Source: Candidatus Levyibacteriota bacterium (GTDB lineage Bacteria > Patescibacteriota > Microgenomatia > Levybacterales > UBA12049). From it: 36,304 nt of DNA. Under the pieces are notes generated by a model, which saw only the letters and a program-made list of their open reading frames with translations, was not told where the DNA came from and searched no databases. Below, piece by piece: positions 1 to 36,304 of this stretch. Position numbers and translations under genes: made by a program. Every line of letters starts with the position of its first letter. Within the stretch, counting starts at the first letter, position 1. The stretch is from contig JACDET010000013.1 of NCBI GenBank assembly GCA_013816255.1, positions 1 to 36,304 on the forward strand. The letters are read 5' to 3'.

Positions 1-437
1 GCTTTTCTCTCTTCTTCTGATAATTCTAACTCTGTTCCTTTGCCCCTGGCAACTCTTTTTGAATACCATCTGGTACCTGAACGAGAATATAAGGCGGTTA
101 TAACTACCCCTGTATCAAAAGCATCGACTAAAGCGAGAATAAAACTTTGGTCTCCACCTGTATCTTTAAATGGATTAAAACGCAGGAGTCCAATTTTTTG
201 AATATGATATTTCTCGTCTTTTTCTATCTTATCACAACGGGCCATGAGGTATGCAATATCCTTTTTTGTCATAGCAATGTCGCTAACAAGAGTGCTTAAA
301 ACATCATCAAGATTTTTCTTACTACCACCCTGCGTTAATGTAATATAATTTGCCCGTAGTTTACGAAGAGATAAGCTTACATAGACAAGCCAAATAATAA
401 CAATGATGAGAACAAAAAATGATAACTGAACTACCAT
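1..437 (-). CDS. DUF4446 family protein (C-terminus cut by window edge)
   Basis: The reading frame starts at the ATG at 437 and is open to the window edge, so the C-terminus is missing. The visible 145 residues start with one membrane segment (about residues 5-22, VLIIVIIWLVYV), then a short linker with possible coiled-coil character, then a soluble domain. That domain carries IQKIGLLRFNPFKDTGGDQS, then FILALVDAFDTGVVITALYS and SRSGTRWYSKRV, followed by an LSEEE stretch. This is the signature of DUF4446, a family of membrane-anchored proteins of unknown function. The gene is divergent from the one at 495. A TTGACT/TAATAT promoter lies six bases before the ATG, and no Shine-Dalgarno is present. 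Family recognition is confident; function is unknown. Confidence 0.88.
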   Translation of the reverse strand, partial: MVVQLSFFVLIIVIIWLVYVSLSLRKLRANYITLTQGGSKKNLDDVLSTLVSDIAMTKKDIAYLMARCDKIEKDEKYHIQKIGLLRFNPFKDTGGDQSFILALVDAFDTGVVITALYSRSGTRWYSKRVARGKGTELELSEEERK

Positions 438-484
438 AAAGCAATATTAGCCTCTTGACATAGCTCAAGTCAATAGTGTAACCT
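438..484. promoter_or_regulatory. Divergent promoter pair with overlapping dyad
   Basis: On the minus strand a -35 TTGACT (473-468), 18-base spacer and -10 TAATAT (449-444) end six bases before the ATG at 437. On the plus strand TTGACA (455-460) could pair with a weak -10 near 479-484, 10 bases before the ATG at 495. The two -35 boxes form an inverted repeat, TTGAC (455-459) with GTCAA (469-473), which could also be an operator. The minus-strand promoter is convincing; the plus-strand -10 is weak. Confidence 0.55.
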
Positions 485-494
485 AGGCTCAATC

Positions 495-839
495 ATGCCT
501 AAACAAAAAAAGACTCTGAAGCAGAAAATGCAGACTGACGTTCGCCGTCAAGCATCTCCTTCTTTGAGTCGACACAGTGAAACTGCTCCAATCTCTCGTG
601 AGACCAAAACGCCAAATCCTGTTGAGCAAGCGCCTATTGGAACATTTTCTCTCCCAACTCCATATACAAAAAAACAAACAAAGCTGCGTGCTATACCGCA
701 CGCACACTCTCCAGTAAGTTCAGCAGCAATAAACACGAATGATTATGCATATTTGCGCGGTGATTTACTGAAGACCGTAATTATTACTAGTGCAATTATT
801 ATTATTGAAACTCTGGTTTACTTTTTAATACTGAAATAA
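495..839 (+). CDS. Small C-terminally anchored membrane protein, unknown function
   Basis: A 114-residue protein. Residues 1-80 are polar, basic and rich in Lys, Gln, Thr, Ser and Pro, and so probably disordered. Residues 83-95 (NDYAYLRGDLLKT) form a short amphipathic lead-in. Residues 96-114 are a single hydrophobic segment (VIITSAIIIIETLVYFLIL) ending in a terminal Lys. The layout is a tail-anchored or short C-terminal membrane protein with a cytoplasmic tail. I recognise no family. It has no Shine-Dalgarno, and a plus-strand TTGACA lies 35 bases upstream. The gene is divergent from DUF4446 and 50 bases before the DUF5679 gene. Confidence 0.7.
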   Translation: MPKQKKTLKQKMQTDVRRQASPSLSRHSETAPISRETKTPNPVEQAPIGTFSLPTPYTKKQTKLRAIPHAHSPVSSAAINTNDYAYLRGDLLKTVIITSAIIIIETLVYFLILK

Positions 840-874
840 GAGATGGGTGAAAATTACCATATGAAAGATATGAA

Positions 875-883
875 GGGAGGTGA
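875..883 (+). promoter_or_regulatory. Strong Shine-Dalgarno for the DUF5679 gene
   Basis: GGGAGGTGA lies at 875-883, nine bases from the GGAGG core to the ATG at 890. It fixes that start. It also shows that the organism uses canonical SD initiation for some genes, in contrast to the many SD-less starts in the window. Confidence 0.8.
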
Positions 884-889
884 GTGAAT

Positions 890-1033
890 ATGGCGTCAAT
901 GTATTGTGTTAAATGTCGCGAAAAGAAAGAAGTTGAAAATCCAGAAAAGGTTACTATGAAAAATGGTAAACCAGCTTTGAAGGCAAAATGCCCAACTTGT
1001 GATACAGGAATGTACAAAATTGGAGCAGCTTAG
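890..1033 (+). CDS. DUF5679 zinc-ribbon mini-protein
   Basis: A 47-residue protein beginning MASMYCVKCREKKEVENPEK and ending in a CPTCDTGMYKIG motif. Two CxxC pairs (C6/C9 and C34/C37) form a zinc ribbon. Between them lies the conserved VTMKNGKPALK segment. This matches DUF5679, a very small cytoplasmic family of unknown function. Its start is fixed by a strong Shine-Dalgarno. It ends 65 bases before a clear intrinsic terminator, so it is probably abundant and monocistronic or the last gene of a short unit. Confidence 0.88.
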   Translation: MASMYCVKCREKKEVENPEKVTMKNGKPALKAKCPTCDTGMYKIGAA

Positions 1034-1049
1034 TTTTAAGCTTTTCTAT

Positions 1050-1093
1050 CCTTGGGGTATTTCTTCAAGGAGCATCAGTCCAGAATTTCTGGA
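1050..1093 (+). other. Two hairpins between DUF5679 stop and terminator
   Basis: CCTTG (1050-1054) pairs with CAAGG (1066-1070). TCCAGAA (1079-1085) pairs with TTCTGGA (1087-1093) as a perfect seven-base stem with a one-base centre. Together with the following terminator this makes three consecutive stems in a 70-base 3' untranslated region. They could stabilise the short mRNA or form a small RNA; neither is shown. Confidence 0.4.
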
Positions 1094-1097
1094 TAAT

Positions 1098-1121
1098 AAA
1101 ACCCCGCTTTTGCGGGGTTTT
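1098..1121 (+). terminator. Rho-independent terminator after DUF5679 gene
   Basis: AAAACCCCGC (1098-1107), loop TTTT, GCGGGGTTTT (1112-1121): a perfect ten-base stem with a GC-rich centre and flanking A and T runs. The symmetry suits termination in either direction. It is the clearest intrinsic terminator in the window. Confidence 0.88.
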
Positions 1122-1144
1122 ACGTTCTATTCATAACTGATTGC

Positions 1145-1174
1145 TTGACAGTAAATTTGCTGAGATGAAACAAT
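1145..1174 (+). promoter_or_regulatory. Promoter for the large membrane protein
   Basis: A perfect -35 TTGACA (1145-1150), 18-base spacer and AACAAT (1169-1174; four of six to consensus). The start GTG at 1182 follows after seven bases, which predicts a leaderless transcript. Confidence 0.5.
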
Positions 1175-1181
1175 AGTCTTG

Positions 1182-2774
1182 GTGAATGCTATTAAAAACT
1201 TTTTTAAATCTTTTGGAAACTTCCTGACAACCTCTGTCACATATTTTGATGAGAGAATAATGACCGGAAAAATTGCTGGTGATAGCAAAATACTGTCACA
1301 GGAAGTCCAGGAAAATACGCATAAACGATTTGAGGCTACTATTGATCATATTAACCATTCTCGTAATTTTCAAGCAATTATTTCCTATGCAAGGAAGCAA
1401 TGGTTACGTCTTATGAGAATTCCTCTTTTTTCTATGGCATTTCTTCTCATGCGGGATAACGTTCTACTCTTTATACGGTATTATGGATATATTTTTATAA
1501 TCTTTGCTATATGTTTTCCATCCATAGTTATACTACTCAATCTTTGGGAGAATGCTCACATTTACTTTTTCTTAACAATACTACCAATACTTCTTTTTAT
1601 TAGTTTTTGTACTGCTGTGCTGTATTTTGTTATCAACCATCACCAGCATGGAGAAAAAATATCATTATGGAACGGATTTGCGAAAGTTTTACCTACCTTT
1701 TCGCCACTTGCTTCAATAGTCATCATCCAATTTACCGTGATCGTACTTGCCGGTGTGACGTTCTTACTGTTTGCTATATCTTTCAGATTCTTTTTTGAAG
1801 CATTGGCACTCTCATGGAGTAGTTCTTTTGTTTATTGGTTCTTTACTGTGTTGTTAGGCTTATCTATAGCTTCAGGGCTTTTCTTTTTTAGCCTTGTTAT
1901 GCATCAAGCCTTTTTTCTTATACTTCTTGAAAGTAAGAGTTTTAACGAATCAGTTTATCAAGCAAAACATATTGTAAAAACGTATTCTTCTTATACTCTC
2001 TTTTTTTGTCTCCTTCTTTACCTATTCTTGGGAGCTTTCATTTACTGGTCATTTCTTTTCTATCTGTACGGAGGACTATTTATAAGTCTTTTCCTATCGC
2101 TTCAAACAAGTCTTTATCTTGGATATATATTACGGAATACTATGCCTACGCCATTAGCATATGATGCAGATACTTTCGTACATACAAAACAAATCCTAAC
2201 TATTATAGCGCTGTTTGGTTTGGTAAATTATGTACTGGTATCAAGTGTTGTCATAACACAATTTTATTATATTACCTCAAATATTGAAAAATTAAGAAAT
2301 AATTACTTTTTGTCAGAAAAATTAGCAATTTATAGCAACCCTATTTATGGTTTTCGTGTTGGGTATCCGCCGAACTGGAGCATGTATGAATGGCGTGGTA
2401 GTTCTGTTACTTTCTATAACAATTATACTGGTACACTCGCTGGTGGTATTTGGATGAATATTTCAGTTTCTCCATATGTAGAAGGGGAGTTTGAACGCCT
2501 CTTTAACGTGCGTCCTGGATTGGTATCGCTTGATAACACGACACACGATGTGACCACAAAAGTAACAAATATTACCGTCGATGAGTATAGAGGAGTGAAC
2601 TATACGTACTTTAAGAAGGCTGAACCATATTCTGAATATCAAACCCATTACCTTATCCACCATGGTCAATATGTTTTTGATATTAAATTTACCACATTGG
2701 ATAAAGATGTAGAAGGAAATAATACAGACTTATTCGAAAAGATTGTGGCTTCATTTACATTCACAGAAGAATAG
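1182..2774 (+). CDS. Polytopic membrane protein with C-terminal PsbP/DcrB-like domain
   Basis: About 530 residues. The N-terminal 75 residues are soluble. Residues about 75-325 contain seven or eight hydrophobic segments rich in Phe, Leu and Ile. Another membrane segment lies near 340-365 (IIALFGLVNYVLVSSVVI). After it comes an extracytoplasmic domain of about 155 residues that opens YSNPIYGFRVGYPPNWSMYE. This is typical of the PsbP/DcrB-like fold ('y..yGF.i.yP..W') found in secreted lipoproteins. A TTG three bases earlier (1179) would also be in frame, but the GTG at 1182 fits the promoter better. The role is unknown; the architecture suggests a membrane scaffold or transporter-like unit with an external ligand domain. 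Confidence 0.75.
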   Translation: MNAIKNFFKSFGNFLTTSVTYFDERIMTGKIAGDSKILSQEVQENTHKRFEATIDHINHSRNFQAIISYARKQWLRLMRIPLFSMAFLLMRDNVLLFIRYYGYIFIIFAICFPSIVILLNLWENAHIYFFLTILPILLFISFCTAVLYFVINHHQHGEKISLWNGFAKVLPTFSPLASIVIIQFTVIVLAGVTFLLFAISFRFFFEALALSWSSSFVYWFFTVLLGLSIASGLFFFSLVMHQAFFLILLESKSFNESVYQAKHIVKTYSSYTLFFCLLLYLFLGAFIYWSFLFYLYGGLFISLFLSLQTSLYLGYILRNTMPTPLAYDADTFVHTKQILTIIALFGLVNYVLVSSVVITQFYYITSNIEKLRNNYFLSEKLAIYSNPIYGFRVGYPPNWSMYEWRGSSVTFYNNYTGTLAGGIWMNISVSPYVEGEFERLFNVRPGLVSLDNTTHDVTTKVTNITVDEYRGVNYTYFKKAEPYSEYQTHYLIHHGQYVFDIKFTTLDKDVEGNNTDLFEKIVASFTFTEE

Positions 2775-2795
2775 TACCAACCACCCAAGCGACAT

Positions 2796-2806
2796 TTTGC
2801 TATACT
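2796..2806 (+). promoter_or_regulatory. Extended -10 promoter, leaderless-type
   Basis: TTGC precedes TATACT (2801-2806), giving a TGn extended -10. Seven bases separate it from the ATG at 2814. The same string TTTGCTATACTTTAT occurs before the CAP gene on the other strand (18014-18028). Confidence 0.6.
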
Positions 2807-2813
2807 TTATCTC

Positions 2814-3230
2814 ATGCAATACCAATACTTTGTCGCATCACGTTGGAGAAATAGAGATAGTGTTCTGGAATTAGTAAAAAAGATCAGAGCAAAAGGGAAA
2901 ACCGTTTATTGCTTTCTAGAGAATGATCCGTATCATACAAGTAACGAAGATCCTGAAAAAGTGATGAGCGAATTTGAAGCGACTAAAGATTGGCAAAATG
3001 CGCAGATGCTCAAAGATATCTTCAAAAAAGATATGGATGCATTGAGAGAATCTGCAGTACTTATTTTGTTACTCCCAGCAGGCAAATCAGCCCATATAGA
3101 AGCTGGCGCAGCTTTTGGTATGAATAAACCGTGTATTGTTATCGGAGAACAGAAAGAGGCAGAGAGTCTGTATCTTATCTTCAATGAATCCTATCCTACT
3201 ATTGATGCTTTTATCGAAAGTCTTAGGTAA
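2814..3230 (+). CDS. Nucleoside 2-deoxyribosyltransferase-like protein
   Basis: A 138-residue cytoplasmic protein of the size of the family. It opens with a Rossmann-like strand (YQYFVASRW). The segment around residues 80-107 reads LRESAVLILLLPAGKSAHIE then AGAAFGMNKPCIVIG. This matches the family pattern in which a Glu in 'G.s...E.G.a...gkp' is catalytic, here the Glu of HIEAG. Known relatives exchange bases on deoxynucleosides or hydrolyse nucleotides, so a nucleotide-salvage or house-cleaning role is likely. It stands alone and is convergent with the GT-C gene, with stop codons four bases apart. Superfamily is fairly certain; substrate is unknown. Confidence 0.72.
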   Translation: MQYQYFVASRWRNRDSVLELVKKIRAKGKTVYCFLENDPYHTSNEDPEKVMSEFEATKDWQNAQMLKDIFKKDMDALRESAVLILLLPAGKSAHIEAGAAFGMNKPCIVIGEQKEAESLYLIFNESYPTIDAFIESLR

Positions 3231-3234
3231 CGCT

Positions 3235-4788
3235 TTATTGCACTACCGTTTCTTTGTAATGCACTAACTTATATACCTCCACACTTGGCAATTTCCAGTC
3301 TCCAACACTTGTAGCAGGACCAAACCCTGCTACTTCATACAATGGATGTCCTAGGGGCTTACAACCCCTCTCCTCGCATACTACAATCAATTGGTCGGTA
3401 ACGGTCCTGCGATCTGGATCAACTGCAGGTGTTTCAATCGTTATTGGCCTCCTACCCATTATTTCCAAATAATATCTATAGGCATGATCTGAATTGCCTG
3501 GCGTTATGAGCGCGAAATTAAATGGTTTATTATCTAACTTAGAAATTATAAATTCAGCAATATTTTTTACTTGATCTTTTTGCTTATTTGGAGGTTTAGT
3601 AAATGGATTGTTTGCAATATTTACTAACAACAAACTTACGACTACTATACCGGTAATAAGTGCACCATACATAAACTTTCCTTTCTTAAGTTCTGAAACT
3701 TTTGCAAGCAAATAACCCATGAGTAAGAAAGGTAGTGGAAACATAAAAACTAAATAATAATCATAAATTGGTTTCTTATACAGACCAAAGAGAAGAATCC
3801 CCACAATAAGCCAGACAAACAATAGCATCACAGCAAACTTATTCTTGTGCTTAAACAGCATAGCAATTGCTGCAATCGCCATGATAATTATTACCAAACC
3901 AGCTAACTGCAGACCAAGAAGCGGAAAAAGAGGATATTCAACAGGATTTGGAAAAGCAAAAACTAACCGCGCAAATGTTCTGAAAAAAACATCAGCTATC
4001 GGTTCATAGAACGCATTATATGTCGCATAACCATTTTGGACAGTATCATTGGTAACAAATGTAGAAATTGCTTTGGTGTTTTGAAAGTCATGGCGGAATT
4101 CGAAGGCAATAAATGGTGAAAAACCAATTAAAAATCCGAGAAAGATTTGCAAATAATATGTAATCGTTTGCAATACTTTTATTTTGCCATTAAGATACCA
4201 ATTCATGATAAAGAGTGAGATAGCCACTGCAACCGCGAGGAAAAGAGAAATGTAATGCAATTGAATACATATTCCTAGAAGAAAACCAGTAAGAATATAG
4301 TACTTCCACGACCGTGCAGTAGTAATTGCTTTATAAAGTACGTACATGGTGAGTAAAGAAAAGAATGGTAGCGTGTTGGGATTCCACGAAGAACGGGAAT
4401 ACTGGAGAACCAAAGGAGATACAGCATAAAGAGCAGCAGCGATCAAACCAGCTCTTTCATTAAACATATTTTTCCCGACGAGATAAATAAGAAAAACTGT
4501 CGCTACTCCAAAAAGCCCCACCATGATTGCGGGTCCCACAGGGTCATATTGTGACAACCACAAGAAAGGTGTCATCATGTAGTAATAGACTGGCCCCGTA
4601 AAGAAATCTCCAGCCGATGCTCTCGGACCAAGAAGTGTGAGATTACCTTCAAGAATGCCTTTGACGACCAAAACATCGCGTCCTTCATCACCAAGAAACG
4701 TCATATAATCTGAAACGCGGTACAGCCTAAGAAATGCTGCACCGAGAAGTATGACAATTAATGCAATGATAGATTTACGTATTTTCAT
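3235..4788 (-). CDS. GT-C (GT39/ArnT-like) membrane glycosyltransferase
   Basis: A 517-residue polytopic protein. It opens with a membrane helix and then FLGDEGRD with D34/E35, the acidic pair in the first external loop of GT-C enzymes that use polyprenyl-phosphate sugars (PMT/ArnT type). About ten hydrophobic segments follow up to about residue 395, then a C-terminal external domain of about 120 residues. The pattern ASAGDFFTGPVYYYMM then SPLVLQYSRSSWNP is typical of the family. It lies 11 bases downstream of the polyprenyl-phosphate sugar synthase (4800-5981), which could make its donor, so the two form a likely donor-transferase pair. The acceptor (protein, lipid or glycan) cannot be told. 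Confidence 0.85.
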   Translation of the reverse strand: MKIRKSIIALIVILLGAAFLRLYRVSDYMTFLGDEGRDVLVVKGILEGNLTLLGPRASAGDFFTGPVYYYMMTPFLWLSQYDPVGPAIMVGLFGVATVFLIYLVGKNMFNERAGLIAAALYAVSPLVLQYSRSSWNPNTLPFFSLLTMYVLYKAITTARSWKYYILTGFLLGICIQLHYISLFLAVAVAISLFIMNWYLNGKIKVLQTITYYLQIFLGFLIGFSPFIAFEFRHDFQNTKAISTFVTNDTVQNGYATYNAFYEPIADVFFRTFARLVFAFPNPVEYPLFPLLGLQLAGLVIIIMAIAAIAMLFKHKNKFAVMLLFVWLIVGILLFGLYKKPIYDYYLVFMFPLPFLLMGYLLAKVSELKKGKFMYGALITGIVVVSLLLVNIANNPFTKPPNKQKDQVKNIAEFIISKLDNKPFNFALITPGNSDHAYRYYLEIMGRRPITIETPAVDPDRRTVTDQLIVVCEERGCKPLGHPLYEVAGFGPATSVGDWKLPSVEVYKLVHYKETVVQ

Positions 4789-4799
4789 AAAATTTTATA

Positions 4800-5981
4800 T
4801 TATGAAGTTTTCGCATGGTCTGCTTTCGGTTTTTGAAGATACTGCGTTTTCCAAATGACTTTATTGTAGATGAAGTAATTCAAAGGAATAACAAGCAAAA
4901 TGATTGTCGGAATGAGGATGATCATTGATGTTGGCACGGTAAGACCAAGGACATTCATTTGCTCACCAAGTGCCGCAACTGCAAAGTAGGTGACGACACC
5001 CTGAATAGCGATCGAACCAAGTGAAGCAAGATTAAATTTCACTAAGCGTTTAAAGAAACTCCCCTGCTGTTTGATTGATTTCGTATCGCCAAATGTCCAT
5101 ACATTATTAAGAACAAAATTAGAAAGAATTGCGGTCTCTCCACCAATCATAGCCGCAATAAATTGCTCCGAGCCAAAATGAATTGCAATATATACGGTAA
5201 GAAACTGGAGAAAAAAGCCAGTTCCGCCTACTACCATAAACTTGATAAATCTCTTATATGGATATGTGCCCAAGCGCAGTACTACGTAAAATGATTCGAA
5301 TTGATCTTTTTTACTGATTTTGCTTGTCCCCTTTTCCCGTTCCAGAAAAACAATGGGCACTTCTTTTACTTTTGCACCATATTTAACCGCGTCATGGAGG
5401 ATCTGCATTTTGTAGGCAAAATGATTTGAGAGCAGATTATCCAGATCAATCTTTTTTAGGAATGAAGTTTTGGTAAGTTTGAAACCTGAAGTCATATCGT
5501 GGATAGTAAAGTTCCGCCATACAACTCGTGTAAACCAATTACCGAAAATACTTAAAATCTTCCGGTCAAGACCCCACTCTTTTGGAATTGATCCACCTTC
5601 AATATATCTGCTTCCAATAACATAATCCGCCCCATCGTCTAGCGCTGTAATAAGTTTGGGGATATCATTCGGGTCATGCTGAAAGTCTGCATCAAATTCC
5701 ATGACTGCATCAGCTTGCATTTTCTCCATTGCATATTTCATCCCGCGGACGTATGCCGCCCCCAAACCATTTTTATCACCAGAAAGCAGCTGGATATTCT
5801 TCCACTGCTTCATAAAGACTGTAACTTCCTCAGCTGTACCATCAGGAGACTTATCATCAACAACAAGTACATACATATCATGGCTTTTTATCCTAGGAAA
5901 TATTTCCTTTTCCAAAAGCGGAATAAGCTTTGCGATATTCGTCCGTTCGTTATACGTAGGGATGATAATGACTATTTTCAT
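4800..5981 (-). CDS. Polyprenyl-phosphate mannose synthase-like GT2 fused to GtrA domain
   Basis: 393 residues from the ATG at 5981; an in-frame GTG at 6002 has no better signal. Residues 1-230 are a GT2 domain of the dolichyl-phosphate mannose synthase type: IIIPTYNERTNI, VVDDKSPDGTAE, MEFDADFQHDPNDIP, DYVIGSRYIEGG. Residues about 240-385 hold four membrane helices of the GtrA type (FIKFMVVGGTGFFLQF, NFVLNNVWTFG). GtrA proteins are thought to flip or anchor polyprenyl-phosphate sugars. The fusion thus probably makes and moves a polyprenyl-phosphate hexose for the adjacent GT-C enzyme. The sugar (mannose or glucose) is not certain. It is the penultimate gene of the long minus-strand glycan run. 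Confidence 0.87.
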   Translation of the reverse strand: MKIVIIIPTYNERTNIAKLIPLLEKEIFPRIKSHDMYVLVVDDKSPDGTAEEVTVFMKQWKNIQLLSGDKNGLGAAYVRGMKYAMEKMQADAVMEFDADFQHDPNDIPKLITALDDGADYVIGSRYIEGGSIPKEWGLDRKILSIFGNWFTRVVWRNFTIHDMTSGFKLTKTSFLKKIDLDNLLSNHFAYKMQILHDAVKYGAKVKEVPIVFLEREKGTSKISKKDQFESFYVVLRLGTYPYKRFIKFMVVGGTGFFLQFLTVYIAIHFGSEQFIAAMIGGETAILSNFVLNNVWTFGDTKSIKQQGSFFKRLVKFNLASLGSIAIQGVVTYFAVAALGEQMNVLGLTVPTSMIILIPTIILLVIPLNYFIYNKVIWKTQYLQKPKADHAKTS

Positions 5982-6114
5982 AATGTAATTTTCTATTCCC
6001 ACTGTTTAATTTCCAAACCCTGAATAACTGAAAATTAAATCTATATTCTTATAATACTAAACTTGAGGCTTGATTGGAAGAGTGAAGGTAAAGGAAAGTT
6101 TTTGGAATTAGAAA

Positions 6115-7083
6115 CTATTGTTTCTTTTCCCGTTCGAGGTCTGCCTGTACCATCATGGAAACGAGTTGTTTGAAGTTTGTTTTTGGCTCCCAGCCAAGTT
6201 CTTTTTTGGCTTTACTAGAGTCCCCTATGAGATAATCTACTTCTGCAGGGCGAAGGAATTTTGGATTGTTGGCAACGACATAATTCTCCCAATCATCAAT
6301 ACCGACTTCTTTAAATGCCAATGTAACAAATTCTTTGATAGAATGTGTTTCACCCGTTGCGATGACGTAATCATCAGGCTTGTCTTGTTGCAGCATCAGC
6401 CACATTGCTTCCACATAGTCACCTGAAAAGCCCCAATCTCGTTTTGCATCAAGATTACCGAGTTCTAGCTTTTGCTGCTTACCCAACTTGATACGTGCAA
6501 CAGCGTGAGTAATCTTTCTCGTGACAAATTCAATACCACGTCTTGGAGATTCGTGGTTGAACAAAATACCAGAACACGCGAACATATCATAACTTTCGCG
6601 GTAGTTTAAGGTAATGTAATGGCCATATACTTTTGCCACACCATATGGGCTACGTGGATGAAAGCGTGTTGTTTCTTTTTGCGGTGTTTCGACAACTTTA
6701 CCAAACATCTCAGAACTTGATGCTTGGTAGAACTTAATCTTTTTATCAATCTTTCGGATCGCCTCAAGAACGCGTGTCACACCAATCGCTGTAAACTCGC
6801 CTGTTAAGACAGGCTGATCAAATGATGTCTTCACAAATGATTGCGCTGCAAGATTATATACTTCATCAGGCTTTGATTCTTCAATTGCTTGATGCATTGA
6901 GGAGGAGTCGAGAAGATCTGCGGAGATAAGTTCAACCTTGTCCTGTAAATGCCCAATATTTTCAATATTTGGCGTACTCAGACGCCTGACAGTACCGTAG
7001 ACTTTATATCCTTTTTCAAGCAGAAATTCTGCTAAATATGATCCATCTTGTCCTGTTATTCCTGTTATAAGGGCTCGTTTCAT
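6115..7083 (-). CDS. gmd: GDP-mannose 4,6-dehydratase
   Basis: 322 residues of an extended SDR enzyme. The NAD(P) loop is [24 protein letters not shown] is diagnostic for Gmd. The catalytic set is SSSEMFG and YGVAKVYGH (YxxxK), and [15 protein letters not shown] and [20 protein letters not shown] are Gmd signatures. It converts GDP-D-mannose to GDP-4-keto-6-deoxy-D-mannose. The next gene upstream in the same direction is the matching 4-reductase, so together they should yield GDP-D-rhamnose. A palindromic repeat (7091-7181) separates the two. There is a 133-base gap to the downstream GT2 gene. Confidence 0.96.
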
Positions 7084-7090
7084 AATGAAT

Positions 7091-7181
7091 TGTCATCTCG
7101 ACTGTAATGGAGAGATCTCCCACATCTATTTTGTTTTAAACTTTTGTGGTATGAGATTCCTCGACTTCGCTCGGAATGACA
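7091..7181. repeat. Palindromic TGTCAT...ATGACA element, 'TGGAGAGATCTC' type
   Basis: Ninety-one bases with inverted ends: TGTCATCTCGACTGTAATGG at the left and the complementary CGACTTCGCTCGGAATGACA at the right. The stems GAGATCTC and GAGATTCCTCGA lie further in. The copy at 22415-22504 has nearly the same length and sequence. It lies between rmd and gmd. Confidence 0.85.
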
Positions 7182-7190
7182 AGATCTATT

Positions 7191-8150
7191 CTAGACGATC
7201 TTTCGCCAATAGTCTAGTATCTCTTGCAATGTTTTTTCAAAAGGAATTTCAGGTTTCCATCCTGTACGCTTGTGGAATTTGCCATAGTCACAAACAACTT
7301 CTGGAACATCAATTGGGCGGAAACGGGCTGGATCGATTTTCAATTCAACCATCTTTGTGGAATAGGACAAAAGCAGTTGCAGCATGTCATTAATTCTGTG
7401 TGAATTGCCTGAACCGATATTGTAGACTTCACCCTTTTCTCCCTTTTCCAAAGCCAACACATACCCTTTTACCATATCTCGTACATCAGTAAAGTCACGC
7501 TTGGCTTCCAAATTGCCAACTGAGAGAATGGGTTCTCTTTTGCCCTTTTCAATCTCTGCAATTTGTTTGGCAAAATCTGCTACAACATATCCTTCTTTTT
7601 GCCCTGGACCAATGTGATTGAATGGCCGCATCCGTACGATATCCAAGTCATGTGCAAGCACATATTGCAGACTCATATAATCTTGGGCTATTTTGGATAC
7701 TGAATACGGACTAATTGGACGTAACGGTGTATCTTCATCAATAGGGATATCAGACGGCTTTACTACGCCATACATCTCTCCTGTGGCAACACTTAAGACT
7801 CGTGTTGATTTCATAGCATGCTCCCGTAGCGCTTCAAAAACATTAAGTTGTGCGATTATGTTATTGGTAATCGTGTCTGATGGATTTTTAAAACTTAAAA
7901 ATGGAGATGCTTGGGCTGCTAAGTGGTAGATATGATCTGGTTTTTCATCTTTGAAAAACTCAGACACTGCATCAGGATTATCAAGATTGAGGAGTTTTAG
8001 TGTAATCTGATCTTGTAGTTCACCAAGCTGATCAAGAGATGAAGCTGACCTATATGTTCCAGTGACATGATACTCTTTTTGAGAAAGAAGTTCGTATGCT
8101 AAATGCTGGCCGACAAAGCCGGTAATACCTGTGATCAGTACTTTTTTCAT
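7191..8150 (-). CDS. rmd: GDP-4-dehydro-6-deoxy-D-mannose reductase
   Basis: 319 residues, extended SDR. NAD(P) loop TGITGFVGQHLAYELL; catalytic ATGEMYG and YSVSK (YxxxK). The segment RMRPFNHIGPGQKEGYVVAD followed by FAKQIAEIEKGKREPILSVG and NLEAKRDFTDVRDMV is the classical Rmd signature. It reduces GDP-4-keto-6-deoxymannose to GDP-D-rhamnose, the sugar of A-band-type polysaccharides. It overlaps the ugd stop by four bases (ATGA), so it is translationally coupled to ugd, and it precedes gmd. Confidence 0.9.
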   Translation of the reverse strand: MKKVLITGITGFVGQHLAYELLSQKEYHVTGTYRSASSLDQLGELQDQITLKLLNLDNPDAVSEFFKDEKPDHIYHLAAQASPFLSFKNPSDTITNNIIAQLNVFEALREHAMKSTRVLSVATGEMYGVVKPSDIPIDEDTPLRPISPYSVSKIAQDYMSLQYVLAHDLDIVRMRPFNHIGPGQKEGYVVADFAKQIAEIEKGKREPILSVGNLEAKRDFTDVRDMVKGYVLALEKGEKGEVYNIGSGNSHRINDMLQLLLSYSTKMVELKIDPARFRPIDVPEVVCDYGKFHKRTGWKPEIPFEKTLQEILDYWRKIV

Positions 8151-9478
8151 TGTCTTCCAACACCCAGATAGGTGAAACCTAATGCTTTTGCCTTTTCAGG
8201 TTCATAAATATTACGCCCATCAATGAGGTTTGGACTTCTCATAAGCGACTTTACTTTTGCCAGATCAAGTTGCTTAAACTCATTCCATTCTGTGACAACG
8301 ATTAGTAGATCTGCGTCCGTGGCAACATCATACGCGTCTTTTGCAAAATGCACATTTTTTGCATCTTTCAAAATCTTTTTACCATTTTCAAGGGCAATTG
8401 GATCGAAGCTACGGATAGTTGCACCTTGTGCAAGCAGTTCTTTGATGATAATAACTGAAGGCGCGTCACGCATATCATCTGTGTCGGGTTTAAAAGATAA
8501 ACCTAATACTCCGATCGTCTTACCTTGCACGTCATCTGCCAATAGTTTCTTCGCTTTGGTGACAATACCCATAATGGCATCTTGATTCACTTGTTCAACT
8601 TCTTTGAGGAGTTTGAAATCATAGTTATATTCACGGGCAATAGCGATAAGGGCTTTAACATCTTTGGGGAAACAACTACCACCATATCCAGCTCCAGGAT
8701 TAAGAAATGCTGTACCAATGCGCTTATCAAGCCCAATTGCTTCAAGCACATCAATACCATTTGCTCCGGTTAACTCTGAGAGCTGTGCTATAGCATTGGC
8801 AAAGGAGATTTTGACTGAAAGAAACGCGTTTGAAGCGTACTTCACCATTTCAGCTGTTTCGATGTTACACAGGAAAAGATGGTTACCAGGAGCTTCCCCA
8901 GTCCCTTTTACCATAAGCGGTTTGTGGAGTTCAACCAATTTCTCCTCAGCGCGTTTGGATTCAGTTCCGATGACAACTCGGTCAGGATGCAATGTATCAC
9001 TAATTGCTTGTCCTTCGCGCAAGAATTCCGGAACTGAGGCGATATCAAATGTCGCGTTCGTTGGCTTAACCTCTTCAATTAATGCTTTCACGCGGCGGTT
9101 GGTACCAACAGGAACAGTGCTTTTGACGTTGACAACGGTATAACCATCAAGATGTTTTCCGACCTTTTGTGCAACATCCATGACCACAGCCAAATCTGCT
9201 TCACCTGATTGCTTTGGAGGAGTGCCGACTGCGATAAAAACGACGTCGGATTCGTTGATTGACGGAGCGTAATCCATAGTGAAAAGAAGACGGCCTGCGT
9301 CAACGTTACGCTTAACCAATTCTTCAAGTCCAGGTTCATAAATTGGGATGATTCCTTTTTTGAGGTTATTTACTTTTTCAGGCGTATGACCAATAACCCA
9401 AACAGTGTTTCCCAAATCAGCAAAAACTGCCGCTGAAACCAAACCTACATATCCATGTCCGATAAATGATATTGTCAT
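8147..9478 (-). CDS. ugd: UDP-glucose 6-dehydrogenase
   Basis: 443 residues, the normal length. N-terminal Rossmann domain GHGYVGLVSAAVFADLG, then VPEFLREGQAISDTLHPDRV and a central helical dimer region. The catalytic Cys lies in NPGAGYGGSCFPKD, and the C-terminal UDP-binding half has GLSFKPDTDDMRDAPS. It oxidises UDP-glucose to UDP-glucuronate, giving an acidic sugar for surface glycans. UDP-ManNAc dehydrogenase is the alternative, but the motifs favour Ugd. The ATGA overlap with rmd downstream shows operon organisation. Confidence 0.95.
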   Translation of the reverse strand: MTISFIGHGYVGLVSAAVFADLGNTVWVIGHTPEKVNNLKKGIIPIYEPGLEELVKRNVDAGRLLFTMDYAPSINESDVVFIAVGTPPKQSGEADLAVVMDVAQKVGKHLDGYTVVNVKSTVPVGTNRRVKALIEEVKPTNATFDIASVPEFLREGQAISDTLHPDRVVIGTESKRAEEKLVELHKPLMVKGTGEAPGNHLFLCNIETAEMVKYASNAFLSVKISFANAIAQLSELTGANGIDVLEAIGLDKRIGTAFLNPGAGYGGSCFPKDVKALIAIAREYNYDFKLLKEVEQVNQDAIMGIVTKAKKLLADDVQGKTIGVLGLSFKPDTDDMRDAPSVIIIKELLAQGATIRSFDPIALENGKKILKDAKNVHFAKDAYDVATDADLLIVVTEWNEFKQLDLAKVKSLMRSPNLIDGRNIYEPEKAKALGFTYLGVGRQ

Positions 9479-9489
9479 AATATTAAATA

Positions 9490-9561
9490 GATTTAAGATT
9501 TATGATATAAGATTAAAGAATAGTATTTGGTTCTTAAATCCTAAATCGTATCTCTTAAATC
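9490..9561. repeat. AT-rich imperfect inverted repeat
   Basis: The left arm 9490-9518 and the right arm 9533-9561 are reverse complements at 23 of 29 positions, around a 14-base centre. They are built from a degenerate 'AATCTTAAATC' unit. The right arm runs over the stop codon of rmlD. It could fold in RNA between rmlD and ugd. It is unrelated to the TGTCAT repeats. Confidence 0.65.
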
Positions 9562-10418
9562 ATCTCTTTCAGTCCTTCTTCGAAAGAACGCATTGGTACA
9601 CCAAGCTGTTTTATTTTAGCATTATTCATAGATAGATTGAAAGGCCTATGAGCACGGCCTTTGAAAAATGCTTCCCGTGTTGTCTTCCCGACAAGGGACG
9701 CATCGTATCCCATAACCTTGGCTATCAAGAGGCTTGCTTCGTATGGGCTAAGACTTTGACTTCCAACCACATGATAGATGCCTGTTGCGTCTTTCTCAAG
9801 AAGTGTGCCAATTGCCAAAGCAATATCATCAATAAAGGTCGGCGTAAAGATATGATCTGTAATTCCGATTACTGGCTGATTCTGCGCTAACCGTCCTGCG
9901 ACAGCGCGAACAAAGTCTTTTTTTAATTCAAAATCTTTTCTGTACGGATATGCTATGCGGATAATCACGTAAGGGATACCAGCATTGCGTACAATCTCTT
10001 CTCCTTCAAACTTGGTCTGCGCGTACCAATTTTGCGGATTTGGCGTATCTTCTTCTGTGTAACCATTTTCAGGTGTATTTTCTCCATCAAAGACAAAATC
10101 AGTTGAAATATAGAGTAGCTTTTTACTTCCAGCACGGCATGCATCAACGACATTTTGTGTACCAAGCACATTAATCTTGTACGCTGCACCGTCTTTCCCA
10201 AATGGTTTATCAGCTTCACAGCCATCAACATCTGCTTTTGCCGCAAGATGTAAAACGACGGGATGTTCTGTATCATTTTTGATGCCATTAAGTGAGATCG
10301 GATCAGTGATATCGACTCCACTAGTCAAACTCAAGTCTTGAAATGTATGCTTGTCGCTAAGTAATTCAACAATTCTCGATCCAATTAATCCTGATGCTCC
10401 TATAGTAAATATATTCAT
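9555..10418 (-). CDS. rmlD: RmlD-type dTDP-4-dehydrorhamnose reductase / NDP-sugar reductase
   Basis: 287 residues from the ATG at 10418. Longer N-terminal reading would run through a dispersed repeat and is rejected. NAD(P) loop IGASGLIGSRIVELL; VLHLAAKADVDGCEADK; YISTDFVFDGE; catalytic WYAQTKFEGEE (YxxxK); RIAYPYR; TPTFIDDIA. These are RmlD-family features. The usual substrate is dTDP-4-keto-L-rhamnose, but no rmlC epimerase is visible in the window. If it is absent from the genome, the product would be another dTDP-6-deoxyhexose. Upstream neighbours are the Nudix gene, rmlB and rmlA. Confidence 0.82.
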   Translation of the reverse strand: MNIFTIGASGLIGSRIVELLSDKHTFQDLSLTSGVDITDPISLNGIKNDTEHPVVLHLAAKADVDGCEADKPFGKDGAAYKINVLGTQNVVDACRAGSKKLLYISTDFVFDGENTPENGYTEEDTPNPQNWYAQTKFEGEEIVRNAGIPYVIIRIAYPYRKDFELKKDFVRAVAGRLAQNQPVIGITDHIFTPTFIDDIALAIGTLLEKDATGIYHVVGSQSLSPYEASLLIAKVMGYDASLVGKTTREAFFKGRAHRPFNLSMNNAKIKQLGVPMRSFEEGLKEMI

Positions 10419-10429
10419 GATATAGTAAT

Positions 10430-10458
10430 TGTCATTGCGAACGATGTGAAGCAATCTC
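10430..10458. repeat. Half copy of a TGTCATTGCGA...GCAATCTC element
   Basis: TGTCATTGCGAAC, then GATGTGAAGCAATCTC. This is the left half only of a widespread intergenic palindrome. The mirror half with hairpin is found at 20198-20241. It lies between the Nudix gene and rmlD. Confidence 0.7.
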
Positions 10459-10472
10459 TACTAGTATAAACG

Positions 10473-11000
10473 CTAAAGTTTACCTTCCTCCCGTAATTTT
10501 TTAAATAAAAATAGTGCCGCTATATGATACCCAGCCGTCATTTCGCCATTTTCAATTTTTTCGATCACTTTATCTAATGGCATCTTTACCATCTCAATCT
10601 CTTCATCATTCTCTAGAGCCGTATCTTCTTGACTTAAACCAGTAGCAGCATAAACATGTACCTTTGCTTGCATATTAACAGAGATGTCCCAATACGCTAT
10701 TTTATGCCATGTAGTAGCAACTAATCCTGATTCCTCTTTTAGTTCTTTTTTTGCAGTTTCAAGTGGTTCGTCTCCTTTTTCAATATGACCTGCAACTATC
10801 TCTAAAGAAAGTCCGCCAAGTGCATCTCTAAATTGTGACTCCATATATATATCATTGTTAGTAGTATATGGAATCACAGCTACAATTGGATTCCGCTCAA
10901 TAATATCTTTTGTAAAGGTCTTCCCGTTCCGCTCAAATGATTTTTCAATAACTCTAAAATATTTTGAACTATATAATGTTTTTTTTGAAAGTATCTTCAT
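10473..11000 (-). CDS. Nudix hydrolase, ADP-ribose/NDP-sugar pyrophosphatase type
   Basis: 175 residues from the ATG at 11000, which overlaps the rmlB stop by four bases (ATGA) and is therefore preferred. An N-terminal strand region (KYFRVIEKSF..NGKTF) precedes the Nudix box GHIEKGDEPLETAKKELKEE, then SGL. The usual REUxEE Arg is Lys here (KELKEE), while the metal-binding Glu residues are kept. The layout is like ADP-ribose pyrophosphatases. Its place inside the dTDP-sugar genes suggests it hydrolyses a nucleotide sugar, but this is inference. Confidence 0.85.
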   Translation of the reverse strand: MKILSKKTLYSSKYFRVIEKSFERNGKTFTKDIIERNPIVAVIPYTTNNDIYMESQFRDALGGLSLEIVAGHIEKGDEPLETAKKELKEESGLVATTWHKIAYWDISVNMQAKVHVYAATGLSQEDTALENDEEIEMVKMPLDKVIEKIENGEMTAGYHIAALFLFKKLREEGKL

Positions 11001-12010
11001 CTGTCTTCGTATTGCTTTTGATAGTACTCTTCGTACGCTCCTGATTTGATCCGTTGCCACCACTGGGGATTATCCCGGTACCATGAGACAGTCTTTTCAA
11101 GCCATTCATCAAAGCTATGTTGCGGCGCCCAGCCCAATTCATTTTTAATCTTGGTCCAATCAACATCATACTTGCGGTCATGACCTGGTCTATCTGTGAC
11201 AAACTCGATTGCACTTTCATCTTTTCCTAAAAGCTTGATAATCTTTTTGGCAATTTCGATATTTGGGTGGAGTTCAGTCATCCCGCCAACAAGATACGTT
11301 TCACCAATCTTCCCCTTTTGCAAAACCATATCAATCGCACGGCAATGATCTTCGACATAGAGCCAATCACGCACATATAATCCATCTCCATATACCGGAA
11401 TCTTACGGCCTTCAAGTAAGTTGGTTATCGTCAGTGGGATAAATTTCTCAGGAAATTGGTAAGGACCAAAGTTGTTTGAACAATTGGTAATAGTTACCGG
11501 CAAACCAAAAGCGATGTTATACGCACGGACTAAATGATCGGCACCTGCTTTACTTGCCGGGTAGACACTTCTTGGTTCATAATTGGTTTTTTCAGTAAAC
11601 TTTCTTGTTTCTTCAAGTCCAATATGTCCGAAGACTTCATCAGTACCGATATGATGAAAGCGCTGTACTCCATTTTCCAAAGCTGCGTCCAAAAGTACTT
11701 GGGTTCCCACAACATTGGTAAGAACTGTGGTTAAACGGTCCATGTTTGCGCGGTCATTGTGACTCTCGGCAGCAAAGTGAACGACAGTATCAATGCCTGC
11801 CATCACATTGGTGACAGCTTCAGGATCACTGATGTCGCCCTGAATGAATGAATAATTTGCGTTATCTTCAACACTTTTAAGATTTTCTAAATTGCCGGCG
11901 TAGGTGAGTTTGTCGAAGTTGATGATATGATCATCAGGGTGGTTTTTGAGCCAATAAAGAATGAAGTTGGAGCCAATAAAACCGGCTCCACCAGTTACAA
12001 GTAATTTCAT
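10997..12010 (-). CDS. rmlB: dTDP-glucose 4,6-dehydratase
   Basis: 337 residues, usual length. NAD loop TGGAGFIGSNFILYWLKNHP; FDKLTYAGNLENL; the active-site IGTDEVFGHIG (Thr-Asp-Glu) and YPASKAGAD (YxxxK); NCSNNFGPYQFPEKFIPL; GDGLYVRDWLYVEDHCRAI. All are RmlB hallmarks. It makes dTDP-4-keto-6-deoxyglucose from dTDP-glucose. It sits seven bases downstream of rmlA and is coupled by ATGA to the Nudix gene. The gene symbol rfbB is equivalent. Confidence 0.96.
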   Translation of the reverse strand: MKLLVTGGAGFIGSNFILYWLKNHPDDHIINFDKLTYAGNLENLKSVEDNANYSFIQGDISDPEAVTNVMAGIDTVVHFAAESHNDRANMDRLTTVLTNVVGTQVLLDAALENGVQRFHHIGTDEVFGHIGLEETRKFTEKTNYEPRSVYPASKAGADHLVRAYNIAFGLPVTITNCSNNFGPYQFPEKFIPLTITNLLEGRKIPVYGDGLYVRDWLYVEDHCRAIDMVLQKGKIGETYLVGGMTELHPNIEIAKKIIKLLGKDESAIEFVTDRPGHDRKYDVDWTKIKNELGWAPQHSFDEWLEKTVSWYRDNPQWWQRIKSGAYEEYYQKQYEDR

Positions 12011-12017
12011 AGACGTG

Positions 12018-12758
12018 TTATTGTAGTTCTCCAGCTTTTACTTTTTCTTGCACCATGACGTTGGCACGGAGTAGTTCATCATAGGAAGTGCCAGCATCAA
12101 TCCACCAATCGATTACTTCAAATGACATTGTTCCTTCTTTGACATAGAAATTGTTAAGATCTGTTACTTCGAGTTCGCCACGAGCAGAGGGAGAAAGACC
12201 TTTGATAAAGTCGAAAACCCGTTCATCATACATATAAATACCTGTTTGCGCAAAATCTGATTTCGGAAACTCTGGCTTCTCTTCAATCGAAAGCACTTTA
12301 CCATTTTCATCTGTTTCAATAACACCATATTGTTTGGATTTTGTTGGCATTTCGATTCCAAAAACTTTTGCTCCTTTTTCTTTTGCTTCCATCTCAGCAA
12401 CTGATTTTGTTAAATCATGTCCGAAGATGTTATCTCCAAGTAGAACAGTCATTTTTTCGTTACGGGCAAATTCTTCAGCCAACATCATGGCATCTGCAAT
12501 ACCGCCTTGCGGATTTTTCTGCACAGCATAGTAAAGTTTCAAGCCAAATTCTTCACCAGCCCCAAGAAGGCTCGCGAAATGTCCTGCGTGATCAGCTGAT
12601 GAGGTCAAGAGAACTTCTTTGATGCCAGCTTTGGCCATAGCTTCAAGAGGATAGTAGATCATGGGTTTATTGTAGATGGGAAGAAGATGCTTATTGGTGA
12701 CGTAGGTAAGTGGTCGTAATCTGGTGGCTAAACCGCCTGCTAAAATAACACCTTTCAT
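12018..12758 (-). CDS. rmlA: Glucose-1-phosphate thymidylyltransferase, short form
   Basis: 246 residues, shorter than the about 290 of the enterobacterial enzyme but typical of the short clade. GGLATRLRPLT (usual GGxGTRL with Gly to Ala), NKHLLPIYNKPMIYYPL, VLLGDNIFG with the metal-binding Asp, KPEFPKSDFAQTGIYMYD, and WWIDAGTSYDELL. It makes dTDP-glucose and feeds rmlB directly downstream. First gene of the minus-strand sugar run. A TATAAT (plus-strand 12775-12780) lies 16 bases before its ATG. Confidence 0.94.
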   Translation of the reverse strand: MKGVILAGGLATRLRPLTYVTNKHLLPIYNKPMIYYPLEAMAKAGIKEVLLTSSADHAGHFASLLGAGEEFGLKLYYAVQKNPQGGIADAMMLAEEFARNEKMTVLLGDNIFGHDLTKSVAEMEAKEKGAKVFGIEMPTKSKQYGVIETDENGKVLSIEEKPEFPKSDFAQTGIYMYDERVFDFIKGLSPSARGELEVTDLNNFYVKEGTMSFEVIDWWIDAGTSYDELLRANVMVQEKVKAGELQ

Positions 12759-12774
12759 AATGTATTGTTACATC

Positions 12775-12780
12775 ATTATA
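12775..12780 (-). promoter_or_regulatory. -10 of the rmlA-rmlB promoter
   Basis: TATAAT on the minus strand, 16 bases before the rmlA ATG, so the predicted leader is about 9-10 bases. No good -35 is visible at 16-18 bases. It would drive the run rmlA-rmlB-nudix-rmlD. Confidence 0.4.
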
Positions 12781-12814
12781 CTATAACCAATCACGTTTCT
12801 GGAAGATAGCAATT

Positions 12815-13744
12815 TTACACTTTTAGCCTATTGATTGCTCTTTGGTGCATGAAATCAATGCTTTTGTAGATGATGTTTTGGATAAAAGCTGGATAGGTAT
12901 CGCTGTAGTTCTTTTTGTAAAAGAGCTTCATTGCTTTGAAGCGTTCGCCTTGAATCATTCTTTTTCCATCGACATTTGCTGTTGTGACGTTTTGCGATTT
13001 GGGTTTGATACCGCTGGCTGCGCCCCCAATGTGCATGATACTGTACTCCCCAATATAATAAATCTTGTAGCCTAATTTATGGATGTCATAACAGAACTGA
13101 ATGTCCTCGCCGTAAAAAAAGTAATCCTCATCCCACCATCCCACTTTTTCTCCAACAGCTCGCGGCATCATCATAAATGCACCTTCAACTGCATCAACTT
13201 CATGTGTTGTATCCAGATCTTTCCAACCTTGTGTATATCCTGCAAATAAGCGGCTGTTCGGGAACATCCGCTGCAGTCCTGAAAAGAAACAAAACGCGTT
13301 CCATGGCGTGGGAAACCCTCTGTGGCAATTGAAATCAATCGCGCCGTCTTTATTAATTAACTTACACGATGCGGCACCAGCATCAGGATGCGCGTCCAGG
13401 AATTCGATCATATACGAAAGGGTTTTGGGATGCACAATGGTGTCAGGATTGAGAAAAAGAACATATCTGCCTTTGGCATATGGCAGACCTTTATTATTAC
13501 CGGCTGAAAAACCGATATTGCCACCATTGTCGACGGGATGAAATGTTTTAATTTTGGTATGTTTGGCATAGTCTTTAAATGCTTGGAGCGAACCGTCTTT
13601 TGAAGAATTGTCTGTGACGATGACTTCGTATGCACCTGACTGAACTTCTTCTGTATAGTTTTCTTCAACTGATTTGATTGCGTCAAGCGTAATGTCTTTT
13701 GTATTGAACGAAAGAATAATGATTGATAAATCAACATTTGCCAT
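12815..13744 (-). CDS. GT2 family glycosyltransferase (rhamnosyltransferase-like)
   Basis: 309 residues, cytoplasmic GT-A fold. LSIIILSFNTKDITLDAIKS, VTDNSSKDGS, NIGFSAGNNKGL, the DxD-like FLNPDTIVHP, VEGAFMMMPRAV, and the catalytic-base region WDEDYFFYGEDIQFCYD. This pattern is the WbbL-type rhamnosyltransferase branch of GT2, which suits the dTDP- and GDP-rhamnose genes beside it. C-terminal residues 255-309 are basic and may bind the membrane. Its -10 TATAAT lies six bases before the ATG. The acceptor is unknown. Confidence 0.88.
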   Translation of the reverse strand: MANVDLSIIILSFNTKDITLDAIKSVEENYTEEVQSGAYEVIVTDNSSKDGSLQAFKDYAKHTKIKTFHPVDNGGNIGFSAGNNKGLPYAKGRYVLFLNPDTIVHPKTLSYMIEFLDAHPDAGAASCKLINKDGAIDFNCHRGFPTPWNAFCFFSGLQRMFPNSRLFAGYTQGWKDLDTTHEVDAVEGAFMMMPRAVGEKVGWWDEDYFFYGEDIQFCYDIHKLGYKIYYIGEYSIMHIGGAASGIKPKSQNVTTANVDGKRMIQGERFKAMKLFYKKNYSDTYPAFIQNIIYKSIDFMHQRAINRLKV

Positions 13745-13750
13745 ATTGAA

Positions 13751-13756
13751 ATTATA
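13751..13756 (-). promoter_or_regulatory. -10 of the GT2 gene at 13744, leaderless-type
   Basis: TATAAT on the minus strand is followed by six bases (TTCAAT) and then the ATG. There is no room for a Shine-Dalgarno in such a transcript. No clear -35 is seen. Confidence 0.5.
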
Positions 13757-13795
13757 TACACAATACTGGCAAAAGAACAGTCTGTTTAATCACGT

Positions 13796-13890
13796 TGTCA
13801 TCCTGAGTGCAAGCGACCGCGTGTCGCCATAGCTTTAGCGGTGGCACAAGGATCTCACACATGGGATTCTTCACTTTGTTCAGAATGACA
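13796..13890. repeat. Palindromic TGTCAT element with internal extra segment
   Basis: Ninety-five bases with ends TGTCATCCTGAGTGCAAGCG and TTCACTTTGTTCAGAATGACA-like (the last 20 bases end at 13890). It contains an extra block, CGTGTCGCCATAGCTTTAGC then GGTGGCACAAGGATCTC. The same block occurs in reverse complement at 28665-28722. The element lies between two divergent glycosyltransferase genes. Confidence 0.85.
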
Positions 13891-13917
13891 AGTGGTTAAG
13901 AGAACTATTCCTGTTAA

Positions 13918-13945
13918 TTGTAATCTCAGCAAAACTCTTTATAAT
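13918..13945 (+). promoter_or_regulatory. Promoter of the plus-strand GT2 gene
   Basis: TTGTAA (13918-13923), 16-base spacer, perfect TATAAT (13940-13945), 12 bases before the ATG at 13958. The predicted leader is about five bases. No Shine-Dalgarno is seen. Confidence 0.55.
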
Positions 13946-13957
13946 AGTGAGTGTTCT

Positions 13958-14899
13958 ATGAAAAAAATTGCAGTCGTTTCAGTCAATTACAACACAGCCC
14001 GCGACACAACAGATCTTCTCCATAGTCTGACAAAGGTCAACACGCCAAACATAGAACTTGACATCATCATCATCGATAATGGTTCAAAAGACGTCTATGA
14101 ACTTCCGCAAAGCGCCGAAAAAGAGCATGTCAAACTTATACGATCAGACGTCAATACAGGATTTGCAGGCGGTTACAATATCGGCATGCGAGAAGCATTG
14201 AATCGGGGTGCTGAGTATGTACTTATCGTCAACAATGATACACTTATGCATCCGGATATGATTATGCACCTTCTAAGTGTTCTCGATAGTGACAGCGCAA
14301 TTGGTGTTACGACACCAAAGATTTATTTCTCAAAAGGTCATGAATTCCATAAGGGGAGGTATAAAGCGGATGAACTTGGAAAAGTCTTTTGGTTTGCCGG
14401 CGGACATACTGATTGGGCAAATGTACAAAGTATTCATAGAGGCGTTGATGAGGTTGATCACGGACAATATGACACAACTGAGGAGATCACATTTGCAACA
14501 GGCTGTTGCATGATGTTCAAGCGTGAAGTGCTTGAAAAAGTCGGCATGTTTGATGAACGCTACTTCCTCTATTACGAAGATGCGGATCTCAATGAACGCA
14601 TACGACGCTCCGGCTACAAAGTTTATTATGTCCCGCAAGCAGTTTTGACGCATGTCAATGCAGCCTCATCAGGTGGAGCGGGCAATGGCAATGTCCTCCA
14701 AGATTATTTCATCTCAAGAAACAAAATGCTCTTCGGTATGACATACGCTCCACTTCGGACAAAAGTCGCATTAGTACGGGAAAGCTTGAGATTACTCCGC
14801 ACAGGCAGACCCTTTCAGAAGCTGGCGATTAAGGATTATTATAAAGGGAATTTCCACAAAGGCACGTTCTTTGAGAAAAGAGCATCTCTCCAAGGTTAA
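13958..14899 (+). CDS. GT2 family glycosyltransferase
   Basis: 313 residues from the ATG at 13958; a GTG at 13892 lies upstream of the promoter and is rejected. VVSVNYNTARDTTDLLHSL, IIDNGSKDVYE, NTGFAGGYNIGMREAL, VNNDTLMHPDM (DxD-like), FATGCCMMFKREVLEKVGMF and FLYYEDADLNERIRRSGYKV give a complete GT-A GT2 enzyme. It is the only plus-strand gene in the glycan cluster. Its stop interlocks with the stop of the next convergent GT2 (TTAA, 14896-14899). Sugar and acceptor are unknown. Confidence 0.88.
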   Translation: MKKIAVVSVNYNTARDTTDLLHSLTKVNTPNIELDIIIIDNGSKDVYELPQSAEKEHVKLIRSDVNTGFAGGYNIGMREALNRGAEYVLIVNNDTLMHPDMIMHLLSVLDSDSAIGVTTPKIYFSKGHEFHKGRYKADELGKVFWFAGGHTDWANVQSIHRGVDEVDHGQYDTTEEITFATGCCMMFKREVLEKVGMFDERYFLYYEDADLNERIRRSGYKVYYVPQAVLTHVNAASSGGAGNGNVLQDYFISRNKMLFGMTYAPLRTKVALVRESLRLLRTGRPFQKLAIKDYYKGNFHKGTFFEKRASLQG

Positions 14900-15777
14900 A
14901 GAGCAGCAAGGGCTTTTTCGTACGTTTCGACAAGATATGTCTTTTTTGACGCTTTTCCTACACTGATCAAAACCCGCGCTTTGGCAACCAGCATAGTTCT
15001 CATAAGTTGATATTCTGCTTTTGAACGGTGCTTTTTGTAGAAGTATAAAAGGTTTTTGTAGATATTGACGATGGCGAAGGTTTTGTTGGTACTGCCTTGA
15101 TCTTTATGTAGGACTTGCACATCCGGGTAAAAATACACGGCGTGTCCAGCTAACTTCGCGCGGTAACAGAGTTCCATATCTTCTGTGTACATAAAGATCT
15201 TTTCATCAAAACCCGCAAGCTCCGTAAATACTTCCCGCCGCATCATAAGCAAACTTCCCTTAACCCAATCAACCTTTTCAATTCTTTCAGGACTCCGGTC
15301 AACCAAACCAAACCGTTGACCTCCGAGAAGAAGAAGTGCTGCGTATCTTAATGTATAAAACTTTCCGGTTGATGCTTGGAGCGTCCCGTCAAAGTTGCGC
15401 ATTTGTCCGCCGAGAATTGCAATCTCTGGATGTTCCTGCATGTACAAAGCCATTTTCAAGGGACCAGCATCTTTGACGAGTGTGTCATTATTTTGAAAGA
15501 GGATAAACTCTCCTTTGGAAGCTTTGGCACCTGTGTTACAGCCTGCACCAAAACCTGCATTGGTTGGATTGGCAATCACCTGCATATTTTTATACTTTTT
15601 TGTCTCTATCTCACGGCGCAATATTTTGACCGAATCATCTTGGGAATCATTATCGACGATAAGGAGTTCTATTTGATCTGCGGCAAACTCCTTACTGAAC
15701 TGCTCATTGAGAGACTGCATACATGCAAGTGTCAGTTCTGGTTTTTTATAGTTGAGGGTAATGATTGATAACAACAT
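14896..15777 (-). CDS. GT2 family glycosyltransferase
   Basis: 293 residues. LSIITLNYKKPELTLACMQS, LIVDNDSQDDSVKIL, NAGFGAGCNTGAKASKG, FQNNDTLVKD (DxD-like), VKGSLLMMRREVFTELAGFD and MYTEDMELCYRAKLAGH are the GT2 markers. The C-terminal 70 residues are basic and include KKHRSKAEYQLMRTMLVAKA. It is last in the run CAP - small membrane protein - GT2 - GT2. A palindromic repeat lies in the 119-base gap to the upstream GT2. Confidence 0.88.
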   Translation of the reverse strand: MLLSIITLNYKKPELTLACMQSLNEQFSKEFAADQIELLIVDNDSQDDSVKILRREIETKKYKNMQVIANPTNAGFGAGCNTGAKASKGEFILFQNNDTLVKDAGPLKMALYMQEHPEIAILGGQMRNFDGTLQASTGKFYTLRYAALLLLGGQRFGLVDRSPERIEKVDWVKGSLLMMRREVFTELAGFDEKIFMYTEDMELCYRAKLAGHAVYFYPDVQVLHKDQGSTNKTFAIVNIYKNLLYFYKKHRSKAEYQLMRTMLVAKARVLISVGKASKKTYLVETYEKALAAL

Positions 15778-15803
15778 ACGCTAATATTACTGATAAAAGT
15801 TTT

Positions 15804-15870
15804 TGTCATTCTGAGGCATCGCCGAAGAATCCCACCGCTATGAGATCCTTCGCTAACGCTCAGGATGACA
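15804..15870. repeat. Palindromic TGTCATTCTGAG...CTCAGGATGACA element
   Basis: Sixty-seven bases: TGTCATTCTGAGGCATCGCC, GAAGAATCCCACCGCTATGA, GATCCTTCGCTAACGCTCAG, GATGACA. The halves are inverted copies. The same type occurs at 18420-18484 and 27899-27963. It lies between two co-directional GT2 genes. Confidence 0.87.
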
Positions 15871-15896
15871 GAGAAAATACAATTGTAAAAGATTCA

Positions 15897-16850
15897 TTAC
15901 TTTGCAATTTCCTTAAGAATAGACTTATCACTTCTGACGAATAATCTCTTGGCTTTATACCTCGCATGGTTTACCCGTTCCATCCGCGCAAATGCCAGTA
16001 AAAACCCTTTGATAAAGACAAAGTCGCGTCTGCCAACAGCTTTTAGGAGGTGATATGGTAGCCACAGGACATGGGATGCAAGCAGGCTACGGTCTGTGAT
16101 ATTTTTCCAGATAAAGAGGAATTGATTTCTGTACGCGATTTTTTGAATATGTTTTGGTTTGAATTTGGTTTTGATAGCACCTTCTTCATGTTCATGAACA
16201 ACTAAGCTTTTGGGTTCAAAAACGACCTTATATCCTGATTTGAGTGCTCTATACGAAAGGTCAATATCTTCCCAGTAAAAAGGATTGAAGAGATTGTCTA
16301 GACCACCAATTCTATCCCAAATACTCCGTCTGAAAGCACTACTTCCGCCACTTGCCCAAAGCGTATTTGTTTTGGTCACATCTCCTGCTTTGTGATGTAA
16401 AAATCCCCGTGCCCAATACCCAACTGCACGGCCACGGAGAACAGTCTTATCAATTTCGATACTCTCATCCATGCATCCAACAGCAAATACTTTCTCATCA
16501 GCAAAATGCGCAAGAAGCGGTGCCAAAAAATCTTTATATGGACGGACATCTGAATTGAAGAGAATAAGAATATCCCCAGTTGCCATTTTGACACCCCGAT
16601 TCACGTTCTTTGAAAAGCCTGAATCTTCTTTTTTTGTATTCTCAATTGTCTTTCCGGTTATGTGAGAATCTTTGATGCTCTTTATAAAGTCCGCTATAAC
16701 TTCACTTGATTTATCAGTTGATGGATCATTGGGAATGATAATTTCGACCTTACCATCTTTATATCCCTTCATTGCCGCAAGCACATGCGGAAGGTTCTTT
16801 TGCAAGATTTTTTCTCCGTTATAATTTGGAATAATAATACTGATATTCAT
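15897..16850 (-). CDS. GT2 family glycosyltransferase
   Basis: 317 residues from the ATG at 16850. An ATG two codons upstream (16856) is possible, but a TATAAT (16858-16863) lies seven bases before 16850, which fits the start rule seen elsewhere in the window. ISIIIPNYNGEKILQKNLPH, then IIIPNDPSTDKSSEV (the usual VVDNgStD is altered to PNDPSTD), NVNRGVKMATGDILILFNSD (DxD-like), GGSSAFRRSIWDRIGGLDNL, and FYWEDIDLSYRALKSGYKV. The basic C-terminus may touch the membrane. It follows the small membrane protein by nine bases. Confidence 0.87.
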   Translation of the reverse strand: MNISIIIPNYNGEKILQKNLPHVLAAMKGYKDGKVEIIIPNDPSTDKSSEVIADFIKSIKDSHITGKTIENTKKEDSGFSKNVNRGVKMATGDILILFNSDVRPYKDFLAPLLAHFADEKVFAVGCMDESIEIDKTVLRGRAVGYWARGFLHHKAGDVTKTNTLWASGGSSAFRRSIWDRIGGLDNLFNPFYWEDIDLSYRALKSGYKVVFEPKSLVVHEHEEGAIKTKFKPKHIQKIAYRNQFLFIWKNITDRSLLASHVLWLPYHLLKAVGRRDFVFIKGFLLAFARMERVNHARYKAKRLFVRSDKSILKEIAK

Positions 16851-16858
16851 AGACATGA

Positions 16859-17119
16859 TTATACGCTAAAAAGATACAGTGACAAAACGATGCCTAAGCT
16901 TGCAAAAAGTATATATTCAATAACGACCCATAAATGCAATTCGTGGTGAACATAATGATGCAGGAGCGACCAAAGGAAATAACATGTCGCAGTCATCGCA
17001 ATCAAAAGTGCCTGTAACTTACTGTCAGAATCATTAAGGGCAATAAGAATAAGTCCCAATGTAAATATAAGAACAGTCACGGCGTAATACCAAAGGTGAC
17101 GGCGGATATTTATCATCAT
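16859..17119 (-). CDS. Small three-helix membrane protein, unknown function
   Basis: 86 residues with hydrophobic segments near 11-28 (YYAVTVLIFTLGLILIA), 36-54 (ALLIAMTATCYFLWSLL) and 62-85 (LWVVIEYILFASLGIVLSLY). A His-rich patch HHYVHHELH separates the second and third. The start overlaps the CAP gene stop by one base (TAATG); the next in-frame ATG is one codon later. It sits between the CAP gene and a GT2, so it is coupled to cell-surface genes. I recognise no family. Confidence 0.72.
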   Translation of the reverse strand: MMINIRRHLWYYAVTVLIFTLGLILIALNDSDSKLQALLIAMTATCYFLWSLLHHYVHHELHLWVVIEYILFASLGIVLSLYLFSV

Positions 17120-18009
17120 TATAAGATAACCCCTTTCCCAATAATTATACCAGCGATCAAGATAAAGGCGAGAAAGAGGATGTGATCAATATTGTGCGAG
17201 AAAGCACGGACAATCTTTCTGCGCTCAATAATGACAGCATCAAGCACAAGAATGACAATAAAGAATACGAGCAAAATATAGGAAGTGTTTCTTTTGGCTG
17301 TGTCTGTATCGATAAGTGGATTACTTTGTACTGCCGCGACACCAGCATATGGCTGAGATTCTTGGATTAATCCGCTAGCAACTGGCGTTTGTGTTGGAGT
17401 CGGATTTACTTGTGTACCTGCGACTGTGTCCTCCGCTTCTTTTGTTTCATAAGGACTGCCAAACATTTGCACAACCAATACTGTTTCTGAACCAGTGAGT
17501 GCTCCAGGAAGTACTGCAAATCCAATATCTGTATAATTTGGTGACAACAAGTTTTCTCGATGTGTTGGACTCTCCATCCACGCATCAACGACTTCCGTAC
17601 TACTATCAAATCCCCGTGCGAGATTTTCTCCAGCATACAGATATTGATATCCTGAATCTTTAATGAAAACCCACGGTGTCGTCCCATCTGGTGCCACATG
17701 CGCCCAATAATCCTGCGCGAACATATGTTTCGCTTTTTGGCCAGCTGCAACGGATAACTCTTTATTTAATGTAAGCGGCGCGAGCCCATTGGATTGACGC
17801 TTGAGATTGGTATACGTGACAAGATCTTGTACTGATATGCTCACCGAATCACCAAGAACAGCAGGATACTGTTTCTCAACTCCAGTTATGGTAATGAGCC
17901 CCGAAAGTAAGAAAGCGACAACTAAAAGAAGTACTTCATAATGTAAAACCTTGGAACGGTGATTATTTGATTGACGTGGAACAAATAAATGATGGAGAAA
18001 GTTCTTCAT
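17119..18009 (-). CDS. CAP (SCP/PR-1) domain membrane-anchored protein
   Basis: 296 residues. An N-terminal membrane helix (about 25-45) is followed by an extracytoplasmic CAP domain (about 58-190). It has TNLKRQSNGLAPLTLNKELS, AAGQKAKHMFAQDYWAHVAP (the CAP His), YAGENLARGF (Glu), WMESPTHRENLLSPNYTDIG (His) and VLVVQMFG. A Pro/Thr linker (PTPTQTP) and two C-terminal helices (about 240-260 and 275-294) follow. Bacterial CAP proteins are secreted, with roles at the cell surface that are mostly unproven. Its extended -10 (18019-18024) lies nine bases before the ATG. It leads the unit with the small membrane protein and GT2 genes. Confidence 0.88.
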   Translation of the reverse strand: MKNFLHHLFVPRQSNNHRSKVLHYEVLLLVVAFLLSGLITITGVEKQYPAVLGDSVSISVQDLVTYTNLKRQSNGLAPLTLNKELSVAAGQKAKHMFAQDYWAHVAPDGTTPWVFIKDSGYQYLYAGENLARGFDSSTEVVDAWMESPTHRENLLSPNYTDIGFAVLPGALTGSETVLVVQMFGSPYETKEAEDTVAGTQVNPTPTQTPVASGLIQESQPYAGVAAVQSNPLIDTDTAKRNTSYILLVFFIVILVLDAVIIERRKIVRAFSHNIDHILFLAFILIAGIIIGKGVIL

Positions 18010-18018
18010 GCTTTATAA

Positions 18019-18028
18019 AGTATAGCAA
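18019..18028 (-). promoter_or_regulatory. Extended -10 promoter of the CAP gene
   Basis: TTTGC precedes TATACT (minus strand, 18024-18019), nine bases before the ATG at 18009. The 15-base string around it is identical to that before the gene at 2814. Confidence 0.55.
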
Positions 18029-18088
18029 ATACAGGTGGCATGTTATATTGTTGAATTGTTCAATTGGTAGACAAATGATTCTTCATCT

Positions 18089-18406
18089 TTATGCATAGAC
18101 TGCGTCTACTGGCTCACCAACTTTTTTGCCGTTAACTGGGATTTGGAGCAATTGGCCTAAAGTGTTTGCAATTGTAATCCCAACCCGCAGACCAGTAAAT
18201 GACCCCGGACCTGCATGCACGTTGATTGCAGTAAGATCTTTCAGCTGCAATGCATGATCTGCAAGCAACGATTGAATCATCGGAATCACAATCTGTCCAC
18301 GACGGTGATTGGGAACTTGTCTGCGTTCATCCTTCTTACCATCAATTTCCAAACCAATCACAATCTCTTTATTATTTGATGTATCAATATGTAAAATTAT
18401 TTTCAT
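18089..18406 (-). CDS. tsaB: TsaB, half-length form
   Basis: 105 residues from the ATG at 18406 (an in-frame ATG two codons upstream is less likely). IILHIDTSNNKEIVIGL is the N-terminal ASKHA strand pair. HRRGQIVIPMIQSLLADHAL and INVHAGPGSFTGLRVGITIA are the TsaB signature. TsaB is the partner of TsaD in making N6-threonylcarbamoyl-adenosine at tRNA position 37. Typical TsaB is about 220-240 residues; only the N-terminal lobe, which carries the dimer interface, is present, and the frame ends cleanly with no homologous continuation. tsaC and tsaE lie nearby; tsaD is not in the window. Confidence 0.87.
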   Translation of the reverse strand: MKIILHIDTSNNKEIVIGLEIDGKKDERRQVPNHRRGQIVIPMIQSLLADHALQLKDLTAINVHAGPGSFTGLRVGITIANTLGQLLQIPVNGKKVGEPVDAVYA

Positions 18407-18419
18407 AATCACAGTTACG

Positions 18420-18484
18420 TGTCATTCTGAATGAAATGAAGAATCTCACAGATATGAGATCCTTCGCTAACGCTCAGGATGACA
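18420..18484. repeat. Palindromic TGTCATTCTGAA...CTCAGGATGACA element
   Basis: Sixty-five bases: TGTCATTCTGAATGAAATGA, AGAATCTCACAGATATGAGA, TCCTTCGCTAACGCTCAGGA, TGACA. It shares the right half almost exactly with 15804-15870. It lies between tsaC and tsaB. Confidence 0.87.
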
Positions 18485-18495
18485 AAATACTATTT

Positions 18496-19065
18496 CTAAA
18501 CCAGAACCGCTCCCTGTCTCAAAATCTTCCAGGGCTTCTCAACAACTGAAATAACAGTTGATGCTTCTTTGGAAAATGTTTCTCCCGGTACGACGTAATC
18601 AACTAATTGTACCAATTCTGGATCAAGATCTTCAAATCTGTATGGAGTCGTTGACCCGGAAAAATTAGCTGAAGAACCAATGATAGGAACTCCTACGGCA
18701 TCGATTATCTGTAATGTCGTTACATGATTTGGTACTCGGACACCTAAGGTATCCCCGCTTCTTACCATTTGCGGTATCTTTTCTGGATAACATGGTAAAA
18801 CAATCGTTAAGCCACCCGGCCAGAAAGGTTTGATCAGTTTTTGGATAACTTCATCATCAATGGGCTTAAGATATGGTTCAATCATTTGCAAACTTGAAGC
18901 AAGAACAGGAGTTGCTTGTATCACAGGTCGTCTCCGCAATGTAAATAACCGCCTCACAGCATCTTCATCATCCATCCGGCAACCGATACCAAATGCAGTA
19001 TCCGTTGGGAAAATCACAATTCCTCCATTTTTCAGTATCTGAGCAGCTTTTTTAATTGCATCCAT
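18496..19065 (-). CDS. tsaC: L-threonylcarbamoyladenylate synthase (TsaC/YwlC)
   Basis: 189 residues, the size of the single-domain TsaC type. AAQILKNGGIVIFPTDTAFG, IGCRMDDEDAVRRLFTLRRR, KPFWPGGLTIVLP, GVRVPNHVTTLQII, PIIGSSANFSGSTTP. These are the YrdC-domain markers for binding tRNA-free threonylcarbamoyl-AMP and its substrates. It uses Thr, bicarbonate and ATP to make TC-AMP for t6A37. A -10 TATGAT lies 11 bases before the ATG. It precedes tsaB in the same direction across a palindromic repeat. Confidence 0.93.
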   Translation of the reverse strand: MDAIKKAAQILKNGGIVIFPTDTAFGIGCRMDDEDAVRRLFTLRRRPVIQATPVLASSLQMIEPYLKPIDDEVIQKLIKPFWPGGLTIVLPCYPEKIPQMVRSGDTLGVRVPNHVTTLQIIDAVGVPIIGSSANFSGSTTPYRFEDLDPELVQLVDYVVPGETFSKEASTVISVVEKPWKILRQGAVLV

Positions 19066-19076
19066 AGAGACATTTT

Positions 19077-19082
19077 ATCATA
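19077..19082 (-). promoter_or_regulatory. -10 of the tsaC gene
   Basis: TATGAT on the minus strand, 11 bases before the tsaC ATG, predicting a leader of about four bases. No -35 is obvious. Confidence 0.4.
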
Positions 19083-19103
19083 CACATTGATTTGGGAAAA
19101 AAG

Positions 19104-19133
19104 TTGACAAGTCCATCACATCCCATCTATTCT
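19104..19133 (+). promoter_or_regulatory. Promoter of the Cys-repeat protein gene
   Basis: A perfect TTGACA (19104-19109), 18-base spacer, then TATTCT (19128-19133), 13 bases before the ATG at 19147. A TAATAT closer to the start (19134-19139) is an alternative -10 but is too far from the -35. Confidence 0.45.
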
Positions 19134-19146
19134 TAATATAAGACTT

Positions 19147-19746
19147 ATGGAACAATCACAAGAAACAGCCACGTCGTATTACAACCATTCACGGAAGCGC
19201 TCATTCTTTTTTTCCCGTTTAATTGTCATCTTTTCAATGCTCATTTTGGTCATCGCTTTGGGGATTAATATAACAGTTCTTTATTCGGAAGAGCGTACAA
19301 GCGCAACCACGCGCGCATCTGCGGGAGACAGTCAATCTAACTTACCAGCGCTTCCAAAAGGTTGCGAATACCAATCGAAAGAGAAAGGAGTTATTGTCGT
19401 TTGTCCGACAGCTACTCCTGAACTATCACCGACCCTTGCCGCAAATCCTAAATTTCCTATTTCAGTTGAATTACCAGAGCTTCCTGCACCATGTGATTAC
19501 GAAGCATCAGGAGATGGACTCGCTGTTACATGCACGTCAGCGGCTGCAGTTATCCCAACCGTTCCAGTAAGGACCTTGACATCATGTATTGCTGGAACTG
19601 AAAAAGATACACTCATATGCCACGAAGCATCCAATGAAAAAGTACTCGTTCCCCTCCCACCATTACCAAAAGGCTGTGAATATCAATTGGTAGCAAAAAA
19701 CTATTTCATCAGCTGCAAAGCGAGTAGCACAGAGGTACAGAATTAA
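19147..19746 (+). CDS. Membrane-anchored protein with Cys-pair repeats, unknown
   Basis: 199 residues. A polar N-terminus of 20 residues, one membrane helix (about 22-46, FFFSRLIVIFSMLILVIALG), then an external domain. That domain holds three copies of a unit LPxLPxxC[ED]Yx(11)C: NLPALPKGCEYQSKEKGVIV then VC; ELPELPAPCDYEASGDGLAV then TC; PLPPLPKGCEYQLVAKNYFI then SC. A degenerate fourth pair is CIAGTEKDTLIC. In the three good copies the Cys pair is separated by exactly 12 residues, as for a disulfide-closed beta hairpin. I recognise no family. It is convergent with tsaE, and their stops interlock as TTAA. Confidence 0.78.
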   Translation: MEQSQETATSYYNHSRKRSFFFSRLIVIFSMLILVIALGINITVLYSEERTSATTRASAGDSQSNLPALPKGCEYQSKEKGVIVVCPTATPELSPTLAANPKFPISVELPELPAPCDYEASGDGLAVTCTSAAAVIPTVPVRTLTSCIAGTEKDTLICHEASNEKVLVPLPPLPKGCEYQLVAKNYFISCKASSTEVQN

Positions 19747-20192
19747 GTGGAAAACGTGATACTTCTTTTATCATCCATCATATATTCAAAATAAATATCA
19801 ATTTTATCTTTAGGTAAAAGGTTTTCGATTTTTTCAGGCCATTCAATGGCAACGATATTTTCTTTTTCACCTAGTAGTTCAAAAAGACCCAGTCCTTCCA
19901 CATCTCGCTCATTCTCAATCCGATAAAGATCCACATGATATAAATTTTGAATTGCTTTCCCCTTTCCCCTTTCCTCTTCACCCTGCATAACATATGTTCG
20001 CATAATAATAAACGTTGGAGAAATGATATTTCTTTTGATACCCAAGCCTTTTGCAAAACCTTGCATAAATGTGGTTTTGCCTGAACCTAAGTCACCATGA
20101 AGCGCAAGTACTTCCCCACCGTTGAGTGATTGTGCTAATTCTGATCCTAGCTTTTGCGTTTGTTCAAAACTTTCTGTAATAATCTTTTTCAT
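19743..20192 (-). CDS. tsaE: TsaE, tRNA t6A biosynthesis ATPase
   Basis: 149 residues from the ATG at 20192; reading further upstream would run into a dispersed repeat. The Walker A is LHGDLGSGKTTFMQGFAKGL, followed by ISPTFIIMRTY (switch region), NLYHVDLYRI and IVAIEWPEKI (Walker B-like). This is the complete TsaE pattern. It is the ATPase that turns over the TsaB-TsaD complex in bacterial t6A synthesis. An 11-residue Glu/Lys/Gly-rich insert (MQGEEERGKGK) lies near residue 72. tsaC and tsaB are close by on the same strand. Confidence 0.92.
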   Translation of the reverse strand: MKKIITESFEQTQKLGSELAQSLNGGEVLALHGDLGSGKTTFMQGFAKGLGIKRNIISPTFIIMRTYVMQGEEERGKGKAIQNLYHVDLYRIENERDVEGLGLFELLGEKENIVAIEWPEKIENLLPKDKIDIYFEYMMDDKRSITFST

Positions 20193-20197
20193 ACATA

Positions 20198-20241
20198 GAG
20201 ATTGCTTCGTCAACCACTATCGTGGTTTTTTCGCAATGACA
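20198..20241. repeat. GAGATTGCTTCGTC...CGCAATGACA element with hairpin
   Basis: The right half of a TTGCGA-type element. GAGATTGCTTCGTC is followed by a short hairpin, AACCACTATCGTGGTT (20212-20227), and TCGCAATGACA. The left-half copy is at 10430-10458. It lies between the lamin-tail gene and tsaE. Confidence 0.7.
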
Positions 20242-20242
20242 A

Positions 20243-21103
20243 CTAAGAAACTTTCCGCATCTTTTTTACGATAAGTAGTATAGCACAGGCAATCATAAAC
20301 GCTGCTCCAAACAATGTGGCGACTGCGGGCGTATTGGATGCACTTTTTACTTTGACAGGGATCGAAGGCAAAGGAATTCTTGTGGGTGCTGCTGTGGTAT
20401 TCATACCAAGAATAGCCGTCGGGTACGCTCCGCTCGTTGCTATCTTGGCTTTGGCCGAAGCACTTGCAGCTCGTAGTGTGGGTGAAGCTTTGGGAAGCGT
20501 GAGAGAAGGAATACGTGTAGCTCTCACGGTAGGCGCAGCCGTATTAGAGGCGCGGGTAGTAGCTATTGGTTCTTTTGTCGCGACAGGTTGTTTGGTTGGC
20601 GTTTCGGTTGGTTGCGGTGTTGGTGTGACAGTTGGCCTTGGACCACTGTTAGGGCTGCCGCGTGTGGTAGTTGAGAGGTAATGAAAGGTTCCATTCACAT
20701 CAGGAGTCCGTCCCATTGTGACGTCATATCCTGGACCGTCAGAATAGGATAATTGGTCAACCATTGTTCCGTCAAATTTGAAAAGCACGATGGTGTCCCC
20801 AGAATTATTAAACATTGAAGCGCTGAGTTCGATAAAATAATGCTGACTTGTATTGCCCTGAAGAACCGTGTCCAAACTCTTTTTGGCACTGCCTATATCA
20901 TTTGCAAAATCCGTATCATCATCAATCCAATAACTTTTCAACTCACTCGCATCTGTCACATAGAACTCCACCCATTCCTTTCCCCCTGCGCTTGGATGCA
21001 CCAACACTTCATTGAGAACCACTGGACTGGCAGCATATGTTTTTGCTGGGACTAACACCAGTATCACAAGAAGAGACACTACTATGAAGAGACGAGAATA
21101 CAT
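20243..21103 (-). CDS. Lamin-tail domain surface protein, C-terminally anchored
   Basis: 286 residues from the ATG at 21103. Signal peptide (about 1-24, LLVILVLVPAKTYA) and then a lamin-tail (LTD) domain, about 25-135: VVLNEVLVHPSAGGKEWVEF, NNSGDTIVLFKFDGTMVDQL. Next comes a long Pro/Thr/Ala linker (about 140-245; PTPTP and TPTKQ units) and a C-terminal helix (VATLFGAAFMIACAILLIV) with a basic tail. This gives a surface domain on a stalk. LTDs in bacteria occur in secreted proteins and may bind polymers or nucleic acid; the role here is unknown. A -10 TATGAT lies nine bases before the start. Confidence 0.87.
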   Translation of the reverse strand: MYSRLFIVVSLLVILVLVPAKTYAASPVVLNEVLVHPSAGGKEWVEFYVTDASELKSYWIDDDTDFANDIGSAKKSLDTVLQGNTSQHYFIELSASMFNNSGDTIVLFKFDGTMVDQLSYSDGPGYDVTMGRTPDVNGTFHYLSTTTRGSPNSGPRPTVTPTPQPTETPTKQPVATKEPIATTRASNTAAPTVRATRIPSLTLPKASPTLRAASASAKAKIATSGAYPTAILGMNTTAAPTRIPLPSIPVKVKSASNTPAVATLFGAAFMIACAILLIVKKMRKVS

Positions 21104-21112
21104 GGTAACTAA

Positions 21113-21141
21113 ATCATACAACAGAAGAGGAGAAAAGTCAG
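21113..21141 (-). promoter_or_regulatory. Promoter of the lamin-tail gene
   Basis: On the minus strand CTGACT, 17-base spacer and TATGAT (21118-21113), nine bases before the ATG at 21103. It predicts a leader of two to three bases. Confidence 0.45.
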
Positions 21142-21163
21142 CAGAGAGTTTTCGAAATTAATT

Positions 21164-21195
21164 CTAAACGCTAGACGCTAGAACCTAGACGCTAG
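21164..21195. repeat. Short tandem CTAGACG repeat
   Basis: Four imperfect heptamers CTAAACG, CTAGACG, CTAGAAC, CTAGACG, then CTAG. They overlap the stop codon of the C39 hydrolase gene on the minus strand. Confidence 0.6.
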
Positions 21196-22403
21196 CCATT
21201 ATAATACCCATATTGGAAGATCTGACCGGTCGTATAATAATCGCTAAAGTTAAGGTCTGCACCGTTCCAAGGATCATGCATGACGTAATTACCATTTGAT
21301 CCGCTCTTGAGAACTATGAAATGTGTTCCAAATGGTCCCGCTTTGACACCGACAATGACAGGTTCTCCACTTGCCAATTTACTGTCAATGCCACTTGTTC
21401 CTGAACCCCAAACAGAGGTAAATCTACCACCTGCCCATGGAATCAATGTGTACGCGGTATTTGAGAAGAAATATGAACCGTTACTAGCAACTGTTGCAGG
21501 GGTCACGTCCTGACCTTTTTTCTTCATAATCATAGCCATTGAGGAGATAAGACATCCAACTTCCCATACTTGTTCGCTTGAAGATCCCATCATAGTATTT
21601 CCCCAACGAGAATCGCGTTGATTAAAATACCAACCATCTGCACTACTTTGTGGAGCGATAATTGAACCACCAGAACCCACTCGTGAGCGGGCATATGACT
21701 TCATTGAACTCACTTGTGCCTTCGCATCTCCTAATAATTTTTGGTAATGTGCCTCATCATTTTTGGTGGTAGCGAGCAGACTTTTCTTGGTGTCTTTATC
21801 ACGATCAAGCTGTGCAGTATACCCTTCAAGCTGTTTACTTAAGTCTTGTACTTTTTTCTTTTTATTTTCAAGAATTGTTTTCTGATTGGCATAATCGTTG
21901 CGTGCTTGTTGCGTATCATATAAAAGCTGTCTATCGTGGCTTTGGACGATTTTAAGATAATTTGAACGAGAGACAAGATCAGTGAAATTACCTGAAGCAA
22001 CTAATACTTGCAGTTCTTTTGCATCCCCAGCCTGATACGTAGCGACAATTCTGTTAAGTAATACTTTGGTCACATTATCCAAAGACCCTTCAAGATTGGA
22101 CATGCGCTTGCCTGCTGATTCAATATCAAGCGTGATATCCATCATTTCTTTTTGCGTTGCATTGATGCGGTATTCTGTAAGCGTAATTTGACTATCCATT
22201 GCCTCAATTTGTGAAGAGAGGGAATTACCCTGTGACTTCAAAGCACTTACTTTACCTTCAAGTTCACGAATCCGGCTATTAAGCTCTTGTACTTGCTGCG
22301 CTTCATTTGCTGATGATTGCTTGGTTGCTGTTTGCGAATACACAAAAGCAGCACTTAATCCAAAACCAAATAACGCGATAATAAATATACTAAGTTTTTT
22401 CAT
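21192..22403 (-). CDS. Coiled-coil secreted hydrolase with C39-like peptidase domain
   Basis: 403 residues. Signal peptide (1-24, IFIIALFGFGLSAAFVYSQ). A long coiled coil (about 33-250) is in two parts split by RIVATYQAGDAKELQVLVAS then GNFTDLVSRSNYLK. This is the CwlO/PcsB/EnvC-type coiled-coil module that docks on FtsX. The C-terminal domain (about 262-403) is C39-like: WYFNQRDSRWGNTMMG, EVGCLISSMAMIMKKKG with the catalytic Cys, HFIVLKSGSNGNYVMHDPWN with His and Asp. It is probably a peptidoglycan peptidase activated by FtsEX. ftsX and ftsE lie directly upstream in the same direction. CwlO/PcsB relatives carry NlpC/P60 or CHAP instead of C39. Confidence 0.87.
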   Translation of the reverse strand: MKKLSIFIIALFGFGLSAAFVYSQTATKQSSANEAQQVQELNSRIRELEGKVSALKSQGNSLSSQIEAMDSQITLTEYRINATQKEMMDITLDIESAGKRMSNLEGSLDNVTKVLLNRIVATYQAGDAKELQVLVASGNFTDLVSRSNYLKIVQSHDRQLLYDTQQARNDYANQKTILENKKKKVQDLSKQLEGYTAQLDRDKDTKKSLLATTKNDEAHYQKLLGDAKAQVSSMKSYARSRVGSGGSIIAPQSSADGWYFNQRDSRWGNTMMGSSSEQVWEVGCLISSMAMIMKKKGQDVTPATVASNGSYFFSNTAYTLIPWAGGRFTSVWGSGTSGIDSKLASGEPVIVGVKAGPFGTHFIVLKSGSNGNYVMHDPWNGADLNFSDYYTTGQIFQYGYYNG

Positions 22404-22414
22404 AATTTACCCTT

Positions 22415-22504
22415 TGTCATCCCGACCGTAGTGGAGGGATCTCATACCACTATGTTGTTTCAAAGTTGAGTGAATGAGATTTCTCGACTTCGCTCGAAAT
22501 GACA
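22415..22504. repeat. Palindromic TGTCAT...ATGACA element, 'TGGAGGGATCTC' type
   Basis: Ninety bases with ends TGTCATCCCGACCGTAGTGG and TCTCGACTTCGCTCGAAATG then ACA. It is a near copy of 7091-7181. It separates ftsX from the coiled-coil hydrolase gene and begins 11 bases before that ATG. Confidence 0.85.
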
Positions 22505-22505
22505 A

Positions 22506-23372
22506 TTATTTAAGATACCGAAGTACGGCAAGTGAGCTTGCAAGGACGCCGAGTAATACAGCTATGAGTAGCTCTATACCCAAAAGACCTATCAAGAATA
22601 CCGGTGATACAGGCAGAATCGGAATCCCTTTCAAAAAGGTTTCGAGATATGGCGTAGCATACAACAGGGCTCCTGAGGCAACAAGCCATCCGATAAGTGT
22701 CCCGAAGACTCCATAAAATATTCCCTCAAGAATAAATGGCCAGCGGATGTACCAATTGGTCGCTGAAAGAAGTTTCATGATCTCAATCTCCTCTTTCTTT
22801 TGCGAAACTTTAAATCCAATGACCGTCATCATAATAAAGACCGACACCAAAGCCAGTACAGCAATTAAGGTTATACCGATGATACGTATAGCATTTGTCC
22901 ATGACGCAAGCGTTGAAACAATATCTTTCTGATAAATTACCTCAGAAACATATGGTGAGGACTTCAATGTATTAGAGATAGGCTCAAGATCTTCAATCTT
23001 ATATGTCGAAATCTCAAGCGATGCAGGCAAAATGTCCTCGGTCACAAGATCCAAGAGAAGTGGATCATTCTTATTTTGCTCTTTGTAAATCTGTAATGCT
23101 TCTGTCTTTGAGACATACCTGGTTGATGCAATTTGTCCTGTCTGCTGGAGTTGCGCTTGCAATCCTTCAATATCTATGGACTTTGCTTCATCTTTAAAAA
23201 AGGCTGTTACTTGCGGTTTGGATTCGAAGTATTCGATAACAGCACTTGATCCGAAAACAAGAAAAGAGAAAATGGTAATCGACAGAAAGGTCAGCATCAT
23301 GATAAAGACCGCTGCCATTGACTGATACGGACTTCGTCTAATATGTTTTAATGTTGTATGTGTTGCTTTCAT
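22506..23372 (-). CDS. ftsX: Cell-division ABC permease FtsX
   Basis: 288 residues from the ATG at 23372, close to usual FtsX length. Basic N-terminus (THTTLKHIRRSPYQS), first helix (about 21-45), external domain (about 46-160) with KPQVTAFFKDEAKSIDIEGL and YVSKTEALQIYKEQNKNDPL, then three helices around 165-190, 215-240 and 262-285. KKEEIEIMKLLSATNWYIRW is the FtsX cytoplasmic loop. It pairs with FtsE to control a cell-wall hydrolase during division. Palindromic repeats flank it on both sides. Confidence 0.93.
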   Translation of the reverse strand: MKATHTTLKHIRRSPYQSMAAVFIMMLTFLSITIFSFLVFGSSAVIEYFESKPQVTAFFKDEAKSIDIEGLQAQLQQTGQIASTRYVSKTEALQIYKEQNKNDPLLLDLVTEDILPASLEISTYKIEDLEPISNTLKSSPYVSEVIYQKDIVSTLASWTNAIRIIGITLIAVLALVSVFIMMTVIGFKVSQKKEEIEIMKLLSATNWYIRWPFILEGIFYGVFGTLIGWLVASGALLYATPYLETFLKGIPILPVSPVFLIGLLGIELLIAVLLGVLASSLAVLRYLK

Positions 23373-23384
23373 ATTATTAAGATT

Positions 23385-23480
23385 TGTCATCCTCGCGAAG
23401 GCGGGGATCCAGAAATTACCATTCTAATGTCTCCATAATTAAATCATTTGAGCTGGATTCCCGCCTTCGCGGGAATGACA
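23385..23480. repeat. Palindromic TGTCATCC...GAATGACA element, 'CGCGAAGGCGGG' type
   Basis: Ninety-six bases. TGTCATCCTCGCGAAGGCGG, GGATCCAG at the left mirrors CTGGATTCCCGCC, TTCGCGGGAATGACA at the right. It is more GC-rich than its surroundings. It lies between ftsE and ftsX. The type resembles palindromes known from unrelated phyla. Confidence 0.87.
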
Positions 23481-23492
23481 CGGTACTACAAA

Positions 23493-24224
23493 TTATTCTT
23501 TCGTTTCCTCAACGATATTATCTTTCTCCAAACCTACAGAATCATCGTGTTTTGAAGATTCCCGTGCGTCATCCCGTGTCAGGGTTCCTTTTTCAAGAAC
23601 CAGCGTTCTTTTTTTCAAACTATTTACAATATCTGCACTGTGTGTTGCCATAATAATGGTTGTCCCTCCAGCATTGATATCTTGTAACAGCTTCATAATC
23701 TCCCACGATGTCGTACTATCAAGATTTCCTGTCGGCTCGTCGGCAAGTAATATTTCAGGATTAAAGGCAAGTGCGCGTGCGATTGCTGCTCGCTGCAGTT
23801 CTCCACCTGAAAGCTGAATTGGGAATTTATTAACATGATCAGCAATTCCTACACGATCAATAATCATATCAACCCGTTCTTTGGCTTCTTTTGTGTCCAT
23901 GTTGCCAACTTCCAAAGGAAACATGATATTCTCATAAATAGTCCTGTCTCGTAAAAGCTTGAGATCCTGAAATACCATACCGATATTTTTGCGCAAATTA
24001 TGTACTTTCTTGTGCGGCAATGTCACCAAATCCCAGTCACCTATCCGTATAGAACCAGTTGTCGGTACAGTATCTCGGATTAATAAACGGAATAGTGTTG
24101 TTTTGCCAGATCCCGATGGCCCAATAAGAAAAACAAACTCACCGCGCTCAATATTAAAGCTAACATCGGCAAGAGCCGTATTGCCAGTCGGATATGCTTT
24201 GGTAACGTTTTCAAGTTTTATCAT
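23493..24224 (-). CDS. ftsE: Cell-division ATPase FtsE
   Basis: 243 residues. IKLENVTKAYPTGNTALADV, Walker A GPSGSGKTT (35-43), Q-loop GMVFQDLKLL, signature QLSGGELQRAAIARAL, Walker B ILLADEPTGNLD, and H-loop MATHSAD. The FtsE-typical DLKLLRDRTIYENIMFPLEV is present. The C-terminal 30 residues after the ABC fold are acidic and polar (KHDDSVGLEKDNIVEETKE), longer than in E. coli FtsE. It sits upstream of ftsX; a 96-base palindrome fills most of the gap. Confidence 0.95.
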   Translation of the reverse strand: MIKLENVTKAYPTGNTALADVSFNIERGEFVFLIGPSGSGKTTLFRLLIRDTVPTTGSIRIGDWDLVTLPHKKVHNLRKNIGMVFQDLKLLRDRTIYENIMFPLEVGNMDTKEAKERVDMIIDRVGIADHVNKFPIQLSGGELQRAAIARALAFNPEILLADEPTGNLDSTTSWEIMKLLQDINAGGTTIIMATHSADIVNSLKKRTLVLEKGTLTRDDARESSKHDDSVGLEKDNIVEETKE

Positions 24225-24282
24225 AATGTTTTTGTGTCACTGTGCCTGCCTTTCGTTGAAGGGAGGAATATACATGACGAGG

Positions 24283-24825
24283 CTATTGTACTTCTACCTT
24301 ACCTACATCCATAAGCCATCCGGCTGTTTGTGCTGTTTGCGTGGCTCCCCAGACTTTAATTTTCTTATCAATGAACTTTGAAAGATCAACAGTCGATGAA
24401 GTCATATAGACATATTGACTCTCACCACCTGGTCTTTCAAGATGGTATTGCCCTTCTCCTTCTATACCACCTTCCTTAAGAACTCCTTCAGCAGTATCTT
24501 TATACGCTGCTGTGTCATCGGATCCATATGTCTCGCCTTTTGCAGGGGCATTTGGATTCAATGCATTTGGTAACGCACTCTTTTCACCAGGTTTGGCAGA
24601 ACTCATGCTTGCAACTCCGTATCCAGTTCCGACTCCAAATGCTGCCATTAACACAAGAATAAATAGAACCATTACCGGAGAAGCAGCTTTTTTGGGAGTA
24701 CTAAATGATTGCATAACAGGTGTTCCTGAAGGTTTCCCTTCAAAGGCAGATTTTGGCTGAGCGGAACTTGTTGCAGTTTCTGATTTTTTTTGCGGTTGGG
24801 CTGGTTTTGATTGTGAATTTTCCAT
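24283..24825 (-). CDS. Membrane protein with C-terminal OB-like domain, unknown
   Basis: 180 residues. A disordered Gln/Lys/Pro/Ser-rich N-terminus (1-48), one membrane helix (about 50-72, VMVLFILVLMAAFGVGTGYG), a polar linker, then a C-terminal domain (about 115-180). That domain has GEGQYHLERPGGESQYVYMT, SSTVDLSKFIDKKIKVWGAT and AGWLMDVGKVEV. The short beta-rich pattern and 'KKIKVWG....GWLMDVGKVEV' ending are like an OB fold. The orientation is probably N-in, C-out. Upstream AGGT (SD-like) precedes the ATG by about 12 bases. The gene may share transcription with ftsE. Confidence 0.75.
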   Translation of the reverse strand: MENSQSKPAQPQKKSETATSSAQPKSAFEGKPSGTPVMQSFSTPKKAASPVMVLFILVLMAAFGVGTGYGVASMSSAKPGEKSALPNALNPNAPAKGETYGSDDTAAYKDTAEGVLKEGGIEGEGQYHLERPGGESQYVYMTSSTVDLSKFIDKKIKVWGATQTAQTAGWLMDVGKVEVQ

Positions 24826-24909
24826 ACGGTTTTCTTACCTGGTGGACTAACCTTAGTAAAACATATTTCTACTCATTTGGCAACACCAGCAAACTTGCTA
24901 TGTGCGTAT

Positions 24910-24918
24910 TGGTACAAT
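24910..24918 (+). promoter_or_regulatory. Extended -10 promoter of folP
   Basis: TGG precedes TACAAT (24913-24918). The ATG at 24932 follows after 13 bases, so the predicted leader is about six bases. No -35 at standard spacing. Confidence 0.45.
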
Positions 24919-24931
24919 AGAAGCTACATCT

Positions 24932-25771
24932 ATGAAATCACAAAAGACACAAATAATGGGAATCTTAAACATTACGCCGGATTCTTTCTCTGATGGCGGA
25001 GTATATGCTACGGTAGATTTAGCACGCAAACGCGCGAAAGAGATGATAACTGAGGGTGCAGATATCATTGATATTGGTGGAGAATCAACCCGACCAGGCT
25101 CTGTAGAGGTTGACGAAGCTGAAGAACGCAAACGTGTTATGCCAGTGATCAAGGCAATCCGATCAGCATATCCAGAAATGACACTTTCAATTGATACACG
25201 CAAAGCAAATGTTGCAAAAGAAGCAATACATGCGGGGTGTTCAATAATAAATAGCTTGGGAGGGTTTATGTTTGATGCAGGATTGGCAAAGGTTGCATCG
25301 GATAATCAGTGTACGTACATTATCTACCATATAAAGGGTGAGCCGAAAACAATGCAAACGGGTTCAATAACCAATGATGATATCGTCAAAGATGTTCTCG
25401 AATTTTTTCAAGAACAAATAGCTTTTGGTATATCGCAGGGAATGAAAAAGGAGCAGTTCATAATCGATCCTGGCATTGGATTTGGAAAAACACTTGCACA
25501 GAATTTGGAGATTATCAGGAGGCTACAAGAATTTACTATACTTAATGTTCCTCTTGCAATTGGTGTTTCCAGAAAAAGTCATCTTGGAATGCTCTTGAAA
25601 GAAGAACTAAACCTTGATACACTTCCATCCACTACTGAAAGACTCGAAGCATCACTTGCCGAAACAGCAGTCGCAGTTCTTCAGGGCGCGTCTATCGTAC
25701 GGACGCACGATGTGATGGAGACAAAACGGTTTATTACAGTACTCGATAAAATAAAAAACAATGCACGTTAA
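24932..25771 (+). CDS. folP: Dihydropteroate synthase
   Basis: 279 residues from the ATG at 24932; a GTG at 24902 lies upstream of the -10 and is rejected. QIMGILNITPDSFSDGG, DIGGESTRPGS, LSIDTRKANVAKEA, IDPGIGFGKT, IGVSRKSHLG and GASIVRTHDV cover all conserved DHPS loops. It joins p-aminobenzoate to dihydropterin pyrophosphate to give dihydropteroate. The position usually 'lMHMkG' reads IIYHIKG. The next gene overlaps by 11 bases and is a candidate for the following step, glutamylation. folE, folB and folK are not in the window. Confidence 0.93.
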   Translation: MKSQKTQIMGILNITPDSFSDGGVYATVDLARKRAKEMITEGADIIDIGGESTRPGSVEVDEAEERKRVMPVIKAIRSAYPEMTLSIDTRKANVAKEAIHAGCSIINSLGGFMFDAGLAKVASDNQCTYIIYHIKGEPKTMQTGSITNDDIVKDVLEFFQEQIAFGISQGMKKEQFIIDPGIGFGKTLAQNLEIIRRLQEFTILNVPLAIGVSRKSHLGMLLKEELNLDTLPSTTERLEASLAETAVAVLQGASIVRTHDVMETKRFITVLDKIKNNAR

Positions 25772-26510
25772 ACCTTATAAAACCCATAAAATAAAAGCTG
25801 GTGACGATATCTATCAAATTCTCGATCAATTTCTCCCCACACTTGAGGAAAAAAGTGTTGTTGCAGTCACATCCAAGATCGTCGGCATTTGCGAAGGACG
25901 ATTGGTTAAAGCAGAATCAGAAGAGCAAAAATTTAAGCTTGCCGAGGAAGAAGCTGATTATTACCTGCCTCCTGAGGAAAACCAATATGGTATTATGCTT
26001 TCAATCAATCATAATTTGATGGTCGCCTCAGCAGGTATTGATGCTTCCAATAGTGATGGCTACTTCAGCCTTTGGCCCAAAGATCCACAAAAGAGTACGG
26101 ATGCAATACGGGAATATCTTGTGAAGAAGCACAAGCTCAAACATCTCGGCGTCATTCTCACCGACAGCAAATTAAGTCCTCTCCGTTGGGGAGTGACAGG
26201 TTATGCAGTAACACACAGCGGATTCAAAGCATTCAATAGCTACATCGGCAAACCAGATCTCTTCGGCCGACGCATGCATATGGAGCAAGCAAACGTCATG
26301 GACTCTCTCGCCTCAACGTCTGTTGCAGTCATGGGAGAAGGCGCAGAACAACAACCGTTGGCAGTTATCACGGATGCATCATTTGTGGAATTTCAGGATA
26401 GAAAGCCCAACCAAGAAGAATTGGATGCGTTAACAATAGATATCAAAGATGATGTCTATGCTTCAATGCTCTCGGCAGTGTCGTGGAGAAAAGGAAGAAA
26501 AGGAAGTTAG
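25761..26510 (+). CDS. CofE/COG1478-family glutamate ligase, candidate FolC2
   Basis: 249 residues, single CofE-type domain. It opens YKTHKIKAGDDIYQIL, then VVAVTSKIVGICEGRLVKAE, GIMLSINHNLMVASAGIDAS (the N-GID region), VILTDSKLSPLRWGVTGYAV, then DLFGRRMHMEQANVMDSLAS and VMGEGAEQQPLAVI. These are markers of coenzyme F420-0:glutamate ligase. No other F420 gene is present, but the gene overlaps folP by 11 bases (ATGCACGTTAA). Members of this family replace dihydrofolate synthase in Chlamydia (FolC2). I therefore favour dihydropteroate-glutamate ligation. Family is certain; substrate is inferred. The stop interlocks with the next convergent gene (TTAG). Confidence 0.85.
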   Translation: MHVKPYKTHKIKAGDDIYQILDQFLPTLEEKSVVAVTSKIVGICEGRLVKAESEEQKFKLAEEEADYYLPPEENQYGIMLSINHNLMVASAGIDASNSDGYFSLWPKDPQKSTDAIREYLVKKHKLKHLGVILTDSKLSPLRWGVTGYAVTHSGFKAFNSYIGKPDLFGRRMHMEQANVMDSLASTSVAVMGEGAEQQPLAVITDASFVEFQDRKPNQEELDALTIDIKDDVYASMLSAVSWRKGRKGS

Positions 26511-26848
26511 GGTTGTGACACTCTTTCTTTTTCGAGTGAACCTGCAGTAACAATTAAATACTCGCGGACTCTCCCTGCAACCTCTGGCTGTATTGCGGCC
26601 AAAACTCTCTCTGATTGCTCTCTCTCCTCAACTGGTCCGACAATTATTCCAACAGCTAAATGCAATGCTCTTTCGCGCATATCTGTCCTTGCAACAGGAT
26701 CGCCTACTGCACCTGGTCTGGATAATATAGTTAAGGTTTTACCTAATTCTAAAACTCGAGGGATAATTGTTGTTTTCCTAGTAACTGCAGGTTGTTCAGA
26801 GACCTGTTTTTTAATACTTGCAATATATGCTAGTGCTCTTTCATTCAT
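26507..26848 (-). CDS. Small soluble protein, unknown function
   Basis: 113 residues without membrane segments. Mostly helical and charged; a central VLELGKTLTILSRPGAVGDP is followed by DMRERALHLAVGIIVGPVEE and REYLIVTAGSLEKERV. I recognise no family. Support for a real gene is a TATAAT (26856-26861) seven bases before its ATG, the same geometry as at other starts, and an exact four-base stop interlock with the ligase gene on the other strand. It follows prfB by 19 bases. Confidence 0.6.
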   Translation of the reverse strand: MNERALAYIASIKKQVSEQPAVTRKTTIIPRVLELGKTLTILSRPGAVGDPVARTDMRERALHLAVGIIVGPVEEREQSERVLAAIQPEVAGRVREYLIVTAGSLEKERVSQP

Positions 26849-26855
26849 AACAGTG

Positions 26856-26861
26856 ATTATA
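26856..26861 (-). promoter_or_regulatory. -10 of the small gene after prfB
   Basis: TATAAT on the minus strand, seven bases before the ATG at 26848, between the prfB stop and this gene. It suggests independent leaderless transcription. No -35 is visible. Confidence 0.45.
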
Positions 26862-26867
26862 CTAAAT

Positions 26868-27875
26868 TTAGGCTAAACTTCTCAGCTCTTCCTCAATGAA
26901 TTGATCAAGTCCTCCATCAAGAACCGCATCCGTATTCCCCGTTTCAACATGTGTCCGTAAATCCTTTACCATTCGGTATGGATGCAGGACATATGAACGG
27001 ATTTGATTCCCCCAGCCGGGAGTTTTGTAGCCGCCTTTGAGTGCTGCTTCGTCTTTTTTGCGCTTTTCTTCCTCAATCGCCCAGAGTTTTGCTTTAAGAA
27101 GTTTCATCGCAAATTCTCGGTTCTGTCCTTGATATCGTTGGGTTTGGGCGGTTACGACGATGCCTGAGGGGATGTGTTTCAATCTCACAGCAGTTGAAAC
27201 CTTATTCACATTCTGTCCTCCATGTCCACCTGAGCGGAAGGCTTCAAATTCGATATCGTCATCTTTTATCTCAACATCATAATCATGGACGACTTCAGGC
27301 AATACTTCGACCATAGCAAATGATGTTTGGCGCAGACTATCAGAATTAAAGGGGGAAAGCCTGACCAAACGATGCACGCCAGCTTCATGCCGCAACATGC
27401 CATACGCATATTTACCCTCCACAGCAAGTGTGATACTTTTGAGTCCAGCCTCTTCACCTGGCATTTGATCAAGAATTTCATATGGCCAGCCTTTCTTCTC
27501 AAAGTAACGCGAGTACATCCGGAAAAGCATCGATGCCCAGTCCATCGCTTCAGTACCACCTTGGCCTGAGTGAATCGCGAGAATTGCGTTGGATTTATCA
27601 TTTGGACCGGAGAAAAACATCAGAAGCTCCATCTTTTTAAGCAGTTTTTCAGCCTCTTCAAATTCCCCTTCTTCCATCCACAACTCCAAAAGCTCTACTT
27701 CTTCAACTTCTTTCTGCAAAGAAGACAGCTCTTTCATCTTCACAGCCGCAGTCTGGTGATCATCCCAAAAACCAGGCTTCATACTTTCAACCTCTAGCTC
27801 TCGAATCCGCTTCCTTTTGGTATCAGCATCCAGTTTTTCAATTAATTTGATAATACGCGTTCTTATTTCTTCCAT
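26868..27875 (-). CDS. prfB: Peptide chain release factor 2
   Basis: 335 residues, class I release factor. The N-terminal helical domain ends near 100. The stop-codon recognition tripeptide is SPF in HRLVRLSPFNSDSLRQTSFA, which is RF2-specific. The GGQ motif is in FRSGGHGGQNVNKVSTAVRL. It releases peptides at UGA and UAA. The frame is continuous: the programmed frameshift site (CTTTGA) seen near codon 25 in most bacterial prfB genes is absent, and the N-terminus is correspondingly short (LIEKLDADTKRKRIRELE). A -10 TATAAT lies nine bases before the ATG. Confidence 0.95.
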   Translation of the reverse strand: MEEIRTRIIKLIEKLDADTKRKRIRELEVESMKPGFWDDHQTAAVKMKELSSLQKEVEEVELLELWMEEGEFEEAEKLLKKMELLMFFSGPNDKSNAILAIHSGQGGTEAMDWASMLFRMYSRYFEKKGWPYEILDQMPGEEAGLKSITLAVEGKYAYGMLRHEAGVHRLVRLSPFNSDSLRQTSFAMVEVLPEVVHDYDVEIKDDDIEFEAFRSGGHGGQNVNKVSTAVRLKHIPSGIVVTAQTQRYQGQNREFAMKLLKAKLWAIEEEKRKKDEAALKGGYKTPGWGNQIRSYVLHPYRMVKDLRTHVETGNTDAVLDGGLDQFIEEELRSLA

Positions 27876-27884
27876 AATGACACT

Positions 27885-27890
27885 ATTATA
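27885..27890 (-). promoter_or_regulatory. -10 of prfB
   Basis: TATAAT on the minus strand, nine bases before the prfB ATG. The region 17 bases upstream lies inside a palindromic repeat (27899-27963) and has no clear -35. Confidence 0.5.
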
Positions 27891-27898
27891 CTATCTTT

Positions 27899-27963
27899 TG
27901 TCATTCTGAACGCAGTGAAGAATCCCATCGCGGTGAGATCCTTCGCTTATGCTCAGGATGACA
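27899..27963. repeat. Palindromic TGTCATTCTGAA...CTCAGGATGACA element
   Basis: Sixty-five bases: TGTCATTCTGAACGCAGTGA, AGAATCCCATCGCGGTGAGA, TCCTTCGCTTATGCTCAGGA, TGACA. Same family as 15804-15870 and 18420-18484. It lies between prfB and the GIY-YIG pseudogene and abuts the prfB promoter. Confidence 0.87.
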
Positions 27964-27964
27964 A

Positions 27965-28246
27965 TTAGGTGATGCTTAGATCTTTCCACTTGGGGTTCTC
28001 TGCGATAATCAGTTCATTCTTTTTAATTCGCACCCAACCTTTAATTCTCTTCTCAGCAACTAATGCATCTTCTATTTGATTAAATTCTTCGAACTAGACA
28101 AGTTTTGACAAATTATATTTCTTAGAAAACCCTTCAATTAACTTACTCGTATGTTCATAAACACGCCGTTCCAGATTATTGGTTACACCAGTATATAAGA
28201 CGGTATTGTACTTGTTTGTGAGTATATACACAAAGTATGCGTTCAT
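27965..28246 (-). pseudogene. GIY-YIG endonuclease-like gene with in-frame amber stop
   Basis: Ninety-three codons plus stop. It begins MNAYFVYILTNKYNTVLYTG then VTNNLERRVYEHTSKLIEGF (YIL, LYTGVT, R and E of the GIY-YIG domain). It is interrupted at codon 51 by TAG (28096-28094) in SKLV*FEEFNQIEDALVAEK and continues RIKGWVRIKKNELIIAENP. In intact relatives this position is normally Tyr (LVYFE). A single base change from TAC or TAT explains the stop, and the frame is otherwise intact, so loss is recent. Such stand-alone small GIY-YIG proteins are widespread and of unknown role. The start overlaps the stop of the upstream gene (TAATG). Confidence 0.85.
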
Positions 28247-28575
28247 TATTTTTCTTTACTTGAGAAGTTCTCGCGGACATTGTTGATCTGTTCTATTGAA
28301 TATTCTTGCACATTGGCTATATCCTCAGGGATCTTTTGGAAGCGGCCGAAGAAGTTGATTATTTCACCGACAGTCACATTGCTTGCATTGTCAGCAGCTT
28401 TTTCAGCTTCTTTATTGATATCTGATTGAATCTCTTCTGAAATCTCTTCTGCCTTTTCTGTACTTGCACCTTTAACACCAACTGTTTCCTGCACCAAACC
28501 AAAGTAGTTACTTACCACATACACAACACCAATAAGCAGCACCACGCCAATAATATTTTTCAAGACAGTGAGCAT
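28246..28575 (-). CDS. Small N-terminally anchored protein with helical acidic region
   Basis: 109 residues from the ATG at 28575; a TTG at 28590 would lie upstream of the -10 and is rejected. One N-terminal membrane helix (about 4-25, VLKNIIGVVLLIGVVYVVSN), then an Ala/Glu/Lys-rich helix (about 38-65, KAEEISEEIQSDINKEAEKA) and a mixed C-terminus (VGEIINFFGRFQKIPEDIAN). I recognise no family. A -10 TATACT (28582-28587) lies six bases before the ATG. Confidence 0.68.
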   Translation of the reverse strand: MLTVLKNIIGVVLLIGVVYVVSNYFGLVQETVGVKGASTEKAEEISEEIQSDINKEAEKAADNASNVTVGEIINFFGRFQKIPEDIANVQEYSIEQINNVRENFSSKEK

Positions 28576-28581
28576 ATACTC

Positions 28582-28587
28582 AGTATA
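28582..28587 (-). promoter_or_regulatory. -10 of the small anchored protein gene
   Basis: TATACT on the minus strand, six bases (GAGTAT) before the ATG at 28575, predicting a leaderless transcript. It supports this start over the upstream TTG. Confidence 0.5.
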
Positions 28588-28600
28588 CAATATTTATTTG

Positions 28601-28722
28601 TGTCATCCTGAACATAAAAGTGCTTTTGTCATCCTGAACGGAGTGAAGAATCCCATCACGGTGAGATCCTTGTGCCACCGCTAAAGCTATGGCGATACGC
28701 GGTCGCTAAGCTCAGGATAACA
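28601..28722. repeat. Nested TGTCATCCTGAA elements, one with the extra segment
   Basis: A partial left end (TGTCATCCTGAAC, 28601-28613) is followed by a full element at 28627-28722. Its right part carries the reverse complement of the extra block seen at 13796-13855, and its last end reads GATAACA instead of GATGACA. It lies between divergent genes. Confidence 0.83.
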
Positions 28723-28740
28723 GAATAAGGCATTTATATC

Positions 28741-28769
28741 TTGACTTCTCAGCCATTTTAAGGCATAAA
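28741..28769 (+). promoter_or_regulatory. Promoter of the adenosine-deaminase-like gene
   Basis: TTGACT (28741-28746), 17-base spacer, CATAAA (28764-28769; four of six), five bases before the ATG at 28775. Confidence 0.5.
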
Positions 28770-28774
28770 TAACT

Positions 28775-29812
28775 ATGGACCATAGCTTTTCCAAACAGCA
28801 CAACTCATTTCCCAATTTTCCTCTTGCAGAACTCCATGCACACATTGGTACTTCAATCAATCCGTTCGTCTATTGGCAAATTGCTCACGAGCAAGGATAC
28901 AAAGTCCCAAAGAAAACCTATCATGAATTTGTCGAATTTATTACACTTTCTCCTGAGAAAAAGATGAAACTTAATGAATACCTCCGTAAAATCTATCACC
29001 CTGTTTTGGATAAACTCAGTTCTGGAACGTTTGCTCTTGAAAAAGCGATGTATGAAACCATGGGAGGCGCGTACCGCAACAATATCGCACACATCGAAAT
29101 CCGCGGCAACATCATGAAGCACAACAATAATGGTGATCATGATCTTGATCACATCATCATGGCAATGCTTCGTGGCATGGAGCGGGCATTTCTTGAATAT
29201 CCCAATCTTTCAGGGGGCTACATCTTTTGCCTCGACCGTGAATATACTGTTGAGAAAAATGCAATTATGATTGAAAAGGCAATCAAATATAAAAGCCGTG
29301 GAGTCGTCGCAATTGATTTCGCAGGCCCTGCGAATGAAGAATTTAAACTTGAAGACTACAAACAACTTATTATTAAAGCCAAAAAGGCAGGGCTGGCAAT
29401 TACCACCCATTCTGGTGAAGTTGATGATGCAAATGATATGTGGGAGGCAATAGAATTTATTAAGCCTAAAAGAATCGGTCACGGCATCAAAGCTGCGTAT
29501 GATAAGGAGCTCATGAAACAATTGGTCAAACAAGACGTCGTCCTTGAAGTTTGCCCGATGAGCAATCTCATGACTCAAGCTGTTGAGAATGAGGAAGAAT
29601 TAAAATTCATTTTGAGAACATTTATTGAAAACAAAGTAAAGTTTACAATCAACACTGATTGGCCCGAGATGATTGCCGATGCACATTTGTGGAGACAGTT
29701 TGCAATGCTGCGAGATAAAAAGATCATGTCTGAAGAAGAACTTATCCAGTGCAACAAAATCGCCTTCGCCTCAACCTTCGCACCAAAGGGCGGCCTCGAT
29801 GCATATCTGTAG
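28775..29812 (+). CDS. Adenosine deaminase-like amidohydrolase
   Basis: 345 residues, full length for the family. Metal ligands H21 and H23 in LAELHAHIG, a third His in ITTHSGEV with the catalytic Glu, the His of PKRIGHGI, and Asp in FTINTDWPEM. The usual motif ends TDDP; here the second Asp, which contacts the purine in adenosine deaminase, is Trp. The first motif LHAHIGTS also differs from the usual LHxHLxG. A hydrolytic deaminase is likely, but the substrate may not be adenosine. It begins a plus-strand run with the phosphatase and methyltransferase genes, each with its own -10. Confidence 0.83.
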   Translation: MDHSFSKQHNSFPNFPLAELHAHIGTSINPFVYWQIAHEQGYKVPKKTYHEFVEFITLSPEKKMKLNEYLRKIYHPVLDKLSSGTFALEKAMYETMGGAYRNNIAHIEIRGNIMKHNNNGDHDLDHIIMAMLRGMERAFLEYPNLSGGYIFCLDREYTVEKNAIMIEKAIKYKSRGVVAIDFAGPANEEFKLEDYKQLIIKAKKAGLAITTHSGEVDDANDMWEAIEFIKPKRIGHGIKAAYDKELMKQLVKQDVVLEVCPMSNLMTQAVENEEELKFILRTFIENKVKFTINTDWPEMIADAHLWRQFAMLRDKKIMSEEELIQCNKIAFASTFAPKGGLDAYL

Positions 29813-29818
29813 TATAAT
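29813..29818 (+). promoter_or_regulatory. -10 of the histidine phosphatase gene, leaderless-type
   Basis: TATAAT overlaps the stop of the preceding gene and lies five bases before the ATG at 29824. No -35 is evident. Confidence 0.5.
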
Positions 29819-29823
29819 ACGGT

Positions 29824-30456
29824 ATGGATAAAAACAATTACTGCACTATTTATATCGTTCGTCATGGCCAGTCAGTCGCAAATGCTGAGGGCAAATATGG
29901 TATGGATAGTGATCTCACAGAAAAAGGCCGTGAACAGGCCACAGAGCTTGCTTCGAAATTTAAAGATATTCACTTCGATGCTATCCTCTCGTCACCACTC
30001 AAACGTGCGCATGAAACAGCACAAATTATCGCCCGTGAACATGATCTAGCAGTCAGTACAAGAGAAGCATTGCGTGAACGCAAAGAAGGGATGCTTGAAG
30101 GACGGATGTATGAAGAAATGCGTGAAGAACTCAAAGACCTCTATGACATGCGTTACAGCGTCCCGTATGAACAGTGGAAAACCGTCCAGTTGGCCGAAGG
30201 CTACGAAACAGATGAAGAGCTTATGGGAAGATTCATCACAGAAATCCGCGAAATCGCTATCGCATATCCAGGTAAAACTGTTCTCATAGGAAGTCACGTA
30301 GGACTGATGAAAACACTCCTCATCCACTTAGGCCACGGCACCCATAACACATACAAAGGCCAAGCATTCAAAAATACTGGTTACATCGTACTCAAATCTG
30401 ATGGCATTTATTTTGAAGTAGACAAAGTAGTAGGCCTCAATTTAAAAGAACTCTAA
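29824..30456 (+). CDS. Histidine phosphatase superfamily protein
   Basis: 210 residues. YIVRHGQSVANAEGKYGMDS carries the RHG catalytic His; LTEKGREQATELASKF, LSSPLKRAHETAQII, REALRERKEGMLEGRMYEEM with the acid Glu, and VLIGSHVGLMKTLLIHL with the second His complete the branch-1 pattern. Substrates in the family range from phosphoglycerate to nucleotides and sugar phosphates, so the target is open. It is 11 bases downstream of the deaminase-like gene. Confidence 0.88.
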   Translation: MDKNNYCTIYIVRHGQSVANAEGKYGMDSDLTEKGREQATELASKFKDIHFDAILSSPLKRAHETAQIIAREHDLAVSTREALRERKEGMLEGRMYEEMREELKDLYDMRYSVPYEQWKTVQLAEGYETDEELMGRFITEIREIAIAYPGKTVLIGSHVGLMKTLLIHLGHGTHNTYKGQAFKNTGYIVLKSDGIYFEVDKVVGLNLKEL

Positions 30457-30464
30457 ATACTCTT

Positions 30465-30493
30465 TGTCATCCTGAACTCGTTTCAGGATCTCA
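30465..30493. repeat. Half element TGTCATCCTGAACTCGTTTCAGGATCTC
   Basis: One arm of the TGTCATCCTGA family, itself forming a small hairpin (CCTGAA, loop CTCG, TTCAGG). It lies between the phosphatase and methyltransferase genes, five bases before the extended -10 of the latter. Confidence 0.7.
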
Positions 30494-30497
30494 AACA

Positions 30498-30506
30498 TGA
30501 TAAAAT
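30498..30506 (+). promoter_or_regulatory. Extended -10 of the O-methyltransferase gene
   Basis: TGA precedes TAAAAT (30501-30506), six bases before the ATG at 30513. Leaderless geometry; there is no Shine-Dalgarno in the six bases between. Confidence 0.5.
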
Positions 30507-30512
30507 CCACCT

Positions 30513-31190
30513 ATGATAGATAAATCCAATTGGAGCATTTCCAAACATACCAATCAATACATCGAAGACACGTTTCTTCCTTTTGATGAAGCTTTGGATT
30601 TCGCACTCAATAACAGCAAAAAGCAAAACCTCCCGCCAATTTCTATCAACGCGGTTGAAGGGAAACTGCTGTACATGTTAACCAAACTCAAAGATGCCAA
30701 AAGCATACTTGAACTTGGAACACTGGGCGCATATAGTACAATTTGGCTCGCAAAAGCACTTCCAAAAGACGGCAAAGTCGTTACTATTGAACATATTGAA
30801 GAATATGCTGCTTGTGCGCAGGAAAATATAGATCATGCAGGCCTCACAGATACAATAACGATAAAGACTGGCGATGCACTCAAAGTATTACCGCAACTCA
30901 ATGAAACGTTTGACCTTTTCTTTATCGACGCCCATAAAGAAGAATATATAGAGTACGTCGAGCATGCCATCAGACTTTCTCACCCAGGCAGCGTCATCAT
31001 CTGCGACAATGTCCTCCGAAACGGCGGAGTAATGCAAGAACATTTCGCCAAAGACTACTTCGAACACTTAGCAAAATTCAACAAATACCTAGCCGGAAAC
31101 CCTCGATTAGAATCAACGATCTTGCCGATTACATTACCTTTGAAGGATAGAGATTATGTGGATGGGATGAGTATTAGTGTGGTGAAGTAA
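30513..31190 (+). CDS. Class I SAM O-methyltransferase (family 3, TrmR/COMT-like)
   Basis: 225 residues. KSILELGTLGAYSTIWLAKA is the SAM motif I; KVVTIEHIEEYAACAQENID motif II; IKTGDALKVLPQLNETFDLF; FIDAHKEEYIEYVEHAIRLS (metal-binding Asp); and IICDNVLRNGGVM. These mark Methyltransf_3, which includes small-molecule catechol methylases and the tRNA hydroxyuridine methylase TrmR. Length and single domain fit both. Its last 28 bases recur downstream at 31734-31761. Confidence 0.87.
   Translation: MIDKSNWSISKHTNQYIEDTFLPFDEALDFALNNSKKQNLPPISINAVEGKLLYMLTKLKDAKSILELGTLGAYSTIWLAKALPKDGKVVTIEHIEEYAACAQENIDHAGLTDTITIKTGDALKVLPQLNETFDLFFIDAHKEEYIEYVEHAIRLSHPGSVIICDNVLRNGGVMQEHFAKDYFEHLAKFNKYLAGNPRLESTILPITLPLKDRDYVDGMSISVVK
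31156..31183 (+). repeat. Direct repeat copy 1 (O-methyltransferase 3' end)
   Basis: It matches 31734-31761 at 27 of 28 bases, in the same orientation. It encodes the VDGMSISVV tail of the methyltransferase. Copy 2 differs by one synonymous change in the shared part. Confidence 0.85.
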
Positions 31191-31205
31191 TTGTATTACT
31201 TTCAG

Positions 31206-31234
31206 TTGACTTTATAGTCTTATAGTATTATAAT
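31206..31234 (+). promoter_or_regulatory. Near-consensus promoter directly at a GTG start
   Basis: TTGACT (31206-31211), exactly 17-base spacer, perfect TATAAT (31229-31234), then six bases to the GTG at 31241. It is the best promoter in the window and places the transcription start on the start codon. Confidence 0.75.
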
Positions 31235-31240
31235 TGTGCT

Positions 31241-31690
31241 GTGAGTGCTGAGCTTATTACGGGGAATAGAATCCCCATCGAAATGCGCAGGATTACTGAT
31301 GGGCTTCGTGAGGGCGAAGAAAAATATATTCTTGCTACTCCAAGTAAAATACTGTCAGTAGATTTGGTACGAACTCCTGCACGAGAAGTCATTACTGGTG
31401 AAACATATATTGCTAATCGTCAAGAAAAGCGTGGATGGAGGCGAAGACCGATAGAACCAGTTCATGGATCTACGACAAGACTGTATAGTGAAGCACGCGA
31501 TATAATGCAGTCTGCCGCAGATGAGCACCGTATACCTGTTTTACACTCTTTTGTTACGACGTTCCCAAGCATGCGAGCGTGGGCTTTAGCTCTTCAAGGA
31601 GGAGCAGGAATATTTAATTGGGATACAGTTATCGATAATGGACCGGGTAATGCGTTTAACGCTTTTTCAACTATTCGTCCCAAAAAATAA
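31241..31690 (+). CDS. Protein of unknown function, leaderless GTG start
   Basis: 149 residues, no membrane segment. An N-terminal half with RRITDGLREGEEKYILATPS is followed by a basic stretch (RQEKRGWRRRP) and a C-terminal half, RLYSEARDIMQSAADEHRIP then VLHSFVTTFPSMRAWALALQ, GGAGIFNWD. The latter vaguely recalls a GNAT-like C-terminus, but I cannot place it in a family. The GTG start is chosen from the promoter; ATG at 31283 is the alternative. The gene lies between two direct copies of the O-methyltransferase 3' end, so it may have been inserted. Confidence 0.65.
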   Translation: MSAELITGNRIPIEMRRITDGLREGEEKYILATPSKILSVDLVRTPAREVITGETYIANRQEKRGWRRRPIEPVHGSTTRLYSEARDIMQSAADEHRIPVLHSFVTTFPSMRAWALALQGGAGIFNWDTVIDNGPGNAFNAFSTIRPKK

Positions 31691-31697
31691 AAAATCG

Positions 31698-31768
31698 TTA
31701 GTAATTCTCTCCCCCATTAGTAATCAGAAGTGAATGTGGATGGGATGAGTATAAGTGTGGTCAGGTAG
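31698..31768. pseudogene. Chimeric scar: IMPDH 3' end joined to O-methyltransferase 3' end
   Basis: On the minus strand 31745-31698 encodes SHPHSLLITNGGENY and stop, the same 15 residues as the end of the IMP dehydrogenase gene at 34917-34870. Six of 48 bases differ and all six changes are silent, including TAA for TAG. On the plus strand 31733-31768 encodes NVDGMSISVVR and stop, matching the methyltransferase tail VDGMSISVVK. The two overlap in TGGATGGGA. Neither fragment has an upstream gene body. The right end overlaps the MFS stop. Confidence 0.82.
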
Positions 31769-32939
31769 CCGTTTTTTTTAGCAATATCAAAACAGGTATA
31801 ATAGCGAACAAAACAACAAGCGCCAGCATATTAAATGCCGTTACTATTCCATAGACATTAGCGACATACCCAAAAATTAAAGGAGAAATCGCCATAGCAG
31901 TATTACCTGCGATTTGATTGATACCAAAAGCCTTTTCCATAGTCTCACCATGTTTCACAGAATCAGCGACCATTGTTTGCAATACTGGCACTGTGCCTTT
32001 AGCAAAGACACCAATGATCAAAGCGCAAATGAGGATAATTAGAAACGATGTTGCATTCGCTAAAATTAAAATCAGTAATGCCATGACGATTTCAGAAAAG
32101 ATAAATACTTGTTTGTTACCAAATCTATCAACCATACGCCCAAGAAGAGTTTTCCCGACAAATGTTCCGATAAAAAATGCAGCTGCATAGGTACCAATAA
32201 ATGCTGGGTCTACTCCTCGTGCCAATACGAGAAATGGAAGGAAGATAAACACAGAACCATTTACAAATGTATCAAAGAACGCAGCAGAAGTAACAAGAAG
32301 AAAACGCTGGTTTTTGATAACATCAGAAATCTTGGATGAAGATGATTTTTTATCTTTAGAAGAAAAGTAATCAGTCTTTTTAAGATAAGCGAAATAACTA
32401 ATAAGTCCAATTAGCAGAGCAACTGATGCATAAACAATTGCCGTGTTTTGCCAACCAATATACACGACTATAAATGTTAAAACTGCGGCAATACCAACCC
32501 TTCCGACGTCACCAATTGCAGTAAAATTCCCCATCTCTCGCCCTCGAGTTTCCTTGTCTGAAAAGCGAGAAACAAGTGCAAAAGCAATCGGGTGAAAGAG
32601 CCCGAAACCAATACTTGCCAAGATGAAAAGCGGAAATAAAGAAACAAAATTCTGTGAAAATCCTGTACCTAGAAAAGCCAACCCATAGAGAACGAGGGCA
32701 AAGAGTAGCGTTTTCAGTCCACCAAACTTTGTTGCAATATAACCAGCAGGCAAAGCAATAAAAATTCCCAAAGCATTTATTAACGTTCCCAATAATCCCA
32801 CTTGCGTTAAATTCAACTGCAAATCCATAGCAATAAATGGCAGGAGCAAAATCAAACTTGCATTAAATCCATCATTTAAAATATGTAATATGTACAGTGG
32901 AAATAGCGGCGAAGAATGTGAAGGAAAAAAGTTTTTCAT
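31761..32939 (-). CDS. MFS transporter (Fsr-like)
   Basis: 392 residues with twelve predicted membrane helices in two halves separated by a polar loop (SSKDKKSSSSKISDVIKNQR, about 192-212). HILNDGFNASLILLLPFIAM and GFGLFHPIAFALVSRFSDKE, then GREMGNFTAIGDVGRVG, resemble the fosmidomycin-resistance branch. LLGRMVDRFGNKQVF is the MFS loop of the second half. It probably exports small molecules or a drug; substrate is unknown. Its stop (TGA) overlaps the scar at 31761-31763. A TATGAT/TAAAAT -10 lies about 20 bases before the ATG. Confidence 0.88.
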   Translation of the reverse strand: MKNFFPSHSSPLFPLYILHILNDGFNASLILLLPFIAMDLQLNLTQVGLLGTLINALGIFIALPAGYIATKFGGLKTLLFALVLYGLAFLGTGFSQNFVSLFPLFILASIGFGLFHPIAFALVSRFSDKETRGREMGNFTAIGDVGRVGIAAVLTFIVVYIGWQNTAIVYASVALLIGLISYFAYLKKTDYFSSKDKKSSSSKISDVIKNQRFLLVTSAAFFDTFVNGSVFIFLPFLVLARGVDPAFIGTYAAAFFIGTFVGKTLLGRMVDRFGNKQVFIFSEIVMALLILILANATSFLIILICALIIGVFAKGTVPVLQTMVADSVKHGETMEKAFGINQIAGNTAMAISPLIFGYVANVYGIVTAFNMLALVVLFAIIPVLILLKKTAT

Positions 32940-32990
32940 AAAATAATTCTTTGGATACTCATTTTATCATAATGCATGGGATAATAATTC

Positions 32991-33019
32991 TTGTCATTCT
33001 TTACTTTATATACTACAAT
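32991..33019 (+). promoter_or_regulatory. Promoter of the asparaginase-like gene
   Basis: TTGTCA (32991-32996), 17-base spacer, TACAAT (33014-33019), seven bases before the ATG at 33027. Both boxes are five of six to consensus. This excludes the in-frame TTG at 32991 as the start. Confidence 0.65.
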
Positions 33020-33026
33020 CTCCACA

Positions 33027-34070
33027 ATGACCAAACCCAATACATTTAAAAAGAAAGTACTTATCCTCTTTTGTGGTGGCACAATCTCAATGCACAAGAA
33101 TGAAGAGACAGGTGCTTTAGACATAGCCCACGGTGCTGATCAGTTCTTCAAACTTGAACCGAGAATTATTGAGATTGCCAATATCGATGTCCACATCATA
33201 GACAATATTGATAGTACCAACATGACGCACGTGCAGTGGGAAAAGTTCGTAGATGAAATTCAAAAGGAATATGACAACTATGACGGCTTCCTCATAACCC
33301 AGGGAACCAATACATTGGCCTATGCATCAAGCGCTTTGAGTTTTGCTTTGCAAGGAATCGGCAAACCAGTCGTTATAACAGGTGCACAAATCCCAGCTGA
33401 AGTTATCAGTACTGATGGGCGGAATAATTTGGTCAATGCATTACGTGTCGCGACAATGGATTTGGGAGGTGTCTTCGTCGTCTTTGGAAGCAAACTTATC
33501 TTGGGTTGCAGGGCTAAGAAAGTAAGTGAGTCAGATTTGGATGCGTTTAAGACATTTAATGATAGTGATTTTGGAGAAATTAATATTGGATTAAAGATCA
33601 ATAAAGATGGTTATAAAAGTCATACCAAAAAGTTTAAAGCCAAAAACGGTTTTGAAGACAATGTGGTTTGCTTAACGTTGATTCCTGGATTAAATGGTGA
33701 TTATCTCAAAGCATTCATCGACCAAGGCGTAAAAGGACTTATCCTCAGAGCATACGGCTCAGGCGATATCCCCTACGACATATTGCCGGCGCTTGTCTAT
33801 GCAAAAGAGAAAAAAATTCCAGTCATCGTCACCACACAATGTCCAGGAGGAGCAACAGTGATGGGAATAAACGATGCAGGATTCCGAGCACTCCACACAG
33901 GAGTTATTCAAGCATTCGACATGAGCATGGAAGCCATGAGCACCAAACTCATGTGGCTCCTCAAACAGGGTGTGAAGTACGAGGGTCTTTTAGAGAAAAT
34001 GCAGGAGAATATGATTGGAGAAGTTGATACAAGAAAAGCAAAAGTGTTTTTGAGTAAGGAACTTGAATAA
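33027..34070 (+). CDS. Type I L-asparaginase-like protein
   Basis: 347 residues. The first catalytic loop is LFCGGTISMHKNEETGALDI with the nucleophile Thr. The second signature reads ITQGTNTLAYASSALSFALQ instead of the usual HGTDT, so the triad Asp is Asn and the His is Gln. The Lys of LGCRAKKVSESDLDAF is kept. ITGAQIPAEVISTDGRNNLV and the C-terminal TTQCPGGATVMGINDAGFRA are normal for cytoplasmic asparaginases. Fold is certain; asparaginase activity is not, because of the Asp to Asn change. The stop abuts that of the convergent gene (TAATTA). Confidence 0.85.
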   Translation: MTKPNTFKKKVLILFCGGTISMHKNEETGALDIAHGADQFFKLEPRIIEIANIDVHIIDNIDSTNMTHVQWEKFVDEIQKEYDNYDGFLITQGTNTLAYASSALSFALQGIGKPVVITGAQIPAEVISTDGRNNLVNALRVATMDLGGVFVVFGSKLILGCRAKKVSESDLDAFKTFNDSDFGEINIGLKINKDGYKSHTKKFKAKNGFEDNVVCLTLIPGLNGDYLKAFIDQGVKGLILRAYGSGDIPYDILPALVYAKEKKIPVIVTTQCPGGATVMGINDAGFRALHTGVIQAFDMSMEAMSTKLMWLLKQGVKYEGLLEKMQENMIGEVDTRKAKVFLSKELE

Positions 34071-34584
34071 TTATCTTCTTTGCCCAAACCATAATACAAT
34101 TCTCTTACCCCATTCTGGATCTGGTCTTCCGATTTTATGCCGTACATGAGCTGGCAATAACGTCGCTGTATTGGGTTTGCAATCAAATACTGTTTCGACA
34201 TTCCCATCAGTTAAAACACTCAATGGAGCTCGTCCGGCAACATTCCAAAGAACCATCATTTTTTCACCTGCTTCATATTCATCATTATATTCTTTTTGGA
34301 TCTGCATGCCACATAAAGGCAGCACTTTCATGTTCATAACGTTTTAACTTTGCGGTGTCAAATGGTGTAACAATTGCGAATCTATTGTGTACCACTTCTA
34401 AGGCTTCATCAATAGGTGCCGGAAATGTTCTATCAGATTCTGCTGTATATGTTGTTGTCCTATCCGACATTTCAATTCCCTTCCTTACCAACTTTTCAAT
34501 CAAAACATTATCCTGAGCCATATGCTCTTCTCTACGCATCTGATACCAATGCGGAATATGAAATCTTCTTTCTACTGTCTGCAT
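34071..34584 (-). pseudogene. 2OG-Fe(II) oxygenase-like gene split by a one-base frameshift
   Basis: Two overlapping frames form one domain. The first (34584 to 34285, 99 residues) starts MQTVERRFHIPHWYQMRREE and ends ESAAFMWHADPKRI. The second frame (stop at 34071) continues EYNDEYEAGEKMMVLWNVAG, RAPLSVLTDGNVETVF and LLPAHVRHKIGRPDPEWGKR, then IVLWFGQ. Removing one A at the A5 run (34297-34293) fuses WHADPKEYNDEY and gives about 170 residues. The HxD (HAD), distal His (AHVRH) and following Arg (KRIVLWF) would then match the 2OG-Fe(II) dioxygenase facial triad. Assignment to that fold is tentative. An extended -10 lies six bases before the ATG. It may be a sequencing error, a pseudogene or recoding. 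Confidence 0.62.
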
Positions 34585-34590
34585 GGGTGA

Positions 34591-34599
34591 ATTATAACA
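34591..34599 (-). promoter_or_regulatory. Extended -10 before the split oxygenase-like gene
   Basis: TGT precedes TATAAT (minus strand, 34596-34591), six bases before the ATG at 34584. Same leaderless geometry as elsewhere. Confidence 0.55.
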
Positions 34600-34652
34600 A
34601 ATGTCGCTTAGGTTAGAGGAAGAGTAATAAAGACGGGAATGTAAGTAATACG

Positions 34653-34868
34653 TTAGTTACTTATAAATTTAAATCGAGGGACTTTTTCTCCTTTTATGAC
34701 TACTTCCTCCAAAAACATCTTCAATGGCCGAACCCAAACTTTGCTTAAGGGATTATCATATAAACATTCATAGATTACTAAATCCTCTTTTGTTTCAGAA
34801 TGTTTTCCTATAGATATAACTTGGTAGTAATTACCTGTTTTTGTATGTTGATATTTTCCTAACTTCAT
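34653..34868 (-). CDS. DUF1653 domain protein
   Basis: 71 residues from the ATG at 34868; an in-frame ATG at 34889 would overlap the IMPDH end and has no better signal. LGKYQHTKTGNYYQVISIGK, HSETKEDLVIYECLYDNPLS, VWVRPLKMFLEEVVIKGEKV and PRF are the DUF1653 pattern (KyxHxKGnxYxV..HSET.E..VvY..lY....WvRP...F...v). A small cytoplasmic beta-rich domain of unknown function. It begins one base after the IMPDH stop, so it is probably co-transcribed. GGAG lies 13 bases before the ATG. Confidence 0.85.
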   Translation of the reverse strand: MKLGKYQHTKTGNYYQVISIGKHSETKEDLVIYECLYDNPLSKVWVRPLKMFLEEVVIKGEKVPRFKFISN

Positions 34869-34869
34869 T

Positions 34870-36009
34870 CTAATAATTCTCTCCACCATTAGTAATCAGA
34901 AGAGAGTGAGGATGGGATTCTGCTAGTGAGGCTTGGGTGATTTGGATGAATTGGGCTTCTTTGGCTAATTGGGGTAAGGTTTTGGCTCCTACGTAATAAA
35001 GACCAGATTTTATTCCTCCGATTGCCTGATCGATGACTGATTGGACTGTGCCCTTGACTGGAACCAAACCTTCGACTCCTTCGGCTACAAGGACTCGGTC
35101 TTTATAATCTTTACCGTGGTATTCATCTTCAGACTTGATCTTGGTTCCTTCTTTCATCGCTCCAATTGAACCCATCCCTCGATATTCTTTGAAGACATAT
35201 TCTGTTTTGTTCTTTTGGAAAATGCTTTGGAAACGGTGTGGGACTTGAGATTGGGTAAGAGTCAATTTCTTTCCTGGAGATTCACTGGTTGAGGCAAAAA
35301 AGCTTCCCATCATGACGGCTGAGGCACCTGTCGCAAATGCTTTGACCATATCTCCTGAATACTTGATGCCACCGTCAGCAATGACCGGGATCTTTTTCTT
35401 TGAGGCACTTCGCACGACTTCCTGTAATGCTGTGATCTGCGGCACACCCATACCTGAAATGATTCTTGTCGTACAGATAGCGCCTGGTCCCATACCGACT
35501 CTGAGACAATCTGCTCCAGCGGCGATTAAGGCTTCTGCACCGTCGAACGTAGCAATGTTACCTCCCATCACTTCCATCTTTGGATATGTCTTCTTGATAA
35601 ACTTGATCGCATCGATAATTTGTTTGGTATATCCATGAGCTGAATCCACAACCAATAACGAAACACCAGCTTTAATCAATGCTTCAACCCGCTCCTGATA
35701 ATTTCCACTTGCACCTACAGCTGCACCAACCAAAAGATTCTTTTTCGAAACCTTTGCGACATGTTTGGCTTGATCTTCGATAGAAAGATTACGGTGGATG
35801 ATTCCGATGCCGCCAAGTTCTGCCAAAGCAATTGCTAATTCATATTCAGTCACTGTATCCATTGGAGCTGAGACAAAAGGAGCGGTCAACGTAATCTTTT
35901 TTGTAAGCTTTGTTGTCAAATCAATATCGCCACGGGAGAAATCTGCGTAACCGGGTAAAAGAAGAACGTCATCAAAAGTCAAACCGAGAGGAAAATTTTG
36001 CTTAACCAT
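34870..36009 (-). CDS. guaB: IMP dehydrogenase lacking CBS domains
   Basis: 379 residues against about 490 for the common form. LTFDDVLLLPGYADFSRGDI, APFVSAPMDTVTEYELAIAL, GGIGIIHRNLSIEDQAKHVA, then directly KNLLVGAAVGASGNYQERVE: the CBS pair that normally sits here is missing. VVDSAHGYTKQIIDAIKFIK, VMGGNIATFDGAEALIAAGA and the catalytic Cys in GMGPGAICTTRIISGMGVPQ, then IADGGIKYSGDMVKAFATGA and YRGMGSIGAMKEGTK (flap) are intact. It oxidises IMP to XMP for GTP synthesis. GMP reductase is the main alternative, but the flap with GMGS favours IMPDH. A TTGACA/TACAGT promoter ends five bases before the ATG. Confidence 0.93.
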   Translation of the reverse strand: MVKQNFPLGLTFDDVLLLPGYADFSRGDIDLTTKLTKKITLTAPFVSAPMDTVTEYELAIALAELGGIGIIHRNLSIEDQAKHVAKVSKKNLLVGAAVGASGNYQERVEALIKAGVSLLVVDSAHGYTKQIIDAIKFIKKTYPKMEVMGGNIATFDGAEALIAAGADCLRVGMGPGAICTTRIISGMGVPQITALQEVVRSASKKKIPVIADGGIKYSGDMVKAFATGASAVMMGSFFASTSESPGKKLTLTQSQVPHRFQSIFQKNKTEYVFKEYRGMGSIGAMKEGTKIKSEDEYHGKDYKDRVLVAEGVEGLVPVKGTVQSVIDQAIGGIKSGLYYVGAKTLPQLAKEAQFIQITQASLAESHPHSLLITNGGENY

Positions 36010-36014
36010 AGCTT

Positions 36015-36043
36015 ACTGTATCGTATATTTATTGGATTGTCAA
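36015..36043 (-). promoter_or_regulatory. Promoter of guaB, leaderless-type
   Basis: On the minus strand a perfect TTGACA (36043-36038), 17-base spacer and TACAGT (36020-36015), five bases before the ATG at 36009. Confidence 0.65.
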
Positions 36044-36062
36044 TAAAACCACTGTTTAATTG

Positions 36063-36082
36063 TGTCATTTCCGAGGATGACA
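36063..36082. repeat. Minimal TGTCAT...ATGACA palindrome
   Basis: TGTCATTTCCGAGGATGACA: only the two ends of the dispersed element with an eight-base centre. It may be a deletion derivative. Confidence 0.5.
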
Positions 36083-36162
36083 TTGACTCGTGGTTATAAA
36101 CAATATCTCTAATCAACTTTGATTCACTAAGAGAAGCATAAGTACTGTATGAGTTTGTCTGT

Positions 36163-36304
36163 TATATTGACTCTCAAATGAGCTTCGTGGTACCTTTAAT
36201 AGAGAGAGATGTTTACCTATTTCTTACAGGTTTCTTATCCTCATAAAAATGATCAGACTGATTGGCACAATTGAAAAAGATGATGACGTATTATTGTATT
36301 ATGC
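36163..36304 (+). other. Right-edge region with possible small and partial reading frames
   Basis: From 36010 to the edge no complete gene is recognised. TGT plus TATATT (36163-36168) lies nine bases before an ATG (36178) of a 22-codon frame, MSFVVPLIERDVYLFLTGFL then SS, ending at 36246. A second frame starts ATG at 36249 (MIRLIGTIEKDDDVLLYY) and is open at the edge, so it may be the N-terminus of the next gene. The short frame could be a leader, part of a frameshifted gene, or chance. Confidence 0.3.

Follow-up and report, generated by a model that had tools for sequence, protein, structure and literature searches.

Why should a ligase gene of the F420 family overlap a gene of folate synthesis in Candidatus Levyibacteriota? 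The question arose from a 36,304-nucleotide stretch of DNA (the window, meaning that whole stretch), in which an initial annotation had placed the ligase in the FolC2 branch of COG1478 rather than with CofE, the F420-0:gamma-glutamyl ligase. The evidence described here makes it very probable that the gene is folC2, in the FolC2 or TIGR04132-like branch, and that it encodes a gamma-glutamyl ligase replacing FolC which, as we infer, is here co-translated with folP and acts catalytically on dihydropteroate. The features of the locus are given below; G001 is a genome of the same genus, and L064 and G026 are a second locus and a second genome used for comparison.

22506 to 23390, minus strand: ftsX-like gene, left flank of the folate slot, recognized by synteny with G001 and L064 and named from its sequence.
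23493 to 24224, minus strand: ftsE-like ABC ATPase gene, left flank, recognized and named in the same way.
24283 to 24825, minus strand: conserved hypothetical protein at the slot border, with homologues at the corresponding position in G001 and L064.
24932 to 25771, plus strand: folP, dihydropteroate synthase (DHPS), with 295 bits on TIGR01496 and 257 bits on PF00809.
25761 to 26510, plus strand: folC2, probable gamma-glutamyl ligase (COG1478/PF01996) of the folate (TIGR04132) branch, with an ATG start, assigned from profiles, tree and model.
25761 to 25771, plus strand: overlap of the end of folP with the start of folC2, 11 bases, from the ORF coordinates.
26507 to 26848, minus strand: small hypothetical protein between folC2 and prfB, with no Pfam or NCBIfam match.
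26868 to 27875, minus strand: prfB-like release factor, right flank, recognized by synteny with G001, L064 and G026 and by its GGQ motif.

The folP reading frame is open from a GTG at 24902, has an in-frame ATG at 24932 and ends at 25771. The ATG is probably the true start, as judged from homologues, which begin shortly before MGILNITPDSFSDGG. The TIGR01496 score lies above the NCBIfam cut-off of 162.6 bits, and an alignment with four relatives showed the DHPS motifs GGESTRPG, DPGIGFGKT and SRKS to be intact; identity to the nearest relatives is 57–64%. The overlap with the ligase gene had been put at 11 bases, which is exact. No terminator-like site was found within the folP-folC2 pair or 3′ of it, and we infer that the two genes are translationally coupled. 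From the overlap it had also been argued that the ligase acts on the DHPS product. The overlap is real, but by itself it is weak evidence. Stronger support comes from the operon in G001, from the tree and from the finding that folC and FolC2 exclude each other. Of 26 FolC2-bearing relatives, 24 have no folP, so that the DHPS product is not a fixed partner of the family.

In profile searches the ligase scored 120 bits on PF01996 (F420_ligase), above the Pfam cut-off. This model, named “F420-0:gamma-glutamyl ligase,” is the only one in Pfam or NCBIfam that clears its own cut-off for this protein, so that folC2, going by the name, would be taken for an F420-0 ligase, which the initial annotation had foreseen. 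Among curated models TIGR04132 (“putative folate metabolism gamma-glutamate ligase”) scored highest, with 263 bits; the CofE model, TIGR01916, gave 112.5 bits, under its cut-off of 180.65. The TIGR04132 score falls short of the curated cut-off of 350 bits, which was passed by none of 60 CPR relatives (best score 296 bits) nor by a Ktedonosporobacter protein with 287 bits. The cut-off appears to have been set for a narrower set of proteins, and we therefore assign the window ligase to the broader FolC2 clade without calling it a TIGR04132 equivalog. The Pfam name favors a true F420-0:gamma-glutamyl ligase, a reading that we consider highly improbable and that the score under the CofE cut-off speaks against.

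So does the phylogeny. The best 80 matches of a scan of genome contigs were nearly all from CPR. When 63 COG1478 proteins, none of them a chlamydial or Lactobacillus FolC2, were placed in a maximum-likelihood tree, the window protein fell within a clade of 49 FolC2 rows (support 99/99), which also contains proteins from Chloroflexota, Bacillota and Hydrogenedentota, and its sister is the FolC2 of G001 (100/100). Six CPR CofEs group with the Archaeoglobus CofE in a clade of their own (99/96). The ligase thus does not branch inside true CofE, and two private profiles reproduce the FolC2/CofE split. A few rows (L148–L153 and L163) are deep and lie outside both clades. Among them L149, L151 and L152 (G177, G228 and G195) are one family, a third deep branch of COG1478; L149 scores near but under the CofE cut-off, and DSCCRP is present in L149 and L151, replacing DTxGRP in L149.

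The predicted structure of the window FolC2 (mean pLDDT 92.3) has the CofE fold. Its best structural matches are Archaeoglobus CofE (7uld, TM 0.78, 26% identity), and a search of the PDB for a FolC2 structure returned only Archaeoglobus CofE. In alignment the aspartates equivalent to CofE D109 and D150 are retained and T151 is replaced by S; these are metal ligands in CofE. The shared fold and best matches are what one would expect of a true CofE, but the segment G153–C155, reported to line the F420 ring at the isoalloxazine contact (PMC10861534), is GR(P/C) in CofE and LSP, LTP, LAP, TTP or ARP in the aligned FolC2s. A stretch of 13–16 residues present in the aligned CofEs is also missing from FolC2, which carries a C-terminal end of the W.KGK type. 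CofE F92 was considered as a diagnostic residue and was dropped, since true CPR CofEs also lack it.

No F420 gene was recognized among the window ORFs, in agreement with the initial annotation. The assembly of this genome (1.55 Mb, 79.9% complete) was likewise found to have no CofG and no cofD, for which the best match was partial at 21.6 bits. A CofE label had been expected to imply F420 wrongly in this organism; this holds for the assembly, but F420 tail genes do occur in the congener. G001 has a true CofE (268 bits on TIGR01916) in a cofE-cofD-cofC cluster apart from its folate operon, preceded by an F420-type LLM oxidoreductase (L025 1102–4480, G001:C59). This cluster is on a short contig of 4.7 kb and may therefore be contamination. 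Pairs of cofE and cofD are present in G002 (L026, about 6976–8652) and G006 (L027, about 7695–9368) on contigs of more than 200 kb. F420 is therefore no stranger to the lineage, which lends something to the CofE reading. It has a CofE of its own there, however, and this makes it more likely that the gene linked to folP is something else. CofG is absent from G001, G002 and G006, so that the deazaflavin head would need an outside source, which suggests its salvage in these Levybacteria-type genomes.

The position of the pair in the chromosome points to folate. The slot, bounded by ftsEX and the conserved hypothetical gene on one side and prfB on the other, holds versions of one folate cluster: folP-folC2 in the window, a folP-folB-folE-folK-folC2 operon with folC2 last in G001, and folC2-folP-folE in L064. 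The operon in a congener is further evidence against a CofE function. In G026 a true folC leads the cluster folC-folP-folB-folK, which lies between prfB and a gene similar to the hypothetical at 24283–24825; the protein at 24283–24825 has no Pfam match. The window cluster looks like one of the G001 type that has lost its middle, so that the end of folP came to overlap the start of folC2; the change presumably ran in this direction.

True folC was not found in the window assembly (80% complete), where the best match was partial, Mur-ligase-like and scored 36.5 bits. TIGR01499 matches of about 20–50 bits, present in nearly all genomes, were rejected as Mur ligases. The assembly therefore combines neither a full F420 pathway nor a normal folC with the ligase, as folC, cofD and CofG are all lacking from it. 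Across CPR, FolC2 and true folC are nearly mutually exclusive. Among the 60 relatives, FolC2 was present in 26, true folC in 12 and both in one (P 0.006), a genome that is 56% complete (G015). A phylum-wide sample of 192 genomes, drawn at a completeness of at least 90% and supplemented by the window’s own, had a COG1478 protein under the CofE cut-off in 32 genomes, some of them with deep-row proteins outside the FolC2 clade, folC in 37 and both in none (P 5e-4); a stricter set of 21 genomes also showed no overlap (P 0.008). In the union of the samples the two genes occur together in 1 of 244 genomes, compared to 10.4 expected (hypergeometric P 3e-5, which ignores shared ancestry). Scores, tree, the G001 operon and this exclusion together uphold the assignment to FolC2 rather than CofE.

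If this assignment is correct, FolC2 would be an enzyme with the CofE fold, dependent on nucleotide and metal, and would take the place of FolC in adding glutamate to folates. Most likely translated jointly with folP, it would convert dihydropteroate, the product of DHPS, to dihydrofolate for use by DHFR, ThyA and SHMT, and it may add further glutamates. In the window genome dcd, tmk, thyA, DHFR and SHMT lie together. This cluster of dcd, kinases, ThyA, DHFR and SHMT (L058 4827–11746, G000:C57) is one of folate-dependent thymidylate synthesis. The pterin diphosphate may come from the cell’s own synthesis; alternatively, FolC2 may mainly glutamylate scavenged folates. Taken further, the latter alternative makes the enzyme a folate ligase whose main job is polyglutamylation of scavenged folates (the FPGS role), with folP a relic of a decaying de novo operon. 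This seems to us unlikely, though it has substance: the locus has lost folB, folE and folK, and searches of the assembly found none of the three; 24 of the 26 FolC2-bearing relatives lack folP, which is present in 4 of the 60 relatives; and 25 of the 26 have a DHFR match. Yet folP is intact in its motifs and conserved in sequence, it still overlaps folC2, and with the assembly only 80% complete folB, folE and folK may lie in the missing part. We therefore retain dihydropteroate as the probable acceptor in this genome; given the general lack of folP, the commoner role of FolC2 is probably the salvage and polyglutamylation of scavenged folate. Surveys have found folA, glyA and folD to be common in CPR (PMC11974145).

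The neighborhoods of FolC2 across CPR bear on whether the acceptor is a folate at all. In 75 of 100 distinct loci there is no folate gene within 4 kb, as might be expected if the enzyme were a gamma-glutamyl ligase for another acceptor and its overlap with folP fortuitous. We judge this improbable, since the other 25 have a RibD_C/DHFR-like gene, DHFR, ThyA, SHMT or another folate gene within that distance, a complete folate operon is present in the congener, and FolC2 and folC exclude one another. Beside FolC2, the commonest folate-type neighbor is a RibD_C reductase (14 loci, 12 of them within 250 bases). Vut_1, a “vitamin uptake transporter,” adjoins FolC2 in 10 loci, five of which also have the RibD_C reductase, with the genes often overlapping: L051 37–1975, L094 1869–3798, L103 749–2697, L169 825–2783 and L039 3871–5837. 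In L051, Vut_1 (37–687), RibD_C (684–1223) and FolC2 (1220–1975) are joined by overlaps of 4 bases. These genes form a possible module for the uptake of folate or pterin. The Vut_1-RibD_C pair also occurs with no FolC2 nearby (L174–L183), and the Vut_1 of the window genome is of the queuosine-precursor type and adjoins a Tgt-like gene. Tentatively, FolC2 may be common across Patescibacteria as the core of a folate-salvage cassette, in which a non-queuosine subfamily of Vut_1 would import folate or pterin, RibD_C would reduce it and FolC2 would trap it by glutamylation, the folP-bearing Levybacteria having retained or acquired part of a de novo pathway. In a locus from Saccharibacteria (L138 919–3043), 5-formyltetrahydrofolate cyclo-ligase, Vut_1 and FolC2 lie in series.

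Both the FolC2 family and its ability to replace folC have been described before, in Chlamydia (PMC1971073) and in Lactobacillus reuteri (PMC5061717). The chlamydial precedent invoked by the initial annotation is sound: CT611 of C. trachomatis complements an E. coli folC mutant (PMC1971073) and, like the window ligase, is a COG1478 protein encoded beside folate genes in an organism with no folC. Chlamydia has no folE, whereas the window locus keeps folP only and G001 keeps folB, folE and folK. The CT611 primers decode to the ends MEITPIKT... and ...WSQEKK, which fit the CPR FolC2 consensus of MxVTxIKTHKI at the N-terminus and W.KGK at the C-terminus, a likeness that concerns the ends only (PMC1971073). 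In L. reuteri 6475 a COG1478 ligase is needed for folate production and was proposed to be a dihydrofolate synthase (PMC5061717). That organism also has folC, for polyglutamylation, in contrast to the near exclusion seen in CPR. CofE and the N-terminal domain of FbiB share the fold and metal-site aspartates of the window FolC2 but are set apart from it by clade, headgroup-contact segment, the 13–16 residues and the C-terminal end. FolC (COG0285, a DHFS/FPGS of the Mur-ligase type) has the same proposed reaction, and leads the cluster in the matching slot of G026, but is non-homologous, of unrelated fold and absent from the window assembly.

Among the papers listed by searches of open-licence literature, none links FolC2 to CPR. 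What seems new with respect to that literature is FolC2 as the usual substitute for folC across Patescibacteria, sometimes with Vut_1 and RibD_C as neighbors. The assignment sets right a probable misannotation, by which F420 synthesis would wrongly be ascribed to the window genome and to many of its CPR relatives. It further provides the folC function missing from surveys of CPR folate metabolism based on folA, glyA and folD, one of which does not mention folC in its main text (PMC11974145). G001, with FolC2 and CofE in one genome, offers a natural setting in which to test how a single fold switched between F420 and folate.

Elsewhere in the window, an adenosine deaminase-like gene is closely followed by a histidine-phosphatase gene on the plus strand (28775–30456).
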